DNA of 64,000 nucleotides, from contig CAISJV010000017.1 in assembly GCA_903885795.1 (NCBI GenBank), positions 1-64,000 on the forward strand, written 5' to 3'. Source of the DNA: an uncultured delta proteobacterium. Its GTDB lineage: Bacteria > Desulfobacterota > Syntrophia > Syntrophales > UBA8958. Below, piece by piece: positions 1-64,000 of the stretch (its first letter is position 1; each line of letters begins with the position of its first letter). Under the pieces are notes generated by a model. The model did not search any database. It was given only the letters and a program-made list of their open reading frames with translations, and had not been told where the DNA came from. Made by a program: the position numbers and the translations under genes.

Positions 1-463
1 CAGGAAGTTACACGTAACATCGCCACCCCGAAAAATCACCCTTCTAAAATTCAACGTTACAAACGGTTATACTCAAAACACAGGAAAGTCCACCGAATTT
101 TTTATCACCGGTTTGCTAACCAGACCCCATATTACCTGACGGGCCGGCAGTAACTGTCTTTGCTTGATGGGCCGTGCTCACATAAAGTAACATGGCCTTT
201 TCTTTTGCCCTCCCTGACCTGGACTTTAACGCCATAAAGATCGTCTTCCTCTGGAAAAGACACAGGCAAAATAATTTTCGTTGCAAAGCAAACGCTGGCA
301 TGGTTTTAAGTTCAGATTGATCGATGGTTGGACCAATGTTGGGGTTTCACGAACATCGTTACCCAACCTAAGCTATCTTCATCTTGTTTCCACCCGCAAT
401 ACATAGAGTCTATTACTTTTATTTACTTTTCTTTTTTGCTTACTCAAAGATCCATCCCTTCTT
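1..463. other. Gap at the window edge, no supported gene
   Basis: This stretch follows the 3' end of the minus-strand helicase gene. Only short open frames occur; a minus-strand frame at 116-301 has low-complexity, unrecognisable content and I do not call it. No copy of the tRNA-His 3' end is present here, so this is not the far end of the element. Confidence 0.5.
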
Positions 464-1834
464 TCAATTGCATAGTTGCCGATAGACTCGTTCCCTGCCC
501 TCCGCCGACACTCTCAGTACGGCGACATTTCCGTCCACGTAGTCATAAATTATTGCCTTTTCTTTTCCTGGCGCCGGTCGTAGAACGCGACCCAGATATT
601 GGATCAATCGACCGCTGAATTTAATAGGCGTCGCCAGAAATAGTGTTTGCAACACTTTTGCATCGAAGCCTTCCCCGACGAGCTGGCCGGTCGCTATCAA
701 GACCCGGACTTCTCCGGCGCTCAGGCGTGCCACAATGGCCGCTCGTTCGCGTGTCGCCGTGTCGCCAGTAAGGACGTCGGGGTTAACGCCATTACGCCGC
801 AGCATGGAACTTAGAGCCAAACAGTGCGTTTTTCTATCACTCAGCACCAGGCATACGCCTGCACCATTCGCTACCTCCCTAAGTACATCCTGTACAATCA
901 GGGCATTCCGATCAGGATCGGAGGTGAGTTCTGAAAGCATCCGTGAATATTCCTCCTGGGGATCAGCGAATGGGCTGAACGCGGTATCCCTGGTAATGAT
1001 TTCCGCTCGCAGGATGTCGCCATTATGGACGAGTGCTGCCTTGTCAACCTCATATTGGACATCGCCGACGTGCAGGAATATGACTATAGACAATCCGTCT
1101 CGCCTCCACGGAGTTGCACTCAAGCCCAGCATAAACTTGCTGTCGAAGGCGGCAACGGCCTCGGTGAAAGTCCGGCTCGGCGCACGATGGCACTCATCTA
1201 TGACAATATGCCCGAAGTACTCCCTGATCTGCTCGGCAATAGGGTAGATGCTGTTGATGATGCCAACGGTGATCTTCTGGCCGATTTCCTTTTTACCGCC
1301 CCCGATGACACCGATCTCGGCCTGCGGTATACTCAGAAACTGTTCTATCATTCTTCTCCATTGCGCCAACAGTTCCTTGGTGTGTACTATGATCAATGTG
1401 GGCTGCCTGCGTGCTGCAATCAAGTGGCAGGCCATAACGGTTTTTCCTGATCCGGTCGCCGCATTTAGGGTGCCGAAATCCTTTATCATCATGGCGTTGA
1501 CGGCCAGTTCCTGGAACTGTTTAAGAGTTCCTCTAAAATGAAAGTCCACTTCCGGGAGGATCCGGCGATTATCTTCAAGTTGGCACTGGATGCCTGCCTG
1601 CCTTGCGATTGAGACGAGCTGCCCGGCAAATCCTCGGGGCACGCAAAAGACTCCTTGTTCTTCCCTGTAAAAGAACAGATATTTATCGAGACTTCCGGTC
1701 CAGCGTCCCCTTTTTTCCGCTTCTGCGTAAGCAGGGTTCGCGATGGTCATCCGCATTCGGAGTTCCCGGAGCAGGGATTCCGGCGCCTCAATGAGTCGTA
1801 AGTTATTGCTGATAATGAGTTTCATGTCGGCCAT
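464..1834 (-). CDS. DEAD/DEAH-box (SF2) helicase, XPB/Rad25-like
   Basis: A 456-aa ATP-dependent nucleic-acid helicase or translocase. An N-terminal region of about 100 residues precedes a RecA-like core: Walker A ATGSGKT at about 126-132, motif II DECH at about 213-216, motif III GLSATP, and a C-terminal helicase domain ending in the motif VI-like GRVLRP. The layout resembles stand-alone XPB/type III restriction-like helicases of phages and mobile elements. No nuclease domain is visible. It is the last gene of the minus-strand replication block and overlaps the preceding small gene; an alternative start at 1827 would give an ATGA overlap. A role in element replication or repair is inferred from its neighbours only. 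Confidence 0.85.
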   Translation of the reverse strand: MADMKLIISNNLRLIEAPESLLRELRMRMTIANPAYAEAEKRGRWTGSLDKYLFFYREEQGVFCVPRGFAGQLVSIARQAGIQCQLEDNRRILPEVDFHFRGTLKQFQELAVNAMMIKDFGTLNAATGSGKTVMACHLIAARRQPTLIIVHTKELLAQWRRMIEQFLSIPQAEIGVIGGGKKEIGQKITVGIINSIYPIAEQIREYFGHIVIDECHRAPSRTFTEAVAAFDSKFMLGLSATPWRRDGLSIVIFLHVGDVQYEVDKAALVHNGDILRAEIITRDTAFSPFADPQEEYSRMLSELTSDPDRNALIVQDVLREVANGAGVCLVLSDRKTHCLALSSMLRRNGVNPDVLTGDTATRERAAIVARLSAGEVRVLIATGQLVGEGFDAKVLQTLFLATPIKFSGRLIQYLGRVLRPAPGKEKAIIYDYVDGNVAVLRVSAEGRERVYRQLCN

Positions 1835-2136
1835 TTCCCGTAATATATGTTCAACTTCGTGGTTCTTCTAATCACTTTCACTAAGTCCGAAAGCATCTGT
1901 GGTGTGAACCATGCTTTTCCTTGGAGGTGGCACAGCCAATGAAACGCCTCAAAAGATGTTTTCATTCTTTCCAAGTCGATTTCGTAGTTCCAGCCGTCCG
2001 GGGTTACTATGATGTAGCCATCCCGGTTACAAAACCTAACTGTTCCGTGTCGAAGCGTGCGCCTCCTTTCTGCCTTTTCCGCCAAATACTGCGTCCCCCT
2101 GCCCCCTCTATTTGTGTGCTGGAAGTCATTTTCCAT
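1822..2136 (-). CDS. Small hypothetical protein
   Basis: 104 aa, basic N-terminus (tracts rich in Arg and Gly), no family recognised. It overlaps the start of the helicase gene, so the two are probably translated from one message. The motif RFCNRDGYIIVTPDGWNYEI could be a short beta-rich segment. Calling it coding rests on gene packing. Confidence 0.55.
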   Translation of the reverse strand: MENDFQHTNRGGRGTQYLAEKAERRRTLRHGTVRFCNRDGYIIVTPDGWNYEIDLERMKTSFEAFHWLCHLQGKAWFTPQMLSDLVKVIRRTTKLNIYYGKWPT

Positions 2137-2159
2137 TATCTGCCCCCCTCTGTTGACTG

Positions 2160-2444
2160 TTATATCGCAGCACAGTGTTTTTTGTCATAGATCCGTTGCT
2201 CCTCCTTCGACCTGGCAAAGAATTCAGCCACTACTTCTTCATGGGACAGCAAGGGTTTATCCTCCGGGCGGTGCTTTGTGATGGATGTTATTGAAGCTAT
2301 TGCGATGAGTGCGCCGATGGCTTCAATTTCGACAAATGCAGGCCGTTTGTCGCGAGCCCCGGTAATCAGCCGGGCTATAGCGTCTCGCGTTCTTTCGCTG
2401 ATTTCGTATTCGTCCCCGTTGATACATTTCAATAGAAATATCAT
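2160..2444 (-). CDS. Small hypothetical protein
   Basis: 94 aa, acidic and helical, starting MIFLLKCINGDEYEI. Its start overlaps the end of the O-like initiator gene by four bases (ATGA-type overlap), which supports translation coupling. The first 30 residues recall short phage proteins with an N-terminal beta hairpin, but no function can be assigned. Confidence 0.6.
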   Translation of the reverse strand: MIFLLKCINGDEYEISERTRDAIARLITGARDKRPAFVEIEAIGALIAIASITSITKHRPEDKPLLSHEEVVAEFFARSKEEQRIYDKKHCAAI

Positions 2445-3199
2445 ACTTTTACCACTCCTTCCGCCTTGCCGCCGTTATTGCCGTTATTGCTCTTCTTCAG
2501 CTCAAATATTCCCTGCCAACCGTTGACAATTGACTGATCCAGTATCAATTCTGCCGTTGTTTCTCCTGTCGTGTCGTCGTCACACAACTTTTTAAGCTTT
2601 ATGAAAAAGCGTTGGTAAGATTCCGCCGACAGGGGCTTTCTCAACTTTTTCCGTAATTGCACGAATTCCAGAAATGTGTTTTCGGGTACCCATTGTGGAA
2701 ATAGGAATGGGGCGGGAAATAGTGTGTGGTTTTCTTTTTCGATTACGGCCTCCGGAAAAGCATCCCTGTCTTTTGTAATAGTGTCTTTTGTAATAGTGTC
2801 TTTTGTGGGTACTGTTTTCGGTAACGCTAAATTACCTTTTTCGGTAACGCTGATTACCTTTTTCGGTAATGTTACCTTTTTCGGTAACGGTATCCATTCA
2901 TCATAATTCTTATTAAATTTATACACTTTGGCTGGCTCGTTACCTTTTTCAGTAACGCTGATTACCTTTTTCAGTAACAACCCTTTAATTGATTGAATGA
3001 TGTGCGGCTTTTTTAATCCAGTTATTTCAACAAACTGAGACAGGGATATTGCGTCTTCACATTTATTCCATCCATACGTTTTCCGAAGGATTGCATCTAA
3101 CACTTGCCTTTCTTCGCCGGGTATCCTGATATGACAAAGTGCATCCATTATCTCGTTCGCTATCGCTGTGTATCCGTCTTCCTTTTGTGGACTTGCCAT
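2441..3199 (-). CDS. Replication initiator, phage lambda O-like N-terminal domain
   Basis: 252 aa. Residues about 8-100 match the phage replication protein O N-terminal winged-helix family: GYTAIANEIMDAL, the RQVLDAILRKTYGW motif, then SLSQFVEITGL and a wing ending EPAKVYKFN. The centre (about 100-150) is low complexity and repetitive (LPKKV, VISVTEKGN, TKDTI) because the DNA there is an iteron array. The C-terminus would contact the helicase. In lambda and relatives O binds iterons inside its own gene and recruits DnaB. Here a DnaB-like helicase is encoded just upstream in the same operon, so this is very likely the element's initiator. Start chosen at the ATG after AGAGGAC. Confidence 0.85.
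   Translation of the reverse strand: MASPQKEDGYTAIANEIMDALCHIRIPGEERQVLDAILRKTYGWNKCEDAISLSQFVEITGLKKPHIIQSIKGLLLKKVISVTEKGNEPAKVYKFNKNYDEWIPLPKKVTLPKKVISVTEKGNLALPKTVPTKDTITKDTITKDRDAFPEAVIEKENHTLFPAPFLFPQWVPENTFLEFVQLRKKLRKPLSAESYQRFFIKLKKLCDDDTTGETTAELILDQSIVNGWQGIFELKKSNNGNNGGKAEGVVKV
2768..2806. repeat. 15-bp tandem direct repeats inside the initiator gene
   Basis: Two and a half copies of a 15-bp unit (GTCTTTTGTAATAGT in plus-strand reading) encode the TKDTI repeats of the O-like protein. They adjoin the iteron array at 2808-2978 and are T-rich on one strand, as in the easily melted part of phage origins. Confidence 0.75.
2808..2978. repeat. Iteron array, candidate origin of replication
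   Basis: Five 18-bp dyad-symmetric units fit RTTACCTTTTTCRGTAAY: 2831-2848, 2853-2870, 2871-2888, 2939-2956 and 2961-2978, plus a degenerate one at 2808-2825. The best copy (2871-2888) is GTTACC-TTTTTC-GGTAAC, a perfect 6-bp inverted repeat. Start-to-start spacings are 22, 18, 68 and 22 bp. A 50-bp AT-rich gap (2889-2938) separates the two clusters. Dyad iterons of this size inside an O-type initiator gene are the hallmark of lambdoid origins; that it acts as ori is inferred. Confidence 0.75.
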
Positions 3200-3240
3200 A
3201 ATTCGTCGTCCTCTGCTTGACGTGCTTCTGCTTTATTATG

Positions 3241-3294
3241 TGACGGAAAGGCGGCGCAGAAAACCGCCCTTTTCGGGAGCTACCCTATCCGTCA
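3241..3294 (-). ncRNA. Structured three-way-junction RNA element, copy A
   Basis: Read on the minus strand, 54 nt fold into an outer 7-bp helix (UGACGGA/UCCGUCA), linker UA, hairpin GGG-UAGCU-CCC, linker GAAAAG, a 5-bp hairpin GGCGG/CCGCC with a 9-nt loop, then UU before the closing strand. The linkers match copy B (4626-4677) exactly, while all three helices differ by compensatory changes. It lies in the gap between the helicase stop and the initiator start, about 42 nt before the initiator ATG. I do not recognise it as a known riboswitch or ribozyme. Confidence 0.7.
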
Positions 3295-3300
3295 ATTATT

Positions 3301-4581
3301 TTATCCTCTGTCGTCTTCATCCAGGAGTCGCGTGTAATCTGGGGCGTACCTGAGATACCCATGCCCTACGCGGCCATGCCTGTTTTTCCTGACGGTAACT
3401 TTCAACAGATTAGTGTCGTTTTTGTACCGCTCTAACCAGATGGCGACGTCCGCGGCGGCTGCAATCTCACCGGCGCCCTTGAATCCGATAATTCCGTTAG
3501 CCTCTCCCTTTGCCGCCTCGTTGGACACCTGGGACAGGACAATAACTGTTACTTCCATTTCTTTCGCCATCACCAGCAACTGAGGGGCTATCTTCGCCAT
3601 TCTTTCGTAGATACTTGAGCCGTCCACCCAAAGATTCTGGACGTAATCAATAACCACAATGTCGAGACCATTTTTTGCCTTGAGTTTTGTGGCTGTCTTT
3701 TCGATGTCGCCGTACCTGTAGAGATTGTCGTAGAGGTATAGGTTTGCTGCACGAAACCGGTCCTTGGCGGCGATGAGCCTGTTGTATTGGTGGATTTGCA
3801 ACGGCAGATTGTCTTCGATGCAATACGATGGTATTTCGGAGTCGTTCGATAAAAAGCGCAACATATACTGCTGCGTAGACATTTCGGTGGAGAAGACAGC
3901 GATACCTGGATTGCCTTGCCGATACAAACGGCTGATCAAGTCGCCTGCCCAAAAAGACTTGCCGACACTTGTATATCCCCCCGCTACGTATAGACGACCG
4001 GGAGCAATTCTTCTTACGGTTCTTCCAAGCACTTCGTAACACGGGTCCAGACCAGTAACGCCGGCATCTATGTTGCGTTCGAGATCGAGCAGAACGTCAG
4101 CGGAGGTGGACGTCGTAACAGGACGCGGAATATCTATGGACTGAAACTTTTTTATGGCAGCCTTTGTGATGTCCTCCGTAGAACCACCTCGTTCGGATGC
4201 TGCTTCTGATACGTCTTTAGCCCCGGCAATGATCGCTCTGCGAACCGATTTCTCTTTTACTATTTTCGCATAGTGAGTAGCATTAGCCGATGACGGGCAG
4301 CTATCCAGCAGGGCGGCAATAAAAACGTGCCCTCCGGCTGATTTCAGTGTCCCATCGTCCTGTAGTCGGCTTGCAACTGTAAGGGAATCGATCGGGATAC
4401 TTTCTTCCGTCAGATTCAAAAACGTGATGAAGATCAGGCGCGATGAGGACGAGTAGAAATCGTGTTCACCGATTATTTCGCGAATCGAATTGAGGCACTT
4501 TCCAGAATCGAGAAGAACAGCACCAAGCACCGCATGTTCTGCTTCTATGCTATGCAGGGAAAGGGGATCGGCGTTCTTCAT
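3301..4581 (-). CDS. DnaB-like replicative helicase
   Basis: 426 aa. The N-terminal domain (SIEAEHAVLGAVLLD) is that of DnaB-family helicases. The RecA core has Walker A GGYTSVGKS, H1a FSTEMS, Walker B DIVVIDYVQNL, H3 VTVIVLSQVS and a late KNRHGRVG arginine-finger region. It would unwind DNA 5'-3' at the fork once loaded by the O-like protein, as in phages such as P22 that encode both. It is slightly shorter than chromosomal DnaB (about 460-470 aa). A TTG start 12 bases upstream (4593) is possible, but GGAGG sits almost on it, so I prefer the ATG at 4581. The leader contains the structured element copy B. Confidence 0.9.
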   Translation of the reverse strand: MKNADPLSLHSIEAEHAVLGAVLLDSGKCLNSIREIIGEHDFYSSSSRLIFITFLNLTEESIPIDSLTVASRLQDDGTLKSAGGHVFIAALLDSCPSSANATHYAKIVKEKSVRRAIIAGAKDVSEAASERGGSTEDITKAAIKKFQSIDIPRPVTTSTSADVLLDLERNIDAGVTGLDPCYEVLGRTVRRIAPGRLYVAGGYTSVGKSFWAGDLISRLYRQGNPGIAVFSTEMSTQQYMLRFLSNDSEIPSYCIEDNLPLQIHQYNRLIAAKDRFRAANLYLYDNLYRYGDIEKTATKLKAKNGLDIVVIDYVQNLWVDGSSIYERMAKIAPQLLVMAKEMEVTVIVLSQVSNEAAKGEANGIIGFKGAGEIAAAADVAIWLERYKNDTNLLKVTVRKNRHGRVGHGYLRYAPDYTRLLDEDDRG

Positions 4582-4625
4582 TTTTTGCCACAAACCTCCG
4601 TTCTTTGGTCCGGTTAGTATTTAAG

Positions 4626-4677
4626 TGGCGGAAAGCTGCCCGGAACGCAGCCTTTTCGAGAGCGACTCTATCCGCCA
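4626..4677 (-). ncRNA. Structured three-way-junction RNA element, copy B
   Basis: 52 nt with the same architecture as copy A (3241-3294): outer helix UGGCGGA/UCCGCCA, linker UA, hairpin GAG-UCGCU-CUC, linker GAAAAG, hairpin GCUGC/GCAGC with a 7-nt loop, linker UU. It lies about 45 nt before the DnaB-like start. Position 3 of the outer helix changes from A-U to G-C between copies, and both inner stems also change in pairs. Confidence 0.7.
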
Positions 4678-4718
4678 TTGTCCAACAATCTTTTCCTGCC
4701 AAATGCCATGCTTCTACG

Positions 4719-4940
4719 CTATGCGGCGGCGATGACAGTGATTTTCCCGTTATGCCTCATCTCCTCGATTTGCTCCGTCAGAGCCTCGATTTTCCCCTGG
4801 CATACCAACAGGGCTGACTGCGTCCTCATTACCGACATCATAATCCGGTCACGATCATCCCGCTTCATTGTCCAGTCATTATCGTCAGGTGTCGTCAGTG
4901 GGGCACCCCCCGACAGCCGCATAGTTTGAGGATGTATCAT
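4719..4940 (-). CDS. Small hypothetical protein, helical C-terminus
   Basis: 73 aa; the second half (LLVCQGKIEALTEQIEEM) is a likely short coiled coil. It overlaps the preceding gene by four bases (ATGA), supporting co-translation. No family recognised. Confidence 0.55.
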   Translation of the reverse strand: MIHPQTMRLSGGAPLTTPDDNDWTMKRDDRDRIMMSVMRTQSALLVCQGKIEALTEQIEEMRHNGKITVIAAA

Positions 4941-5302
4941 GGGATGGTCCTATCGCCCTGTCGATGCGCCGTCTTCCCGGATACGGCGTCCCGTCTGTCA
5001 TGGCCGACATATCCGGGAAGGTGAACTGTCGCCGGTTCCTCTCGTTCGTGATAGGCGATGGTGATGTCTATGAGTCGCAGGAAGTAGTCGTGGTCGGCAT
5101 ATGCCTCCTTGCCAAGGTGATTATGGGTAGTGCCAGTTTTTTGGGGTGGCAGCGGCGTTTCGGTTTCGCCAAACACTTCGACCGCCGCGACGAACAAGTC
5201 GTACACCTTGGGAAGAGTTGTTTCGATGTAAGCACGATTGCCGCTATTGAGGACTTCTTCGGCCTTGTTTTTGATTTCTTTGAAAACTTCGGTTTTATTC
5301 AC
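4937..5302 (-). CDS. Hypothetical protein
   Basis: 121 aa, N-terminal half helical (EVFKEIKNKAEEVL), C-terminus basic and histidine-rich. No known domain. It begins a sub-operon running into the helicase and initiator genes and is preceded by two copies of the element-specific AAGTAGTACCTATT motif at 5335-5368. Confidence 0.55.
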   Translation of the reverse strand: MNKTEVFKEIKNKAEEVLNSGNRAYIETTLPKVYDLFVAAVEVFGETETPLPPQKTGTTHNHLGKEAYADHDYFLRLIDITIAYHEREEPATVHLPGYVGHDRRDAVSGKTAHRQGDRTIP

Positions 5303-5334
5303 TGCGAGATACTCCTTTGCAAAAAGTGAACTTT

Positions 5335-5368
5335 AATAGGTACTACTTGCGGAATAGGTACTACTTCC
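5335..5368 (-). promoter_or_regulatory. Tandem GGAAGTAGTAC-type motif
   Basis: AATAGGTACTACTT occurs twice, 18 bp apart (5335-5348, 5353-5366). On the minus strand this reads GGAAGTAGTACCTATT followed by CAAGTAGTACCTATT, 33-66 bp upstream of the gene starting at 5302. It belongs to the recurrent GGAAGTARTAY family seen across the element. Confidence 0.45.
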
Positions 5369-5406
5369 AGGTCACAGGTGCGGCAACTATCTGTCAATGT
5401 GGCCTC

Positions 5407-5802
5407 CTAAGTATCGAGTGCGGCCCTGACCATAAAGGCCAACGCGCTTATCGTGAATGGTTTCTGCAAAAAGCCCCGATAACCCAATAGCTTGAGCGAT
5501 GCGTAATGCTCATCCTCCTCTTTCCCGTTCAGGCTTAACCCGGAAATCAGGATGAATTTGGCGTCCGGCGCTGCATCCGTGATATGCCGGATAGCATCTA
5601 AGCCGCTCATGCTTGGCATCAGTATATCCATGATCGTCAGTTCGATGCTCTCGCACTGCCCTTCGGCGCCGACATCGGCATGCAGGCATATAGCATCCTC
5701 TCCACTGTTGGCGGTTAACACCCGATAGCCCAACATTGACAGCAGTTCTCCGATTGTCTCCGAGATAATCGCATCATCCTCAACCAACAAAATGGTCTTC
5801 AT
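5407..5802 (-). CDS. Stand-alone response regulator receiver (CheY-like)
   Basis: 131 aa, one receiver domain: acidic pair LLVEDD at residues 5-10, phosphoacceptor Asp in TIMDILMP, the Thr/Ser position in LISGLS, and the conserved Lys in LQKPF. No output domain, so it would act by protein contact. I chose the ATG at 5802 because it overlaps the TGA of the upstream gene as ATGA; longer in-frame starts lack a ribosome site. No histidine kinase is visible nearby. Confidence 0.8.
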   Translation of the reverse strand: MKTILLVEDDAIISETIGELLSMLGYRVLTANSGEDAICLHADVGAEGQCESIELTIMDILMPSMSGLDAIRHITDAAPDAKFILISGLSLNGKEEDEHYASLKLLGYRGFLQKPFTISALAFMVRAALDT

Positions 5803-6038
5803 CGAAATGACCATCCGCCCGTTCTGACCAAGCCTATCAACTGGAACCGGGCGTGGATGGTCATCTGCGCTTCTCTGTATGTATTTTGACATATCCATGC
5901 TGTAGCTTGTGGGCCTGTTGTGCCGTACGTGGAGGTACGCACCGCCTGGATGACATCGTCGTTTTCGATGAGTCGGATATTGGTCCTTGTGATTCTGGAT
6001 GTTTTTGACGAGTTTTGTGCTGTCGTAGCTACGGTCAT
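5799..6038 (-). CDS. Small hypothetical protein, translationally coupled to the receiver gene
   Basis: 79 aa starting MTVATTAQNS. Evidence for a real gene: a strong ribosome site (GGAGGGAG) 6 bases before the ATG, an exact ATGA overlap with the receiver gene, and the left half of the divergent motif (6062-6071) about 24 bp upstream. Thr/Arg-rich N-terminus; no domain recognised. Confidence 0.6.
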   Translation of the reverse strand: MTVATTAQNSSKTSRITRTNIRLIENDDVIQAVRTSTYGTTGPQATAWICQNTYREAQMTIHARFQLIGLVRTGGWSFR

Positions 6039-6061
6039 ATAAGCTCCCTCCATATTAACAA

Positions 6062-6088
6062 TAATACTTCCACGACAGGAAGTAATAC
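6062..6088. promoter_or_regulatory. Divergent GGAAGTA palindrome between two operons
   Basis: TAATACTTCC (6062-6071) faces GGAAGTAATA (6078-6087) across six bases, forming a near-perfect inverted repeat midway between the minus-strand gene starting at 6038 and the plus-strand gene starting at 6112. Each half is a copy of the element-wide motif, oriented toward the gene it precedes. It could be a divergent promoter or a dimeric regulator site. Confidence 0.5.
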
Positions 6089-6111
6089 ACGAGAAATAAG
6101 GAGGTGCTCGG

Positions 6112-7659
6112 ATGACTATGTCCCAGAAAGCCCAGAGTCTGCAATGGATCGAATCGAACATATCAAAACACGCACTGCCAACCATACTGCTTACATCCAA
6201 ATCGTCACTAAGAGACGTAATCGCCCCGTTAAAGTACCCGCTATTCATGCGAACATGCCCGACAAACACTCAACATGGCCTATTGGACAGTTTCCAGGTG
6301 AACAGCCAGGAAGAGTATGAACTCGGCCTTCGCTGTCTTCTCGATCAGATGAACAGGCGTGGAGAACAGGCTGGAATAATTGCGATTCAGCCATATTGCC
6401 AGGCTATAGCGAACATAGTATGGGCGCCCGGCATCATGGCAATCGGCCCCGGACACAACGGTGTCACGGCGGGTCGGGAGCCTGTAATCACTCTGAACAT
6501 TCCTCCTCCGGCTTTTTACGATCAGGCGATCTGGGAATTGGGAATTCCTGCGGCGGAGATTGAGATGGTGGTGGATAGCGAAATGCGCGTGCTGGTTACA
6601 CAGGTTCGGCATGCGACGGGACATTTCAGCATAGAGCAACCACCGCTTCATGCCATTCCGGGTTTCCTGCAAAAGTCTCCCATGAAGCTCACGAACTGCT
6701 ACATCCAGATGGTGCGTTGTCTGGATGACATAGCCAAGCTCTGCAAATTACCGTCGAGGTCCGACGTGGACGTGATCGTATCTCATCCAAATGGATCGAT
6801 GTTGTCTCATGCTGCCGCCTGGTGCCGACAGAGGGGATATTCCTATGCCGTAACGGACCTGGTGAAGCATCTATCGTGCATGTCCGATTATGACAAGGAA
6901 GCGTGGTTGCATGAGCCATCACGCGGCTGGCTTGTGTGCGGGCATTCCGATCTTTCTGCATCAACGGCGATTGATTATTACCGGGGCACTTTTTTCCGGG
7001 GATTTGAATATGCGCTCGGCGCGAGCAGCCTGGAAGAACTGAGTTCGAGGTGGATAACATTGCAATCGTTTCTCTACTATTCCACGGGAAAGGTCATAAC
7101 ACGAGAGATGGCAGGGCTAGCCGGCGTTTTTGCGGGAACGCTGCTTAGATCGGTCTTGGTATTGTCTGTTGACATGGCTCATTGCGCAACGGCGTCTTAT
7201 CGCAACATCGCTCTTAACAAAACATCCTATCGTGTTGGGCAGGACGTCCCCCTCGACTTATCCCCTCCTCAAATCGGCGAGGTTATGGCTGCACTGCGTG
7301 AGATATTTAACGATCACGGTAATTGTATCTGGCCGCTCTCTGAGGACCATTGGCATAAATGGCGCAAGATGATTATCTGCGCGTCGAATCTGCTTGCGGT
7401 ATTTGAAAAGCGCGATCGTTCAAATACGGTATCGTCTGCCACCGCCCTTCTTAATTGCGTTGCAGGCCTGCAACGGTCCTTTGCCGACGCATTTGGAAAA
7501 ACCATGCTTGATCTTCCTTGCACAGACTCCGCTGAATGGAGCCGGACTGCGCAAATCTGGACGCGGTGTCTGATGATTCTACAAGAGCTTCAAGAATCCC
7601 GTCATGCAGATATCTCAAGTTTTATGTCAAACTCACACCTCGCCGGAAGTATTACTTAG
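6112..7659 (+). CDS. Diverged PEP-utilising enzyme / ATP-grasp-like protein, function unknown
   Basis: 515 aa. Two segments recall PEP synthase/pyruvate phosphate dikinase-type enzymes: about 43-125 (PLFMRTCPTNTQHGLLDSF and IIAIQPYCQA) resembles the nucleotide-binding domain with its early Arg, and about 230-260 (GSMLSHAAAWCRQRG) resembles the swivelling phosphohistidine domain (usual form TSHAAIVARE). The C-terminal 250 residues are helical and unassigned; no PEP-binding TIM barrel is visible. It is transcribed alone, away from the receiver operon, behind GGAGG and the divergent motif. Both homology calls are remote and from memory of the families. Confidence 0.4.
   Translation: MTMSQKAQSLQWIESNISKHALPTILLTSKSSLRDVIAPLKYPLFMRTCPTNTQHGLLDSFQVNSQEEYELGLRCLLDQMNRRGEQAGIIAIQPYCQAIANIVWAPGIMAIGPGHNGVTAGREPVITLNIPPPAFYDQAIWELGIPAAEIEMVVDSEMRVLVTQVRHATGHFSIEQPPLHAIPGFLQKSPMKLTNCYIQMVRCLDDIAKLCKLPSRSDVDVIVSHPNGSMLSHAAAWCRQRGYSYAVTDLVKHLSCMSDYDKEAWLHEPSRGWLVCGHSDLSASTAIDYYRGTFFRGFEYALGASSLEELSSRWITLQSFLYYSTGKVITREMAGLAGVFAGTLLRSVLVLSVDMAHCATASYRNIALNKTSYRVGQDVPLDLSPPQIGEVMAALREIFNDHGNCIWPLSEDHWHKWRKMIICASNLLAVFEKRDRSNTVSSATALLNCVAGLQRSFADAFGKTMLDLPCTDSAEWSRTAQIWTRCLMILQELQESRHADISSFMSNSHLAGSIT
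7645..7655 (+). promoter_or_regulatory. GGAAGTATTAC motif
   Basis: A copy of the recurrent element motif at the 3' end of the preceding gene, about 145 bp before the next operon start (7801). Confidence 0.3.
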
Positions 7660-7800
7660 ACAGTTAGTATTTTCAGTAGGTCACGAACATAGCCGCTTGG
7701 CTGCCCCATCGCTTGACAACGGGACAGAATCGGCTTTTTTACGTCCTGCAAAGGACTGGAATATTACCTAACAATTACAAGGAGAAAGGAGGAACACGGA

Positions 7801-8088
7801 ATGACTTATGTGGAAGTAGGCGCTGCTTTAGGGCGGCTGGTGGACGAGAAGCAGAAGGCTTACGGCAACTCGTTCGGAAACACGGGCAAGCTTTTGAAAA
7901 TGCTTTACCCGGATGGAGTGCGACCCGACCAGTATGACGATCTTCTGGCGATGACAAGGATGATTGACAAGCTGTTCAGGATTGCCACGAAAAAGGATGC
8001 GTACGGGGAAAGTCCCTGGCGCGACATTGCAGGCTACGCCCTGCTGATGAACCAGGAGGTGCATGATGGACAAGAAGAGCAAAGGTGA
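7801..8088 (+). CDS. Small phage-type protein, DUF6378-like
   Basis: 95 aa. The pattern KQKAYGNSF, then a helical centre with KLFRIATKK and a closing PWRDIAGYALLM, resembles the small phage/element family annotated DUF6378, which looks like an all-helical MazG-like fold. Role unknown. AGGAGAAAGGAGG precedes the ATG. It overlaps the next gene and begins a string of small genes that each have an ATTACC...AAAGGAG leader. Confidence 0.5.
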   Translation: MTYVEVGAALGRLVDEKQKAYGNSFGNTGKLLKMLYPDGVRPDQYDDLLAMTRMIDKLFRIATKKDAYGESPWRDIAGYALLMNQEVHDGQEEQR

Positions 8089-8266
8089 CCTTGCAACCGC
8101 CATGTATGCCACCGCTCGGGATGTATACGATCGGTACAGCCACCTGGACGCTCTGCTGAGCGACCCCGGATGGATTGATTCCGAGTCATCACCTCAGCGC
8201 CGGTGTCTGTTTGACCTGTGGCAGGTAGTTAGAAACATTGCCCAGGTCTCGACAGCCCATAGATAG
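8063..8266 (+). CDS. Small hypothetical protein
   Basis: 67 aa, mostly helical, overlapping the preceding gene by 26 bases with its own AGGAGG site. No family recognised. Confidence 0.5.
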   Translation: MMDKKSKGDLATAMYATARDVYDRYSHLDALLSDPGWIDSESSPQRRCLFDLWQVVRNIAQVSTAHR

Positions 8267-8304
8267 GAACCGCAGCAGTAGGCGTCGGTTCTGATATCCA
8301 ACCC

Positions 8305-8349
8305 AAAGGCCACAAAGAACAGGCGCACGCCTGTCTCGTGGCTTTTTTA
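8305..8349 (+). terminator. Rho-independent terminator
   Basis: AAAGGCCAC pairs with GTGGCTTTT around an inner ACAGGC/GCCTGT hairpin, and the stem runs into a T6 tract. It closes the two small genes before it. Confidence 0.75.
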
Positions 8350-8371
8350 TTACCTGCGAAAGGAGAACACG

Positions 8372-8686
8372 ATGATGGAAGACAAGGGATTCCATATGTC
8401 GATGAGGGAAGTCAATGGCGAGCAGCAATACGACTACGACTACTTTATCGAGGAACCAACCGAAGAAGAAGCCTGGCGAATAGCCCGCGACTATGCCTCC
8501 CGTTTTTACGGCGAGGATGAAGACGGAAACCCGGCAAGCGAATTGATCGCCGGGTATGACGATGCCTATGAGTTCCATTGCGGCTGCATCTGGGTATCAA
8601 TTACCAAATTGGTCCCGACAACGCGACAGGAATTCACCCGGCACATACTGGAACGGTACACGTTTCGACGACGCAGTGCCGTATAA
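8372..8686 (+). CDS. Small acidic hypothetical protein
   Basis: 104 aa, strongly acidic (EEPTEEEAW, FYGEDEDG). It follows the ribosome site AAAGGAG. Such acidic proteins are common in phage accessory regions as DNA mimics or inhibitors, but nothing specific supports that here. Confidence 0.5.
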   Translation: MMEDKGFHMSMREVNGEQQYDYDYFIEEPTEEEAWRIARDYASRFYGEDEDGNPASELIAGYDDAYEFHCGCIWVSITKLVPTTRQEFTRHILERYTFRRRSAV

Positions 8687-8715
8687 ATCAATTACCCGAG
8701 AAAGGAGTACACGCT

Positions 8716-9780
8716 ATGTTAGCGGACTTGTTATTAAAAGTTGCCGGAATGAACCAGAAGCCGGAGCAGGATTACCGGCCTCGCCCGTCATCCAGCGGCC
8801 CGGAAAGGTGCCTGCGCCAGTTGTGCTACAAAGCGCACGGCCTCAAGGCAAAAAAAATGTCGGATCGGTTTGTCGCCGTCTTGGACGACTCCTCCTGGCA
8901 TGAGGAGTTGACGGCGGACTGGATCAGAAAGTCAGCATTCCAGCTTCACAGCCAGCAACTGGTCTTGAACTGCGGAACAACCACCCATCTTGGTCAGGCA
9001 TTTGATGTCGCCGGCAGTATTGACGGCATTATCACGGACCTTCTTGGTGTTGATCGCCTGTGGGAACACAAAGCGATAAATCACTTCGGATTTGAGCGGT
9101 ATCTCAAAGGGGATTACCCCATGGATTATCTCACCCAGTGCTGTCTGTACCTGGTGGGGTTACAGAAGGTCAACCCCCAGATCAGAGAAGCGATCCTGCT
9201 CATCAAGAACAAGAACACATCAGCCTACTTGGAGTTCATGCTGGACTACAACAGTGCAGACGACATTATGGTCGTCAAGCACCTCATGGGCAGTGACGGA
9301 ACCTTCAGAGACGGCGAGGACGTGGCGCTTTTCACAAACCTGTACCGTGACGCTTTCGAGCGTTTCGCGCAGGTGGAGAAGCACCGGGTTTTGCAGGCAC
9401 TGCCGGATCGTCAGTTCGAGCGTTCCGACTGGCAGTGCGACTATTGCCCCTACTCGGAACCCTGTTACGAGAATTACCAGCAGGAGTTCACCGAGTTTGT
9501 GGCTCTGGATGCGGAGGCGGCGGCGCAAGCTGCCGAATACGTAGAGATTAACGACATTCAGGCGACCTTAAAGAAGCGCCAGGATGTGATTAGGAAAAGC
9601 CTCAAAGGGTGGCTCAACAGCGCCAACGCCTGTCGCGCAATAGCGGACGGATACTCGGTGAATTTAGCCTTCCAAAAGAGAACTACAGTGGACAACAAGC
9701 TCGTTCCGCCGGAAATACTCAAAAAGGCGAGTGACGAAAAGACAATTGAAATCTTTACCATTAAGGGAGGAAAAGCATGA
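8716..9780 (+). CDS. Cas4/RecB-like PD-(D/E)XK nuclease with Fe-S cysteines
   Basis: 354 aa. Features of the Cas4/AddB-type family: an early Cys in RCLRQLCY, nuclease-core segments GSIDGIITD and LWEHKAI (the D...ExK pattern), a QCCLYLVGL helix and a late cysteine cluster CDYCPYSEPC that would complete a 4Fe-4S cluster. Residues about 255-354 form a helical extension. I use the ATG at 8716 behind AAAGGAG because a longer frame would overlap the preceding gene. It overlaps the following gene by four bases, pairing it with the recombination directionality-like protein. No cas1/cas2 is present, so this is an element recombination nuclease, not CRISPR adaptation. Confidence 0.8.
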   Translation: MLADLLLKVAGMNQKPEQDYRPRPSSSGPERCLRQLCYKAHGLKAKKMSDRFVAVLDDSSWHEELTADWIRKSAFQLHSQQLVLNCGTTTHLGQAFDVAGSIDGIITDLLGVDRLWEHKAINHFGFERYLKGDYPMDYLTQCCLYLVGLQKVNPQIREAILLIKNKNTSAYLEFMLDYNSADDIMVVKHLMGSDGTFRDGEDVALFTNLYRDAFERFAQVEKHRVLQALPDRQFERSDWQCDYCPYSEPCYENYQQEFTEFVALDAEAAAQAAEYVEINDIQATLKKRQDVIRKSLKGWLNSANACRAIADGYSVNLAFQKRTTVDNKLVPPEILKKASDEKTIEIFTIKGGKA

Positions 9781-10904
9781 ATACATCATTCAGAGGAAAT
9801 TTCACACGTATCAAGGAGCTGTCGGACAAGCGGCGCCTTCCCCGTCTCGGGAAGATTCGGCTCGGCGTCAAGGCCGTAACGTCCAAAGGCAAGGAATACC
9901 CCAAGGAGGTCAACCACTTCGTGGTCCCTCCCGAAGTGGAGAAGATTTATGGCGAAAAGCCTACAGAACTCGACATCATGTTGCCGTTGAACGACATCGA
10001 GTCAGTCTTTCCTCAAGCCTACAAGTGGTACGGGTCAGGACGGGGCTTGAAATGCGTTGGGAACGGCGAGGCTGCGATGCGCCTGGACGAGAAGACTCAG
10101 ACCATGAGGGAGCGGGTTTGTCCCTGCGAACTTCTGGAACAGAACCTCTGTCAACGAAGGGCGCATCTGCTGGTGATGCTGCCCAAAGTAAGTATGGGCG
10201 GCATTTACCAGATCGATATGGGTTCGTACCATTCCATCGTAGACGTAAATAGCGGACTGGACTTCATTCAGGCGCTGATTGGCCGATTTGCCATGGTGCC
10301 GCTGAAGTTGAAGCGGATCGCCCGCGAAACTTTCCACGGTGGCGTAAAGGCGGTCCACTACCCGCTCCAGGTCCTCCTGGGAAATGCGGATGCGGATACG
10401 GTCAACGCGCTGCGGGAAGACAACCGCCGGGTATTAACGGCGACAAGCCGCCTGGCTCTGGCGCCGCCAGAGGACTGCAACCCGCAGTTTGACGACGGCG
10501 CTACGGTGGTTGTCGAGGATGCTGCCGGATCTGAATCGATTCCGTATGGGATCGACTCCTCCATCAGCTTGAAGGAAGCGGCGCAACCCGCCGATGTTCC
10601 TGATTTAGCAGCGGAGCTGGAACCGTCACAGGAGGTGGCAAAGACGCCCAATCCGGGACCGCAACGTCAGCCTCAATCACAGGCTCAACCTCCAAAAGGG
10701 GGGAGTATCCCGTCGGAGAAAGGCGAGGCGCCTGCAAACACAGCGCAGCAGTCAGCGATTCTCAAGCTGGCCGCCAAAGCTGGTATTGAGGAGGCCGTCG
10801 TGTTGCAGAAGATGTCCGGCATGACTATGGCTGTTGCTGCGGGAGCTATAACCTCGCTTCAGCGCGGCGACACTTCGATTTTCCACCTAAAAGCAGCGGC
10901 TTAA
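9777..10904 (+). CDS. Gp3-like recombination directionality factor family protein
   Basis: 375 aa. Residues 1-230 follow the Gp3-like/RDF-like phage family: an opening GKIRLGVKA, HFVVPPEVEKIYGEKPTELDIMLP, a KWYGSGRGLKCVGNGE turn, cysteines at CPCELL and C before RRAHLLVMLP, then GGIYQIDMGSYHSI. The remainder is a Pro/Gln-rich linker and a short helical tail that may bind other proteins. In phages some members switch the integrase toward excision. Here it is coupled to a nuclease, far from the integrase gene, so a single-strand annealing or recombination role is also possible. Confidence 0.55.
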   Translation: MNTSFRGNFTRIKELSDKRRLPRLGKIRLGVKAVTSKGKEYPKEVNHFVVPPEVEKIYGEKPTELDIMLPLNDIESVFPQAYKWYGSGRGLKCVGNGEAAMRLDEKTQTMRERVCPCELLEQNLCQRRAHLLVMLPKVSMGGIYQIDMGSYHSIVDVNSGLDFIQALIGRFAMVPLKLKRIARETFHGGVKAVHYPLQVLLGNADADTVNALREDNRRVLTATSRLALAPPEDCNPQFDDGATVVVEDAAGSESIPYGIDSSISLKEAAQPADVPDLAAELEPSQEVAKTPNPGPQRQPQSQAQPPKGGSIPSEKGEAPANTAQQSAILKLAAKAGIEEAVVLQKMSGMTMAVAAGAITSLQRGDTSIFHLKAAA

Positions 10905-10934
10905 AACCGCTTCGTCAAAGCAAGAACCAAGTAA

Positions 10935-10962
10935 AAAGGGTGGGATTCCCCGCCCTTTTTTA
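10935..10962 (+). terminator. Rho-independent terminator
   Basis: AGGGTGGG/CCCGCCCT stem with a 4-nt loop followed by T6. It ends the nuclease/Gp3-like operon. Confidence 0.8.
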
Positions 10963-11007
10963 TTTGGCCTCTCAATCAAAAACATTACCGAAAGGAGAAA
11001 ATTCATT

Positions 11008-11199
11008 ATGAACCAGTAGGCTCAAATGGAAACCAGACGGATCACGGTGAAAACTGTAACCGAGAGGACTGTGATTGTTGAGCAGTCTCCTGCTCAATTC
11101 GCAAGCGTTAAGGGTTCGCACAGAGGCCCGCAGGGTGTCCAGAATTGTCGTTCAGACGCAGACTCCCGGATCGGCATTCACATCAATCTGATGGCCTGA
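11008..11199 (+). pseudogene. Small ORF with an amber codon four codons in
   Basis: AAAGGAGAAA precedes ATG AAC CAG TAG; the same frame then runs open for 59 codons to TGA at 11197-11199, with an internal ATG at 11026 giving 57 aa (METRRITVKTVTERTVIVEQ at its start). The strong ribosome site belongs to the first ATG, so the gene is either broken by a point mutation, started internally, or read through. No family recognised. Confidence 0.45.
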
Positions 11200-11241
11200 G
11201 ATAGCCAAAGCCAAATATTACCGTACCTGAAGGAGAACAAG

Positions 11242-11448
11242 ATGGATATAAGGGATTATCATGGTTTTAGACAGCATAAAGAGTGCGGCAAATGGGTGTT
11301 TTCAGTCGCCGGTTTCGATTACCTTGGCAACAAAAATCGTTGCTCTGTCCTGCTAACCGCAGGGGGTAAAACGGGAGTTCCCATTGATGAGAAAAACAGG
11401 ATTCTAATCAACGAGAGATGGTGGTCGAGAGACTACTGGAATCATTAA
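11242..11448 (+). CDS. Small hypothetical protein
   Basis: 68 aa, aromatic-rich and compact (HGFRQHKECGKWVF, RWWSRDYWNH), behind GAAGGAG. No family recognised. Confidence 0.5.
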   Translation: MDIRDYHGFRQHKECGKWVFSVAGFDYLGNKNRCSVLLTAGGKTGVPIDEKNRILINERWWSRDYWNH

Positions 11449-11471
11449 CTAATTACCGAAAGGAGAATATC

Positions 11472-11810
11472 GTGATTAAGAAAGAAGAAAGAAGAAAAGA
11501 AAATCTGCTTCCCGCCGGAAGTCCTCGTTATGTAAGAATTTATGATAACGGGGGTAAAACTTACGACCGTTACACGGTCGTTTTTACACGGCCGGAAAAG
11601 TTTGGGATGAAAGGACAAACGATCTTCGTTGGAATGTCGCATGATCCTTTCTATCCCCAAGGATTCTGTCAACATGGCGCCCACGATAAACCCATTGATA
11701 GGCCTTCATATGGTCACATCGGCAAGAAGATCGGGTTCGACGCTCTGCCGGAAGACTGCCGGAAGGTGGTGATCAATGATTATCAGTGCTTTTGGGGGTT
11801 ACGCCCATGA
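11472..11810 (+). CDS. Small hypothetical protein
   Basis: 112 aa from a GTG behind AAAGGAG; the longer frame lacks a ribosome site. Segments YDRYTVVFTRPE and MSHDPFYPQGFCQHG resemble short phage/element proteins of unknown function. Its stop overlaps the start of the RadC-like gene. Confidence 0.6.
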   Translation: MIKKEERRKENLLPAGSPRYVRIYDNGGKTYDRYTVVFTRPEKFGMKGQTIFVGMSHDPFYPQGFCQHGAHDKPIDRPSYGHIGKKIGFDALPEDCRKVVINDYQCFWGLRP

Positions 11811-12262
11811 GAAAAGACTATGTAAGGTACGCCTACCGACTGGAAACCAGGCGGATCAAAGAGCCGGATTTCCCGTATGATCCGGCAATACAAATGACGA
11901 GCCCAAAGTCCGTCGTCGAATTTGCGAAGAGTTTAGAGGACAGCGACATAGAAAAGCTGATTGTACTGTATCTCAACTTGCAAAATAAGTTGATAGGCAT
12001 CCACGTGATGCCTGGAACGACTGGTTCCGCCATCGTCTATCCTCGTGAACTAATAAAACACGCACTGATGAGCGGCGCGGTTGCCATGATTCTCGTCCAC
12101 AATCACACATCGGGCAACCCCTGCGCGTCGAACGAGGACAGAGAAATCACGCGAAGACTGGAGGATGCGGCTTCGTTATTTCAAATCAAGGTCCATGACC
12201 ACATTATCCTTGCGGGTGGAGAGGGCTTTTCTTTCCGCGAAGAAGGGTGGATGAATTCTTGA
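11807..12262 (+). CDS. radC: RadC/JAB-type metalloprotease-like protein
   Basis: 151 aa, about the length of the element-encoded short RadC forms that lack the N-terminal HhH domain. The JAMM motif is complete: HNHTSGN followed about 10 residues on by Asp in SNEDREIT, plus HDHIIL. RadC-like genes are typical passengers of integrated elements, though their cellular role is unsettled. The start ATG overlaps the previous TGA, so the pair is translationally coupled. Confidence 0.85.
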   Translation: MRKDYVRYAYRLETRRIKEPDFPYDPAIQMTSPKSVVEFAKSLEDSDIEKLIVLYLNLQNKLIGIHVMPGTTGSAIVYPRELIKHALMSGAVAMILVHNHTSGNPCASNEDREITRRLEDAASLFQIKVHDHIILAGGEGFSFREEGWMNS

Positions 12263-12294
12263 ACCGCCCGACGCGCGGAGAAAGGAGGCCGGAA

Positions 12295-12465
12295 ATGATC
12301 GCTATAACAGGCAAGACCTTCCCATTCCGGAATGTACTCCGGGACATGGGGTGTAAGTGGGACAACCAGGCCAAGCTCTGGTATGCTCCGAAACATGTGG
12401 CAGAATCAGCACAGAAGCTTGTCCGTTCCCCTCGGCGGGCCGTGGCACTAAAGGATAGACGATAG
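12295..12465 (+). CDS. Small DUF5710-like protein
   Basis: 56 aa from the ATG behind AAAGGAGG. The pattern FRNVLRDMGCKWDNQAKLWYAP matches the small DNA-processing-associated domain with consensus aKaLGArWDa..K.WYvp. It is followed directly by a strong terminator. Confidence 0.5.
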   Translation: MIAITGKTFPFRNVLRDMGCKWDNQAKLWYAPKHVAESAQKLVRSPRRAVALKDRR

Positions 12466-12474
12466 AGAGCAGAT

Positions 12475-12507
12475 AGTCCCGGCGATTTCTCGCCGGGACT
12501 GTTTTTT
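12475..12507 (+). terminator. Strong Rho-independent terminator
   Basis: Perfect 11-bp stem AGTCCCGGCGA/TCGCCGGGACT, loop TTTC, followed by GTTTTTT. It separates the plus-strand genes from the convergent repressor gene. Confidence 0.9.
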
Positions 12508-12678
12508 ATGACTGGCTGGCAGCGTCCGGCGCCTACAACGAACGACAAGCCGTCCTCCGTTGTATCTGGACAAGGTACGCGATGCAGGCTTGGCGGGCAC
12601 AAATCATTCTCGCCCATCTGGACTATTATGCAGCTCGGAGAATATTTTTCGTGTCTCCGCTTCGCACCTCGTCTCGCA
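12508..12678. other. Convergent intergenic gap
   Basis: Lies between a plus-strand terminator and the 3' end of the minus-strand repressor. I see no gene or clear motif. Confidence 0.5.
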
Positions 12679-13386
12679 TTATCTCTCTATATCCCTTCCG
12701 AACCAAATCACCTTGCCGCAGATCATAACCTGCGCACGATCGGCTTTGATGGGATCATATCTCGTATTGTCGCACATAATCTTCAGTTTGTTATCCCGGA
12801 ACATGTACTGGATTCTCCTGATCATGATTTCGTCATGTACAGAAATGGCGTAAATGCCACCTTCGAGCGAAACAGTGGTGTTGGATTTATTTATCAGCAG
12901 CCGATCACCGGATAAAAGGGTCGGCTCCATAGCGTCGCCTGATACCTTCATCAACGAAATACTCTCAGGATTTCCCTTCCTTTTGATCCAGTCCATCCGG
13001 AAAGCAATCTCCGCATCCTGATCGGACGCAATACCGTCAGCGCTTATCTTGCCTCTTGTTTGGTTAACAAATAAATATTCGTTTTGAGGATCTGACCGGA
13101 CGGAGGCTAAGCAGTGTACCGGTCCGCATATATTAGGAAATATATTCCTGGCGCCGGGAAAAGGTTCGCCTTCGCCTTTGAAAAGCCAGAGCGGGTTGAT
13201 ATTGTAGTGTTTGATAAGGTTTACCACCACCAAGCTTTTAAGAAGCCCCTTTTTTCGCTTGTAATGCCTCAGGGTATTCTCGTTTGTGCCGAGAATTTTT
13301 GTCAGTTCGCTATCATGTATGCCTTCGGCAAGATAAGACTTTATAATGTCTATTATCAAAATAAATCTTGAAAGCAATTCCTCCAT
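12679..13386 (-). CDS. CI-like repressor with S24 domain lacking both catalytic residues
   Basis: 235 aa. Residues about 1-60 form a phage CI-type HTH (LTKILGTNENTLRHYKRKKGL). The C-terminal S24/LexA-like domain reads VSGDAMEPTLLSGD where active members have GDSMEPT, so the nucleophilic Ser is Ala; the general-base Lys position (usually LLVKRL) is IMIRRI, i.e. Arg. The fold should still dimerise but self-cleavage is not expected. It would keep the element's early genes silent without a direct SOS trigger. The ATG at 13386 is chosen for the GAGGAGT site; a GTG at 13401 overlaps that site. Divergent from the control genes at 13511-14651. Confidence 0.85.
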   Translation of the reverse strand: MEELLSRFILIIDIIKSYLAEGIHDSELTKILGTNENTLRHYKRKKGLLKSLVVVNLIKHYNINPLWLFKGEGEPFPGARNIFPNICGPVHCLASVRSDPQNEYLFVNQTRGKISADGIASDQDAEIAFRMDWIKRKGNPESISLMKVSGDAMEPTLLSGDRLLINKSNTTVSLEGGIYAISVHDEIMIRRIQYMFRDNKLKIMCDNTRYDPIKADRAQVMICGKVIWFGRDIER

Positions 13387-13426
13387 AACGCAACTCCTCA
13401 CCCTTTTTTTAGTTTGTACTATTGCA

Positions 13427-13459
13427 TTTTTCCCGCATCATAGAAAGTTTTTTCCCGCA
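13427..13459. promoter_or_regulatory. Two direct operator-like repeats
   Basis: TTTTTCCCGCA occurs at 13427-13437 and 13449-13459, exactly 22 bp apart (two helical turns) in the divergent region just upstream of the repressor ATG. Placement and spacing suit repressor operators. Confidence 0.45.
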
Positions 13460-13510
13460 GCTCCATTTTTCACCTATGCATAAGCTGTTTATTCACATCC
13501 CGTCATAACA

Positions 13511-13692
13511 ATGAACCAAAAAGCGAAATATATGGCGCCGGCAGACATCAGTACAGCCATGTTGAAAACCGGTATCAGCCATTCCGAGATTGCCAGGGAA
13601 GTCCACGTCCACCCGTCGGCTGTATTCTGGTGACTGAGGGTCGGCCGGTCTCGCACCGTATTCGGGTAAAAATTCACGAAATTTTGGAATAA
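13511..13692 (+). pseudogene. Ner/Cro-like HTH regulator, split by a frameshift
   Basis: The ATG at 13511 opens MNQKAKYMAPADISTAML, a Ner-like HTH (GISHSEIAREVHVHPSAV), then TGG TGA stops it at 13633. The expected second half, VTEGRPVSHRIRVKIHEILE, is present in another frame from GTG at 13630 to TAA at 13692. Restoring one base gives a normal ~60-aa phage regulator. It occupies the cro/ner position opposite the CI-like repressor. A sequencing indel, true loss or programmed slippage are all possible. Confidence 0.6.
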
Positions 13693-13776
13693 ATGTCCAA
13701 CAAATTTGGCCAGCCGCACGCCTCGACAGCATACCCTGCAGAGCCGGACGGCCATAACACGGAAAAGGAGGTATCA

Positions 13777-14280
13777 ATGAAGCGTACGGATCAGTCTCCA
13801 ATCTCCAACACCAAAAACATTATGGAAGCAATAGACAGAGATTACGATAGTCTATCGCCTCACTCGCAATCGAGCCGGTCCAGCCTAACCGAGAAAATGT
13901 ATTACCGGAGTTTGCCGCTCATTAAATCAGTGGTCAAACGCTACCAGAAACTTGATACGGTCAACGATAGGGACGACCTGATAAACCAAGCCTATTTGGG
14001 TGTACACGACGCCGTAACCACATTCCGCCCCAACTCCGGCGCGAAATTCTCGTCTGTGTTGACGTGGTGTATCCAGAAGCAGTTTGAGAAGATATGTCCA
14101 TCATCTAATAAACAAGTCGATGTCACGTATCCTGATGGTCGGAAAGTTGTGATGGCCTACAAGAAATTTCAGAAGATCAAGAAGCAGCTTTTGGCAGAAA
14201 GTGCGGAATGGACGGTATCATCGAGATATACGCATCTTGATGATACCAACGGTGGCAGGGAACCTGGTGACCAGGATTGA
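13777..14280 (+). CDS. Sigma-70 region-2-like protein
   Basis: 167 aa from the ATG behind AAAAGGAGG. Residues about 45-110 (LIKSVVKRYQKL, RDDLINQAYLGVHDAVTTF, SSVLTWCIQKQFEK) match sigma region 2, which binds the beta' clamp and the -10 element. A C-terminal region-4 HTH is not visible; the tail is charged and short. Such truncated sigma-like proteins occur in phages and elements as alternative or accessory sigma factors. It lies right after the Ner-like regulator, so it is probably an early gene under repressor control. Confidence 0.6.
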   Translation: MKRTDQSPISNTKNIMEAIDRDYDSLSPHSQSSRSSLTEKMYYRSLPLIKSVVKRYQKLDTVNDRDDLINQAYLGVHDAVTTFRPNSGAKFSSVLTWCIQKQFEKICPSSNKQVDVTYPDGRKVVMAYKKFQKIKKQLLAESAEWTVSSRYTHLDDTNGGREPGDQD

Positions 14281-14299
14281 TCGGAGGGAGGGGAAAGTA

Positions 14300-14651
14300 A
14301 TGAAGCGGAAGCAAATACTATTCAGCGTAGCAGAAAAAGATTTTGATGTGCAGACGTTTCGTTCCGGCGGCCCTGGCGGACAAAACCAGAACAAAGTCGA
14401 GTCCGGCGTGCGGATCGTCCATCGTACCTCCGGTGCAGCGGGAGTCGCGGAAACGCAGGGATCAGCCTCAGAACAAGAAGGCAGCATTCAGGCGGTTGAT
14501 AGCGACAGACAGGTCCAAGGTGTGGCAGCGTATCCAGATTGCGGACAGTATAAGAGGAATAGCGGACATTGATCGAGGAGTAGCTGTGGCGATGAAGTCG
14601 GAAAACATCAAAATTGAGACATACGATTCAGTCAAGGGCAAATGGAAGTAA
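14300..14651 (+). pseudogene. GGQ release-factor-like protein, frameshifted
   Basis: From ATG 14300 (site GGAGGGAGGGG) the frame gives ILFSVAEKDFDVQTFRSGGPGGQNQNK and then GVRIVHRTSGA, the class I release factor catalytic domain with intact GGQ. The rest of the family pattern (ESRKRRDQPQNKKAAF, WQRIQIADSI, IKIETYDSVKGKWK) continues in the +1 frame to TAA at 14651. The junction lies near 14440-14450 around GGTGCAGCGGGAGTC. Intact homologues are about 110 aa and probably release peptides from stalled ribosomes. Confidence 0.7.
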
Positions 14652-14654
14652 TAC
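14644..14654 (+). promoter_or_regulatory. GGAAGTAATAC motif
   Basis: A copy of the recurrent element motif, overlapping the stop of the release-factor-like gene and just upstream of the 38-bp repeat array. Confidence 0.4.
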
Positions 14655-14662
14655 AATGGGGT

Positions 14663-14832
14663 GAACTGGCCGTAGTAAAAATGAGCCGAATAGACTCCAC
14701 GAACTGGCCGCAGTAAAAATGAGCCGAATAGACTCCACGAACTGGCCGTAGTAAAAATGAGCCGAATAGACTCCACGAACTGGCCGCAGTAAAAATGAGC
14801 CGAATAGACTCCACGAACTGGCCGTAGTAAAA
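14663..14832. repeat. 38-bp tandem repeat array, four full units plus a partial
   Basis: Units: 14663-14700, 14701-14738, 14739-14776, 14777-14814, with a partial 18 bp at 14815-14832 that merges into the ribosome site of the next gene. Each unit begins GAACTGGCCGYAGTAAAAAT and ends GAATAGACTCCAC. Units 1, 3 and 5 have GCCGTAG, units 2 and 4 GCCGCAG, so the array grew as a 76-bp dimer. There are no spacers, so it is not CRISPR. Lying before an unknown gene and a ParB-domain gene, it is a candidate partition site or iteron-type regulatory region. Confidence 0.85.
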
Positions 14833-14841
14833 GGAGAATGT

Positions 14842-15564
14842 ATGGAAGATCAAAAGCAAGAAATATGGTGCAGCATTAAGGAATATAAGAGGATTAATTC
14901 CTGGGCGCGAGGTGTAAAACTCCGTTGGTTACAGAAGAGAGCCAAGGAAGGCATGTTGCTGGACAAGGTCGAGAAGGTACTTCATCCGAGCGGAAAATAT
15001 CACACCTATCTCGTAAACATAACCGACCCGAAGGATATAGCAAATCTGGTTGCCTATCGTGCGGTCAAAAAACATCAAAAAACCAGGTGTGACAGCTCCG
15101 ACTCTCAGGAGCCCGATCTATTGAGCAAGATGTTCGGCTCCGACGATTTAGAAACAGAATCACCCCGCAGCTCCCGTATTGCCATCTTCGCACCCATCTA
15201 CACGAGCATCGACATTATGCTGCGAAGCAACAAGTATAGGCGAGGTTTCCTGATCGAACTTGAAGAAAGAGCTGAGAAAGCCTCCATCAAACCAGAAGAA
15301 AACCCGTGTACCCGCAAAAACCGCCACCAAATATCAATAAAAAGCGGCACCATGAACTATCTCAAAAGCCTGGGCGAAAATCATGGTTTTCCGGTGAGTG
15401 CAGCATTCGTATTGCTGTTAACGGAGTATATTCAGGCAAACCCGGATATGTTGAGGTATGCGATTGACGATGTGAAAAAAAGAAAGAATTCATCTACTCA
15501 AAGGGCTGTGGGTTTGAGCGAACCACAGATAGATAAACAAGAACAAACAAAAGAAGGAGGGTAA
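14842..15564 (+). CDS. Hypothetical protein linked to the ParB-like gene
   Basis: 240 aa, basic and helical, no domain recognised. The N-terminal 75 residues (WARGVKLRWLQKRAKEGML, KYHTYLVNITDP) look like a winged-helix DNA-binding module; the C-terminus (KSGTMNYLKSLGENHG) is helical. It is preceded by the 38-bp array and followed after 4 bases by the ParB-domain gene, so binding the array is a reasonable guess. Confidence 0.6.
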   Translation: MEDQKQEIWCSIKEYKRINSWARGVKLRWLQKRAKEGMLLDKVEKVLHPSGKYHTYLVNITDPKDIANLVAYRAVKKHQKTRCDSSDSQEPDLLSKMFGSDDLETESPRSSRIAIFAPIYTSIDIMLRSNKYRRGFLIELEERAEKASIKPEENPCTRKNRHQISIKSGTMNYLKSLGENHGFPVSAAFVLLLTEYIQANPDMLRYAIDDVKKRKNSSTQRAVGLSEPQIDKQEQTKEGG

Positions 15565-15568
15565 TATT

Positions 15569-16789
15569 ATGAGTATTAAACTGTATTATGTCGAGACCGG
15601 AAAGTTAAGGGCAAACCCGGACAATATGTTTCCACCGCTGCCGCCTGATGAGTATGAAGACCTGAAAGCAAGTATTGCCCTGCACGGTATTCAGGAACCA
15701 CTCATCGTCGTGCCGGAGGAAAACGATGTCTACACCGTTCAGGCGGGGCATAACAGGTGGCGGGTCGCCAAGGAATTGTTCTTACGAACCGTGCCGTGCA
15801 TCGAGTCGTCTCACAAAATGTTTGAGGCGGTTATGGACACGGAAATCTTCCGGCGGATGCTCTCAAAGGAAGAACGCGCCAAGTATAAGGAACTGAAAGG
15901 GTCAAAGCAGGAAGAGATGAGGGAAAAGCATCTCACGACGCACCTGCTACCCGAGCTCATGGAGTTATATCAGTCAAAGAAGATAAGCATGAATGTGGCT
16001 CTTTTTTATGCCACCTTGCCGGAAAGCGGGCAGCAGGAACAGTGGACTCTGCTTGATCAGAAATTCGATTTTATCGAGATTATCACACCGGAGGATCCGG
16101 CGGAGAAAGAAAATCGATTAAAGGAAAAAGCCGAACTGATGACTCAGATAGAAGATTTCCAGGTTAAGCTGAAGACTCAGGAGAACCTGATGAAGGGGAA
16201 GGAAAACGACTTGAAGCAGCTTCGCAGCCAGCAGGATAAGGCCAGAGAACACCTGGAAGCCAAGGAGGAGGAACTCAATAAAGCTAAGGAGGATGCCTAC
16301 AATAAGGCAGGCGAAACTCTACGAGCGGAAGTCGCGAAAGAAGTAGAGACGGCCAAGGAGCAAGTAAAGACATACATGAACGCCGTTATGGAAAAGGATC
16401 TTGAGATCGACGAGCTCAAGGAACAGATCGAAACCGCCAAACGGTTACAAAAGGATGCAGTCGGCAAGACTAATGAGGCATGGGTAGCGGCACGAGTGTG
16501 GCAGGACGGCGTTGCGGAGCACCTTAAAAAGCTTTTCTCCCCTGATGCCATGAATGATCATCTCCACGCAGCCAAACATTCAGTTGTCGCGGTGAGTCGG
16601 TTATTGAACGCAAGTGGATACAATTGGGAGAAGACAATACGTGAGAAAGCAATGTCTGAACTGAAAATCCTGCGAACAACGATCGACGATCTGCTTAATG
16701 TGCTGCCAAACACAGCGGTTTCTCAGATGCCCCAGATGCCGCAGATGCGGACGTTGCCGATGCCGGCTGAGCTTCAAGAATCTCAGTAA
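15569..16789 (+). CDS. ParB/Srx-domain protein with long coiled coil
   Basis: 406 aa. Residues about 3-100 are a ParB N-terminal domain: GKLRANPDNM, GIQEPLIVV, and the phosphate-binding QAGHNRWRVAKEL. Residues about 185-310 form a long Lys/Glu coiled coil. A Met/Pro/Gln-repeat segment (QMPQMPQM) lies near the end. No ParA ATPase is visible in the window. A partition or element-nucleoprotein role fits the adjacent repeats; CTPase activity would need the full motif set, which I cannot confirm. Confidence 0.7.
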   Translation: MSIKLYYVETGKLRANPDNMFPPLPPDEYEDLKASIALHGIQEPLIVVPEENDVYTVQAGHNRWRVAKELFLRTVPCIESSHKMFEAVMDTEIFRRMLSKEERAKYKELKGSKQEEMREKHLTTHLLPELMELYQSKKISMNVALFYATLPESGQQEQWTLLDQKFDFIEIITPEDPAEKENRLKEKAELMTQIEDFQVKLKTQENLMKGKENDLKQLRSQQDKAREHLEAKEEELNKAKEDAYNKAGETLRAEVAKEVETAKEQVKTYMNAVMEKDLEIDELKEQIETAKRLQKDAVGKTNEAWVAARVWQDGVAEHLKKLFSPDAMNDHLHAAKHSVVAVSRLLNASGYNWEKTIREKAMSELKILRTTIDDLLNVLPNTAVSQMPQMPQMRTLPMPAELQESQ

Positions 16790-16801
16790 AAAGCAGGCAC
16801 C

Positions 16802-17434
16802 ATGTTGAAAATAGGCCATTTAATTCCGGCAACTGTCATAAAGGCTTTGCCGGATTACAGTGCATACCTGATGGCGATTCTGGGGACTGAGCACATGGCT
16901 TTGTTGGACCGGACACACGCCGGATTACATTTGAGAGTGGGGGATAATACGATAGCATCAGTCTATTCCATTAAGGACGGACGCATCCGTTTGTCCCAGA
17001 AGTCGGCTCCGTTTTATCGTCGGTTGACCGAACTGCTGGTGTCCCCGCTGCTGATGGAGGAAAAGGTTAAAGTTGTCCATGCCGCTGCCGTTGAAGGCGC
17101 TGGTTTTGCGAAGATAGCGGTGGTGGGCCTGAATGGATGCAATCCTATTGCCGAGTGCAAACCGTACATCAAGCCGGAGGCGGTGCGGCAATACACGAAT
17201 ACCAAAATCACTCTCGTCAGGTATTCCTCCGACATAGAGCAATATGTTCGCAATGCGTTTTATCCGGGTCACACAGACGATCTAAAGGAAGTAATATACT
17301 TTAAAGAAATGGACCAGATTAACGTCTTTGTTAAGCCTGAACGTCTTGGGCTGTTTTTGGGCAAGGGCGGCGCGAATGTCGCCACTGTATCGAAGTTGGT
17401 AGGGAAACAAGTATATGTGTATCCCGCCGGTTAA
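16802..17434 (+). CDS. NusA-like S1-KH-KH protein lacking the RNA polymerase-binding domain
   Basis: 210 aa. Order as in NusA after its N-terminal domain: an S1-like barrel (3-70), a linker with IRLSQKSAPFYRRLTELLV (NusA has LSR..P.F...LF..EVPEI), KH1 beginning AGFAKIAVVG with its GxxG lost (AECKPYIKP), and KH2 with an intact LGKGGANVATVSKLVGKQV. NusA is about 350-500 aa and its missing N-terminal domain holds RNA polymerase. It may bind boxA-like RNA and modulate termination on long element operons, or compete with host NusA. Same operon as the ParB-domain gene. Confidence 0.75.
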   Translation: MLKIGHLIPATVIKALPDYSAYLMAILGTEHMALLDRTHAGLHLRVGDNTIASVYSIKDGRIRLSQKSAPFYRRLTELLVSPLLMEEKVKVVHAAAVEGAGFAKIAVVGLNGCNPIAECKPYIKPEAVRQYTNTKITLVRYSSDIEQYVRNAFYPGHTDDLKEVIYFKEMDQINVFVKPERLGLFLGKGGANVATVSKLVGKQVYVYPAG

Positions 17435-17463
17435 TAACCCCGAAGGGAGAGGAGGAGGAAAAA

Positions 17464-18132
17464 ATGTGTGAAGTAGATGTAGTAGAAACAGTAGAACCGA
17501 CAGAAGCGGTAGAGGTGGTAGAGGCAAATGTGCAGCGGCGGGATACTGCCACGACAGCCAGAATTGCGGCCCGAAAGATGCGGGACGTAGAGAACCCTGC
17601 TTCGATTGTAATCGACCCCAGAACCAGAGAGGGGCACATGATGGTCAAGCTGATGTTCTTGTACGACCGGGCTGTCAGCGCGATACGCATGAAAGCCGGG
17701 CTGTCGATTACAATTGACAAGGTTAATGAAAGTCTTCTTCAGGCAAATGAATTCACCCAGAGACTCGATGCACTGACAGGAATGTTTTCGGAGATGTCCG
17801 GCATCAATCCTTACGGTACGGGAACCTTCCAGTACGAGACACCGGAAGCGAAGAGACTTCTGGCGGCCAGGCCAAGGTCGTATGTATTTATACCTCAGTC
17901 GGAAGAAGGCAGGAAAGTTGCCTTGTCTATCAAGCGCATCTTTCCCCTATTGATACATATTCGTACCACAAGCACGGATTTCGCAAGAGCAGGCGCGGCA
18001 ATAACCAGCATCATACAGTCGATTGTGGACTTTTGTAATCTGAGCGAGCAGCTTTTGAAGACGGCGAAGTTGGACTACGAAATCCCCAAGGGTATGGGCG
18101 CTCTCGTCTCCGCGGCTGCGGCAAACATTTAA
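17464..18132 (+). CDS. Hypothetical protein, possibly element-regulator related
   Basis: 222 aa. Acidic Glu/Val-rich N-terminus, then a helical region (NESLLQANEFTQRLDALTG) and ARPRSYVFIPQSEEGRKVAL. The content faintly recalls the PFL_4669/AcaB family of integrating-element proteins, but the order of motifs differs and I would not assign it. It sits between the NusA-like gene and the transfer genes, the right place for a transfer regulator. Confidence 0.5.
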   Translation: MCEVDVVETVEPTEAVEVVEANVQRRDTATTARIAARKMRDVENPASIVIDPRTREGHMMVKLMFLYDRAVSAIRMKAGLSITIDKVNESLLQANEFTQRLDALTGMFSEMSGINPYGTGTFQYETPEAKRLLAARPRSYVFIPQSEEGRKVALSIKRIFPLLIHIRTTSTDFARAGAAITSIIQSIVDFCNLSEQLLKTAKLDYEIPKGMGALVSAAAANI

Positions 18133-18261
18133 ACAGGTGTATGGGATTAAGCAAAGTGCCATTTGCATACAAACCGCCGCATAACATTGCCAAGGCACTC
18201 TTTACCGGATCGAGAAATCCGAGACTGGCCGGGAAACCGGCTATTACAAAAGGAGGCTGCA

Positions 18262-18762
18262 ATGCAGCGCGTATTCATAATTGATCAATACTTGAAACAT
18301 TTTCTACCGTCCTTCGCAAGGCGAATGAAACTTGCCATCAGATCTCTTCTCTTGGCGGTAGCATTTGGATGTTTGTTGACTACAAATGCCGCCGCCTTTT
18401 GCTTTGAGGAAGCGGGAGAGACGTATGGCATATCTCCCCTACTCTTATGGGGCATCGCCAAGACGGAGTCGTCTTTCAATTCCCAGGCCATTAACAGAAA
18501 CAAAAACGGTTCGTATGATTACGGTGTCATGCAGATCAATTCCAGTTGGTATCGGACATTGGGGGTGGAGACATGGAACAGTTTGTCTGATCCATGCACG
18601 AATGTACGGGTAGGCGCCTGGGTGCTGGCACAGTGCATCCAGAGGCACGGATACAACTGGGAGGCGGTGGGGTGTTACAACAGCGGCAACCCGGAGCGAA
18701 GAAAGGTTTATGCCAAAAAGGTATTCCACCAGTTGAAATTGGCTGGTTACGGGAAGAAGTGA
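18262..18762 (+). CDS. Conjugation-associated lytic transglycosylase (VirB1/TrbN-like)
   Basis: 166 aa. Signal peptide or membrane anchor around residues 22-46, then an SLT fold: [23 protein letters not shown] with the catalytic Glu, [10 protein letters not shown], and the closing [20 protein letters not shown]. It would open peptidoglycan locally for the mating apparatus. The ATG at 18262 follows AAAAGGAGG. First gene of the transfer region. Confidence 0.85.
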
Positions 18763-18769
18763 GCCTATT

Positions 18770-19342
18770 ATGCTAACCAAATTAAGTAAATACAACGTAT
18801 CGTTGGACCAGGAACGCGGCAAGCTGCAACAGGCATGCGATCTATTGCGCCTCAACAAGACTACTCAAGAAGCACTCGAATATCTGGTTTTCATCTACCT
18901 GACACACGGCATCATAAGCAGAGGGAAAGCTTGCGAGCTATTGGAAATCGACCGGGCCGACCTTGATGATTGGCTGACATACAAGGATATTTTTGATCAT
19001 GGGAAAAACTATGTTGCCATCGGAGAACGGATTAAACTGATCAGGCGTGGCTGTTTTGCCGAGGAATTCAGTAAATTTCTCGGTATCCACAGAAACACAT
19101 TGTCTGCATACGAGACTGGCTCTCGGGCACCATCGACAGAATTTCTAATACGACTGAATGAAATTATGCAGATCGACATTAATTGGCTATTAACCGGCCA
19201 GACTACTCAAGGATTAATACCAGTCAAGACAGAATATTTTGAAAATACCACAAAAAGAATTGACGACACTTTTGAGGGCAGGAACACTACACTTAAAATT
19301 CTGGACCAAGGACACAGCCCCAGTCTCAAAGTTCCACAATAA
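18770..19342 (+). CDS. XRE-family regulator with UPF0175-like N-terminus
   Basis: 190 aa. Residues about 45-70 (YLTHGIISRGKACELLEIDRADLDDWL) resemble the antitoxin-like UPF0175 fold. Residues about 80-145 form an XRE helix-turn-helix (IGERIKLIRRG, FLGIHRNTLSAYETGSRAPS) ending INWLLTG, typical of phage regulators. A likely local regulator of the transfer operon, lying between the transglycosylase and traB. Confidence 0.7.
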   Translation: MLTKLSKYNVSLDQERGKLQQACDLLRLNKTTQEALEYLVFIYLTHGIISRGKACELLEIDRADLDDWLTYKDIFDHGKNYVAIGERIKLIRRGCFAEEFSKFLGIHRNTLSAYETGSRAPSTEFLIRLNEIMQIDINWLLTGQTTQGLIPVKTEYFENTTKRIDDTFEGRNTTLKILDQGHSPSLKVPQ

Positions 19343-19357
19343 AAGGGAGTTAAGACA

Positions 19358-20674
19358 GTGAAAGCATTGTTCAAAAAAATCATTGCTCGTCTCTCGATAA
19401 GACAGAAGCAGGTAGTGGTGCTTGTCCTAATTATCGCCATAACCGTTGCACTTGTTCTGGTCATCTCCTCAAGCATGGATAAGTCGAACAAGAAAACTGT
19501 AGATGCGGGAAAAACAGTTTCATCGAAGAAGATGACCCTCATGACCGACAAAGTGGAGAAAGACCTCTGGGTAGCGGCCGAAGGGCAGAACATCAAAGCT
19601 CTGGAAAAGAGCAATGAGGAACTGCGATCTCAGATGGAAAAAATGAAGAGAGATATTGAGGAGACGAAGGAACAGGCCAAGAAACCACAACCACGGGTTG
19701 TGTCGCCTCCTTCTCTCCCCCCCCCTGCCCCCAAACAGGGTGTTCCCGCAGTTCCCGGAGCGGCTTGCTCCGGACCAAATTGTTCCCAGGCAGGAGGAAC
19801 GGGCAAGTATCCTACTTCTCTCCATGAAGTTCGCCCCCCGACAGCATCACAATCGTCAACGGGGCCTCCCAGACCTGGCGCTGCAAAGCAATCCGATTCT
19901 GGTTCCGGCGGCACGATAAGAATGTTCCGGGGTGATGATAAAAGAACTGATGCAAAGTCAGCGAAGGATAAGAAGAAAGAGGATCCTACGACATACCTGC
20001 CTGCGGGCAGTTTTATGCGGGCTGTCCTGTTGAGTGGCCTTGACGCCCCGACCGCTGGCGGGAAGAGCACTGCCGAACCCTATCCTGTGCTCATGGGCGT
20101 AACCGATCTGAGCGTATTGCCCAACAGGTTTCGCATGAACCTTAAAGAGTGTTTCATTATTGGCGCTGGTTACGGCAACATTTCTGACGAGCGGGCCTAC
20201 ATCCGGACGGAGACCCTTTCTTGCGTCCGCACCGACAACAGGGTTATCGAAGTCTCTATGAAGGGTCAAGTCATGGGGGAGGATGGCAAACTCGGTATGC
20301 GGGGGAGATTGGTAAGCAAGCAGGGGCAGCAGATAGCAATGGCAATCTTCGCGGGAACGCTTGGCGGCCTGTCAACGGCGATGACACCGCAGCAGACTCC
20401 GCAGTTTAACTTGTTTTCCAATCCTACCCAAAGCAACACCAACCTTGGTTACGCCCAACCCTCAATCGGACAGGTCGGACAGGTCGCAGCTATGGGTGGC
20501 GCCGGTAACGCACTGAACATGATTGCGGATTACTATATGAAGATGGCTGAACGGCTCTTTCCGATTATCGAAATAGATGCCGGACGGACAGTCGAGGTCG
20601 TCGTCCTGAAAGGTCAGGAGCTTAAAGTAGCGGGCAGCAGTCGCACTAAAAAGGTATCATCGAAAAGTCAATAA
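19358..20674 (+). CDS. traB: TraB/VirB10-family core-complex protein
   Basis: 438 aa from a GTG. A short cytoplasmic start, one transmembrane helix (about 17-40), coiled coil (NIKALEKSNEELRSQ), a Pro-rich linker, then the VirB10/TrbI periplasmic domain: YLPAGSFMRAVLLSGLDAP, PVLMGVTDLSVLPNRFR, SDERAYIRTETLSCV, and the outer-membrane loop region near MTPQQTPQF. It spans the envelope and links T4SS energisers to the outer-membrane pore. The linker carries a C9 run at 19717-19725. Followed by dsbC-like and traV genes in F-type order. Confidence 0.9.
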   Translation: MKALFKKIIARLSIRQKQVVVLVLIIAITVALVLVISSSMDKSNKKTVDAGKTVSSKKMTLMTDKVEKDLWVAAEGQNIKALEKSNEELRSQMEKMKRDIEETKEQAKKPQPRVVSPPSLPPPAPKQGVPAVPGAACSGPNCSQAGGTGKYPTSLHEVRPPTASQSSTGPPRPGAAKQSDSGSGGTIRMFRGDDKRTDAKSAKDKKKEDPTTYLPAGSFMRAVLLSGLDAPTAGGKSTAEPYPVLMGVTDLSVLPNRFRMNLKECFIIGAGYGNISDERAYIRTETLSCVRTDNRVIEVSMKGQVMGEDGKLGMRGRLVSKQGQQIAMAIFAGTLGGLSTAMTPQQTPQFNLFSNPTQSNTNLGYAQPSIGQVGQVAAMGGAGNALNMIADYYMKMAERLFPIIEIDAGRTVEVVVLKGQELKVAGSSRTKKVSSKSQ

Positions 20675-20688
20675 AAAAGGAGGACGCA

Positions 20689-21420
20689 GTGCCCAGTTAT
20701 TCCAAGAATATTGCTATATTGTCGATCCTTGCGGTTCTTGTTTTCCCATCTGTATGCCGTTCATCAGATGATTTTGGTACCGTTAAAAAGGCTCTGGAAG
20801 GGATGAAAATCGACTCCATCAGATATGTCGAGGGGTTGGAGATGTACGAGGTCGTAACCAATACCCAGGCGGCCTATCTGACGAAGGACATGCGCTACTT
20901 CATTGTTGGCAGGGTGTTCGATCTTAACACCAAGCGTGATCTGACCACAGAGAGGATAAACAGCCTGCGCCGCATCGACTTTTCCACACTCAACCTGAAG
21001 AATGCAACCAAGATGGGAACCGGCAAGACATCCATAGCGGTCTTTACCGATCCGGATTGCAGCTACTGCAAGAAACTCCATGAGGAATTGAGTAAGCTCA
21101 AGGATGTCACGATATATCTATATCTATATCCATTGGCGTCATCGAACATCGAAGCAAAAACCAAGTCGTCTGCGATCAGGTGTGCCAGCGATAGCCTGGC
21201 CGCGATGAACACGGTGTTTTTGGGTAAAAAACCATTCAAGCCCGCCGGCAAGCCGACGCCAGCCTGTATGGCCATGATTGAGGAGAATATCCGTTTCGGG
21301 AAGGAGCGAGGTATAAATGCGACCCCAACGATAATCCTGGAAGACGGGCGCGTCGTTCCCGGTTACATGAGCGCAGCCAACTTGACCGCCCTTATCAACA
21401 AAAAAGAGGATAAAAAGTGA
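20689..21420 (+). CDS. DsbC-like periplasmic disulfide isomerase
   Basis: 243 aa from a GTG with AAAAAAGGAGG. Signal peptide, DsbC N-terminal domain (about 30-95), then a thioredoxin fold with CSYC (TDPDCSYCKKL) and cis-Pro in INATPTIILEDG. F-type systems carry their own DsbC/TrbB to fold Cys-rich TraV/TraU/TraN-type proteins. The stop overlaps the traV start. Confidence 0.9.
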   Translation: MPSYSKNIAILSILAVLVFPSVCRSSDDFGTVKKALEGMKIDSIRYVEGLEMYEVVTNTQAAYLTKDMRYFIVGRVFDLNTKRDLTTERINSLRRIDFSTLNLKNATKMGTGKTSIAVFTDPDCSYCKKLHEELSKLKDVTIYLYLYPLASSNIEAKTKSSAIRCASDSLAAMNTVFLGKKPFKPAGKPTPACMAMIEENIRFGKERGINATPTIILEDGRVVPGYMSAANLTALINKKEDKK

Positions 21421-21983
21421 AGATAAGAACGATTGCTCTGCTGATAGTCATATTCGTGTCGCTTCTGGCTGTTTCCGGATGCAGTCCTAAGTTTGCGTGT
21501 TCCGACGACATCTACTCTGGTGATCCGCTCTGCAGTTCCGTAAGCGCCATGTACAACACCAAGATGCGTAACGTGGAAGATCCTGGGATGCAGAAGAAAG
21601 CTGCGGAAGAAGCGCCGGTTCAGAAGCTTGTCCCGCAGCCCGCCCCGAAGCCTGATCAGGGAGTAGAATTCCTCAAAAGCATGACCCACGGCGCAAAGGT
21701 GCCCATGCGGGTTCCGCCGAAAATCATTCGCATCTGGATTGCGCCATGGGAAGATTCAGACGGCGATCTTCATCAACCCGGATACGTTTTCAGCGAAATA
21801 AACGACAAGCGGGGCCGGTGGTCATTTGGGGAAAAGGAAACAACAGGTTCGCAGCCCATGTTGCAGCCAATCGAGCGGGTCCAGAACGACTCGGATGACC
21901 AGGAAAAGGGAACGGAGAAGCCGCCGGAAAAGGAAATCAAGCCCCGCACTGCTGTCAAGGAACCCACACTCAAGCTGAAGTGA
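21417..21983 (+). CDS. traV: TraV-family outer-membrane lipoprotein
   Basis: 188 aa. Lipobox LLAVSGC at about residue 22, a Cys pair in the mature N-terminus (FACSDD, DPLCSS), the family motif IWIAPWEDSDGDLHQPGYVF, and a charged Pro/Lys/Glu tail. It forms the outer-membrane part of the core complex with TraB and TraK. Confidence 0.85.
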   Translation: MKIRTIALLIVIFVSLLAVSGCSPKFACSDDIYSGDPLCSSVSAMYNTKMRNVEDPGMQKKAAEEAPVQKLVPQPAPKPDQGVEFLKSMTHGAKVPMRVPPKIIRIWIAPWEDSDGDLHQPGYVFSEINDKRGRWSFGEKETTGSQPMLQPIERVQNDSDDQEKGTEKPPEKEIKPRTAVKEPTLKLK

Positions 21984-21992
21984 TGCTATGCC

Positions 21993-22107
21993 GATGGCGC
22001 GTCTGTCCCTCCGGGATAAGTTTTTAACGAATCGCCCGTGGACGGAAGTAATACTCACAAAAGACACCAATCAGGGAGACCAAAGTGGCGCGTCAGTCAC
22101 TCCGGGA
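21993..22107. repeat. Direct repeat flanking a conserved motif
   Basis: TGGCGCGTCTGTCCCTCCGG (from 21995) recurs as TGGCGCGTCAGTCACTCCGG (from 22086), about 91 bp apart with two mismatches. The GGAAGTAATAC motif (22044) lies between them and the pilin fragment begins inside the right copy, which suggests local duplication. Confidence 0.5.
22044..22054 (+). promoter_or_regulatory. GGAAGTAATAC motif upstream of the pilin genes
   Basis: A copy of the element motif, 207 bp before the traA start and 50 bp before the pilin fragment. Confidence 0.4.
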
Positions 22108-22211
22108 TTGCCCGACAGTCCATCATAACGATTGCATTGGGCATCGGAGCAGCGATGGTTGTACAGTACGCGCCAAACATTATCGACTCAATGGTTACGG
22201 CCCTGATTTAA
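22104..22211 (+). pseudogene. Truncated duplicate of the pilin gene 3' end
   Basis: 36 codons matching the last 36 codons of the intact pilin gene (22261-22572) with four amino acid changes near the start (Q-R, M-I, A-T, A-V) and an identical final ~40 bp including the stop. No start codon or signal peptide. Either a remnant of tandem duplication or a silent donor cassette. Confidence 0.85.
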
Positions 22212-22260
22212 GGTGATCTAAGAATAATAACAATCATAATAAGGAAGAGGAGAAAAAACA

Positions 22261-22572
22261 ATGCTAAAAAAAATCTTTACCTGGTACGTCACGAGCAATT
22301 CGGTTTTAGTTCCCGTTGCCCTAATGCTGTTGTGCGTGTCCTCAGTCTGGGCAGGCACGGGAGGGACGGAGTTTACTGACCTTTACACGACGATTCAGGG
22401 CTGGTCGCAGGGCTATCTTGGCAAAACGATTGCTATTGGCGCATTCATCGTGGGTATGGGTATCGGTATTGCCCAACAGTCCATCATGGCAATTGCATTG
22501 GGTATCGGAGCAGCGATGGCTGTGCAGTACGCACCAAACATTATCGACTCAATGGTTACGGCCCTGATTTAA
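22261..22572 (+). CDS. traA: TraA/VirB2-type pilin precursor
   Basis: 103 aa. Long leader ending AWA at about residue 31, then about 70 residues of mature pilin with two hydrophobic segments (TIAIGAFIVGMGIGIA and IMAIALGIGAAMAV) and a short polar loop. Size and topology match conjugative pilins. Preceded by its own truncated copy and followed by the RRXRR protein gene. Confidence 0.8.
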   Translation: MLKKIFTWYVTSNSVLVPVALMLLCVSSVWAGTGGTEFTDLYTTIQGWSQGYLGKTIAIGAFIVGMGIGIAQQSIMAIALGIGAAMAVQYAPNIIDSMVTALI

Positions 22573-22596
22573 CATAGACGCCCGACGTGACACGAA

Positions 22597-22782
22597 ATGG
22601 GAAAGTCCAATGAATATGCCGTAATCGTCATTGATACCCACGGGTGTGAGCTTGAGGCGACCCGAGCCGCCCGCGCAAGACTCCTGATGAAAAAGGGCCG
22701 AGCGCGGATGTTGTGCCCGCATCCATTCACGATACAACTACTCGAAGAAACGAAAAACGATGGAGACACTAAGAGCATCTAA
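22597..22782 (+). CDS. Free-standing RRXRR (IscB PLMP-type) domain protein
   Basis: 61 aa. The whole protein aligns with the RRXRR domain found at the N-terminus of IscB-like proteins: VIVIDTHGCEL, ARARLLMKKGRARML, PHPFTIQLLEE. The PLMP box is degenerate (ELEA). No HNH or RuvC part follows and no guide RNA-like sequence is obvious. Its end overlaps the traC start by 23 bases, so it is co-translated with the transfer ATPase. The domain is thought to bind nucleic acid in IscB; its role here is unknown. Confidence 0.7.
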   Translation: MGKSNEYAVIVIDTHGCELEATRAARARLLMKKGRARMLCPHPFTIQLLEETKNDGDTKSI

Positions 22783-25165
22783 GATAATGCTGAACCGGCA
22801 GCCGTTCTCGGAATTTCTGCCCTACCTTGCCTACAACGAAATTAGCAAGGCGTTCATCCTCGACTATGGCGTCGGCTTCGTCTATGAGTGTAGTCCCCTG
22901 CCCTATCCAAGTTCGGGCTCGGTATCCACTCTGAGGGGCCTGTTTGAGTCGCCCTTTCCACCGGGAACATCGCTTCAAATAACCATTTATACCTCCAGGC
23001 AGATTGGTCCGCACCTCGATTCCTACGTAATGTACAGGGAGAACACGCACGGCAATTCCATATTCACAGATCTGGCCCGGCAGCGAGCTGAGTTTCTGCG
23101 ATCCGGTGTAGACAAATCTTTGTTCAAGGGCTGCGATATAAGGGTCAGGGAATTCCGGCTGCTCGTTTCGGCATTGGTGCCCTGTTCGCACACTCCGCAG
23201 GCTATCGACAATATTCTGAAAAATACGCTGCCTTCATTGAAGGAGACAGTGTACCAATCCCTGAACACAGCGGGCCTTGCGCCTGTTGCCTTTGGACCGG
23301 AAGAACTGCTCAACACGTTGAGTGAGTTGCTTAACCCAGGGCATTTCCTCAACGACGCCCTCCGTTACGATGATCGGGTGCCACTGAAGGACCAGGTAAT
23401 TTATGCGGACAACGAAATTCAGGTGAAAAAGGACAGTCTTATCGTTGACGGGTATCACGTCAAGAGCTACACGGTAAAACAATATCCCCGCGATTGGGAT
23501 GTATCGGGAATTATTAATTATACCGGCGACCTGTACCAGAACGTAAAGCAGATAGGGTGCCCTTTCTTGATTACCATGAACTGTGAATATCCCGATCCCC
23601 TTGCATCGAGACGCGAGATACAAAAGAATTCCATGATGGCAAGTTATCAGGCTTTTGGGCAGTTTGCGAAATGGCTTCCCCAGACGGCGATGAGGAAGGA
23701 GCAGTTCGACTTGTTTTCCGTGGCTCTGGAAAATGGCGAATCTCCGTTTTATGGATATATGAACCTGTTCCTTTATGCCAAGGACGAAGGCGAGGCATCC
23801 GCGATGTCTGGCATTTGTCAGAGTCTTTACCGGGGCATGGGGTTCATCTTGCAGGAAGACACATACATCATGTTGCCACTTTTTTTGCAGTCCCTTCCCA
23901 TGTCGTACCAGGCGGCGATGCAAAAAGACCTGCGAAGGCGAAGAACCTTCACCACTTCGAACGTGTCCGAGCTTGCGCCGATGCAGTCCGATTGGAAGGG
24001 TTCAGGCCGCCCTGTTCTGTCCCTTGTTAGCCGTCGCGGGCAGCTTCAGTTTATAGACGTATTCAGCAACCGTAAAGGTGGGTACTCAGGGGTCGTATGC
24101 GCCGGCACGGGAGCGGGCAAGTCGTTCTTCATCAACGAGATGATTGTGTCCTATCTTGGCCTGGGGGCGAAGGTATGGGTGATCGACGTAGGCAGAAGCT
24201 ACGAAAAGCTGTGTTCGTTTTTGGATGGAGACTTCCTGGTCTTTGACACCGCGTCTAACATCAACGTCAATCCTTTCACAAGCGTTGTTGACATCAATGA
24301 GGAAATGCCCATGCTCAAGGCGATAATCGCTCAGATGGCGTCGCGTACTCCTCTCGATGATCTTTCCATGGCTAATCTTGAGGAAGCCATAAAGGTAAGC
24401 TACGCGGAAAACGGTTCAGCGACGAGCATAACCAATATAGCTGATTACCTGTCCCAAAAAACGGACGCCCGGCAGGTTGACCTCGGCAAGAAGCTCTTCC
24501 CCTACACGGCTTCCGGGTCATACGCCTCCTTTTTCGAGGGTGCAAGCACGTTTTCCCCGAAGCAGGGCTTTGTCGTTCTGGAATTGGAGGAATTAAAATC
24601 GAAGAAGGATCTTCAGGAAGTGGTTCTGCTCACGCTGGTCTACAAGATTCAGCAGGACATGATGCAACGGGGGGAGAACAAGCTGGTGATCATCGATGAG
24701 GCATGGGATCTGCTCACCGGTGGCAATACGAGTCAGTTCATGGAAACCGGATATCGCCGGTTCAGGAAATATGGCGGCGCCTGCTTTTCGATCACCCAGA
24801 GCATAAACGACTTCTACAAGATTCCGGCTGGCGTGGCGATCATTGAGAACTCCGACTATATGTTTTTACTCAGGCAGCGTCCTGAGAGCATCGAGGCTTT
24901 GAAGCAGTCTCAGAAGGTGTCGCTTTCGGAGGGGATGTACGAACTGCTCAAATCGGTACATACGGATACAGGCAACTATTCGGAAATATTTCTATATACT
25001 CCGGACGGCATAGCCATTGGCCGCCTTGTGGTGGACCGCTTCACACAGCTACTATATACCTCGAAGGCCGATGAGTACATGACACTCAAGCAGTTGACCG
25101 ACAGCGGCATGACTATTAGAGACGCCATCCTGGAAACAATCAAAATAGAGCAGGCCCGGTTATAA
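22760..25165 (+). CDS. traC: TraC/VirB4-family T4SS ATPase
   Basis: 801 aa, normal for F-type TraC. The N-terminal TraC domain (about 15-270) is followed by a RecA/HerA-like motor: Walker A CAGTGAGKSFF, a linker with VIDVGRSYEKL, Walker B NKLVIIDEAWDLL, arginine and sensor motifs ETGYRRFRKYGG and SITQSINDF. It powers pilus assembly and transfer at the inner membrane. Confidence 0.93.
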   Translation: METLRASKIMLNRQPFSEFLPYLAYNEISKAFILDYGVGFVYECSPLPYPSSGSVSTLRGLFESPFPPGTSLQITIYTSRQIGPHLDSYVMYRENTHGNSIFTDLARQRAEFLRSGVDKSLFKGCDIRVREFRLLVSALVPCSHTPQAIDNILKNTLPSLKETVYQSLNTAGLAPVAFGPEELLNTLSELLNPGHFLNDALRYDDRVPLKDQVIYADNEIQVKKDSLIVDGYHVKSYTVKQYPRDWDVSGIINYTGDLYQNVKQIGCPFLITMNCEYPDPLASRREIQKNSMMASYQAFGQFAKWLPQTAMRKEQFDLFSVALENGESPFYGYMNLFLYAKDEGEASAMSGICQSLYRGMGFILQEDTYIMLPLFLQSLPMSYQAAMQKDLRRRRTFTTSNVSELAPMQSDWKGSGRPVLSLVSRRGQLQFIDVFSNRKGGYSGVVCAGTGAGKSFFINEMIVSYLGLGAKVWVIDVGRSYEKLCSFLDGDFLVFDTASNINVNPFTSVVDINEEMPMLKAIIAQMASRTPLDDLSMANLEEAIKVSYAENGSATSITNIADYLSQKTDARQVDLGKKLFPYTASGSYASFFEGASTFSPKQGFVVLELEELKSKKDLQEVVLLTLVYKIQQDMMQRGENKLVIIDEAWDLLTGGNTSQFMETGYRRFRKYGGACFSITQSINDFYKIPAGVAIIENSDYMFLLRQRPESIEALKQSQKVSLSEGMYELLKSVHTDTGNYSEIFLYTPDGIAIGRLVVDRFTQLLYTSKADEYMTLKQLTDSGMTIRDAILETIKIEQARL

Positions 25166-25555
25166 GGAAGATTATAATCGTGACTCATTGTCCGGCACTT
25201 GGAGTGAAAGGAGACAACCATTCAAAAGTACCGTCTGATCGGCAATCAATTGCTTTGCGTATGCGGCGCCACGAATGAATTGGCTTGCCGCTTTTACCGG
25301 CGGTTTTCCGCAGCCGAGCCGCGTTGCTCCTATCACGAGTCCTACCGGTGTATCACGCAGTTGCCATTGAAGACGCGTGGGAAAACCCGGACGTAGGCGC
25401 TCGGGCATCCCTAGTGGTGGGAAACAAATGAGGGGATGGTGGAAGGATTATCCTAAACCGGGTGGAAAAGAAATGCCGGATACAGGGAATCAGGACCTCC
25501 CTGTCTATCAGGTCCATCAAGTTCGAGTCCTTTAAGTAAAGAAAGGTTATTCAAT
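25166..25555 (+). other. Gap after traC with two possible tiny ORFs
   Basis: Two doubtful frames: 25220-25396 (58 codons, Cys-rich: CVCGATNELAC, RCSYHESYRC) has a good AAAGGAG but begins with ATT, a very rare start. 25428-25535 (35 aa, MRGWWKDYPKPGGKEMPD) begins with ATG without a clear site. No terminator is evident. Confidence 0.3.
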
Positions 25556-26500
25556 ATGTTAGCATCATTATTTATAGTGCCCCTGGCGCTTATGGCAGCA
25601 CTGGGAACCAACCAGGTTCTTTACGATTATCCGTCCAATACCGTAACCTATGCTGCTGGTATGACCTACGTTATTTGTAGTGACTGCCCCGGTCCGACGC
25701 CCAAGCAGCTCCTGCCGGTGAAGCCACCCGTCAGGCAGGGCGGCCAGGTTAAAACAGCGCAGCCTGGGCCGCCACTCAGACTGGACCCGAACAAGATTCT
25801 CTTCACGCAAACGCAGGTACTGGCTTTAGGCAAAGGGAACCCCTCGCAGGCAGGCCTGGTCCCACTGGCCACGGTGAACAAGGTGCAAAGAGAACAACCG
25901 GCAGGAGCCACGCAACAGACGGTTGCAATTGTCCCATCGGCACCGCAACAGACGCTCCGGGAAACCCTGTATTTTGAGTATAATTCGTCAAAACTGCCTG
26001 ACCTCGACAAAATGAAGCTGAATGAGATCAAACAGGCGGCGGCGACAGGCGCAAGAGTGACGATAACAGGCTTTACGGACAAACGGGGAAATAAGCGGTA
26101 CAATAACCGGCTTGCCCTGTTGCGGGCAAAAGCGGTCAGGCAGTACCTCGGCCTCGGGAAGGAAGCCGTCGTGATCGGAAAGGGCAAGTGCTGTTACCTG
26201 GATGAAACACATCAAGGAAAGAACAGACGGGTGGAAGTGGTAATCGAGAGGGAAGCGCAGAATGTGCAAAAGGCGGTAGATTTGAAGCCGACTCAGCCAG
26301 TTGCGAATGTTACAGCGTCGCCTCTACCTCAGCAACATAATGTCGTCCCTGCCGAACCTCCAAGGATCGTAGAGAGCGAGGAAAGCAATGTCGCCCCTGC
26401 CGAACCTTCGAAGATCAAAGAGGAGAGTGAGGAAAATGAAGCCCCTGCCGATTCGGGCGGCTCGGAGACTGTAAGCGAGGCCGTCTCCGCTCTAAGATAA
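25556..26500 (+). CDS. OmpA C-terminal-domain protein of the transfer operon
   Basis: 314 aa. N-terminal hydrophobic signal or anchor, a Pro/Gln-rich linker, then a peptidoglycan-binding OmpA-like domain (about 140-230): LYFEYNSSKLPDL, VTITGFTDKRGNKRYNNRLALLRAKAV and NRRVEVVIERE. The tail is a Pro/Glu-rich repeat (VVPAEPP.IVESEESN). Probably anchors the mating apparatus to the cell wall. Its stop lies inside an AGATAACATCC motif shared with the PKD genes. Confidence 0.85.
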   Translation: MLASLFIVPLALMAALGTNQVLYDYPSNTVTYAAGMTYVICSDCPGPTPKQLLPVKPPVRQGGQVKTAQPGPPLRLDPNKILFTQTQVLALGKGNPSQAGLVPLATVNKVQREQPAGATQQTVAIVPSAPQQTLRETLYFEYNSSKLPDLDKMKLNEIKQAAATGARVTITGFTDKRGNKRYNNRLALLRAKAVRQYLGLGKEAVVIGKGKCCYLDETHQGKNRRVEVVIEREAQNVQKAVDLKPTQPVANVTASPLPQQHNVVPAEPPRIVESEESNVAPAEPSKIKEESEENEAPADSGGSETVSEAVSALR

Positions 26501-26645
26501 CATCCCTTTAACACCATGGGGGGAAACAGGGTCTCATGCTCCTGCACAGGAAAGGCAAGCAAGCGCCTTACTGAAGACAGCCGGAGGGAACTCGCCGCTT
26601 CGAGTTTTTGAACTCAACACTGCTCCGCACCTCGCCCAGGCATAA

Positions 26646-26693
26646 CCGGACAACAAAAAGCAGGATGGGAAATCTTCCTGTCCGGCCTTTTTT
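26646..26693 (+). terminator. Terminator after the OmpA-like gene
   Basis: CCGGACA pairs with TGTCCGG around an inner CAGGA/TCCTG hairpin; T6 follows. Confidence 0.75.
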
Positions 26694-26713
26694 ATTCCCG
26701 GCAGGAACCGGAT

Positions 26714-26724
26714 GGAAGTAGTAC
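26714..26724 (+). promoter_or_regulatory. GGAAGTAGTAC motif, PKD gene 1
   Basis: 87 bp before the ATG, at the same distance as the copy before the second PKD gene. Confidence 0.4.
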
Positions 26725-26810
26725 ATAAACAATACCCCCCGTCGGGCGCTTGGATAACATCCTTTTTTCACCCTCAATAAATACAAACTTTAGAAGGAGG
26801 AACACAAGTC

Positions 26811-29513
26811 ATGAACCGTGTACGCACCAAATTGTTGATGTTCGTACTGTCTGTCCTGATACTTGTCACGGCAGCGGGCAGCGCATGGGGTGGGTCCGTA
26901 AGTGGTCCCACAACGGCTGTCGAAGGGGACACAAAGACCTATTCTGTATCTGGTTGGAGTGCATCGTATAATACATTTACGTGGTTACTTCACTTCGATG
27001 GCGATATAGTAAATCAGGCGGCAGCGTCAACCAGCCATAGTGAGACCTTCCGGGAAGGCCCAGGCAGCTATGGCATCGAAGTAAGAGTTAAAAACATATC
27101 GACTGGGCGAATTGATGCATATTTAAATACTCAAGTAACGGTTACGGCACGTCCTGCACCTACACTCACAATGGATGGTGCCAGAACGACTACCGCAGGG
27201 AATACAGAACGATACACGGTGGCTCACAATTCGAGTTTGCCTGTGACAAGCAGATGGTCGGTCGATGGCACAGTTATCACCGGCGCTGTCGGCACTTCTG
27301 TTGACATTCCATTCGCAACGAAGGGCACTTATAACGTGTCTGTCACCGTCTATCCGACCGGGTATCCCAATTCTAATTCGACGGTAACTATTCCGGTAGT
27401 AGTTTCACCTGCCGCACCTACGCTCACGATGACCGGTTCCACAACTAGTATTGAAGGGGAGACGAAACAATACACCGTAACTGCCAATACGAGCGATCCT
27501 GTGACAATTGAATGGTCGGTCAACGGCACAGTGATCAATGGTGCTGTCGATACTTCTGTTGATATACCCTTTGCGACAGTGGGCGCCCAGAACGTAGGCG
27601 TCACCGTATTTCTGACTGCTTATCCCAGTGCTATCGCAACTGGTACGATCCCGGTAACGGTTTCTGCATATCCAGCACCCACGATCACGATGGCCGGTCC
27701 CACAACGAGTACTGAAGGTGAAACGAAGCAATATACAGTGACAACCAGTACGAGCGATCCTGTGACGATCGAATGGTCGGTCAATGGCGCTGTGATCACT
27801 GGCGCTGTCGGCACTTCTGTTGAAATTCCCTTCACGGCGGCGGGACATTCTATCGTAGGTGTCACCGTAGCTCCGACTGCTTATCCCAATTCTAAAAGGA
27901 CGGGTTCTATCCCGGTAACGGTTTCGGCATACCCGGCCCCCACGATCACAATGACAGGCTCAACAACGAGTTTCATAGGCGAGACGAAACAATATACGGT
28001 TACTCACGATTCGAGTTCACCTGTGACAATCGAGTGGAAGCTTGACGGATCTGTGATCAACGGTGCTGTCGATACTTCTGTTGGTGTCACCTTCGCGACA
28101 AAGGGAAATTCTAGCGTAGCAGTCACCGTGTTTCCGACTGCGCATCCTAATTCTAAAAAAACGGGTGCGGTTCCGGTAACGGTTTCTGGGTATCCCGCTC
28201 CGACGATCACGATGGCCGGACCCAGAACGAGTACCGAAGGGAAAACGGAGCAATATACGGTTACTCACGATTCGAGTTTACCTGTGACAATCGAATGGGA
28301 TGTCAAAGGCGTCAAGTACCAGGGAAGTCCGGTTGACGTTCCCTTCCCTGCGGCGGGCACCTATAATGTGGCTGTCACCGTCTATCCTACTGCGTATCCT
28401 GATTCTAAAAGGACGGGTACTATCCCGGTAACGGTTTCGGTAGTTAAAGCGCCGCTAGTCGCAATCGCAACTATAAAGGGTGGTTATGTGGGTACTCCGA
28501 TAGACCTCATCGCAAAAGCCACGGTTCAGAGCACCGGCATACCTCTCGTGGTAAATTGGGATATGCCTGACGGAACAAGTGTCAATGCCTTGAACGCGAC
28601 ATACACACCTAAATTGGCAGACGTGGGCAAAGCCACTTTCAAATTTTCTGCATATCCTGAAGGGTTTCCGAATAAAAAGAAAGAGGGGGCGTTCCAAGTT
28701 CCGATAACGAATTACGTTTTCCCCTCTTTCACGCTCAAGAATTATACCAGAAACACCGGTATAGTGCCCCATTTCGTCTTTTTCGCTGCGGAGGCGAATC
28801 TCCGAGGGTTTACCGAGAAGTTGAGTTACTCGTGGGACATGGGTGACGGGGCGGTAATGCCGGATAAGAATAAGGCAAACTACACATACACCGAACCCGG
28901 CGAATATACGGTTACGCTAACTGTGAGCGACACGAGAGGCAATAGCAAAGTCGTTACTGACACGGTAAGCGTAACGCCGGTAGAGCTGATTTCCATTGAC
29001 GCCATTACGGTTAAAGGCACAAACCAATACATGAGGGCGCCGGTAGTTGGCATATTCAAGACGACTGTTTCCGGTGGTAATCCGAGGGTGGACCCGTATA
29101 GGACTTATGCCTGGACAGTCAACGGTCAGCCGACTGGACGGAATTCGAGTACGACGACCCATACTTTTACAGAGCCTGGTACGAATGAAGTCGGTCTTAC
29201 GGTGACATCGAAGAACGGACTTACTGGTTCAGGTACAACTACGGTTGAAATAACTCCCAATATACCGCCGGAATGTACAATTGAAGCCACGGATTATCCG
29301 GCGAGGAAGTACACAAAGCTCGTAGCGAAGTGCACTGATGCGGATGGCAGGATTCGAACGTCGAGTTGGGATCTTGGCAACGGCCAGACATCAAAATCCG
29401 GGATTATGTCAGTAAAATATATGGAAAGCGGAACCTACACGGTGTCCTTGACCGCCACTGACGATTCTGGCGGTTCGGTGACGGTTAGCAAGGACGTCGT
29501 GGTTCAAAGATAA
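26811..29513 (+). CDS. Giant secreted PKD/Ig-like repeat protein 1
   Basis: 900 aa. Sec signal peptide ending SAWG at about residue 30. A unique first module, then five tandem ~85-residue Ig-like repeats, each opening near APTITM.G.TTS.EGETKQYT and closing P.TAYPNSK.T..IPVTVS. The C-terminal ~350 residues hold other beta modules including a true PKD (SWDMGDGAVMPDKNKA, YTEPGEYTVTLTVSD). No transmembrane anchor or LPxTG. It is encoded within the transfer operon next to an almost identically ended paralogue, so a surface or extracellular role in mating contact is likely; large Ig-like proteins of IncHI plasmids are a known parallel. Confidence 0.85.
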   Translation: MNRVRTKLLMFVLSVLILVTAAGSAWGGSVSGPTTAVEGDTKTYSVSGWSASYNTFTWLLHFDGDIVNQAAASTSHSETFREGPGSYGIEVRVKNISTGRIDAYLNTQVTVTARPAPTLTMDGARTTTAGNTERYTVAHNSSLPVTSRWSVDGTVITGAVGTSVDIPFATKGTYNVSVTVYPTGYPNSNSTVTIPVVVSPAAPTLTMTGSTTSIEGETKQYTVTANTSDPVTIEWSVNGTVINGAVDTSVDIPFATVGAQNVGVTVFLTAYPSAIATGTIPVTVSAYPAPTITMAGPTTSTEGETKQYTVTTSTSDPVTIEWSVNGAVITGAVGTSVEIPFTAAGHSIVGVTVAPTAYPNSKRTGSIPVTVSAYPAPTITMTGSTTSFIGETKQYTVTHDSSSPVTIEWKLDGSVINGAVDTSVGVTFATKGNSSVAVTVFPTAHPNSKKTGAVPVTVSGYPAPTITMAGPRTSTEGKTEQYTVTHDSSLPVTIEWDVKGVKYQGSPVDVPFPAAGTYNVAVTVYPTAYPDSKRTGTIPVTVSVVKAPLVAIATIKGGYVGTPIDLIAKATVQSTGIPLVVNWDMPDGTSVNALNATYTPKLADVGKATFKFSAYPEGFPNKKKEGAFQVPITNYVFPSFTLKNYTRNTGIVPHFVFFAAEANLRGFTEKLSYSWDMGDGAVMPDKNKANYTYTEPGEYTVTLTVSDTRGNSKVVTDTVSVTPVELISIDAITVKGTNQYMRAPVVGIFKTTVSGGNPRVDPYRTYAWTVNGQPTGRNSSTTTHTFTEPGTNEVGLTVTSKNGLTGSGTTTVEITPNIPPECTIEATDYPARKYTKLVAKCTDADGRIRTSSWDLGNGQTSKSGIMSVKYMESGTYTVSLTATDDSGGSVTVSKDVVVQR

Positions 29514-29556
29514 CATCCATAAGTCTCCGAGGAGTTTCCTGGGGGTAAAAGAGTAA

Positions 29557-29593
29557 GGTCGGATGGGATATTTACCCTGTCCGGCCTTTTTTA
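29557..29593 (+). terminator. Terminator after PKD gene 1
   Basis: GGTCGGA.GGG pairs with CCC..TCCGGCC; T6 follows. Confidence 0.8.
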
Positions 29594-29613
29594 TGCCGGC
29601 AGGAGAACCTGCT

Positions 29614-29624
29614 GGAAGTAGTAC
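29614..29624 (+). promoter_or_regulatory. GGAAGTAGTAC motif, PKD gene 2
   Basis: Same position relative to the ATG as in copy 1 (87 bp). Confidence 0.4.
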
Positions 29625-29710
29625 ATACACGATACCCCCCGTCGGGCGCTTGGATAACATCCTTATTTCACCATCAAATAATACAAACTGAATAAGGAGG
29701 AACACAAACC

Positions 29711-32700
29711 ATGAAACATTTACGCAAGAAACTGTTCTTGTTCGTTCTGTCTGTCCTGCTGATGCCAGTGTTTGCAGGTATCGCCTGGGCGGCGACAGTC
29801 AATGGTCCTGCAACGCTTTATCATGGGGATGTTGGTGCGTATACAGTATCAAATTACGGAAGCAACACTTCTTGCTCATGGTCATGGAAAATCGCCGTTT
29901 CCCCTTACACTACCATTAATTCTTCTACAAAATTACCATCTGCAACAATGTACAGTAATTACTACAGTGATCCTGGGAAATATTCGATGCAGGTAAGCTG
30001 TACAGGTGGTACCACTTCCGCAGGACAAAAAGCGGTAACGATCGTAGCCATGCCAGCTCCCACAATCACTGGCCCAATCACCGCTGTTACAGGAGCAACA
30101 AATCAATATACAGCAGTACAACACACCGTAACTACTAACTATGTTAGCTGGGCAGTTGATGGTACGGTCATCTCTGCTGGTCCAGCAGCTCCCCTTAGCC
30201 AGACTTTTTCTACACTGGGCGACCATACCGTCACAGCAAAAGTCTATAGTGTAAACAATGCTGCTAATGCTAACGCATCGACAAATATTACGGTAACAGT
30301 GGCACCTCAGGCACCAACAATCACACTGGCCGGTCCCGCGACGAGTATAGTCGGGGAAACGAAGCAATATACGGTTACACACAATTCGACTGATCCAGTA
30401 ACGATCGAGTGGAAGCTCAATGGCACGGTAATCGATGAAGCAGTTGGAACTTCGGTTGATATTCCTTTCCCAACGTCAGGGACTCATAACGTGGCAGTAT
30501 CCGTCTATCCGCCCGGGTATCCCAGTGCGGTCGCAACGAAATCTACCTCGGTGGTGGTTTCCGAATATCCTGCCCCGACAGTCACGCTGTCCGGATCCAC
30601 AACAAGTTATGTAGGAGAAACAAAGCAATACTCGGTGACTCACGATGCGAGCTTACCTATAACGATCGAGTGGACGCTAAATGGCACGGTGATTGAGGGA
30701 GCGACTGGAGCCTCAGTTGACATCCCCTTCGCAACGGCAGGCACCCAAAACGTGGCAGTATTCGTCTATCCGACAGAGTATCCAACTTCGGTCGCAACGA
30801 AATCTACTTCGGTGGTAGTGTCTGAACCTCCTGCCCCGGCGGTAACGCTGACCGGCCCCAGTACGGCTTACGTGGGCGACACGAAAACATACACCGCGAC
30901 AGCCACTAGCGTGACTGGTGATCCGATGACATTAGAGTGGATGCAATATTTCGATCCTTCTGCCCCAAATTACAACGGCACGTTTATCGCGGGGGGCCTC
31001 ACTCTCGATCTTAACTGCCCGTTTGCAAAATCCGACCAAATATGGGTCAAGGCATATCCCACAGGATATCCCAGTCAAGCCACGCTAAAAAGTCTATCTT
31101 TAGTTGTTTCACCCCGCCCCGCACCTACGGTGAGCATTGGAGTACCTTCTTCTTCGGCGACCAAAAGTGGTCCGATAAGCTACGTGGCAACTTACACCAA
31201 TGTCGGCACTGTAACCCTGGCTGATACCAATGTTACTTTGAACAAAACAGGGACGGCGAACGGGGTGTTAGCGGTAAGCGGTACGGGAAATTTAACTCGC
31301 ACGGTAACGATTTCAACTATTAGTGGCGATGGCACCCTGGGCATTTCCATTGCATCTGGCACAGCTATCAATGAGACGGGGAACAGTGCTGCTGCGGGTC
31401 CAAGCACGACCTTTACGGTAGATAATATCCCAACTATAACGCTGACCGGTCCCGCAATGAGTATCGAAGGGGAAACGAAACGATACTCCGTTACTCACAA
31501 TTCAAGCTTACCTGTAACGATCGAGTGGAAGCTAAACGATGTAGTGATCGAGGGAATTACCGGAACGACTGCTGACATTCTTTTCCCGGTAGCAGGATCC
31601 CAGAACGTAGCGGTCACCGTATATCCGAATGCATCCCCCATTTCAACCGCAACAGGTACCACCCAGGTAACGGTTTCGGGGTATCCCGCTCCGACGGTCA
31701 CACTGACTGGCCCCACAACGAGCATCGTAGGAGAAACGAAACAATATTCGGTGACTCACAATTCAGGTGATCCTGCAACAATCGCCTGGTCGCTAAACGG
31801 TGTCGTGATAGAAGGTGCGGTCGGCGCTTCTGTTGACATTCCCCTCGCAACGGCAGGTACATATACCATAGCAGTCACCGTTTATCCGACAGCTTATCCC
31901 AACTCCAAGGGTACGAGCACCAAGACGGTAGCGGTTTCCGAATATCCCACACCGATGATCACGATGGCCGGACCCACAACAAGTTATGTAGGAGAAACAA
32001 AGCAATATACGATGACCTCTACTTCGACCGATCCTCTGACGATCGCATGGACGCTTGACGGTACCGTAATTGATGGTGCAGTAGGAGCGTCAGTTGACAT
32101 TCCCTTTACGACGGTGGGCACCCAGTCCGTAGTTGTTTCTGTGTATCCAACTGCGTACCCCGATGCGGTCACAACGAAATCTACTTCGGTGGTGGTTTCA
32201 GAATATCCAGCCCCGACGATCACGATTGGTGGCCCCACGACGAGCACCGTAGGGGAAACGAAGCAGTACACGGTGACTCACGATTCGAGTTTACCTGTAG
32301 CAATCGCATGGTCGCTAAATGGTACCGTGATTGATGGCGCAACCGCTACCTCAGTGGACATTCCCTTTACGATGGTGGACATCCAGAACGTGGGAGTCAC
32401 TGTAAATCCGACGGCACACCCCAATTCAAAAAGGACAAGCACCGTTTCGGTATTTGTATCAGAATATCCCGCCCCGATGATTACGATAGCCGGTTCCACA
32501 ACAAGTATGGTTGGAGAAACGAAGCGATATACGGTTACTTCTACCTCGACTGACCCTCTGACAATCGCATGGTCGCTCAATGGCACTGTGATTGATGGCG
32601 CAGTGGGTGCCTATGTTGACATCCCCTTTGCAACGGCTGGTTCCCAAAACGCGGCAGTAACAGTCTATCCGACTGCTTATCCCAATTCAAAAGCGACAAG

Positions 32701-34561
32701 CACCATTTCGGTAGTGGTTTCTGAGTATCCGTCGCCCACGATCACGCTGGACGGTCCCAGAACGAGTATCGAGAGGGAAACAAAACGGTACTCGGTTGCT
32801 CACAATTCGAGTTTACCAGTTACAATCGAATGGGATGTCGATGGAGTCAAATACCATGACAGTCAGATTGACGTTACCTTCGCAAGACCGGGCACCTATA
32901 ACGTGGCTGTTACCGTCTATCCGAATACGTATCCTAATTCCAAAAAGACAGAGACTGTTTCGGTAATGGTTTCGGAATATACCGCACCCATGATCAGCAT
33001 AGCCGGTCCCGCAAAGAGTATCGAAGGGGAAACGAAACGATACTCGGTTACTCACAATTCAAGCTTACCTGTAACAATTGAATGGAAGATCGATGGCTCT
33101 GTGATCACTGGTGCTGTCGGCACTTCTGTTGACGCTACCTTCCCGGCAGCAGGCAGCTATGACGTAACAGTAACCGTCTATCCGACTGCTTATCCAAATT
33201 CTACCAGGACGGGGACTATCCCGGTAGTGGTTTCACTATATCCTTCTCCGACAATCACGATAGACGGCCCCAGAACAAGTAGCGTAGGGAAAACGGAACA
33301 ATATACGGTTACTGCCGGTTCGAGTATCCCTGTAACAACCGAATGGGATGTCAACGGCGTCAAATACCAGGGCACTTCTGTTGACGTTAGCTTCGCGACG
33401 GCGGGTAGCTATTACATGGGCGTCACCGTATATCCGACTGCATATCCCAATTCTAAAAGAACGGCAACGTTATTGGTATTGGCTTTGCAAATTAAAGAGC
33501 CGCTGGTCGCGCTCTCCACTATCAAGAGTGGTGAGGTAGGTTCTCCAATAAATCTCAGCGCAACGGTCAAGAGTATGAGCGAAGAATTACCACTCGTGGT
33601 GAAGTGGGAGATGCCTGACGGAACGAGTGTCGATGCCTTAACCGCGACATACACGCCGCGTCTGGAAGATGTGGGCAAAGCCACTTTCACATTTTCCGCA
33701 CATCCTGAAGGGCATCCGAATATCAAGAAAGAGGCGGCGTTACAAATTCCGATAACGAAATACGTTTTCCCCACTTTCAAACTCAAGGCTTACCACAAGC
33801 CGACCGGCATAGTGCCCTGGACAGTCATTTACGTCACGGACGCTAATCTCCTTGGCATTACCGAGAAGTTAAGTTATTCATGGGACATGGGCGATGGAGC
33901 GGTTATGCCGGATAAGAATAAGGCAACCCATACATATACCGAACCTGGCGAATATACGGTTACGCTGACTGTGAGCGACACGAGAGGCAATAGCAAAGTC
34001 GTCACTGACACGGTAAATGTAACGCCGGTGGCGCCGATCTCTATTGACTCCATTGCAGTTAAAGGCACAAACCAATACATGAGGGCGCCGGTGGTTGGCA
34101 TATTCAAGACGACTGTTTCCGGTGGTAATCCGAGGGTGGACCCTTATAGGACTTATGCCTGGACAGTCAACGGTCAGTCGACAGGACGAAATTCAAGTAC
34201 GACGACCTATACTTTCACGGAGCCTGGTACGAATGAGGTCGGTCTTACGGTGACATCAAAGAACGGACTTACTGGTTCAGGCACAACTACGGTTGAGATA
34301 GCTCCCAATATACCACCGGAATGTACGATTGAGGCCACGGATTATCCAGAGAGGAAGTACACGAAGCTCGTAGCAAAGTGCACTGATGCGGATGGCAGGA
34401 TTCGGGCGTTGAGTTGGGATCTTGGCAACGGTCAAACGGTAAAAGTCCAGACTGTGCTTGCCAAATACGCAGAAAGCGGAACATACACGGTATCATTGAC
34501 TGCAACAGACGATTCTGGCGGTTCGGTGACGGTTAGCAAGGACGTCCCGGTTCAAAGATAA
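29711..34561 (+). CDS. Giant secreted PKD/Ig-like repeat protein 2
   Basis: 1616 aa paralogue of the 900-aa protein: signal peptide ending AWA, a unique N-terminal module, about 12-13 tandem Ig-like repeats (openings APTVTLSGSTTSYVGETKQY, TPMITMAGPTTSYVGETKQY and similar) with one divergent module near 470-570 (SIGVPSSSATKSG), and the same C-terminal half (WDMGDGAVMPDKNKA, GTNQYMRAPVVGIFKTTVSG). Repeats differ by many point changes but keep frame, consistent with expansion by unequal crossing-over. Likely an extracellular stalk or mating adhesin. Confidence 0.85.
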   Translation: MKHLRKKLFLFVLSVLLMPVFAGIAWAATVNGPATLYHGDVGAYTVSNYGSNTSCSWSWKIAVSPYTTINSSTKLPSATMYSNYYSDPGKYSMQVSCTGGTTSAGQKAVTIVAMPAPTITGPITAVTGATNQYTAVQHTVTTNYVSWAVDGTVISAGPAAPLSQTFSTLGDHTVTAKVYSVNNAANANASTNITVTVAPQAPTITLAGPATSIVGETKQYTVTHNSTDPVTIEWKLNGTVIDEAVGTSVDIPFPTSGTHNVAVSVYPPGYPSAVATKSTSVVVSEYPAPTVTLSGSTTSYVGETKQYSVTHDASLPITIEWTLNGTVIEGATGASVDIPFATAGTQNVAVFVYPTEYPTSVATKSTSVVVSEPPAPAVTLTGPSTAYVGDTKTYTATATSVTGDPMTLEWMQYFDPSAPNYNGTFIAGGLTLDLNCPFAKSDQIWVKAYPTGYPSQATLKSLSLVVSPRPAPTVSIGVPSSSATKSGPISYVATYTNVGTVTLADTNVTLNKTGTANGVLAVSGTGNLTRTVTISTISGDGTLGISIASGTAINETGNSAAAGPSTTFTVDNIPTITLTGPAMSIEGETKRYSVTHNSSLPVTIEWKLNDVVIEGITGTTADILFPVAGSQNVAVTVYPNASPISTATGTTQVTVSGYPAPTVTLTGPTTSIVGETKQYSVTHNSGDPATIAWSLNGVVIEGAVGASVDIPLATAGTYTIAVTVYPTAYPNSKGTSTKTVAVSEYPTPMITMAGPTTSYVGETKQYTMTSTSTDPLTIAWTLDGTVIDGAVGASVDIPFTTVGTQSVVVSVYPTAYPDAVTTKSTSVVVSEYPAPTITIGGPTTSTVGETKQYTVTHDSSLPVAIAWSLNGTVIDGATATSVDIPFTMVDIQNVGVTVNPTAHPNSKRTSTVSVFVSEYPAPMITIAGSTTSMVGETKRYTVTSTSTDPLTIAWSLNGTVIDGAVGAYVDIPFATAGSQNAAVTVYPTAYPNSKATSTISVVVSEYPSPTITLDGPRTSIERETKRYSVAHNSSLPVTIEWDVDGVKYHDSQIDVTFARPGTYNVAVTVYPNTYPNSKKTETVSVMVSEYTAPMISIAGPAKSIEGETKRYSVTHNSSLPVTIEWKIDGSVITGAVGTSVDATFPAAGSYDVTVTVYPTAYPNSTRTGTIPVVVSLYPSPTITIDGPRTSSVGKTEQYTVTAGSSIPVTTEWDVNGVKYQGTSVDVSFATAGSYYMGVTVYPTAYPNSKRTATLLVLALQIKEPLVALSTIKSGEVGSPINLSATVKSMSEELPLVVKWEMPDGTSVDALTATYTPRLEDVGKATFTFSAHPEGHPNIKKEAALQIPITKYVFPTFKLKAYHKPTGIVPWTVIYVTDANLLGITEKLSYSWDMGDGAVMPDKNKATHTYTEPGEYTVTLTVSDTRGNSKVVTDTVNVTPVAPISIDSIAVKGTNQYMRAPVVGIFKTTVSGGNPRVDPYRTYAWTVNGQSTGRNSSTTTYTFTEPGTNEVGLTVTSKNGLTGSGTTTVEIAPNIPPECTIEATDYPERKYTKLVAKCTDADGRIRALSWDLGNGQTVKVQTVLAKYAESGTYTVSLTATDDSGGSVTVSKDVPVQR

Positions 34562-34717
34562 CATCCCCCCCGCACCATGGAAGGGGGGAGCGGGAGAAAC
34601 GGCCCGCCAGCGCCGAAAATGCCCGACTAAAACGGTGCAGTTTTCTGTTCTAAAGTTAGGTGCTCAACACAGTGGTTGTCCTCTGGCCTAGCAATAACAG
34701 GCCAGGAAAAAAGTAAC

Positions 34718-34755
34718 GGCCGGATTGGGGATATTTCTCCTGTCCGGCCTTTTTT
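34718..34755 (+). terminator. Terminator after PKD gene 2
   Basis: Perfect GGCCGGA/TCCGGCC stem with T6. The traL-traE-traK genes downstream therefore need their own promoter, probably the adjacent motif. Confidence 0.85.
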
Positions 34756-34765
34756 ATGGTCGGCA

Positions 34766-34776
34766 AGAAGTAATAT
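34766..34776 (+). promoter_or_regulatory. AGAAGTAATAT motif before traL
   Basis: Variant of the element motif directly after the terminator and 33 bp before the traL ATG, where a promoter is required. Confidence 0.45.
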
Positions 34777-34808
34777 AGAAGAAACATCAGAAAAGAAATG
34801 AGGAGTCG

Positions 34809-35078
34809 ATGACGCACATTGCACGCTACATAGATGACCCGCCGCAAATATTCTTTTGGCAGGTAGATGAGTTTATAGTTTTTGGATCCTGTTTCGCTCT
34901 TGGCACCATGGCTGGATCGCCCACCATAATGATAGCGCTTGGATGCACCCTGGCGTATTTCCTGTCGAGGATCAAGGCGGGCCGAGCGGACGGTTTTTTT
35001 CAGCACATTTTATACTGGTCTGCTGGTCTGCCGCTGAAGGGATGCCCTCCCAGTTATATTCGTTCGTATATCGAATAA
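34809..35078 (+). CDS. traL: TraL-family T4SS inner-membrane protein
   Basis: 89 aa. Family opening ARYIDDPPQIFFWQVDEF followed by two close hydrophobic segments (FGSCFALGTMAGSPTIMIALGCTLAYFL) and a basic end. In F-type systems TraL is needed for pilus assembly. Followed by traE and traK. Confidence 0.85.
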   Translation: MTHIARYIDDPPQIFFWQVDEFIVFGSCFALGTMAGSPTIMIALGCTLAYFLSRIKAGRADGFFQHILYWSAGLPLKGCPPSYIRSYIE

Positions 35079-35096
35079 TCGAACAGGAGACGTGTA

Positions 35097-35717
35097 GTGC
35101 AATATAACAAATGGATAAGGGACTGGAAGACGGCGCTGGCGGAAAATTTCTTTCTCCGTTCCCTGTGCCTGCTGCTTGGCATTGGCCTGATTCTGAACGC
35201 AACCGTGTTCAGGTCGAAGGAACGTATCATCATTTCGCCTCCGCAGATTACGAAGGAATTCTGGCTTGAAGCGAACAAGGCATCACCGGAGTATTTGGAG
35301 CAGATGGGGGCTTTCTTTGCGACGTTGGGCGGCAATCTGTCCCCGGCGAGCGCCGAATTCAATGTGTCAACTCTACTGGGCTATATAAACTCCCCTTCAC
35401 ACGCCGAGATGAAACGCGACTTGTCAGCCCAGGCGCAGTACATCAAAAAGCACAATATCACCCAGGCATATTTCCCTTCGGCGATGAATGTTGATCGAGA
35501 AAATGGCGTCGTAAGCGTGACAGGGGAGGTTGTGCGGAATATCGGAACGGTTAGAATAGACAAAGAAGAAATGGTGATACGCATGAAGTTCACAATGGAC
35601 AACTACAAGCTCTGGCTACAGGAATTCTACACGGAATATCCTGGCCGCAGCAAGGAAGACAAAGACAAAGGACATAACAAAGCCACAGAAAAGGCAAAGA
35701 CAAAGGACATCCCATGA
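35097..35717 (+). CDS. traE: TraE-family (VirB5/8-like) T4SS protein
   Basis: 206 aa from a GTG. One N-terminal transmembrane helix (SLCLLLGIGLILNATV) and a periplasmic domain starting IIISPPQITKEFWLEANKAS and ending MKFTMDNYKLWLQEFYTEYP. Lys-rich tail. Overlaps traK by four bases. Confidence 0.85.
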   Translation: MQYNKWIRDWKTALAENFFLRSLCLLLGIGLILNATVFRSKERIIISPPQITKEFWLEANKASPEYLEQMGAFFATLGGNLSPASAEFNVSTLLGYINSPSHAEMKRDLSAQAQYIKKHNITQAYFPSAMNVDRENGVVSVTGEVVRNIGTVRIDKEEMVIRMKFTMDNYKLWLQEFYTEYPGRSKEDKDKGHNKATEKAKTKDIP

Positions 35718-36514
35718 AAATATTCGCGTTATCGCTACTGACCATTGTGATTGTTGCGGGCGTGTTCGCCGCAAAAGTATCGGCACTGCAAACATTGACT
35801 CTCACGGAAGGGGCAACGAAGTTCGTGGACATATCCCAGAAGGATCTGAACGTCATCAAGGTGCCCACGGCAGCCGGCCTCAAGGCATACACGACCAGCC
35901 GAATATTGGACGTCAAGGTGGAAGGCGACAGCATTTACATCAATCTGCTGGACAAGACAGTTACTGCGCCGCAGGAATTGTTTGTGGTGGCGGGGACGGG
36001 TACCTATCTGTTGATGCTGACACCCAAAGGGGTTCCCGCTGAAATGGTCGTTGCCCGGATACCGGCGGAGACGCTTCATGATGCGGAACAGTGGGAAAAG
36101 AGCCAAGATCATGTATCCGGCCTCAAGGAGCTGATTAAGGCCATGTATCTTGAGATTCCGCCGATGGGGTTCAGCGTGACCACGGAAAAGCGGGATGCGA
36201 CTACCTGGCTTGGCACGCAGCGGCAAGTCGTTGCCCGATATATAGGTGCGTCCCTGGAAGGCGAAGTTCATGAACTAAAGAACGTTTCCGACAAACCGAT
36301 TCGTGTAGTTGAAAACGAGTTTTACGATCGGGGCGTTCTGTCTGTCTCGATTGAGCGCTATGAGATCCCTCCGGGTGAACGCACGGCAATTTATATTGTC
36401 AGTCGTTCCGCCACACAGCGGGAGATGGACAAAATGCTTAAAAAATACAACCCACTGGACGTCTTGGGAGGAGGGGCAAAAAGAGGAGGGACGGTAACCT
36501 CAAACAAACCATGA
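35714..36514 (+). CDS. traK: TraK/VirB9-family secretin-like core protein
   Basis: 266 aa. Signal peptide, TraK domain starting QTLTLTEGATKFVDISQKDLN with TYLLMLTPKGVPAE, and a C-terminal beta domain (VVENEFYDRGVLSVSI) that contacts TraB and TraV. Its stop overlaps the next gene (ATGA). Confidence 0.85.
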   Translation: MKIFALSLLTIVIVAGVFAAKVSALQTLTLTEGATKFVDISQKDLNVIKVPTAAGLKAYTTSRILDVKVEGDSIYINLLDKTVTAPQELFVVAGTGTYLLMLTPKGVPAEMVVARIPAETLHDAEQWEKSQDHVSGLKELIKAMYLEIPPMGFSVTTEKRDATTWLGTQRQVVARYIGASLEGEVHELKNVSDKPIRVVENEFYDRGVLSVSIERYEIPPGERTAIYIVSRSATQREMDKMLKKYNPLDVLGGGAKRGGTVTSNKP

Positions 36515-36735
36515 GGAGAATTATTAGGTGCATACGGATTAACAGGGACATATGGGAACGCACACGCAATGCAGTGAAGGAGGACAAAACCTTCATCAGC
36601 CACGTAATCGAGGCGCTGTTAGGGTCGTATCTCTCGAACAGAACTTGGGAAATACTCATGAAAGGCATTTCTCCAAAACAGGCCACCCGGAAAGAAGATG
36701 ACGAACACGATGCAAAGCCTGCGAATAAAAATTGA
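36511..36735 (+). CDS. Small possible ribbon-helix-helix protein
   Basis: 74 aa. The short start strand RCIRINRDIWERTRNAVKE and helix TFISHVIEALLGSYL resemble RHH/CopG regulators. Coupled to traK by ATGA and overlapping the RecD2 start. A relaxosome accessory or regulatory role is possible. Confidence 0.5.
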   Translation: MRRIIRCIRINRDIWERTRNAVKEDKTFISHVIEALLGSYLSNRTWEILMKGISPKQATRKEDDEHDAKPANKN

Positions 36736-38992
36736 CCGGGTGCCCTATGCCGATCCTGCAAGCGGCTTCGTCGTGATGCGAGGGCGTGAAGGGACAAATC
36801 AGGTACTGACGGCTATAGGCATCTTGCCTGATGTGATGACTAACACGGACATTGCCGGTAACGAATACGAGTTGCTAGGCGACTGGAAGACGGATGCCAA
36901 ATACGGCAGGCAGTTCGCCTTCGTTAAGGGACGGATGATCGGCAATCAACTGCTTTATTTTCTTACCAAAGTGGTCAAGGGCCTGGGGGAAATTCTTGTC
37001 ACTGAAATTATTGCCCAATATGGCGAGTCCCGGCTTATTGAGATTTTGGAGAAGGAGCCTGAGCTTCTTTTGGAACACAAGGGGATCAAGGCCAAGAAAC
37101 TCTCCAAGATCAAGTCGTCTTGGGAGAAACAGAAAAGTCTGCGGGAATTGTCCGACTATCTTCTTCCTGCAGGCGTCACGCCGAATCTTCTTGTGCGCGC
37201 TTACAACCAGTTTGGCGTCAACGCGGTGCATAAGATCAGGGAGAACCCCTACTGTCTTACCGAGATTACAGGCATCGGCTTCAAGTCCGCCGACAATGTA
37301 GCCCGTAAGCTTGACATAGCCTTCGACTCGCCGTTTCGCCTCCGGGCCGCTATATTGTATGTTCTTCAAACAGCGGCGGACGAGAAGGGGCATACCTGCC
37401 TACCCTTTGAGGATCTATTTGCCGGTATGCGGGAAATCCTTAATGCGGAAGGGATGGAGGTATCCGAGAACCTCATGAGAAGCGCCCTGGATTATCTCGC
37501 TGGTACAGGGAATCTATTCTCCGATGATGCCGGGGTGTCTATTGTTTTCTACCGTCAGATGGAGAAATGGCTTCTTTCATTCTTCAGGGGCAGATCGACC
37601 GCGTTGAATAATCCCATAGTTGATCCTGATAAAGCGGAGCAATACATAGCCCGGTCCCAGAACATCCTGGGATTCTCTTTTTCCCTTGAGCAGAAGGAAA
37701 TCATCAACCGGATAGCGGCAGGCCGCAGCCGTGTTTATGCGCTACTGGGTTACGCTGGAACAGGGAAATCCACCATTTCCCGGCCCATTCTTGACTTTCT
37801 GGCGGAATACCATTGCCGCCGCGACGATATTGTCTGTTGTGCGTTTACGGGCATGGCCTCAGCAAGGATCAAGAAGCTCACCGGCTATCCATCGTACACC
37901 ATTCACACCCTTCTCAAGTATAAAGGCGAAAACCAGTTCGTTTACAACCGTGAGAACAGGCTTCCTCACCGGGTGATTCTGCTTGACGAGGCAAGCATGG
38001 TGAATCTCCCTCTTTTTTATCGGCTTGCCCAAGCGGTGGCTGATGACGCCACATTTATCATGGTGGGCGATCCGGCGCAGCTTCCCCCCATCGGAGCGGG
38101 CAACGTCTTTTGCGACATTACGGCAAAGGAATCTTTCCCGAAAACGACCCTCACTTCCATTTTCCGACAGAGCAGCAATTCCGTACTGGTACATTTCGCA
38201 AACATCATCCGTCGAGGCATCATGCCCGCTGAGTACGCCTCAGCGGACTATCTGGACTTCTCTTTCCAACTTCAGAACATTCCCAGTTACTTCAATCTGA
38301 AGAAGGAACTGCCTGAACTGGCGATCAAGAAAATAAGGGACGAAAACAACGAGAAGATAAGGGACAAGATCATAGACGTCGCCTCCTTGATGATTACTCA
38401 TCTATCCCATCCCTCCTGGGAATTTCAGGTTTTGACGCCTGTGCGCAGGGGCATATTGGGTACTGAAGCCCTCAACCCGGCCTTGCAGAACATCCTCAAT
38501 CCTCGCGGGAGTAATCCCATCGAGGTGTTTGGAATTACGCTTCGTGAAGGTGACAAGGTGGTGCATCTGCGGAATAAGGATATGGATACGGCGATATACG
38601 ACCAGGGCATTTTCGCCCGTGACAGGGATACGTTCGACAAGCAACGGGTATTCAACGGGAGCGTGGGTCTCGTCATAAAAATCGATGCCGAAAATGACGA
38701 GTTTTTCGTCCTCTATCCCGAACGACTCCTTGTCCGGTATGACTTCGACCAGATTCAGGATCTGATCGACCTTGCCTATTGCCTCACAGTCCATAAAGCA
38801 CAGGGCAGCCAATACAAGTATGTCGCTATACCGCTGAGCAATAGCCACTATATGATGTTAAACAACAAATGGTTTTACACAGCCCTCACCCGTGCGGAGA
38901 AGAAGGTGTTTCTCATAGGCCAGGATTACGCCTTCCGCCGGGCCTGCACGAACATCGACACGGCCCGTCGGCGGACCTTTATGGTGAGGTAG
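36698..38992 (+). CDS. recD2: RecD2-family 5'-3' DNA helicase
   Basis: 764 aa. N-terminal OB-like segment (RVPYADPASGFVVMRG), helix-hairpin-helix repeats (GITGIGFKSADNVARKL), then an SF1B core: LLGYAGTGKST, Walker B VILLDEASMV, MVGDPAQLPPIGAGNVF, and the late YCLTVHKAQGSQY and TALTRAEKKVFLIG motifs. RecD2 proteins unwind DNA without RecBC. In conjugative elements they may assist strand processing; no relaxase domain is visible here. Confidence 0.9.
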   Translation: MTNTMQSLRIKIDRVPYADPASGFVVMRGREGTNQVLTAIGILPDVMTNTDIAGNEYELLGDWKTDAKYGRQFAFVKGRMIGNQLLYFLTKVVKGLGEILVTEIIAQYGESRLIEILEKEPELLLEHKGIKAKKLSKIKSSWEKQKSLRELSDYLLPAGVTPNLLVRAYNQFGVNAVHKIRENPYCLTEITGIGFKSADNVARKLDIAFDSPFRLRAAILYVLQTAADEKGHTCLPFEDLFAGMREILNAEGMEVSENLMRSALDYLAGTGNLFSDDAGVSIVFYRQMEKWLLSFFRGRSTALNNPIVDPDKAEQYIARSQNILGFSFSLEQKEIINRIAAGRSRVYALLGYAGTGKSTISRPILDFLAEYHCRRDDIVCCAFTGMASARIKKLTGYPSYTIHTLLKYKGENQFVYNRENRLPHRVILLDEASMVNLPLFYRLAQAVADDATFIMVGDPAQLPPIGAGNVFCDITAKESFPKTTLTSIFRQSSNSVLVHFANIIRRGIMPAEYASADYLDFSFQLQNIPSYFNLKKELPELAIKKIRDENNEKIRDKIIDVASLMITHLSHPSWEFQVLTPVRRGILGTEALNPALQNILNPRGSNPIEVFGITLREGDKVVHLRNKDMDTAIYDQGIFARDRDTFDKQRVFNGSVGLVIKIDAENDEFFVLYPERLLVRYDFDQIQDLIDLAYCLTVHKAQGSQYKYVAIPLSNSHYMMLNNKWFYTALTRAEKKVFLIGQDYAFRRACTNIDTARRRTFMVR

Positions 38993-38998
38993 GAAATT

Positions 38999-39469
38999 GT
39001 GGAATTCCTGTTTCGACATCCAGGCGTAACGATGCTCGCAATGACTCTCTGGTGGGTTCTGCCTTTGTTCGCTGTGAACATAATGGCACATCCGTTTCTT
39101 CCGCACCTCCAATCTCATTTGCTCTATATCGTCATTATTATGTTTTCCGTAAGCGCGGCAATCAGTCTAAGCACCGTCCGCACAACTACCAATGTCTGGG
39201 GCGACGCAACAAACTGGGGCCGATATCATCTCCTCTGCACTGCCTACACCATTCAGATGATTGTCACTCTCCTGATCGTGCTGGTACTCGATGCCTTCCG
39301 CCTGATCGGGCATTACGGGGGTGGTCCGGAGGTGAGCGTCGAGATGCTGTTTATCCCGTCCGCGCTGCTGTATTTTGTACTAGGCGTTTTCGTCAGATGG
39401 GGATGCAATGTTGGGAATTGGATCAGACAGCGACAGCGTATTCAGATAATGAGGCGGACCAGGAAGTAG
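38999..39469 (+). CDS. Integral membrane protein of unknown function
   Basis: 156 aa from a GTG with AGGAAA. About four transmembrane helices and a basic C-terminus (RQRQRIQIMRRTRK). No family recognised; its place between transfer and integration genes suggests an accessory or exclusion role, without direct evidence. Confidence 0.55.
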   Translation: MEFLFRHPGVTMLAMTLWWVLPLFAVNIMAHPFLPHLQSHLLYIVIIMFSVSAAISLSTVRTTTNVWGDATNWGRYHLLCTAYTIQMIVTLLIVLVLDAFRLIGHYGGGPEVSVEMLFIPSALLYFVLGVFVRWGCNVGNWIRQRQRIQIMRRTRK

Positions 39470-39556
39470 CCAGACTGCAGAGAACTTTGCGGCAAAATGA
39501 CGCTGCGGCCAGGCCGTAGTTAAAACGAAATGAAACGGCAAGCATAAGGAGAGAAA

Positions 39557-39769
39557 ATGGATCGACCTGTCTTGAACGAAATATCGCTTGAACATGTAAA
39601 AAACGCATTCATAAGCGGTATGCCTTCGGAGAATATCCCGATTTTCCCGATGAACCAGGGGCAATGGAATTTGATGCTCCAGGCGGTATATGACCAGGGT
39701 ATAAATTTACTGGAATTGGATGACAACAATAGGGCGGTGAGAGCTTACCGGCGGAAATTGGGCACGTAG
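39557..39769 (+). CDS. Small hypothetical protein
   Basis: 70 aa, acidic and helical, behind AAGGAGAG. Directly followed (TAG/ATG) by the broken gene at 39770. No family recognised. Confidence 0.5.
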   Translation: MDRPVLNEISLEHVKNAFISGMPSENIPIFPMNQGQWNLMLQAVYDQGINLLELDDNNRAVRAYRRKLGT

Positions 39770-40130
39770 ATGGTTAAACAATCCGACATACCATTTGTAC
39801 CAGCAACAGTTCCCTGCGGGAAGTTGCGGTAAATGCCGACGCGAAGTGTTTGCAGTAAGAAGCGAGATAATGCTGAAAGAAGAAGAAATTTTATCAGACA
39901 GGCGGCACCGCTACGGGGGATGGATTCACGTCATTTTTATGATCAAGGTTGGACTTTTAATTCTTGGTGCCTGGATCGTTTATCAGTCATGGCAGGAGGG
40001 AATGTTAGAGGAGGACATGACAAGGTATGCGAACGAGATAATTGAAGTCGTGAAAACCACATTCCTGAAAATAGAGAATCCAGGTCAACTATCACCCAAT
40101 GGAAGTAATATAGGGATATATAGGAGGTAG
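39770..40130 (+). pseudogene. Small zinc-ribbon/membrane protein broken by a 10-bp duplication
   Basis: From ATG 39770 the frame reads MVKQSDIPFVPATVPCGK and stops at TAA within ten codons after. A second frame gives CGKCRREVFAVRSEIMLKEEE, a transmembrane helix (MIKVGLLILGAWIVYQSW) and a helical tail. At the junction TGCGGGAAGT is followed by the near-copy TGCGGTAAAT; removing one unit restores VPCGKCRREVF. Translation may restart at ATG 39870. Confidence 0.55.
40101..40111 (+). promoter_or_regulatory. GGAAGTAATAT motif before the last element genes
   Basis: A copy of the element motif at the 3' end of the preceding gene, 26 bp before the next GTG. Confidence 0.4.
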
Positions 40131-40137
40131 CCATTGA

Positions 40138-40374
40138 GTGCGATGGGATCTGCGTGTACGCGGAGCTGCTGCCCCTTTTAAATTTATGGTTAAACAGAAG
40201 ATCGCTAAGGCTAAACAGGATGAGTCTATCGACTTACATGAACCTCCAACTACCTATTTGTGTAAGGTTTACCGAACCGTATCCCAATACTGTCGACAAC
40301 GATACAAAAAATATTCGACGTCTATCCGGAAAGAAACGGAAGCCAGATCTGGTCCCGATCCTCCTCAGCCATGA
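40138..40374 (+). CDS. Small basic hypothetical protein
   Basis: 78 aa from a GTG ten bases after AGGAGG. Basic throughout (KQKIAKAKQDES, CRQRYKKYSTSIRKE). It could be an excisionase-like protein by location before the integrase, but no HTH is clear. Confidence 0.4.
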   Translation: MRWDLRVRGAAAPFKFMVKQKIAKAKQDESIDLHEPPTTYLCKVYRTVSQYCRQRYKKYSTSIRKETEARSGPDPPQP

Positions 40375-40514
40375 TCGCCGAACATCAAAGGGCGGTGGAC
40401 ATGTGAATTATTCACGGCGTGGCCCGGCCATACGGGACTCAAAGAAAGATGAACTTGACACTATCAGTCGATAAATTTTATAATCCCCCTAACAAACTCG
40501 AGGGGGTGAGGTGT

Positions 40515-41630
40515 ATGAAGGGCGGTATATATAGCGATGATAAATGCCCTGTGTGCGGAGGTATGTATGTCGATAACCATCTAACCGCCCTTGTCTGTTC
40601 GAAGCATCCTAAGTGTCGTGCAGCGAGTTTTAGAGTCAAATTCGGGGACGTCAAGAAACGATTTAGGGCATACGACGATGCAAGTCGCTTTCTAAACGGT
40701 GTCAGATTCAAAACAGACGAGCTCACCTTTGACCCCCGTGATTATAAACGAAATAATCCTTTGTCACTGCTAAATCTGTCAACGAAGTGGCTGGAATACA
40801 AGAAATCGGAAGTCCGTCCCCACTCTTACCGCTCCATCTCAAACCACGTTGATAAGGCTCAAGTATATTTCGGGCATATGAACGTCAAAGACATTCGCTA
40901 CGGAAACCTTGAAGATTTTACTAAAAGCCTGTCTCTGGCCGACAAGACGAGACACAATATTCTTTCCACCATCCATTCGTTTTTCGTATGGCTAAAGCGA
41001 CGCCAGGAAATAACTGAAGTGCCGGAGTTTCCCGTTATTTCGTATGATCTTGGGTATCGCCGGACGGTTGACAAGGCGACACAGATCGCCATAGTCGAGG
41101 AAGTGAAGCGGATAGCCCCAGAAGAAAAGACATATATAGGCATTTTGCTCTTGACGACTTATTTCAGCATCAGACCTAATGAAATGAGGATTCTCAAGGA
41201 AGGCAACATTGACATGGGGAACGGATATATCTACATTCCCGCGTCGGATTCAAAGACGGAATATAAGGCCATACCTCTAATCAAAGAGGACATTGAGCTT
41301 TTCCGGTCCTTCAATTTATCACCCTTCCCTGAAACACATTTCTTCCGCCATGAGGACGGACGGGATTTTGGAAGAAATCACTTTTACCGCTACTGGAAAA
41401 AGGCATGTAAGAATTTGGGAGTTGAGGACGTGGATTTATATGGCGGGACTAAGCACTCATCTGCTAGAGCATTAAGGCGCATCCACTCCCCCGAAGAGAT
41501 CCAGAGGGCCATGATGACAAAAAGCAACAAAGCATTTGATAGATATTTTAAAGTCGAGGCGGATGATGCCCGGACGGTGTATCAGAGCAACCGGGGAGTA
41601 GTTATTCCATTGAGAAAGGTGGGACCGTAA
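40515..41630 (+). CDS. int: Tyrosine recombinase (element integrase)
   Basis: 371 aa from the ATG behind GAGGGGGTGAGG. N-terminal zinc ribbon (CPVCGG and CSKHPKC), core-binding domain (about 85-165), then the catalytic domain: Arg in YFSIRPNEMR (about 220), Lys in SDSKTEY (about 247), box II GTKHSSAR and nucleophile Tyr in FDRYFK (about 344). Box II normally reads GTRHS; here the second catalytic Arg is Lys. The gene ends about 60 bp from the 3' end of tRNA-His, its probable attachment site. Confidence 0.9.
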   Translation: MKGGIYSDDKCPVCGGMYVDNHLTALVCSKHPKCRAASFRVKFGDVKKRFRAYDDASRFLNGVRFKTDELTFDPRDYKRNNPLSLLNLSTKWLEYKKSEVRPHSYRSISNHVDKAQVYFGHMNVKDIRYGNLEDFTKSLSLADKTRHNILSTIHSFFVWLKRRQEITEVPEFPVISYDLGYRRTVDKATQIAIVEEVKRIAPEEKTYIGILLLTTYFSIRPNEMRILKEGNIDMGNGYIYIPASDSKTEYKAIPLIKEDIELFRSFNLSPFPETHFFRHEDGRDFGRNHFYRYWKKACKNLGVEDVDLYGGTKHSSARALRRIHSPEEIQRAMMTKSNKAFDRYFKVEADDARTVYQSNRGVVIPLRKVGP

Positions 41631-41688
41631 TGGGACCGCTTTTCAGCCCCCACAAAAAGCTATTGCACTTGATATTATTAAGGAATAA

Positions 41689-41766
41689 TGGGGTGAGTGA
41701 AGGGATTTGAACCCTCGGCCTCCGGGGCCACAACCCGGCACTCTAACCAACTGAGCTACACCCACC
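41689..41766 (-). tRNA. tRNA-His (GTG)
   Basis: Cloverleaf with the extra G at -1 opposite C73 (GGTGGGTG...CACTCACC), anticodon loop TTGTGGC, T-arm GGTTCAAATCC and encoded CCA. The 3' end faces the integrase gene, the usual layout for tRNA-targeted elements. Confidence 0.93.
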
Positions 41767-41774
41767 ATATTCTC

Positions 41775-41851
<77 letters not shown>

Positions 41852-41936
41852 ACGCTTATATAAAAGAAGGAGGCTAATATCTCTTTTGACATTCTTTGTC
41901 AAGCGCCATTCCCATCTCTTTTACAGCAATCTCCAT

Positions 41937-43587
41937 TTACCTGACAAATCCAGCTATACCATTGTATTTATATCCTTTTTTATTAATTCCTTCTCCTCTT
42001 GGATCGGTAGAATAAAAATATTGACCCGTTGACGGCAGATGCCAGCGGTACAATTCGTGTGTATTTGGCAGCCGACTGGTGGCAATGTTGCCGATAGTCC
42101 CCTCAAAAATATATTCCCGAGATAATTTTCCTCCACCGTTTGCTTCGTATGAATAGAAATGCAATTTTCTCTGGGGATTGTACCATCTATAAAACTCGGT
42201 TGTACCCGGGGTTCCAGGACTAAAGAGCCTGAATGCTATTCCCTGCTTCCGATAATCATGGAAATATGCCGTCCTTTCCTCTCCCTGAGGATTAGTGCTG
42301 AGTAAGACATTGTTTCCGAAGCTGTACCTGTAAACATCCAGAATTTTCAAACCCGCTTCTATTGACACTTCGGCATAGAGTTCGATAGCCGCTTCACCCC
42401 CGTTAGACTCTATGTTCAGTACATGCCCATAAGTCCCCAGGGGTAAGCGTGTAGTGTCTACGGACACATGAAGATAGTCAATTTCCCTTGTAGTAACACC
42501 TATTTCCGGATATATTTTTACCCATTTCCCATTCCCTCTGGAAACTTCTTTACCGGTTATCTTTATTCCTTCGATAACGACCCGGCCCAGATTATTGATC
42601 AGAGTCAGCGTATGTGATCCGGCGCCCACAGGTTCGTCAAGACGATATTCAGCGGCAACGCTCTGTTCATTATAGGCGTCGATCTGGGCTATCAGCCGGT
42701 TATCGATATAAAGGCTGAGTGTGCGGGCTATCGGTGACTTCCAGAAATAGAGAATGATCCCTGAACCGGAAAAACGGTATTTCAGGACACTGTTCTGCTG
42801 GGCTTCCGGATAACCTTCCACTTCCAACCACTGGCCGGAAAATTCAGCAGTGTCTTTTCCCGTACCGCCCGGCCTATATTGGCCGGTTCCCTGGGTTTCA
42901 GGGTGTAAAAAAGAAATATAACGTCCCGAAAGAACATCGATATCATCAATTTGTCGACCCTGGCTTTTTTGATTGATCTTCCATTTCAAGGCCTGCCTTC
43001 CCTTGTTGGTGATCTCAATCTTCCTGATCATTTTTTGCCCTTGCCCTAGGGTTCCAAAATCAAGGCGGTGGGGTGAAACAGACAAGACTGGTTCCAATGG
43101 ATATTCCATCACGTGAAAAGAAATTTCTACAACCTTTCTTTCACCCCCGACATTTAAGCTGACCCCTTCCTGGTAATTGCCGCTGGCATATTTCTTTTGA
43201 TAGCTGACATGTCTGTTATCGACTTCAAGGTTGAGGACAGCTGTATAAAGAGCATGTTTATTGGCATCTTCTCCCGATGGGGCCAGGGAAGATTTCATGG
43301 AAATCTTAAGCTGCAAAGGCCGTGCATGTTCAAGTATCCCTGCCAGAGGCTGTCCCGATTTGCATAGCCAACCCTCATCAACCTCTGCTGACCATGACTT
43401 TCGATCCGAATCGGCATAAGTAAGGATGGCCGTTCCCCTCTTTAGCCTCCCGGCGCCAATGTCGCCCAGGGCTATGGATCCGGGATGTAGAAGGACCTCT
43501 CCCGCCCATATTTTTACCGCAGATAGAGGGCCAACCAGTATCGTCACAAACAAAATAAATAGTGTACACAAATATTTGCACGCCATA
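41937..43587 (-). CDS. Secreted protein with C-terminal DUF5648-like domain
   Basis: About 549 aa from the ATG that opens the signal peptide (CKYLCTLFILFVTILVGPLS); a start 38 bases upstream is also possible. Middle region beta-rich with an Ig-like HYDIN/ASH-type stretch (RLDFGTLGQGQKMIRKIEITNKG). The C-terminal ~130 residues carry repeated YRWYNP/HFYS-type motifs (FYRWYNPQRKLHFYSYE, LYRWHLPSTGQYFYSTD) of the DUF5648 family. Extracellular; function unknown. Confidence 0.7.
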
Positions 43588-43767
43588 TTTCTGCTCTTGG
43601 TCCTTCCCAGATATATTGGTACCATGTAACCGAAATCGACCTCAGTGACAATAAATATTTGTCCTCGTCAAGATAACTCGCGATCAATCGGTCCATCATT
43701 GTTAAATTCCTTGACAGTCCTTGGGATGAGATATATCCTTCGCCACTTTTTTCTAACGGCTGAAACG

Positions 43768-44961
43768 ATGACAAAGATAAGTGATAATCTCAAATACTGG
43801 CTGGCCCTGAGGCTGGTTGAGGGACTTGGAAACATCGGCATCAAGAGCCTGCTACAGAGCTTCGAGACGCCGGAAAATGTTTTTAAGGCCCCCCTGCACC
43901 TGCTTGAGACCGTACCGGGCATCGGTTCAAAAACGGCACGTCATCTCAAGGATTTCAAGCAGTGGGCGCAGGTAGAGGAGGAGCTTGAAAAAGCAGTGAA
44001 GATGAATGTTGCCATCCTCACCTGTTACGACCCCCTCTTTCCGCAGCGCCTCCTCCATATTTATGATTGCCCTGTTCTTCTTTATGTAAAGGGCGACCTG
44101 AGTGGTCTCGACGTCTCTATCGCTGTAGTCGGATCAAGAAAGGCCAGTGCTTACGGCAAATATACTACGGAAAGACTATGTCGGGAACTTTCCTTGAGCG
44201 GCGTTACGATTGTTAGCGGCATGGCCAAAGGTATCGACGCCTCGGCGCACCGGGGCGCAATATCCGTCAAGGGAAAAACTATTGCAGTTTTGGGCTCCGG
44301 CCTGGATGTTATCTACCCGCCGGAGAATGAAACTCTCTACCACGAGATCTCCAACTGTGGCGCCGTCGTTTCGGAATATTCCTTCGGCACGCGACCCAAT
44401 GCTCCTAATTTTCCTGCCCGGAATCGAATTATCAGCGGAATGTCACTGGGGGTCGTCGTTGTTGAGGCAACCGAAAAGAGCGGCTCCCTTATTACGGCAA
44501 GGATCGCCCTGGAACAGGGGAGAGAGGTCTTTGCCGTACCGGGCAGTATCGACGAGGCAGGCTCGCGGGGAACGAACCGTCTCATTAAGGATGGGGCAAA
44601 ACTCGTCGAAGATGTCGATGATATTCTTGCAGAGATTGGACCGCAAAGATCTCATGAGGAGTCGACACCAGTAATTGCGGCCCTTCCCATTGTTCTCACA
44701 GAACTTTCCTACGATGAACCCCACGCTGGTCCCCCAGACGCCCCCCGCAATGGACCCCGGCAGCATGATTTCCATCATACAGTCCTCGACGAGAAAGAGC
44801 TACAGCTAATCAATAACCTGTCTTCCCGACCTTGTCCCGTTGATGACCTCATCGCCGCTACCGGCATGTCAGCTTCGGAGATACTTTCCCTGCTTTTGCA
44901 TCTCGAACTCAGGGGCCTGATCCGGCAAATGCCGGGGAAAACGTATATTCTTCAGGAGTGA
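43768..44961 (+). CDS. dprA: DNA processing protein DprA
   Basis: 397 aa. HhH-like N-terminus (GLGNIGIKSLLQSF, TVPGIGSKTARHL), Rossmann core with VVGSRKASAYG, SGMAKGIDASAHRGAI, VLGSGLDVIYPPEN and AVPGS, and a C-terminal winged helix (PCPVDDLIAATGMSASEIL). Loads RecA on incoming single-stranded DNA. Start chosen at the ATG before the conserved NLKYWLAL. Precedes topA by four bases, a common arrangement. Confidence 0.95.
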   Translation: MTKISDNLKYWLALRLVEGLGNIGIKSLLQSFETPENVFKAPLHLLETVPGIGSKTARHLKDFKQWAQVEEELEKAVKMNVAILTCYDPLFPQRLLHIYDCPVLLYVKGDLSGLDVSIAVVGSRKASAYGKYTTERLCRELSLSGVTIVSGMAKGIDASAHRGAISVKGKTIAVLGSGLDVIYPPENETLYHEISNCGAVVSEYSFGTRPNAPNFPARNRIISGMSLGVVVVEATEKSGSLITARIALEQGREVFAVPGSIDEAGSRGTNRLIKDGAKLVEDVDDILAEIGPQRSHEESTPVIAALPIVLTELSYDEPHAGPPDAPRNGPRQHDFHHTVLDEKELQLINNLSSRPCPVDDLIAATGMSASEILSLLLHLELRGLIRQMPGKTYILQE

Positions 44962-44965
44962 ATTT

Positions 44966-47383
44966 ATGTCCCATTCTTTAGTAATTGTGGAGTCGCCAAC
45001 CAAAGTAAAAACGATCAAAAAATTTCTCGGTGCGGATTTTGATGTCCTGGCCACCATGGGTCACGTCAAGGACTTGCCCAAGAGCACTCTGGGCATCGAT
45101 GTTGATAACGGCTTCGAGCCGAGTTACAATGTTGTGGACAGCAGGAAAAAGGTCATGGCGGAGATAAAGAAAGCTGCTCAGAAGGCCGAGCACATTTATC
45201 TGGCCCCCGACCCGGACCGGGAAGGCGAGGCTATTGCATGGCATGTCGCCCAGGAAATCAACGGGAAGAACAAGATACTCCATCGCGCCCTTTTCAACGA
45301 TCTCACCAAAAATACCGTCCTTGAGGCGATCAAAAACCCCCTCGAACTCAACCTCCCGAAATATGAGGCCCAACAGACCCGCCGGATATTGGATCGACTC
45401 GTTGGTTACAAGATCAGCCCCCTTCTCTGGGACAAGGTCAGACGAGGACTTAGCGCCGGACGCGTTCAATCCGTCGCGGTGCGAATCGTCGTCGACCGGG
45501 AAAACGAGATAAACAGCTTTGTTACCGAAGAATTCTGGAATATCACTGCCTCTTTGGAGGGAAACAAGCCACCGGCCTTTGAAGCCAAACTTACAAAAAT
45601 AGACAATAAAAAAGCAAAGATCGCCAATGGCGAGCAATCAACCCAGGTGCTTGAAGACCTGGGACGGCAGGCTTTTGTCGTCGCCAAGGTGGACAAGAAG
45701 GAGGTCAAACGCTCCCCTCTGCCTCCCTTTACGACGAGCAAACTCCAGCAGGAATCCTCCCGCTGGCTGCGTTTTTCTGCAAAGAAAACGATGAGTGTGG
45801 CGCAACAACTATATGAAGGTATTGAATTAGGGGCTGAGGGATCGGTAGGCCTCATAACTTACATGCGTACAGACTCCATGCGCATTTCGGAGGAAGCGCT
45901 GCAAGAGGTCAGGAAATATATCCAGGCCGCTTATGCTCCGTCCTATCTGCCTCCCAAACCTCGTTTGTTCAAGAACAGCGCCTCTGCCCAGGACGCCCAT
46001 GAGGCTGTTAGACCTTCCTCGATGCTCCACCGTCCCGGGGACATCAAACAATATCTCAGCCCCGATCAGTTCAAACTGTATCAGCTTATCTGGAACCGCT
46101 TTATTGCCAGTCAGATGTCCCCGGCTGTCTTCGATCAAACCGTTATCGAGATAACAGCCGGTTCCTGTCTTTTCCGCGCCCAGGGTTCCATTATGAAATT
46201 TTCGGGATATACGGAGGTGTATCGGGAGGGGAAAGACGACAACGGCGCCGAGCCGGACGAAGAATTGGGAAAGATCCTTCCCGACGTGGCGGTAGGAGAG
46301 ATTTTACACCTCCTGGCCTTGACTCCCGAACAGAAATTTACCCAGCCGCCGCCCAGATTCACCGAGGCGTCCCTCGTCCGCGAACTCGAAGAGAAAGGCA
46401 TCGGACGGCCCAGCACCTACGCAACGATCCTCAGCACTATTCAGGACCGGGAATACGTACTCATTGAAAAAGGTAAATTCCGTCCCACCGATCTGGGAAT
46501 GCTGGTAACAGGTTTACTGGTTGAAAACTTTCCCAAGATCCTTGATGTCTCTTTTACTGCCTCTCTGGAAGGCCGTCTCGATCTTATCGAAGAAGGCAAA
46601 AACAACCGTATTGACATTCTTAACGACTTCTATGCAGATTTTTCAAGGGAGCTTAAAGCGGCGGCAGGCAACATGAAGAGCCTCAAAGGGACAGGTATTC
46701 CTACTGACATTGTCTGCGAGAAATGCGGAAGCCCCATGTCCATCAAATGGGGAAAGAATGGCCGTTTTATCGCCTGTACCAATTATCCAACCTGTAAAAA
46801 CACCATGAATCTCCCCGAGGAAGGTAACGGTCAAGGGTCGGCGGATGACAAGACCGTGGCTGATCTCAACTGTGAAAAATGTGGGAAAACCATGGTCCTA
46901 AAAGCGGGACGATTCGGCAAGTTCATGGCCTGTTCCGGTTATCCGGAGTGTAAGAACACAGTTAAAATCATGGCGGGTGATGGAAGCGACCGTCCGAAAG
47001 CCGAAGCGATAGTCACCGACACCCTCTGTGAAAAATGCGGAAAACCCATGGCCTACAAAGAGGGGCGTTTCGGCAAGTTCCTGGGTTGTACCGGCTATCC
47101 GGCATGCAAGGCAATCCTTAACGTTCATCTTGGCGTCCCCTGTCCGGAAGAAGGCTGTGACGGATTCCTTTCCGAAAGGCGTGCGAAAACTGGTAAAACA
47201 TTTTTCGGATGCACTAAATACCCAGCCTGCAAATTCGCCATATGGTATCGCCCCCTGCCCGAGCCCTGTCCCCAGTGCGGCGCCCCCTTTCTTGTGGAAA
47301 AACGAACCAAAGCGGGGGATGTAAAACAGTGCCTCCGCAAAGATTGCCGCTACAAGGCCGACCTGACGAATAATGAGGGTTGA
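44966..47383 (+). CDS. topA: DNA topoisomerase I
   Basis: 805 aa. TOPRIM domain (VESPTKVKTI, DPDREGEAIAW), type IA core with the catalytic Tyr in GLITYMRTDS, and an unusually full set of C-terminal zinc ribbons (C-x-x-C pairs at about 577-600, 635-660, 690-715 and a fourth at about 765-795). Relaxes negative supercoils. The end overlaps the trmFO start. Confidence 0.97.
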   Translation: MSHSLVIVESPTKVKTIKKFLGADFDVLATMGHVKDLPKSTLGIDVDNGFEPSYNVVDSRKKVMAEIKKAAQKAEHIYLAPDPDREGEAIAWHVAQEINGKNKILHRALFNDLTKNTVLEAIKNPLELNLPKYEAQQTRRILDRLVGYKISPLLWDKVRRGLSAGRVQSVAVRIVVDRENEINSFVTEEFWNITASLEGNKPPAFEAKLTKIDNKKAKIANGEQSTQVLEDLGRQAFVVAKVDKKEVKRSPLPPFTTSKLQQESSRWLRFSAKKTMSVAQQLYEGIELGAEGSVGLITYMRTDSMRISEEALQEVRKYIQAAYAPSYLPPKPRLFKNSASAQDAHEAVRPSSMLHRPGDIKQYLSPDQFKLYQLIWNRFIASQMSPAVFDQTVIEITAGSCLFRAQGSIMKFSGYTEVYREGKDDNGAEPDEELGKILPDVAVGEILHLLALTPEQKFTQPPPRFTEASLVRELEEKGIGRPSTYATILSTIQDREYVLIEKGKFRPTDLGMLVTGLLVENFPKILDVSFTASLEGRLDLIEEGKNNRIDILNDFYADFSRELKAAAGNMKSLKGTGIPTDIVCEKCGSPMSIKWGKNGRFIACTNYPTCKNTMNLPEEGNGQGSADDKTVADLNCEKCGKTMVLKAGRFGKFMACSGYPECKNTVKIMAGDGSDRPKAEAIVTDTLCEKCGKPMAYKEGRFGKFLGCTGYPACKAILNVHLGVPCPEEGCDGFLSERRAKTGKTFFGCTKYPACKFAIWYRPLPEPCPQCGAPFLVEKRTKAGDVKQCLRKDCRYKADLTNNEG

Positions 47384-48692
47384 TCGGGATGTAACCATCA
47401 TTGGCGGCGGGCTGGCCGGCTGTGAAGCAGCCTGGCAGTTGTTGAAGCGGGGCTGCGGGGTGACAATGTATGAAATGAAACCTGAACGCTTTTCCCCGGC
47501 CCATACTTCGCCCCTCCTTTCCGAGCTTGTCTGCAGCAATTCCCTGCGCTCAAATGATGTGGAAAGCGCCGTCGGTCTCCTTAAGCAGGAACTGCGCTGC
47601 CTGGGTTCGCTCTTTATGGAGGGGGCTGACGAAACCGCCGTACCGGCTGGGAAGTCGCTGGCTGTTGACCGACGACTATTTTCGGAATACATTCAGGGTA
47701 AACTGCTGAGCTTTGGCGACCATTTTCGGCTGGTTCATCAGGAAATTGAGAAAATCCCGCTGAGTGGGTGTGTCGTAATCGCAACCGGCCCCCTCACATC
47801 CGACCTCTTGGCAATGGAGATAAAGAGGCTTACCGGCAGCGACTATCTCTACTTTTATGACGCCATCTCGCCGATTGTGACTGCCGATTCCATCGACGCT
47901 GACAAGACATTCTGGGCGTCCCGCTACCAGGAAGGAGATGGGGATTACCTCAATTGTCCCCTCGATGAACCAACCTATACCTCCTTTCGGGAAGCAGTTC
48001 TCAACGCCGACAAGGTCTCCCTCCGTGATTTCGAAAAACCTCGCTATTTTGAAGGCTGCCTTCCCATAGAAATTCTTGCCGAGCGGGGCGGCCTTACCCT
48101 GCTTTTTGGTCCCATGAAACCCGTCGGGCTAATGGACCCGTATAGCGGCCAACAACCTCATGCCGTGGTCCAACTGCGCAAGGAGAACCAGACCGGAACC
48201 CTTCTCAACATGGTCGGTTTTCAGACCAAATTGACCTGGCCGGAACAGCGACGCATCTTCCGAATGATACCCGGTCTGGAAAATGCGGAATTCGCCCGTT
48301 ATGGAAGCATTCATCGTAACACATTCATCCATTCCCCTGCCCTCCTCAATGAACGCCTGCAACTCCGTTCCCACCCCTCGATTTTTTTCGCCGGGCAGTT
48401 GGCGGGTGTGGAAGGGTATGTGGAATCCGCCGCTATGGGACTTTTTTCCGGCCTCAGCATCTCACGCCTTCTCGAAGATAGAGAGCTGCCCATCCCATCG
48501 GACACGACGGCTTTAGGTTCCCTGATCCGCCACATCACCACGCCCGGGAAGAGGGAATTTCAGCCCATGAATGTCAATCACGGCATTTTTCGTCCCTTGG
48601 AGATTAGAATCAAGAAAAGAGAGCGGGGCAAAGAGTACGCCCGACGGTCCCTTGCCGATCTATGCGAGTGGATTAAGGTACAAGAAGTTTGA
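47373..48692 (+). CDS. trmFO: Methylenetetrahydrofolate-tRNA-(uracil-5-)-methyltransferase TrmFO
   Basis: 439 aa. FAD-binding GGGLAGCEAAW, YEMKPERFSPAH, the CSNSLRS motif and a second dinucleotide site (AGQLAGVEGYVESAAMGL). Makes m5U54 in tRNA using methylene-THF. Usual neighbour of topA in deltaproteobacteria and Firmicutes. Confidence 0.97.
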   Translation: MRVDRDVTIIGGGLAGCEAAWQLLKRGCGVTMYEMKPERFSPAHTSPLLSELVCSNSLRSNDVESAVGLLKQELRCLGSLFMEGADETAVPAGKSLAVDRRLFSEYIQGKLLSFGDHFRLVHQEIEKIPLSGCVVIATGPLTSDLLAMEIKRLTGSDYLYFYDAISPIVTADSIDADKTFWASRYQEGDGDYLNCPLDEPTYTSFREAVLNADKVSLRDFEKPRYFEGCLPIEILAERGGLTLLFGPMKPVGLMDPYSGQQPHAVVQLRKENQTGTLLNMVGFQTKLTWPEQRRIFRMIPGLENAEFARYGSIHRNTFIHSPALLNERLQLRSHPSIFFAGQLAGVEGYVESAAMGLFSGLSISRLLEDRELPIPSDTTALGSLIRHITTPGKREFQPMNVNHGIFRPLEIRIKKRERGKEYARRSLADLCEWIKVQEV

Positions 48693-48697
48693 AATGA

Positions 48698-49471
48698 TCA
48701 GGCTTTGGCGCCTTGATAATACTGCATGACTCTGGTGACGTAATTTTTCGTTTCCATGGGCATTTTTTCGAGACGTTTTTCGACGTTTCCCATTCCCCAG
48801 TTATAAGCAGCCAGGCTCAGGGAAACATCTCCATGATAACGATCAAGCAATTTTTTTAAGTAACGTGTTCCCCCCATGATGTTCTCTTCCGGATCGTAAG
48901 GTCTGCCGACATCTAGATCCTTTGCCGTTCCAGGCATTAACTGCATGAGGCCCATGGCCCCTTTGGGAGATGTGGCTGCGGGGTTATAATTACTTTCCAT
49001 CTTGACGACGCTGCGAATAAGATTTTCATCCACTCCATATTTTATTGACGCCTGTTGAATTATTTCATCGAGACCTTGTCTTTTTTTCTCCTGTACGGCA
49101 TTTATTTTTACATGTTCATTTTTTGATGATGTGAAATTTTCCTGGATTTCCTGAATCTTCGGGGAATGATTCCTGGACATATTAAGCGTGGGCAGGGCAA
49201 AACGATCGGCTCCTTCCGATTCTGAATCTAGGCGGACAATATAGTCGTAAAGCTTCAACTGCATAACTTCTATGAGCTTCTTTATTTGTTCGCGAGTCGG
49301 CGGCACGCTTTCACCTCCCAGAAAGTCCACCTCCTTGTTCAGCCCCATGTCGCTGACCATCAGTTTAAAGAGGGATTGACGCTTTAACTTCTCCTGCTCA
49401 AAATAATCCTTCTGGAAATTCTTCAGCTCTTCCGGTCTGCCTGCTTGTACGGTCTTTTCTGTGATGTACAC
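48698..49471 (-). CDS. SLT-family lytic transglycosylase, flagellum-associated
   Basis: 257 aa. N-terminal ~120 residues helical; SLT domain about 135-257: [18 protein letters not shown] with catalytic Glu, [22 protein letters not shown] and [12 protein letters not shown]. No classical signal peptide. Since the FlgJ here lacks a hydrolase domain, this enzyme is a candidate to open the wall for the flagellar rod. Convergent with trmFO, 5 bases apart. Confidence 0.9.
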
Positions 49472-49565
49472 AGATTCCTCCTAAGGGGAAATGTCTGCCT
49501 TTGATACAATTATTGTGCCAGTCTTAATTGAGAATACGGAGAGAATCTGAGATGCAATATCTTTA

Positions 49566-51047
49566 TTAGATGATTTTCAGGAAGCGATCCGCCACTTTGG
49601 GATCGAACTGGGTGCCCATGTTCTTTTTTATTTCCCCTACCGCTGTTTCCACGCTTTGGGCATGGCGATAGGGTCGATTATTTGTAATCGCGTCAAAGGT
49701 ATCGGTTATGGCAAGAATCCTTGCCAAAAGTGGAATGTCTTCTCCTGATAAACTTGAAGGATAGCCCTTTCCGTCCCAACGTTCGTGGTGATGACGGATA
49801 ATCGTACGCTCCCGTTCAAAAATGGCTACGGGCTTGAGAATCCTTTCTCCCGTATCCGGATGCTGCTTGATAATCTCATATTCTTCATTGGTAAGGCGGT
49901 CAGGCTTAAGGAGCACATTATCGGGGATGGCCACCTTCCCAAGATCATGAAGGGAACCGGATATCTTCAGTGATTCTATTTCACCCCTTGAACAACCCAT
50001 CTCCCTGGCAAGACGTACCGCAAGCTTCGTAACCCGTAGCGAATGATCTTCCGTGTACTGATCACGCACCTGTATGGAGGCGATCAGGGCCTTGAACGTA
50101 TCCAGAACATTGACATACATACTCTCATAAAGCATCTTGTTCTCAAGGTTCAAAGACGCCCTTTTACAGAGACTGACGAGATAATTCAGATCTTTCTGGG
50201 TGAAGGATCCCCGGCCTTTCTTTTTCCTGATACTCAAAACCCCGAAAGTCTTGTCCCGAATCATCAGGGGAGAGCAGATCAGCGAAGGGGCTACGAAAGG
50301 GTGGTCCTGGGAGTGGATCATCAAGGCGTCGCCTTTTTCGACAACCTGATGATAGAGGTGTTTGAGAGAGATGATGGTCAATTTGGAGTTGAATGAATTG
50401 GTCAGGCTCTTTGATACTCGGGCATGAAATTCCCTTGTTTCATCATCATAAATCAGCAGGAAACATTCTTCGCCATCGACAACCCGCATGGCAACTGTCG
50501 CCAATTTTTCGAAGATTTCATCATGGTTTCCCTCTATGTTTTCAACCGAGTCATAAATATAACTATGTATAGATAATTCGTTAGTTTTTTCTTCAATCTG
50601 CTTTAAAAGGAGGTCGCTTTGATATGACTGGTGGGAAACGATGTTATTTTCCTGAAGATAAACATGAACTTTATATATCAAATCATCAATATTAAAAGGT
50701 TTTTTCAGAAAATCAACTGCTCCCTTTTTCAGAGCGGAAACGGTTAGCTCCACCTCAGGCTGGGCGGTTATCATGATCACAGCTGTTTCTGGCTTGATTT
50801 CTTTCAGGTGTTGAAGTAATTCCATGCCCCCCATCAGGGGCATCATCACATCGCTGATAACCAGGTCATAGTGCTCTTTCTTAAAAAAACCAAGGGCCTC
50901 TCTACCATTTTCCGCTTCCTTGATCGCTTGGTAGCCACTGTCGGATAAAGCATCCACGATCATCTGCCGCGTAGGCACATAATCGTCAACAACGAGTATT
51001 CTCTTCTTATATGGACTGATATTATCGATTCCGAAGGCATGGACCAT
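49566..51047 (-). CDS. Response regulator with GAF-like and HD-GYP domains
   Basis: 493 aa. Receiver 14-130 (VVDDYVPT, phosphoacceptor in VISDVMMP, Lys in LKKPF), GAF-like middle (about 180-300), HD-GYP C-terminus: HDLGKVAIPD, HHERWDGKGYPSSLSGEDIP, LAITDTFDAITNNRPYR. HD-GYP proteins degrade cyclic di-GMP, linking this cluster to the motile-sessile switch. Confidence 0.93.
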   Translation of the reverse strand: MVHAFGIDNISPYKKRILVVDDYVPTRQMIVDALSDSGYQAIKEAENGREALGFFKKEHYDLVISDVMMPLMGGMELLQHLKEIKPETAVIMITAQPEVELTVSALKKGAVDFLKKPFNIDDLIYKVHVYLQENNIVSHQSYQSDLLLKQIEEKTNELSIHSYIYDSVENIEGNHDEIFEKLATVAMRVVDGEECFLLIYDDETREFHARVSKSLTNSFNSKLTIISLKHLYHQVVEKGDALMIHSQDHPFVAPSLICSPLMIRDKTFGVLSIRKKKGRGSFTQKDLNYLVSLCKRASLNLENKMLYESMYVNVLDTFKALIASIQVRDQYTEDHSLRVTKLAVRLAREMGCSRGEIESLKISGSLHDLGKVAIPDNVLLKPDRLTNEEYEIIKQHPDTGERILKPVAIFERERTIIRHHHERWDGKGYPSSLSGEDIPLLARILAITDTFDAITNNRPYRHAQSVETAVGEIKKNMGTQFDPKVADRFLKII

Positions 51048-51084
51048 TGGCTATATTCTCGAATTTTCAGGCAATGATTTTAGT

Positions 51085-51297
51085 TTATCTGCTCTGTCTT
51101 TTCAGGATGTCGACGAGATTGTAAGTCATCTGCGCTTCTACATCCGCTCTAACGTCTTCGTACTTGGAAAGCGTCACCACATCGGCATACCTGTCCTTTT
51201 GAGAAGATTCTGCGCCATTGTCGAAGCTGAACCTGTTTTTATATTGCTTGTTGTATGCCTTAATGACGCCATCTACTTGACCAGCTGATATCGTCAT
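51085..51297 (-). CDS. Small conserved flagellar-region protein
   Basis: 70 aa. The pattern SAGQVDGVIKAYNKQ and DVVTLSKYEDV with a helical end resembles small proteins found beside flagellar genes, vaguely FlgM-like. No assignment. Confidence 0.55.
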   Translation of the reverse strand: MTISAGQVDGVIKAYNKQYKNRFSFDNGAESSQKDRYADVVTLSKYEDVRADVEAQMTYNLVDILKRQSR

Positions 51298-51498
51298 TTG
51301 AATGCACCACCTTCCTCTAAGTATTTCCTGTCTGACCTAGCTATCGGCATAATTCTCAAAAACTTGAATTTCTTTTATGACTAATTGGCACACGTTATGA
51401 ATGAATTGAGTCATGACTTAGACAAGAGAGATACCTTATAATATCACGAAGACTTATTTAACATAAACTCACATTGATGCGTTAAGGAAGGGTAAGCC
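51298..51498. other. Divergent intergenic region
   Basis: Separates the small minus-strand gene from the plus-strand TPR gene. AT-rich, with no promoter clear enough to call. Confidence 0.4.
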
Positions 51499-52248
51499 AT
51501 GGCAGAAGCAATGAAAAGGGAAGACGCCGCTTTCATTTATAAAAAACTGGACGAGGGGAAGCGGCACCTCAAACGGCAGAATGTCTACTCCTGCTTACAT
51601 TGTTTTAATGAGGTTTTGGAAAAATCTCTGCATACTAGAATGCTTCCCGCTGATCAAAAACAATTGAATAACGATATCAATATATTTCAACAGGAACTGG
51701 CCGCCGCAAAGCCCTTTAAAGAGATGTATGGTCCTGTCACTTTTCGTGACAACGACGCGAAAACCGCTCTGGATTTCTTAAAACAAATCCTTCACGTTGA
51801 AGAAGAAGAAATATCATCTAAATTCGCGGAATCGACTCGTCATGATATTGACGTACCTGCCTTAAACAATGACGGAAATGCATCTAATTCAGATAAACTT
51901 GTCAAAAAAGCCAAGGACTTGATCGATATAGGCGCTTTCGCTAAAGCAAAGGAGTTGTTAGGCGAAGATTCGGAACTCCATTATCTGATTTTGCAACTTT
52001 GCAACACCAAGGGTATTGAATATCGAAAAGCCGGAAACATTGGGTGTGCCATTACAGAGTTTCGTAAGGCCCTTGTCTTTCATCCGGATGATGAAGGATT
52101 GTATTACAATATAGCAAGGGCCTACCTTGAAAATAAAGAATGGGAGGATGCGGAAGAATCTATAACGCAGGCTCTGGAAATTAATCCGGAATTTCCGGAG
52201 GGAAAAGCATTGCTGTCCTTTGTTCGAAAGCAGCATATTGAAAGATAA
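51499..52248 (+). CDS. TPR-repeat protein
   Basis: 249 aa. The C-terminal ~120 residues hold tetratricopeptide repeats (AGNIGCAITEFRKALVFHPDD, GLYYNIARAYLENKEWEDAEE, ALEINPEFPEGKALLSF). The N-terminus is helical. A scaffold protein; its place just before flagellin suggests a flagellar or regulatory role. Confidence 0.75.
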   Translation: MAEAMKREDAAFIYKKLDEGKRHLKRQNVYSCLHCFNEVLEKSLHTRMLPADQKQLNNDINIFQQELAAAKPFKEMYGPVTFRDNDAKTALDFLKQILHVEEEEISSKFAESTRHDIDVPALNNDGNASNSDKLVKKAKDLIDIGAFAKAKELLGEDSELHYLILQLCNTKGIEYRKAGNIGCAITEFRKALVFHPDDEGLYYNIARAYLENKEWEDAEESITQALEINPEFPEGKALLSFVRKQHIER

Positions 52249-52550
52249 CATAAGGGACATCGCGCTGACAAAGACTGGTCATCATAAAGATATTTTCTGC
52301 CCTCTTTCCATCATCGATTTTTAACAAGACCTGGATCAGCCGAGGAATTTAATGATTATCAGTCCCTTGAGGTATTAGGAACTTCTGTCGGCGGCAACGC
52401 CACTTTGCTTGAAAAAAACATCTATGAACATTAAAGTTACAACCTCCCCCTTCCGATAGTAAGAACAAAAGACGCACCGGGAAATAATTTCCCACTTTCT
52501 AAATAAAAATGCTCCGATAAAATATAATTACTTGTATTTATTTGGCATTT

Positions 52551-52578
52551 AAATTTGGCATATCTCTCGCAACGATAA
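52551..52578 (+). promoter_or_regulatory. Sigma-28-like promoter for flagellin
   Basis: TAAA (52551), 16-bp spacer, AACGATAA (52571-52578) against consensus TAAA-N15-GCCGATAA. The same 16-bp spacing occurs before fliD. It would give a ~140-nt leader. Confidence 0.45.
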
Positions 52579-52679
52579 AATGCAGACGATGAAGAGAGGA
52601 GGTGAAGGGAGTTGCGGCTAGGGTGACCGAAAACAAAAAATGTTAAATCCGGTCTAACAAGTATAACTAGACAATGACC

Positions 52680-52715
52680 TCCGGCAAGGATGCCGGATTA
52701 AAAATCAAGGAGGAT
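52680..52715 (+). promoter_or_regulatory. CsrA-type binding region in the flagellin leader
   Basis: TCCGGCA-AGGA-TGCCGGA forms a 7-bp hairpin with a GGA loop (52680-52697), and the Shine-Dalgarno AAGGAGGA follows at 52707-52714. Two GGA sites, one at the ribosome site, match the hag-type CsrA control seen in bacteria with FliW. Confidence 0.55.
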
Positions 52716-52721
52716 AAGATC

Positions 52722-53840
52722 ATGGGTTTCAGAATTCAAAACAACATCGCGGCAATGAACGCACAGAGAAACGTGGGGATCTCCGATACTGGGTTGAGTA
52801 AGTCACTGGAGAAACTGTCTTCGGGTTATCGTATCAACTCGGCGAAAGACGACGCCTCGGGTCTGGCCGTTTCTTCCGCTATGCGGGCGGATATCGCCAG
52901 CTACAAAGTCGCGTCTCGAAATGTATCGGAAGCGAATTCCCTTCTCCAGGTGGCAGAAGGTGGCTATGACCAGATTACCAACATATTGACCCGCATGAAA
53001 GAACTGACCACCCAGGGAACGTCAGCAAACGCCTCTACAAACACGGCGGTTATTCAAAGTGAAGTAACGTCTTTAAAGAATGAAATCAATCGTATTGCGG
53101 GGTCAACCGAGTATAACGGCACGGCGCTCTTGGGCGGCTATGGCGCCTCGTTAGACACCGTCTCAGCAAATAGCACGTTGGCTTATACCGACGCCGCTAG
53201 TTTGGCAACTGCACATGTCACGGGGGTCTCCGGCAATGGGGTCAGCGCCGCCGGCACCTATAACATCACCCAGACAGGCAGCGCCGTAACAATTACCAAC
53301 AGTGTAACCAGCGATACTGAAACTGTGAATCTTGCCGCCGACGGCGCGCAGACGATCAGTTTTGCCTCCCAGGGCGTGCAAATTAACGTTGACGCAGCTT
53401 ATGTCCGCGGTAACGACGCACTTAAAGGTAATATTCAATTTGCTGTCAATGGCGGAACCTTTGTCATCGGCAATCAGAACAATGCCGATTCCAAGCTTAC
53501 CGTAAGCATCGATAAGGTTTCCACGGCGGCGGCTGATCTGAATATCGCCGGTGTTAACGGCACAACCCTCGCAGACCTGGACGCCATCAACGCCGCCATT
53601 GACAAACTGGCTGCCAGCAGGGCGAAAATCGGCGCAGCGATGAACCAGCTTAGTTATGCCGGCGCAAACCTGGCAACAACCATTGAAAACACCCAGGCCG
53701 CGGAATCGGTCATCCGGGATGTGGACATGGCTGCTGAAATGACGACTTTCACCAAGAATCAGATCCTCGTCCAGGCCGGTACCGCCATGCTTGCGCAGGC
53801 CAACCAGTCCTCGCAAAGCGTTCTGTCACTCTTCAAGTAA
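52722..53840 (+). CDS. fliC: Flagellin
   Basis: 372 aa from the ATG after CAAGGAGGATAAGATC. Conserved D0/D1 ends (GFRIQNNIAAMNAQRN, SGYRINSAKDDASGLAVS, and the closing NQILVQAGTAMLAQANQ, SVLSLFK) around a short variable centre (about 150-280). Exported as the filament subunit with FliS as chaperone. Confidence 0.96.
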   Translation: MGFRIQNNIAAMNAQRNVGISDTGLSKSLEKLSSGYRINSAKDDASGLAVSSAMRADIASYKVASRNVSEANSLLQVAEGGYDQITNILTRMKELTTQGTSANASTNTAVIQSEVTSLKNEINRIAGSTEYNGTALLGGYGASLDTVSANSTLAYTDAASLATAHVTGVSGNGVSAAGTYNITQTGSAVTITNSVTSDTETVNLAADGAQTISFASQGVQINVDAAYVRGNDALKGNIQFAVNGGTFVIGNQNNADSKLTVSIDKVSTAAADLNIAGVNGTTLADLDAINAAIDKLAASRAKIGAAMNQLSYAGANLATTIENTQAAESVIRDVDMAAEMTTFTKNQILVQAGTAMLAQANQSSQSVLSLFK

Positions 53841-53865
53841 ACTTCACCCAGAAACCTTTAACCAC

Positions 53866-53901
53866 AGCCCTGTAGGTTTCAAGACCTACAGGGCTTTTTT
53901 T
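53866..53901 (+). terminator. Strong terminator after flagellin
   Basis: AGCCCTGTAGGT/ACCTACAGGGCT, perfect 12-bp stem, loop TTCAAG, followed by T7. Confidence 0.93.
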
Positions 53902-53934
53902 GGCAGCTTTCTTGCTAGTAATAGAAATAACACC

Positions 53935-53962
53935 TAAAGCTCCGGGAAGATATTGCCGATAA
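53935..53962 (+). promoter_or_regulatory. Sigma-28 promoter for fliD
   Basis: TAAA at 53935, 16-bp spacer, perfect GCCGATAA at 53955-53962, 23 bp before the fliD start. Confidence 0.75.
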
Positions 53963-53984
53963 TACCAGTGGAGGAGATTCAAAC

Positions 53985-56687
53985 ATGGCAGGAAGTACAA
54001 GCCTAATCAGCGGTCTTTCCAGTGGAATTGACTGGAAAACCATTGTCGATAATCTGATTGCTATTGACCACAAAAGAGTCGATCTGGTCACGGCAAAGAA
54101 AACTTCGGATCAGGCAAAACTTACCGCCTGGCAGTCATTGAACACCAAGTTGTTGTCTCTGGATAACGCAGTCGCAGCGCTGAAAACTCCGGAAGACTTC
54201 AAGATATGTAAGTCCGATTTGTCCACCGACAGCAGCACGGCCAAGGCCGCGGACCTGTTGTCTGTAACCTCTTCAACTTCCGCCACTCCCGGTTCCTACA
54301 GTGTGAAGGTCACCGCCCTCGCAACGGCGCAGAAGCTCTCTTCGAGGTCCTTTGCAAGTTATTCCTCCACCCTTGGCACAGATTGTGCCGGTGATCTCCT
54401 TATTAACGGCCGAGTTGTCACCGCGACCGTCACGGATACGCTACAATCCTTGCGGGACAAGATCAACAACGCCAACGCGGGGGAGACCGCGACGGGGGTT
54501 TCGGCCAGTATTGTCTCTTACGGGGCGAGTGATAGCCGATTGATTCTGACGAGCGATGCCACAGGCGCCGGCGGAATTGGCCTCCTGAACGGCGGCGCCA
54601 CGGATGTCCTCAAGCAGATCGGCTTTTCCGACAGCGCCCTGTACGCCAAAAACCACCTCGCCGGCGGGGACCAAAGCGACGCCTTCGCGAGCACATCGAC
54701 CTCCATCAAGTCCCTTCTGGGGCTCTCAACGACACAAACCGCCGGCAGCGGCGACATCGTCATCAACGGACACGCCATCGGCGCCATTGATTTAAGCGCC
54801 GATACCCTGACCTCCCTCCAGACAAAACTCACCCTTGCAGGCGTCGATGTGTCGGTCGTTAGCGAAACCGTCGACGGCGAGACATTCTCCCGCCTGATGC
54901 TCATGGGCACGGCCAACACCTACACGGACAAGAACAACATCCTCCAGACCCTGGGCATTTTGAAACAGGGCAATGGCGACCTCTACGGCGTGACGGGAAA
55001 CGTGGCCAACACCGCAGAAGGTGCTGCGGTCACCTCTGCCACCCTGCTTAAGGATATCGACGGGTATCTTGGCTTCCAGAACACGGATTATATAACCTTC
55101 ACCGGTACCGACACCACGGGCGGCAGCGTCTCAGACAGCACGTTCACAATTTCCGACACGGCCACCTTAGCAGATCTCCTTACCAAGATTAAAACCCTTT
55201 ACGGTGATGTCACGGCCGGCATCTCCGAAAGTGGGAAACTTGTGATCGAGGCGAATGTCCCCGGCAGCAGTTCCCTGGCCGTCGCCATGACCGTCATGAA
55301 TAAAAACGGCACATACCCCCCTCCCGACAGCCCAGACGGCACCCTGAAATTCGATACCGACAATAATATGGGAAGCGCCGTCCTCGTGAGAAAGCGGCAA
55401 ATGGCGGCGGGACAGGATGCAGCCCTGACCATTGATGGCGTAGCGGTAACATCCACAGACAATGAAGTTGATGATGTTATTTCCGGGGTCACCCTGACAC
55501 TGCTCAAGGCCGACATGGACACAACAATTTCCCTGACTATCAGTAACGATGTTGAGGCTATATTGAAAAATATTTCAACCTTTGTAACAAGCTACAATGC
55601 CGTTTCCGCCTTTATCCAAAGCCAGCAGACCTATGATGCGGAAAGTAAAAAGACCGGAGGGGTGCTCTTCGGTGACGGAACCCTCTCCTCCATCAAGTCA
55701 GACCTGACCTCCATTCTGGTGGGAGCGGTTGGCGGCATCTCCTCCAGCTACTCTACCTTAGGCCTGGTGGGTGTTTCTGTGGATACGGCGGGTCAACTCA
55801 GCATCGATTCCGCCAAGCTTCGCGGGTACCTGAATACCAATTTCGATGACATACAAAAGCTCTTTGTGGCAACCGGCCAGCCGAGTTCGCCCAGTCTTGA
55901 GTTTATAAACCAGAGTCGAAAGACCAAAGCAACCGGCGAAACAGGTTATGAAGTCAACATTACAGAGGCGGCCTCAAAGAGCACGTCCAACGCATCCGAT
56001 GCCGATTCTCTGACCGGCGATGAGACGTTGACGGTTTCATCGGGAACAACAGATGCCGCTATCTCCCTGACGAACGGCATGACCATGGCACAGGTGGTCA
56101 ACGCAGTCAATGATGCCCTGGATGCGGAACATATGGGGATCACCGCAACTCTAGACGGTAGCAATCATCTTATTTTAACCCAGGACGCATATGGAACCAG
56201 TACTTTCACAATCGAACAGGCCAACAATTTGCTCTGGACCGGGGGAAAGCAAACCGTCAACAATGGTAAGAATGTATCGGGAACAATCAATGGCGAAGCG
56301 GCAACTGGCGCCGGACAGATTCTCACCGGAAACGCCGATGAAGCAAACGTCGACGGCTTGTCGATTAAATACGGTGGTTCCGCTACCGGAAGCGTCGGCA
56401 CGATCAAACTGACATTGGGCGTAGCCGAACTCTACAGCCGCGCCGCTTTCAACATTACGGACTCCATCGACGGTTATCTGGCCTTCAAGCAGGATTCGAT
56501 TGAAAGCAGCATGACCAGATACGACACGCAGATCAGCGAGATGGAAGCAAGGCTGGATCTGAAAAGAGAAATGCTACTCAGCCGTTACGCCGCCATGGAA
56601 ACGGCCATGAACAAATTAACAAGCCAGAGCAACTGGCTGGCGGGCCAGACAGAGGCCGCAGCGAAAGGCTGGCAGTTCAACAATTAA
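53985..56687 (+). CDS. fliD: Flagellar filament cap protein FliD
   Basis: 900 aa, long for FliD (usually 450-700). Conserved N-terminus (ISGLSSGIDWKTIVDNLIAIDH) and C-terminus (ESSMTRYDTQISEMEARLDLKREMLLSRYAAMETAMNKL). Several flagellin-hook-IN-like modules in the middle (TLQSLRDKINNANAGETATG, TLADLLTKIKTLYG, TMAQVVNAVNDALDAE) explain the extra length. Caps the filament and helps flagellin polymerise. Confidence 0.95.
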   Translation: MAGSTSLISGLSSGIDWKTIVDNLIAIDHKRVDLVTAKKTSDQAKLTAWQSLNTKLLSLDNAVAALKTPEDFKICKSDLSTDSSTAKAADLLSVTSSTSATPGSYSVKVTALATAQKLSSRSFASYSSTLGTDCAGDLLINGRVVTATVTDTLQSLRDKINNANAGETATGVSASIVSYGASDSRLILTSDATGAGGIGLLNGGATDVLKQIGFSDSALYAKNHLAGGDQSDAFASTSTSIKSLLGLSTTQTAGSGDIVINGHAIGAIDLSADTLTSLQTKLTLAGVDVSVVSETVDGETFSRLMLMGTANTYTDKNNILQTLGILKQGNGDLYGVTGNVANTAEGAAVTSATLLKDIDGYLGFQNTDYITFTGTDTTGGSVSDSTFTISDTATLADLLTKIKTLYGDVTAGISESGKLVIEANVPGSSSLAVAMTVMNKNGTYPPPDSPDGTLKFDTDNNMGSAVLVRKRQMAAGQDAALTIDGVAVTSTDNEVDDVISGVTLTLLKADMDTTISLTISNDVEAILKNISTFVTSYNAVSAFIQSQQTYDAESKKTGGVLFGDGTLSSIKSDLTSILVGAVGGISSSYSTLGLVGVSVDTAGQLSIDSAKLRGYLNTNFDDIQKLFVATGQPSSPSLEFINQSRKTKATGETGYEVNITEAASKSTSNASDADSLTGDETLTVSSGTTDAAISLTNGMTMAQVVNAVNDALDAEHMGITATLDGSNHLILTQDAYGTSTFTIEQANNLLWTGGKQTVNNGKNVSGTINGEAATGAGQILTGNADEANVDGLSIKYGGSATGSVGTIKLTLGVAELYSRAAFNITDSIDGYLAFKQDSIESSMTRYDTQISEMEARLDLKREMLLSRYAAMETAMNKLTSQSNWLAGQTEAAAKGWQFNN

Positions 56688-56729
56688 CCATGACAACCCG
56701 GGAGGCATATCATAAGGAGGACAAACATT

Positions 56730-57191
56730 ATGTATGAAGCAGCCGCAAGATCCTACCAACAAACGAATTTCCTGTCCGCAGATCCGCTCAAACTGGTCCG
56801 CATGTGTTATGAAGGGGCGATCGGTAGCCTTAAAGTGTCACGTGACGCATATATCGCCCGTGATTACGAAAACAAAGGAAAGGCACTGGTGAAAACCCTT
56901 GATATCATCCACGAGCTGAACGCGTCTCTGGATATGGAAAAGGGGGGAGACGTCGCAAAGAACCTGCGGGCGCTGTATCTATATATGACGCAGGCCCTTG
57001 TCGAGGCCGATCTCAAAAAAGATCTGAATGTTTTTGATAAGGTGATCCACATGCTGGAAGAACTTGAATCCGCTTGGCAAGAACTCGCTTTTGGACATTC
57101 TGAGAGCGCAAGTCACTCGCCATCCGCGATCGGGTTGCCATACGAAGCAAAGAAGATGGCCACGGTCAATGGAGCGGTTTGGAGCGCATGA
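56730..57191 (+). CDS. fliS: Flagellin chaperone FliS
   Basis: 153 aa. Family opening AARSYQQTNFLSADPLKLVRMCYEGAI, helical bundle with LYLYMTQALVEADLKKD. The C-terminal ~25 residues are a low-similarity extension. Its TGA overlaps the next start. Confidence 0.95.
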   Translation: MYEAAARSYQQTNFLSADPLKLVRMCYEGAIGSLKVSRDAYIARDYENKGKALVKTLDIIHELNASLDMEKGGDVAKNLRALYLYMTQALVEADLKKDLNVFDKVIHMLEELESAWQELAFGHSESASHSPSAIGLPYEAKKMATVNGAVWSA

Positions 57192-57622
57192 TGCAGAAGA
57201 ATATTGTAAGTAATCAGACTGACATCAACCATATTCTGGAAAATAAGTTACATACCTACGCCGAGTTCCTGGCGGCAACCCTTCAGCTGAAAGATGCCTT
57301 TGAGGCGGAGAATATGGGCAAGATTGAACAATTGACCAATCAACGTGAAGACATGATCCGCGTGGTCAACGAATTGGATTATCAGATGAATCTATCTAGT
57401 CATGATGATGGCGGCGGAAAAAAGCGATTATTGATTACTGACGATATAAAGAAGCTATTGCATAGAATCATTGAAGCCAACAAAGATTGTGAGTTACTGG
57501 CAACGGTAAAGCGCGATTTAGCCAGAAGTGATCTGACAACTGTTAAACGGCAAGAGAAAGTGATATCCGTGTATACCAATAAGACACACGGGACACCGAA
57601 GTTTCTCGACGTACGGACATGA
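57188..57622 (+). CDS. FliT-like flagellar chaperone candidate
   Basis: 144 aa, all-helical with heptads (LEQ-type LKDAFEAENMGKIEQLTNQRED). Position directly after fliS, ATGA overlap and size suggest FliT or a FliT-like type III chaperone, though sequence identity is too low to be sure. Confidence 0.6.
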   Translation: MMQKNIVSNQTDINHILENKLHTYAEFLAATLQLKDAFEAENMGKIEQLTNQREDMIRVVNELDYQMNLSSHDDGGGKKRLLITDDIKKLLHRIIEANKDCELLATVKRDLARSDLTTVKRQEKVISVYTNKTHGTPKFLDVRT

Positions 57623-57684
57623 ACATCAAAAATAAAGTTTTTCTTTAAGGATGCCGATAGTAGGATTAAAGGGAGGTGATAGAG

Positions 57685-58038
57685 GTGAATATTGGCACTA
57701 TAAATACTACAAATGCCTCGACAGGTGTTCAGGTGGCTATAGCAACAACACTTCAGAGCACCTCCAAGGAGAACCGTCCACTAGTGCAGCTAGAAGATCA
57801 AAGTTCTGCAAAGAGTGAACAGATGAAAAAGATGGTCCGGGAAATGCAGAACCAAATTGACAGCATGAACGTCAGTCTTGAGTTTGCTACATATGGAGAG
57901 GATGGAAAAAGTATCGCCATAGTCGTTGCAGATAAGGATTCAGGCGAGGTGATCAGAGAAATACCTTCGAAAGAACTACAGCATTTGTATGATAAAATGG
58001 TAGAAATTACCGGTATTATCTTTAACACGCAGGCATGA
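57685..58038 (+). CDS. flaG: FlaG family protein
   Basis: 117 aa from the GTG behind GGGAGG. Variable N-terminus and a conserved C-terminal half (KKMVREMQNQIDSMNVSLEF, VADKDSGEVIREIPSKEL). FlaG influences filament length in many bacteria. Confidence 0.9.
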   Translation: MNIGTINTTNASTGVQVAIATTLQSTSKENRPLVQLEDQSSAKSEQMKKMVREMQNQIDSMNVSLEFATYGEDGKSIAIVVADKDSGEVIREIPSKELQHLYDKMVEITGIIFNTQA

Positions 58039-58089
58039 AACACAGCGGATGTTCAAATATATATCCCCCATAAATTAATATTACTATAC

Positions 58090-58509
58090 TTATGTAATGT
58101 TGTATTGCACAGAATATTGCTCATCTTCAAGAATAACCTGACTTGCTATTTTTTTTTGGTTGTTTATCACCAAAGGGGCGCGTAGGTTTACGGTCATTTT
58201 TACCGGCTCCGAACGGATGGTCAGAATAACCATGAGCCCAATGTCTTCAGCTTTATCTACTTCCAGCATTTCAATCGTCTTATCATCAATTTCAGGTGCA
58301 TAGTCAGATTTAACGATGAAGGGGTTCAGCGTTATGAAGGCGATTGAACCATTGTCCAAGGATTGAAGCCAATGAAAAGGGCTTCCCTCTTCGTGAACAA
58401 TCATGACAAATCTGGTTAAATCATTAAAACCAGGTATTCCACCCCTCATCTTGATAATTTTTGACTCATCAACGTCAATCTCGCCAAAACGATTTGTTTG
58501 AATCTTCAT
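58090..58509 (-). CDS. fliW: Flagellar assembly factor FliW
   Basis: 139 aa. Family motifs RFGEIDVDESKIIKMRGGIPGF, PFHWLQSLDNGSIAFI and TVNLRAPLVINNQKKIASQV. FliW binds CsrA and releases its repression of flagellin translation when flagellin is exported. Confidence 0.95.
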   Translation of the reverse strand: MKIQTNRFGEIDVDESKIIKMRGGIPGFNDLTRFVMIVHEEGSPFHWLQSLDNGSIAFITLNPFIVKSDYAPEIDDKTIEMLEVDKAEDIGLMVILTIRSEPVKMTVNLRAPLVINNQKKIASQVILEDEQYSVQYNIT

Positions 58510-58550
58510 AAAAATACCTCCTTGTAGCCCCCCTTATCAAAGGAGGAAAG

Positions 58551-58576
58551 AAAGGATGTTCTTTTCAACATCCTTT
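58551..58576 (-). terminator. Hairpin between csrA and fliW
   Basis: AAAGGATGTT/AACATCCTTT, perfect 10-bp stem, but the following minus-strand sequence has only a weak T-run. A second hairpin ACGCATG/CATGCGT lies at 58593-58609. They may attenuate or protect the csrA-fliW message. Confidence 0.5.
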
Positions 58577-58623
58577 GCGACGATTACCGGTCACGCATGT
58601 TACATGCGTAAACCCTTTTAATT

Positions 58624-58866
58624 TTAGATCTCTTCAATTTTATTCTTAAACTTAGTTAAAATATCGTCGATCTGAACAGAATGTATCTGAATTGATTTCT
58701 GGTTTTGTTCTTTAATTATCTGATATAATTCTTCGCGATATATCTTTGTTTGACTTGGCGCCTCAACCCCTATACGAACATGTTTCCCCTTTATGTCCAG
58801 TATGACGATCTTTATATCGTCCCCAACGGCTATAACTTCTCCCAACTTCCTTGTCAGGATCAACAT
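58624..58866 (-). CDS. csrA: Carbon storage regulator CsrA
   Basis: 80 aa. MLILTRKLGEVIAVGDDIKI and GKHVRIGVEAPSQTKIYREE are the RNA-binding dimer core; C-terminal extension of ~20 residues, as common outside gammaproteobacteria. Partner of FliW in flagellin control. Confidence 0.97.
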   Translation of the reverse strand: MLILTRKLGEVIAVGDDIKIVILDIKGKHVRIGVEAPSQTKIYREELYQIIKEQNQKSIQIHSVQIDDILTKFKNKIEEI

Positions 58867-58882
58867 GTTTAACCTCCGGCTG

Positions 58883-60079
58883 CTATGTTAGAAAGTTAAT
58901 AATTGAGTTACTGGAAATCCTTGAGGCCACTTCATAGGCTGCCTGTAAGGCGACCTCTTTCATGGAAAACGTTGTTGAGAGCTCCGCAAGATCGGCGTCT
59001 TCAGTTGCCGAGATCAGGGAAGTCATATTCAACTCCAGTTCCGAAAGGTTGTTCTTTGCCATCTCCATCCTGTTTGCCCGCGAACCACATTTTGCAGTAC
59101 AAAGACTTATCTGCTCCTGAGCCTTTTTCATATCATCAATCGCTGACGATATTCCATCAACGTCATTGCCCTCCAATGCGCTTTTAAAACTATTCAATGC
59201 CTTGAATATGTCGATACTGCCGTCGCCTTTGTCAGTAAACGCCTCTGCACCGGTAATGTTATAATTTGCCAAAGAATCCTTGTTGATTGACACATTAAGC
59301 GCCCCGTCATTTCCCTTGTAATAGCCAGCAGTATATGCATTGACAGAAAAAAGATCGTTTTCTGCAAATGTGCCGGAATCAAAAGTCAGGGTAACTCCAT
59401 TGCCGAGTATGACAGGACTCCTGAGAGCGCCCGCGGCACTTGCCGCGCCCCATGTTTCGCCTCCGTCATCTGATATTTTGTAGGTTGCATCGTCCTGCGA
59501 GCCACTACTGATGACTTTCAAGACGTAAGCTTTATTCTTGGTCCCGGTATAATCGCCGCTCTCTGTAACGGTTCCGGTGTATGCATTCGCCGTTCCTCCA
59601 ACGGGATCATCTGTCTTCGCAGCAGCTTCTGCAGACTCGAAGGGCTTTTTATCGCTTCTGGAACCAGCAAACAGGTATCTATCTCCCAGCTGGGAATTGG
59701 CGAGAGACAGCATTTCATCCTTAATGGCTTGAACTTTCTGAGCCGCAATCTTCCTAGTGCCAGCATTTGCCGTTCCGGAGGCCTGAGAAACAGCCAATTC
59801 CCGTGCCTCAGTCAATATGTCATTAGCGTTATTCAGTTTTCCCTCCGTGGCCGACAGCCATGAACTGGTGTTATCGACATTGCGTTGATATTGGCCAATG
59901 GCTTGATTTGTCTGCTTATAAATGAGAACCCTTGTCACTCCAAGTGCGTCATCAGAAATATTGTTGATATTCTTCTGACTGGACAGCTTCTGCATGACAT
60001 CTTGGTACTGCTTTCTAATGTTAAAAAGATTGTCGATGATAGAACCGTATTGCGCGTTATCGGTAATACGAATACTCAT
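58883..60079 (-). CDS. flgL: Hook-filament junction protein FlgL
   Basis: 398 aa. Flagellin-like ends (RITDNAQYGSIIDNLFNIRK, LNNANDILTEARELAVSQAS, and the closing AYEVASRISSNSIINFLT) with a junction-type centre. Between csrA and flgK in the usual order. Confidence 0.95.
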   Translation of the reverse strand: MSIRITDNAQYGSIIDNLFNIRKQYQDVMQKLSSQKNINNISDDALGVTRVLIYKQTNQAIGQYQRNVDNTSSWLSATEGKLNNANDILTEARELAVSQASGTANAGTRKIAAQKVQAIKDEMLSLANSQLGDRYLFAGSRSDKKPFESAEAAAKTDDPVGGTANAYTGTVTESGDYTGTKNKAYVLKVISSGSQDDATYKISDDGGETWGAASAAGALRSPVILGNGVTLTFDSGTFAENDLFSVNAYTAGYYKGNDGALNVSINKDSLANYNITGAEAFTDKGDGSIDIFKALNSFKSALEGNDVDGISSAIDDMKKAQEQISLCTAKCGSRANRMEMAKNNLSELELNMTSLISATEDADLAELSTTFSMKEVALQAAYEVASRISSNSIINFLT

Positions 60080-60102
60080 GGCTCACACCTATATTAGAAA
60101 TT

Positions 60103-61485
60103 CTATTTTACCATATTCATGAGCGTATCTAAAAGCTCATTAACCGTTTTACAAAGCTGTCCCGCGGCATTGTATCCCATCTGATATTTAATGAGGTTCA
60201 TCATCTCTTCGTCTACAGAAACACCCGACGCCGAATCGCGATGACTGATCAATTGAGTAAGAATGGTATCCTGATTTTCGGCATTGCTCTTTGCGTTCGC
60301 AACATCACGCCCTATCTGTCCGACCATGGACCCATAATAACTGCCAAATGAGGCTGTATCGCTGTTCATGAGCAATTGATCTTTCAATAGCGATATTTTC
60401 TGGGCTGTTTCACCATTGCCGGATGAAACGACCGCAGAAACTGCAATCCTGTTTACATCATCGATGATTTCATTCTTCACTGCCATGTTTTTGGCTATAT
60501 TATCTGATCCTGCGGGAATGAAGAAATCATTACCCGTGTTCTGATATCCGTCATACCCTTCTTTGTGCAACTTATTTGTCTGTGTAATGATCTCATTGGC
60601 GAGATTGTCGAGTTTATCTTGATAACCGGGAATAAAATCATCCCGCACATTGAGCAGGGCGGCAAGTTTCCCCTTTTCTCCTTGCGACAGGATCTGATCC
60701 ATGCTCTCGGCGGGTGATTGTTTAAAGACGACGTGGCCGTCTCTGAAATCTAGTTCCGAGGCAAGGTTGCCAGCAACTATCTGCTTGCCATTTGGTAAGA
60801 AAACATTTAGAGCTCCGTTGGAGTCAACGACATAATTCAAATCTATGAGTTCACTTAAAGATTTTAAACTTTCAGATCGCTCGTCCAATAAGCGGTTTGA
60901 TTCTCCACTAATATTGCCTTTCTCTGTGATTGCCTTATTCAAGTCGGCGATGCTGCTTGTCAATTTGTTGATTTCCGAAATGGTATCTTTAATACTCAGA
61001 TTAGCATCTTGCTGAATATCCCCCAGATCCGTGGCCATCGTGTTGAATCTGGTGGCAAGTTCCTCCGATATGGAAACAAGGGCATCCCTCTCCACCTGAC
61101 CACCGGGATTGTTCGCCAGGTCATCCCATGCCCCCCAAAAGCGTCCCATAACACTATTTAACCCTGTGTCATTCACATCATTAAAGATTGTTTCCACCCT
61201 TTCAAGTGAACTGCTCTCCGTTTCGCTATAGCCGGCTTTCTGTTGCTGGTCCACAATCTGAACTTCAAGATAATTATCAAATATACGTTCGACTTTCGTG
61301 ACTTCAACGCTCATCTGCGAACTTGCCGCTCCCCCCTGTATGTCACCAGTTGCCTTGAGTACGGGACGCTGACGGCTGTAGCCGGGGGTGCTAACATTGG
61401 CAATATTCCCGCCAGTCACATCGATTGCCACCTGATAGGAGGCAAGGGCGTTTCTTGAAACTTGTAATAGACCACTTAGCGACAT
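60103..61485 (-). CDS. flgK: Hook-filament junction protein FlgK
   Basis: 460 aa, short for FlgK. N-terminal SLSGLLQVSRNALASYQVAI with VSTPGYSRQRPVL; C-terminal SVDEEMMNLIKYQMGYNAAGQL and NELLDTLMNMV. First junction protein on the hook. Confidence 0.95.
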   Translation of the reverse strand: MSLSGLLQVSRNALASYQVAIDVTGGNIANVSTPGYSRQRPVLKATGDIQGGAASSQMSVEVTKVERIFDNYLEVQIVDQQQKAGYSETESSSLERVETIFNDVNDTGLNSVMGRFWGAWDDLANNPGGQVERDALVSISEELATRFNTMATDLGDIQQDANLSIKDTISEINKLTSSIADLNKAITEKGNISGESNRLLDERSESLKSLSELIDLNYVVDSNGALNVFLPNGKQIVAGNLASELDFRDGHVVFKQSPAESMDQILSQGEKGKLAALLNVRDDFIPGYQDKLDNLANEIITQTNKLHKEGYDGYQNTGNDFFIPAGSDNIAKNMAVKNEIIDDVNRIAVSAVVSSGNGETAQKISLLKDQLLMNSDTASFGSYYGSMVGQIGRDVANAKSNAENQDTILTQLISHRDSASGVSVDEEMMNLIKYQMGYNAAGQLCKTVNELLDTLMNMVK

Positions 61486-61489
61486 GATT

Positions 61490-61996
61490 CTATCCTACAC
61501 TGTTTAATATGCGTCCATAGTTTACGTTATTATCGAATTTTCCTGAACTACCGTATGCCGCTACCGGATTTATCAGATTTTGCAGTAACTGCGCCCAGCT
61601 ATTTATATAACTCGCAGATGCGGATGCCAAGGACTGATTTGCCTTGTTTTTTTTAAGTACGTCCTGAATAGTATTAGATAGGCCGTGCCATAATTCTTCC
61701 AATTTCTCCTTTTGAGCCTCTTCCACTTTCTTGATTAGCAGACTCATCGAAATCCTTGATTCCTGAATGTTTAATGCGGCGCCAATCTCTCTTAAAATAT
61801 CCCTTCTCGATCTTTCGAGGACCAGACTCTTTCTAACGATCATTTCTTTGCGGGTATTGCTTGTAATCAGTTCTTGCAGATTAGACCTGATCAATACCTC
61901 TTTTTCCTCGTCCAGAATTCCCAGGAGAATCTCATAATTTCTGCTTTCATCATCCAAGATCCTCATAAGAGAAGAGAGAAGTTCTGCTTTACTCAT
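61490..61996 (-). CDS. flgN: FlgN-family export chaperone
   Basis: 168 aa, long coiled coil (LLGILDEEKEVLIRSNLQEL, ITSNTRKEMIVRKSLVLE) typical of FlgN, chaperone for FlgK and FlgL. Four bases before flgK. Confidence 0.85.
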   Translation of the reverse strand: MSKAELLSSLMRILDDESRNYEILLGILDEEKEVLIRSNLQELITSNTRKEMIVRKSLVLERSRRDILREIGAALNIQESRISMSLLIKKVEEAQKEKLEELWHGLSNTIQDVLKKNKANQSLASASASYINSWAQLLQNLINPVAAYGSSGKFDNNVNYGRILNSVG

Positions 61997-62224
61997 GTCT
62001 ATCCTTTCAGAAGAAGTAGTTTAAAATGATTCCTTGTAACCCTAGCTAGCAAAGGCTATGCCACTGATGAACCATGTCTAAGCATTACACAAGTTATTAT
62101 ATTTACATGCATATAAATGCCTTCATTGGATGTAGGACTAGAATTTGGATTGTATTAAGGTGAGAGAGGTTCTTTTCAGTGCAACCAGGCGGAAAATATT
62201 TCCCACCCGGATAACCATTTTGGG

Positions 62225-62533
62225 CTACGCAAAAATGTCAATTAGCGACTCGGTAACAATCTTCTTGGCAATTTCTTCGGAGTTCACTCCATAGGTTCCA
62301 TTTTCAATACGAGATTTCAGCTCCTGGACAGTGTCTTCTCTAATATCAGGAAGATTATTTATAATTCCCCTCATCATCCCAGCATCTCTGGACTCTTTGG
62401 AAATACTTACTTTCTCTTCAGTACTCGCCTCAGGTTGGGGCGCCTGCTTACGTACGGTAGCCTTCGGGTCTTCATTTTTTTGGTATTGCTGAATGATGCT
62501 GATCGGCGTATTTCCCGTATCTGTAATTTTCAT
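62225..62533 (-). CDS. flgM: Anti-sigma-28 factor FlgM
   Basis: 102 aa. Disordered N-terminus and C-terminal helices (VSISKESRDAGMMRG, IREDTVQELKSRIENGTYGV, AKKIVTESL) that wrap sigma-28. Separated from flgN by a 228-bp gap with no gene. Confidence 0.9.
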   Translation of the reverse strand: MKITDTGNTPISIIQQYQKNEDPKATVRKQAPQPEASTEEKVSISKESRDAGMMRGIINNLPDIREDTVQELKSRIENGTYGVNSEEIAKKIVTESLIDIFA

Positions 62534-62602
62534 ATTCCGCCTCCCACATTGTCTCTTTTGAAATCTCTATCGGTATAGATCGGAAAATACTTTAATAAAT
62601 AT

Positions 62603-62938
62603 TTATTTACCGCTGTAATCATTGCTTTTTTTAACAAGCTGATTATACATAATTTTTTGAATCCCCAATCCGTCGTTCTTCTTGGATAGCTCCTCTGCAA
62701 CCTTCTGATCCATAAGCATATTATATGTGTCTTTCCCGGCGAACTGGTTGATGGACAATCCTGTTGTAACAGTCTTTCTCATGGTTTTGAAAAGATAATA
62801 AGTAAATGCTGCCTCAAAATCGGCGCATGCTTTTTTTAGTTTATTGTTTTTCTCGATCTGCTTATTCGTTAAAGGTTTGGCTTGAACATCTCCAGAAACC
62901 TTTGGATCTTTAAGAGTCATTATATTGTCCACTTGCAA
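62603..62938 (-). CDS. flgJ: FlgJ-type rod-binding protein, no hydrolase domain
   Basis: 111 aa, only the N-terminal rod-binding half (KKACADFEAAFTYYLFKTMRKTV, FAGKDTYNMLMDQKVAEELS). The muramidase half of enteric FlgJ is absent, as usual outside gammaproteobacteria; the transglycosylase at 48698 may supply it. Confidence 0.88.
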   Translation of the reverse strand: MQVDNIMTLKDPKVSGDVQAKPLTNKQIEKNNKLKKACADFEAAFTYYLFKTMRKTVTTGLSINQFAGKDTYNMLMDQKVAEELSKKNDGLGIQKIMYNQLVKKSNDYSGK

Positions 62939-62944
62939 CTCCTC

Positions 62945-64000
62945 CTACATTACCCGCAGATCGGCCTGAAGTGCACCGGCAGTCTTAATTGCCTGCAGAA
63001 TCGAAATGAGGTCTCGGGGCGTTACCCCAATCGCGTTTAAGGCCTGCACAACTTCCTGAATAGAGACTCCTTTTGGTACAACCATCAGTTGCTTCTTTTC
63101 TTCCGTCACAGCGAGGCTGGTATCCTTAGCGACAACAGTCTGACCCCCGGGGGCTACGATTGTTCCATCCTTCCTGTTGACCATAGGCTTCGAACCCAGT
63201 GGAGCTTGGGGAGAGAAGGGCAATGGTTGGGAAATAATGGGAGTTTCCTTTATCTGTATGGTGAGATTCCCGTGGGCGACCGCTACTGTAGAAATCCTCA
63301 CCATCTCACCCATGACGACGGTCCCTGTCTTTTCATTAATGACAACGACGGCGGGAGTGGAGATATTGACTTCGAGATTTTCGAGTTCCGAAATAATGTC
63401 CATGACATTATTCTTATATGCATCTTTAAGCTTGATGGCTACTGTAGCGGAATCTTTTGCTTGTGCTTCAAGCTGAATATTCATCATCGTATTTAGCCTA
63501 TGGGCCATTTGCCTGGAAGTGGTGAAGTCAGGATAAAAAAGATTGATCGTTAAGGATTTTGCATTCTCGAGACTGAAGGGAATTTCCTTTTCCACAAGGG
63601 CGCCGTTCGGTATGACGCCGACGTTTGTTTGATTTTTCATGGCAGACGCATTGGCGCCACCGGCGCTGAAACCACCGATAACCAAGCCCCCTTGGGCAAC
63701 GGCATAGATATCCCCGTTAGGAGCCCGAAGGGGCGTCATGATCAGTGTCCCCCCCTGCATACTCGTGGCGTCGCCCATGGAAGACACAAGGGCGTCAATC
63801 CTTGTCCCATTCTTGGCAAAGGCCGGTAATGTGGCAGTTACCATCACGGAGGCAACATTTTTTGCCTTCAGATCACGATCCAGGAGAATAGCCGGATCTC
63901 TTGACCGTATGGAAAGACCCTGACGACTGAGCATATTTGCCATGGTTTCTCTCGTAAAACCATTTTTTACGTCATCTCCCGTACCCATAAGGCCGACCAC
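62945..64000 (-). CDS. flgI: Flagellar P-ring protein FlgI, 5' end outside the window
   Basis: 351 codons, running off the right edge, so the signal peptide and N-terminus are missing. VVGLMGTGDDVKNGF near the edge, SMGDATSMQGGTLIMTPLRA and a long beta domain with GGQTVVAKDTSLAVTEEKKQ and VVQALNAIGVTPRDLISILQAIK. Forms the periplasmic P ring. Confidence 0.95.
   Translation of the reverse strand: MVGLMGTGDDVKNGFTRETMANMLSRQGLSIRSRDPAILLDRDLKAKNVASVMVTATLPAFAKNGTRIDALVSSMGDATSMQGGTLIMTPLRAPNGDIYAVAQGGLVIGGFSAGGANASAMKNQTNVGVIPNGALVEKEIPFSLENAKSLTINLFYPDFTTSRQMAHRLNTMMNIQLEAQAKDSATVAIKLKDAYKNNVMDIISELENLEVNISTPAVVVINEKTGTVVMGEMVRISTVAVAHGNLTIQIKETPIISQPLPFSPQAPLGSKPMVNRKDGTIVAPGGQTVVAKDTSLAVTEEKKQLMVVPKGVSIQEVVQALNAIGVTPRDLISILQAIKTAGALQADLRVM

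Follow-up and report, generated by a model that had tools for sequence, protein, structure and literature searches.

Two similar, apparently structured stretches of DNA precede two phage-type replication genes in an uncultured delta proteobacterium, and the question that they raise is whether they belong to a described class of RNA and what such an RNA would do in front of a gene. They lie within a 64,000-nucleotide stretch (the window, by which we mean the whole of the DNA analysed), where an initial annotation made from the letters alone had placed them on the minus strand at 3241–3294 (copy 1) and 4626–4677 (copy 2). Both positions were confirmed, as was the proposal of one three-way-junction architecture, since each copy folds alone into it, with predicted energies of −24.5 kcal/mol for copy 1 (z = −2.83) and −22.8 kcal/mol for copy 2 (z = −2.27) relative to dinucleotide shuffles; the opposite strands fold as well (z = −1.86 and −2.90, respectively). 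The shared core pattern, allowing up to 3 mismatches, occurs at just these two sites within the 64-kb window and was absent from 100 shuffles.

The fold and the alignment to relatives give the following anatomy, read along the minus strand. In copy 1, helix P1 (3288–3294/3241–3247) opens through the linker UA (3286–3287) into P2 (3283–3285/3275–3277, loop UAGCU at 3278–3282), which is joined by GAAAAG (3269–3274) to P3 (3264–3268/3250–3254, loop 3255–3263) and by UU (3248–3249) back to P1. Copy 2 repeats this order with P1 at 4671–4677/4626–4632, UA at 4669–4670, P2 at 4666–4668/4658–4660 (loop UCGCU, 4661–4665), GAAAAG at 4652–4657, P3 at 4647–4651/4635–4639 (loop GUUCCGG, 4640–4646) and UU at 4633–4634, so that the three linkers are indeed identical in the two copies. 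The functional unit runs 3′ beyond these ends as far as the start codons, that is from 3241 to 3197 in copy 1 and from 4626 to 4579 in copy 2.

Each copy stands in the leader of one replication gene, and Pfam and PHROG matches bear out the initiator and helicase originally assigned. Copy 1 leads a Phage_rep_O replication protein (2441–3199, minus strand, start codon 3197–3199; PF04492, E = 1.5e-23; O-like in PHROG), and copy 2 leads a DnaB-like helicase (3301–4581, minus strand; Pfam DnaB and DnaB_C, also matched in PHROG), for which we favour the AUG at 4579–4581 as start, since the UUG at 4593, used by the mechanically called reading frame, overlaps the Shine-Dalgarno (SD) sequence. Genes for helicase, O, DnaB, exonuclease-like and recombination-directionality-like proteins surround both copies, and with an integrase (40419–41630) next to two tRNA genes they are consistent with an integrated phage-like element. 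The integrase gene adjoins tRNA-His and tRNA-Arg genes (40419–41851), a likely integration site of the element. The O-like gene itself holds six 18-nt direct repeats of the TTACCTTTTTCGGTAACG type (2809–2979, 83–100% alike), and in lambda-type origins the iterons likewise lie inside gene O. Elsewhere in the window, a stand-alone response-regulator receiver domain (PF00072, 5407–5898) is encoded beside the phage replication genes, and frames of 801, 900 and 1616 amino acids at 22760–34561 lack a PHROG match at E ≤ 1e-8.

The elements had been described as matching no named class, and this is the claim that did not survive. At the Rfam gathering threshold only tRNAs are reported in the window and neither copy appears, but below it copy 1 matches int-alpA (RF02996) over its full length at 29.3 bits against a gathering score of 35.8 (E = 1.1e-4 in a 141-base search), in an alignment that contains the three-way junction with its UAG and CGAAAA linkers; copy 2 gave no match to RF02996 up to E = 5. 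A covariance model of the junction only, R1, was made from six loci, none of them in the window (three above the RF02996 cut-off and three below). It detected both copies (36.8 and 36.1 bits; E-values of 8.6e-6 and 1.2e-5 in 145,509 bases searched) and had no other match in the window at E ≤ 1. Because R1 was made without any window sequence and still finds both, and because of the sub-threshold RF02996 match, the window copies are, by these sequence comparisons, divergent relatives of int-alpA; they fall below the curated cut-off and so are not filed as members. Across the whole genome, R1 finds five copies at E ≤ 1, and a search with RF02996 adds a sixth, weaker copy on contig 88. Among relatives of this genome, 46 of 100 carry an RF02996 match at E ≤ 1 and 21 of 100 one above the cut-off, compared with 2 and 0 of 14 control genomes. 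The annotation had staked its case on further copies with preserved pairing, which exist, and on there being no relative in Rfam, where one is found, although below its cut-off.

The likeness to int-alpA comprises the junction, the UAG and CGAAAA linkers and the sizes of P1–P3. The window copies differ in scoring under the family cut-off and in position, as they lead the O and dnaB genes and not a gene between an integrase and a regulator; a siting between integrase and alpA genes, which the family name would imply, is not seen for either. The Rfam model, typed 'Gene; sRNA', moreover stops at a segment that we call e1, leaving the elements further 3′ (e2 and P4, described below) and any role in cis outside it.

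To describe the class more broadly, genome loci were gathered through RF02996, R1 and pattern searches, and viral loci through a scan of IMG/VR with two patterns that fixed the inner P1 and junction letters (73 and 38 stretches) and left the P2 loop, P3 and all sequence 3′ of P1 free. An earlier IMG/VR pattern was dropped, as its 31 stretches were mostly one recurring coding sequence and none had the junction. Parsing succeeded for 83 of 87 unique viral cores (of the 4 others, at least one, L125, is by eye a good element), while of 95 genome loci, among them the window, 36 (some of these being duplicates) went unparsed because the script rules did not cover their junction letters or their P2 pairing. 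The resulting 130 unique elements were reduced to 121 non-redundant ones (77 viral, 44 genomic; 9 removed as redundant at 80%), some of which are probably chance matches (e.g. L345, L348, L370, L392, L398 and L410). The genomic rows are lightly selected, as the RF02996 model covers e1; the viral rows are not, and their statistics agree. Looser patterns returned at least 120 stretches each from viruses and genomes, and among 80 of each searched with R1 at E = 0.1, 15 viral and 5 genomic loci matched. At E ≤ 0.01, R1 also had matches in 39 of 155 genomes belonging to the class and, in a sample of 395 from the phylum, in 49. This RNA class is widespread in phages and integrated elements, and poorly described.

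Selection on structure, previously argued from compensating changes between the two copies, was upheld on a wider basis. In an alignment of 29 sequences, made up of the two window copies and 27 other loci, pairing holds in 95.3% of cells, against 68.7% after shuffling, both sides are changed in 13 of 14 pairs, and the covariation score is 0.534, compared with 0.114 for shuffled and at most 0.116 for slid alignments; the alignment was fitted to the model, and these figures therefore lean towards it.

The elements also keep a tight spacing to the genes that follow them. A reading frame starts 18–75 nt past P1 in 114 of the 121 elements, with a median distance of 36 nt (quartiles 34–39; 95 AUG, 10 UUG and 9 GUG), and 7 elements have none. 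Because the start was selected with a preference for AUG, for long frames and for a purine run, the same search was repeated at random places in the same loci, where frames were found in 74 of 121 on average. The contrast is larger for starts 30–42 nt after P1 (95 own versus a mean of 18 at random places, of 121) and for a GG-bearing purine run before the frame (105 versus 25). What the frames encode is varied: 107 of the 114 led proteins were scanned, and these matched 51 Pfam families at E = 0.001, none of them in more than 7 proteins. HNH and other endonucleases are the most frequent, with phage endonuclease families matched by at least 24 of the 107, a lower bound because candidates were picked by eye and then tested singly in three sets (9/10, 10/10 and 5/10, the remaining five of the third set being deliberate picks of other kinds). 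Further examples are replication initiators, integrases, antirepressors, glycosyltransferases and, in a few cases, structural proteins, and the class is thus not tied to replication genes. One protein family of unknown function (47–58% identical) recurs in phylum genomes at L312, L430 and L042, each time led by this RNA.

This breadth bears on the idea, suggested by the replication genes that adjoin both copies in the window, that the element acts as a single-stranded-DNA replication or primosome site, or as a self-cleaving ribozyme. Endonuclease, integrase and structural genes are led in the same manner, and the variation among elements tracks translation signals. Hammerhead ribozymes have a conserved CUGANGA core, which, as already noted in the annotation, is absent from both window elements, and Rfam reports no ribozyme there. 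We give almost no credence to either function.

Upstream of the element, a same-strand frame ends near P1 in 105 of 114 leaders, at a median of 12 nt before the core, and in 64 of 118 cases it ends 3–20 nt before the core, compared with 4.5 of 121 at random places. In the window, 6 nt separate the dnaB stop from the beginning of copy 1. These distances would suit a translational coupling in which a ribosome that finishes the upstream gene intrudes into P1 and thereby decides the pairing downstream. However, compact phage operons may produce the same closeness by themselves, the control places having been random positions and not gene junctions, and for window copy 2 the gap to the preceding frame is 41 nt. 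We consider coupling as the whole explanation rather unlikely.

The P3 loop is complementary both to e1, shortly 3′ of P1, and to e2, which overlaps the SD sequence and lies in the loop of a further hairpin, P4. Between P1 and the start codon, 77 of 114 leaders contain two non-overlapping perfect matches to the loop, each 5 nt or longer, and 37 do not, whereas exchanging loops among leaders gave a mean of 8.5 and a maximum of 17 in 1000 swaps. At least one perfect 5-nt match occurs in 107 of the 114 (mean 33.8 when swapped) and two matches of 4 nt in 103 (43.6 when swapped). Scored over all 121 elements, the best match averages 15.46 for own against 12.06 for swapped loops (maximum permuted mean 13.11), and the second, disjoint match 12.94 against 9.29 (maximum 10.18). 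The viral rows alone give 15.75 versus 11.89 for the best and 13.04 versus 9.09 for the second match; the genome rows are less strong (14.94 versus 12.68, maximum 14.11, and 12.77 versus 10.05). The loop is variable in sequence (CCUG, CCC, GCCUU, CUGC, UUCCGG, GAGACUCC and more), and e1 and e2 vary along with it. Since own matches exceed those of swapped loops and both partners change with the loop, P3 does not carry a generic anti-Shine-Dalgarno sequence.

Of 83 leaders with a recognised SD-like stretch, 61 have an e2 that overlaps it by 3 nt or more. The P4 stem around e2 was scored in the 90 leaders whose two chosen matches both lie 5′ of the start (24 of the 114 were omitted from the test); it reaches 9.78, compared with 6.22 when the flanks are shuffled (maximum 7.59) and 5.79 when arms are swapped between leaders. 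In the same 90, the loop matches e1 more strongly in 56 and e2 more strongly in 21, with no difference in 13.

Both window copies have these parts. In copy 1, UUCUGC of the P3 loop (3256–3261) is complementary to 3226–3231 and 3211–3216: it forms 6 bp with its full complement, the putative decoy e1 (GCAGAA, 3226–3231), and 6 bp, one of them G-U, with e2 (GCAGAG, 3211–3216). The latter lies in the loop AAGCAGAG (3211–3218) of P4 (3207–3222; CGUC at 3219–3222 with GACG at 3207–3210), overlapping the SD-like GAGGA at 3209–3213. In copy 2, UCCGG of the P3 loop (4640–4644) forms 5 bp with the putative decoy CCGGA (4609–4613) but only 4 bp with e2 (CGGA, 4597–4600), which lies inside the SD sequence ACGGAGG within the loop GAACGGAGG (4595–4603) of P4 (4591–4607; CAAA at 4604–4607 with UUUG at 4591–4594). 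This e2 was assigned by eye, the automatic search having preferred a longer match inside the coding sequence. The putative P4 stem is 4 bp in each copy.

The int-alpA family offers a view of annotated genes behind the same RNA. At E ≤ 1, its consensus matches 215 of 5,426 complete E. coli genomes, with 24 of these matches spanning 80% or more of its length, and among the matches listed its neighbours are an integrase on one side and a hypothetical gene on the other, the annotation being blank beneath it. In L449 and L450, the order is integrase, RNA, led gene and a helix-turn-helix regulator that is not annotated as alpA. In the E. coli and Klebsiella-phage examples read, e1, e2 and P4 are recognisable by eye, and the E. 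coli examples also carry the P2 loop GACG. Eleven annotated records, from E. coli and one Klebsiella phage, were chosen from the matches and fetched after the idea had been formed, and do not represent all 215 genomes; in 10 of the 11 the annotated start lies 76–81 nt past UAG, and in the eleventh (L498) 187 nt past it. A trans-acting small RNA, as the Rfam type of int-alpA would have it, is very improbable given this tight distance to the start codon and the fact that the loop matches are private to the downstream segments of each copy.

Our preferred reading, to which we give a probability of roughly three in four, is that the element acts in cis as an intercistronic leader and regulates how the following gene is translated, with e1 serving as an SD decoy for the P3 loop. 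The P1/P2/P3 junction would present the P3 loop, which could pair either with e1, free and just 3′ of P1, or with e2, the SD sequence in the P4 loop. Pairing with e2, a loop-loop kissing contact, would hide the ribosome-binding site (OFF), and pairing with e1, which mimics the gene's own SD sequence, would free it (ON). We infer that the balance between the two is the regulated step, with P2-loop kissing, the ribosome ending the upstream gene and a ligand of the conserved UA/GAMAAG junction as candidate inputs. The O and dnaB genes of the window would be restrained likewise. The more frequent strength of e1 makes an open default state possible, and the two pairings might have a purpose other than switching.

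The third of these inputs is the core of a distinct explanation, a riboswitch or protein operator in which the UA/GAMAAG junction would recognise a ligand or protein, with the P3 loop, e1 and e2 as the expression platform. Among RF02996 hits, the helices and loops vary while UA and GA[A/C]AA are almost invariant (in the viral rows these letters were fixed by the search pattern), and mutually exclusive pairings are typical of expression platforms. However, the led genes are mostly unrelated, with no shared pathway pointing to a ligand, and the fixed junction bases may be structural; we hold this explanation as possible though doubtful. In translational riboswitches with SD-pseudoknots, SD availability is set by loop pairing, as it would be in the proposed decoy switch, which differs in its explicit SD-like decoy and in having no known ligand or common pathway.

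A functional parallel to the decoy leader is found in T4-type homing endonucleases (I-TevI, segB and Aeh1 mobE), in which an RNA structure hides the ribosome-binding site (PMC3014915, PMC2988022). Such hairpins restrain free-standing or intron-borne endonucleases within polycistronic phage mRNA, and each is a single hairpin with a late promoter inside, whereas the present leaders comprise a junction RNA and a loop with two alternative partners and stand before many kinds of gene. Because T4-type endonucleases are held back in this manner, restraint of endonuclease genes would be a reasonable purpose for the leaders too.

The P2 loop shows a second regularity. It contains a self-complementary tetramer in 87 of the 121 elements, and 14 of the 16 possible tetramers occur; a null drawn from the pooled composition gave a mean of 18.2 and a maximum of 32, and shuffling within loops gave 32.4 and 49 (2000 rounds). 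Counting distinct loop sequences only, 38 of 52 are self-complementary, against 8.6 and 15.7 under the two nulls. By comparison, P3 loops carry such a tetramer in 16 of 121 elements, and the background downstream is 564 of 10,514 tetramers. A GACG loop is present in 13 further leaders and neither feature in 21; window copy 1 belongs to the first group (AGCU, 3278–3281), while window copy 2, whose UCGCU lacks 4-nt self-complementarity, belongs to the last. Twelve of the 36 unparsed genome loci, read by eye, comprised 8 self-complementary loops, 3 with GACG and 1 with neither (L040). Within the 87 loops, the palindrome is most often preceded by 1 base and followed by none (35), or flanked by 2 and 1 (28) or 1 and 1 (11), and the base 3′ of it, where present, is A in 34 of 45.

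Self-complementarity is kept while the letters change among homologous led genes, as in L312, L430 and L042 (GGCC, GCGC and GAUC) and in the integrases L350 and L141 (UGCA and GCGC). Other homologous pairs share one loop (e.g. L418/L304, L351/L396 and L352/L168), and L108, L409, L083 and L424, also among homologous led genes, have loops that are not self-complementary. Copies within one genome differ in their P2 loops in G000, G001, G058, G059, G083 and G093 and have the same loop in G028 and G084. Two other roles for the loop were considered and set aside: pairing elsewhere in the same leader, where a second occurrence of the tetramer was seen in 13 of 82 leaders, compared with 18.7 for swapped tetramers, and a genome-wide shared tag, as 40 stretches from 18 genomes, read by eye, had mixed loops, a pattern that speaks neither for cross-talk nor for enforced difference. 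In L458 (G473) and L480 (G000), P2 is several pairs longer, with the palindromic loop apparently kept (UGAUCA and UCAUGA, by eye).

The excess of self-complementary loops, their spread over so many tetramers, their persistence across homologues, the lack of partners within the leader and the GACG loops together suggest leader-leader kissing. The further step, that kissing between leaders of the same gene would bias the P3 loop between decoy and SD sequence, we put forward only tentatively, and where the mRNAs are scarce a contact of 4 bp may be a weak one. Palindromic hairpin loops and GACG tetraloops are linked to RNA homo- and heterodimers in retroviruses (PMC516450), and the P2 loops resemble them in both features. 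They differ in belonging to bacterial leaders, in being mostly 4-nt palindromes of changing sequence and in that their dimers are putative, and common descent is not suggested. The cases seen in a review of RNA dimers, bicoid and oskar mRNA and phi29, are not of this leader kind.

The class is therefore already known by name, the int-alpA motif reportedly originating with Weinberg and others in 2017. In the open-licence literature searched, int-alpA appears only as a table name and in a statement that it was not followed up, the accession RF02996 does not occur, and searches on kissing or dimeric leaders, ribosome-binding-site hairpins, GACG loops and alpA with noncoding RNA returned no description of the mechanism. 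Neither a role in cis nor the decoy, P4 or the self-complementarity of the P2 loop was found in that literature, and these features would turn a motif named for its location into a concrete proposal for a translational switch, giving a job to an RNA family that had none there. If the P2 loop does dimerise mRNAs, the result would be a bacterial translation switch gated by contact between one mRNA and another, through which a phage gene would sense the abundance of its own transcript, or the crowding of its template, with neither a protein nor a metabolite, in effect an RNA copy-number sensor.
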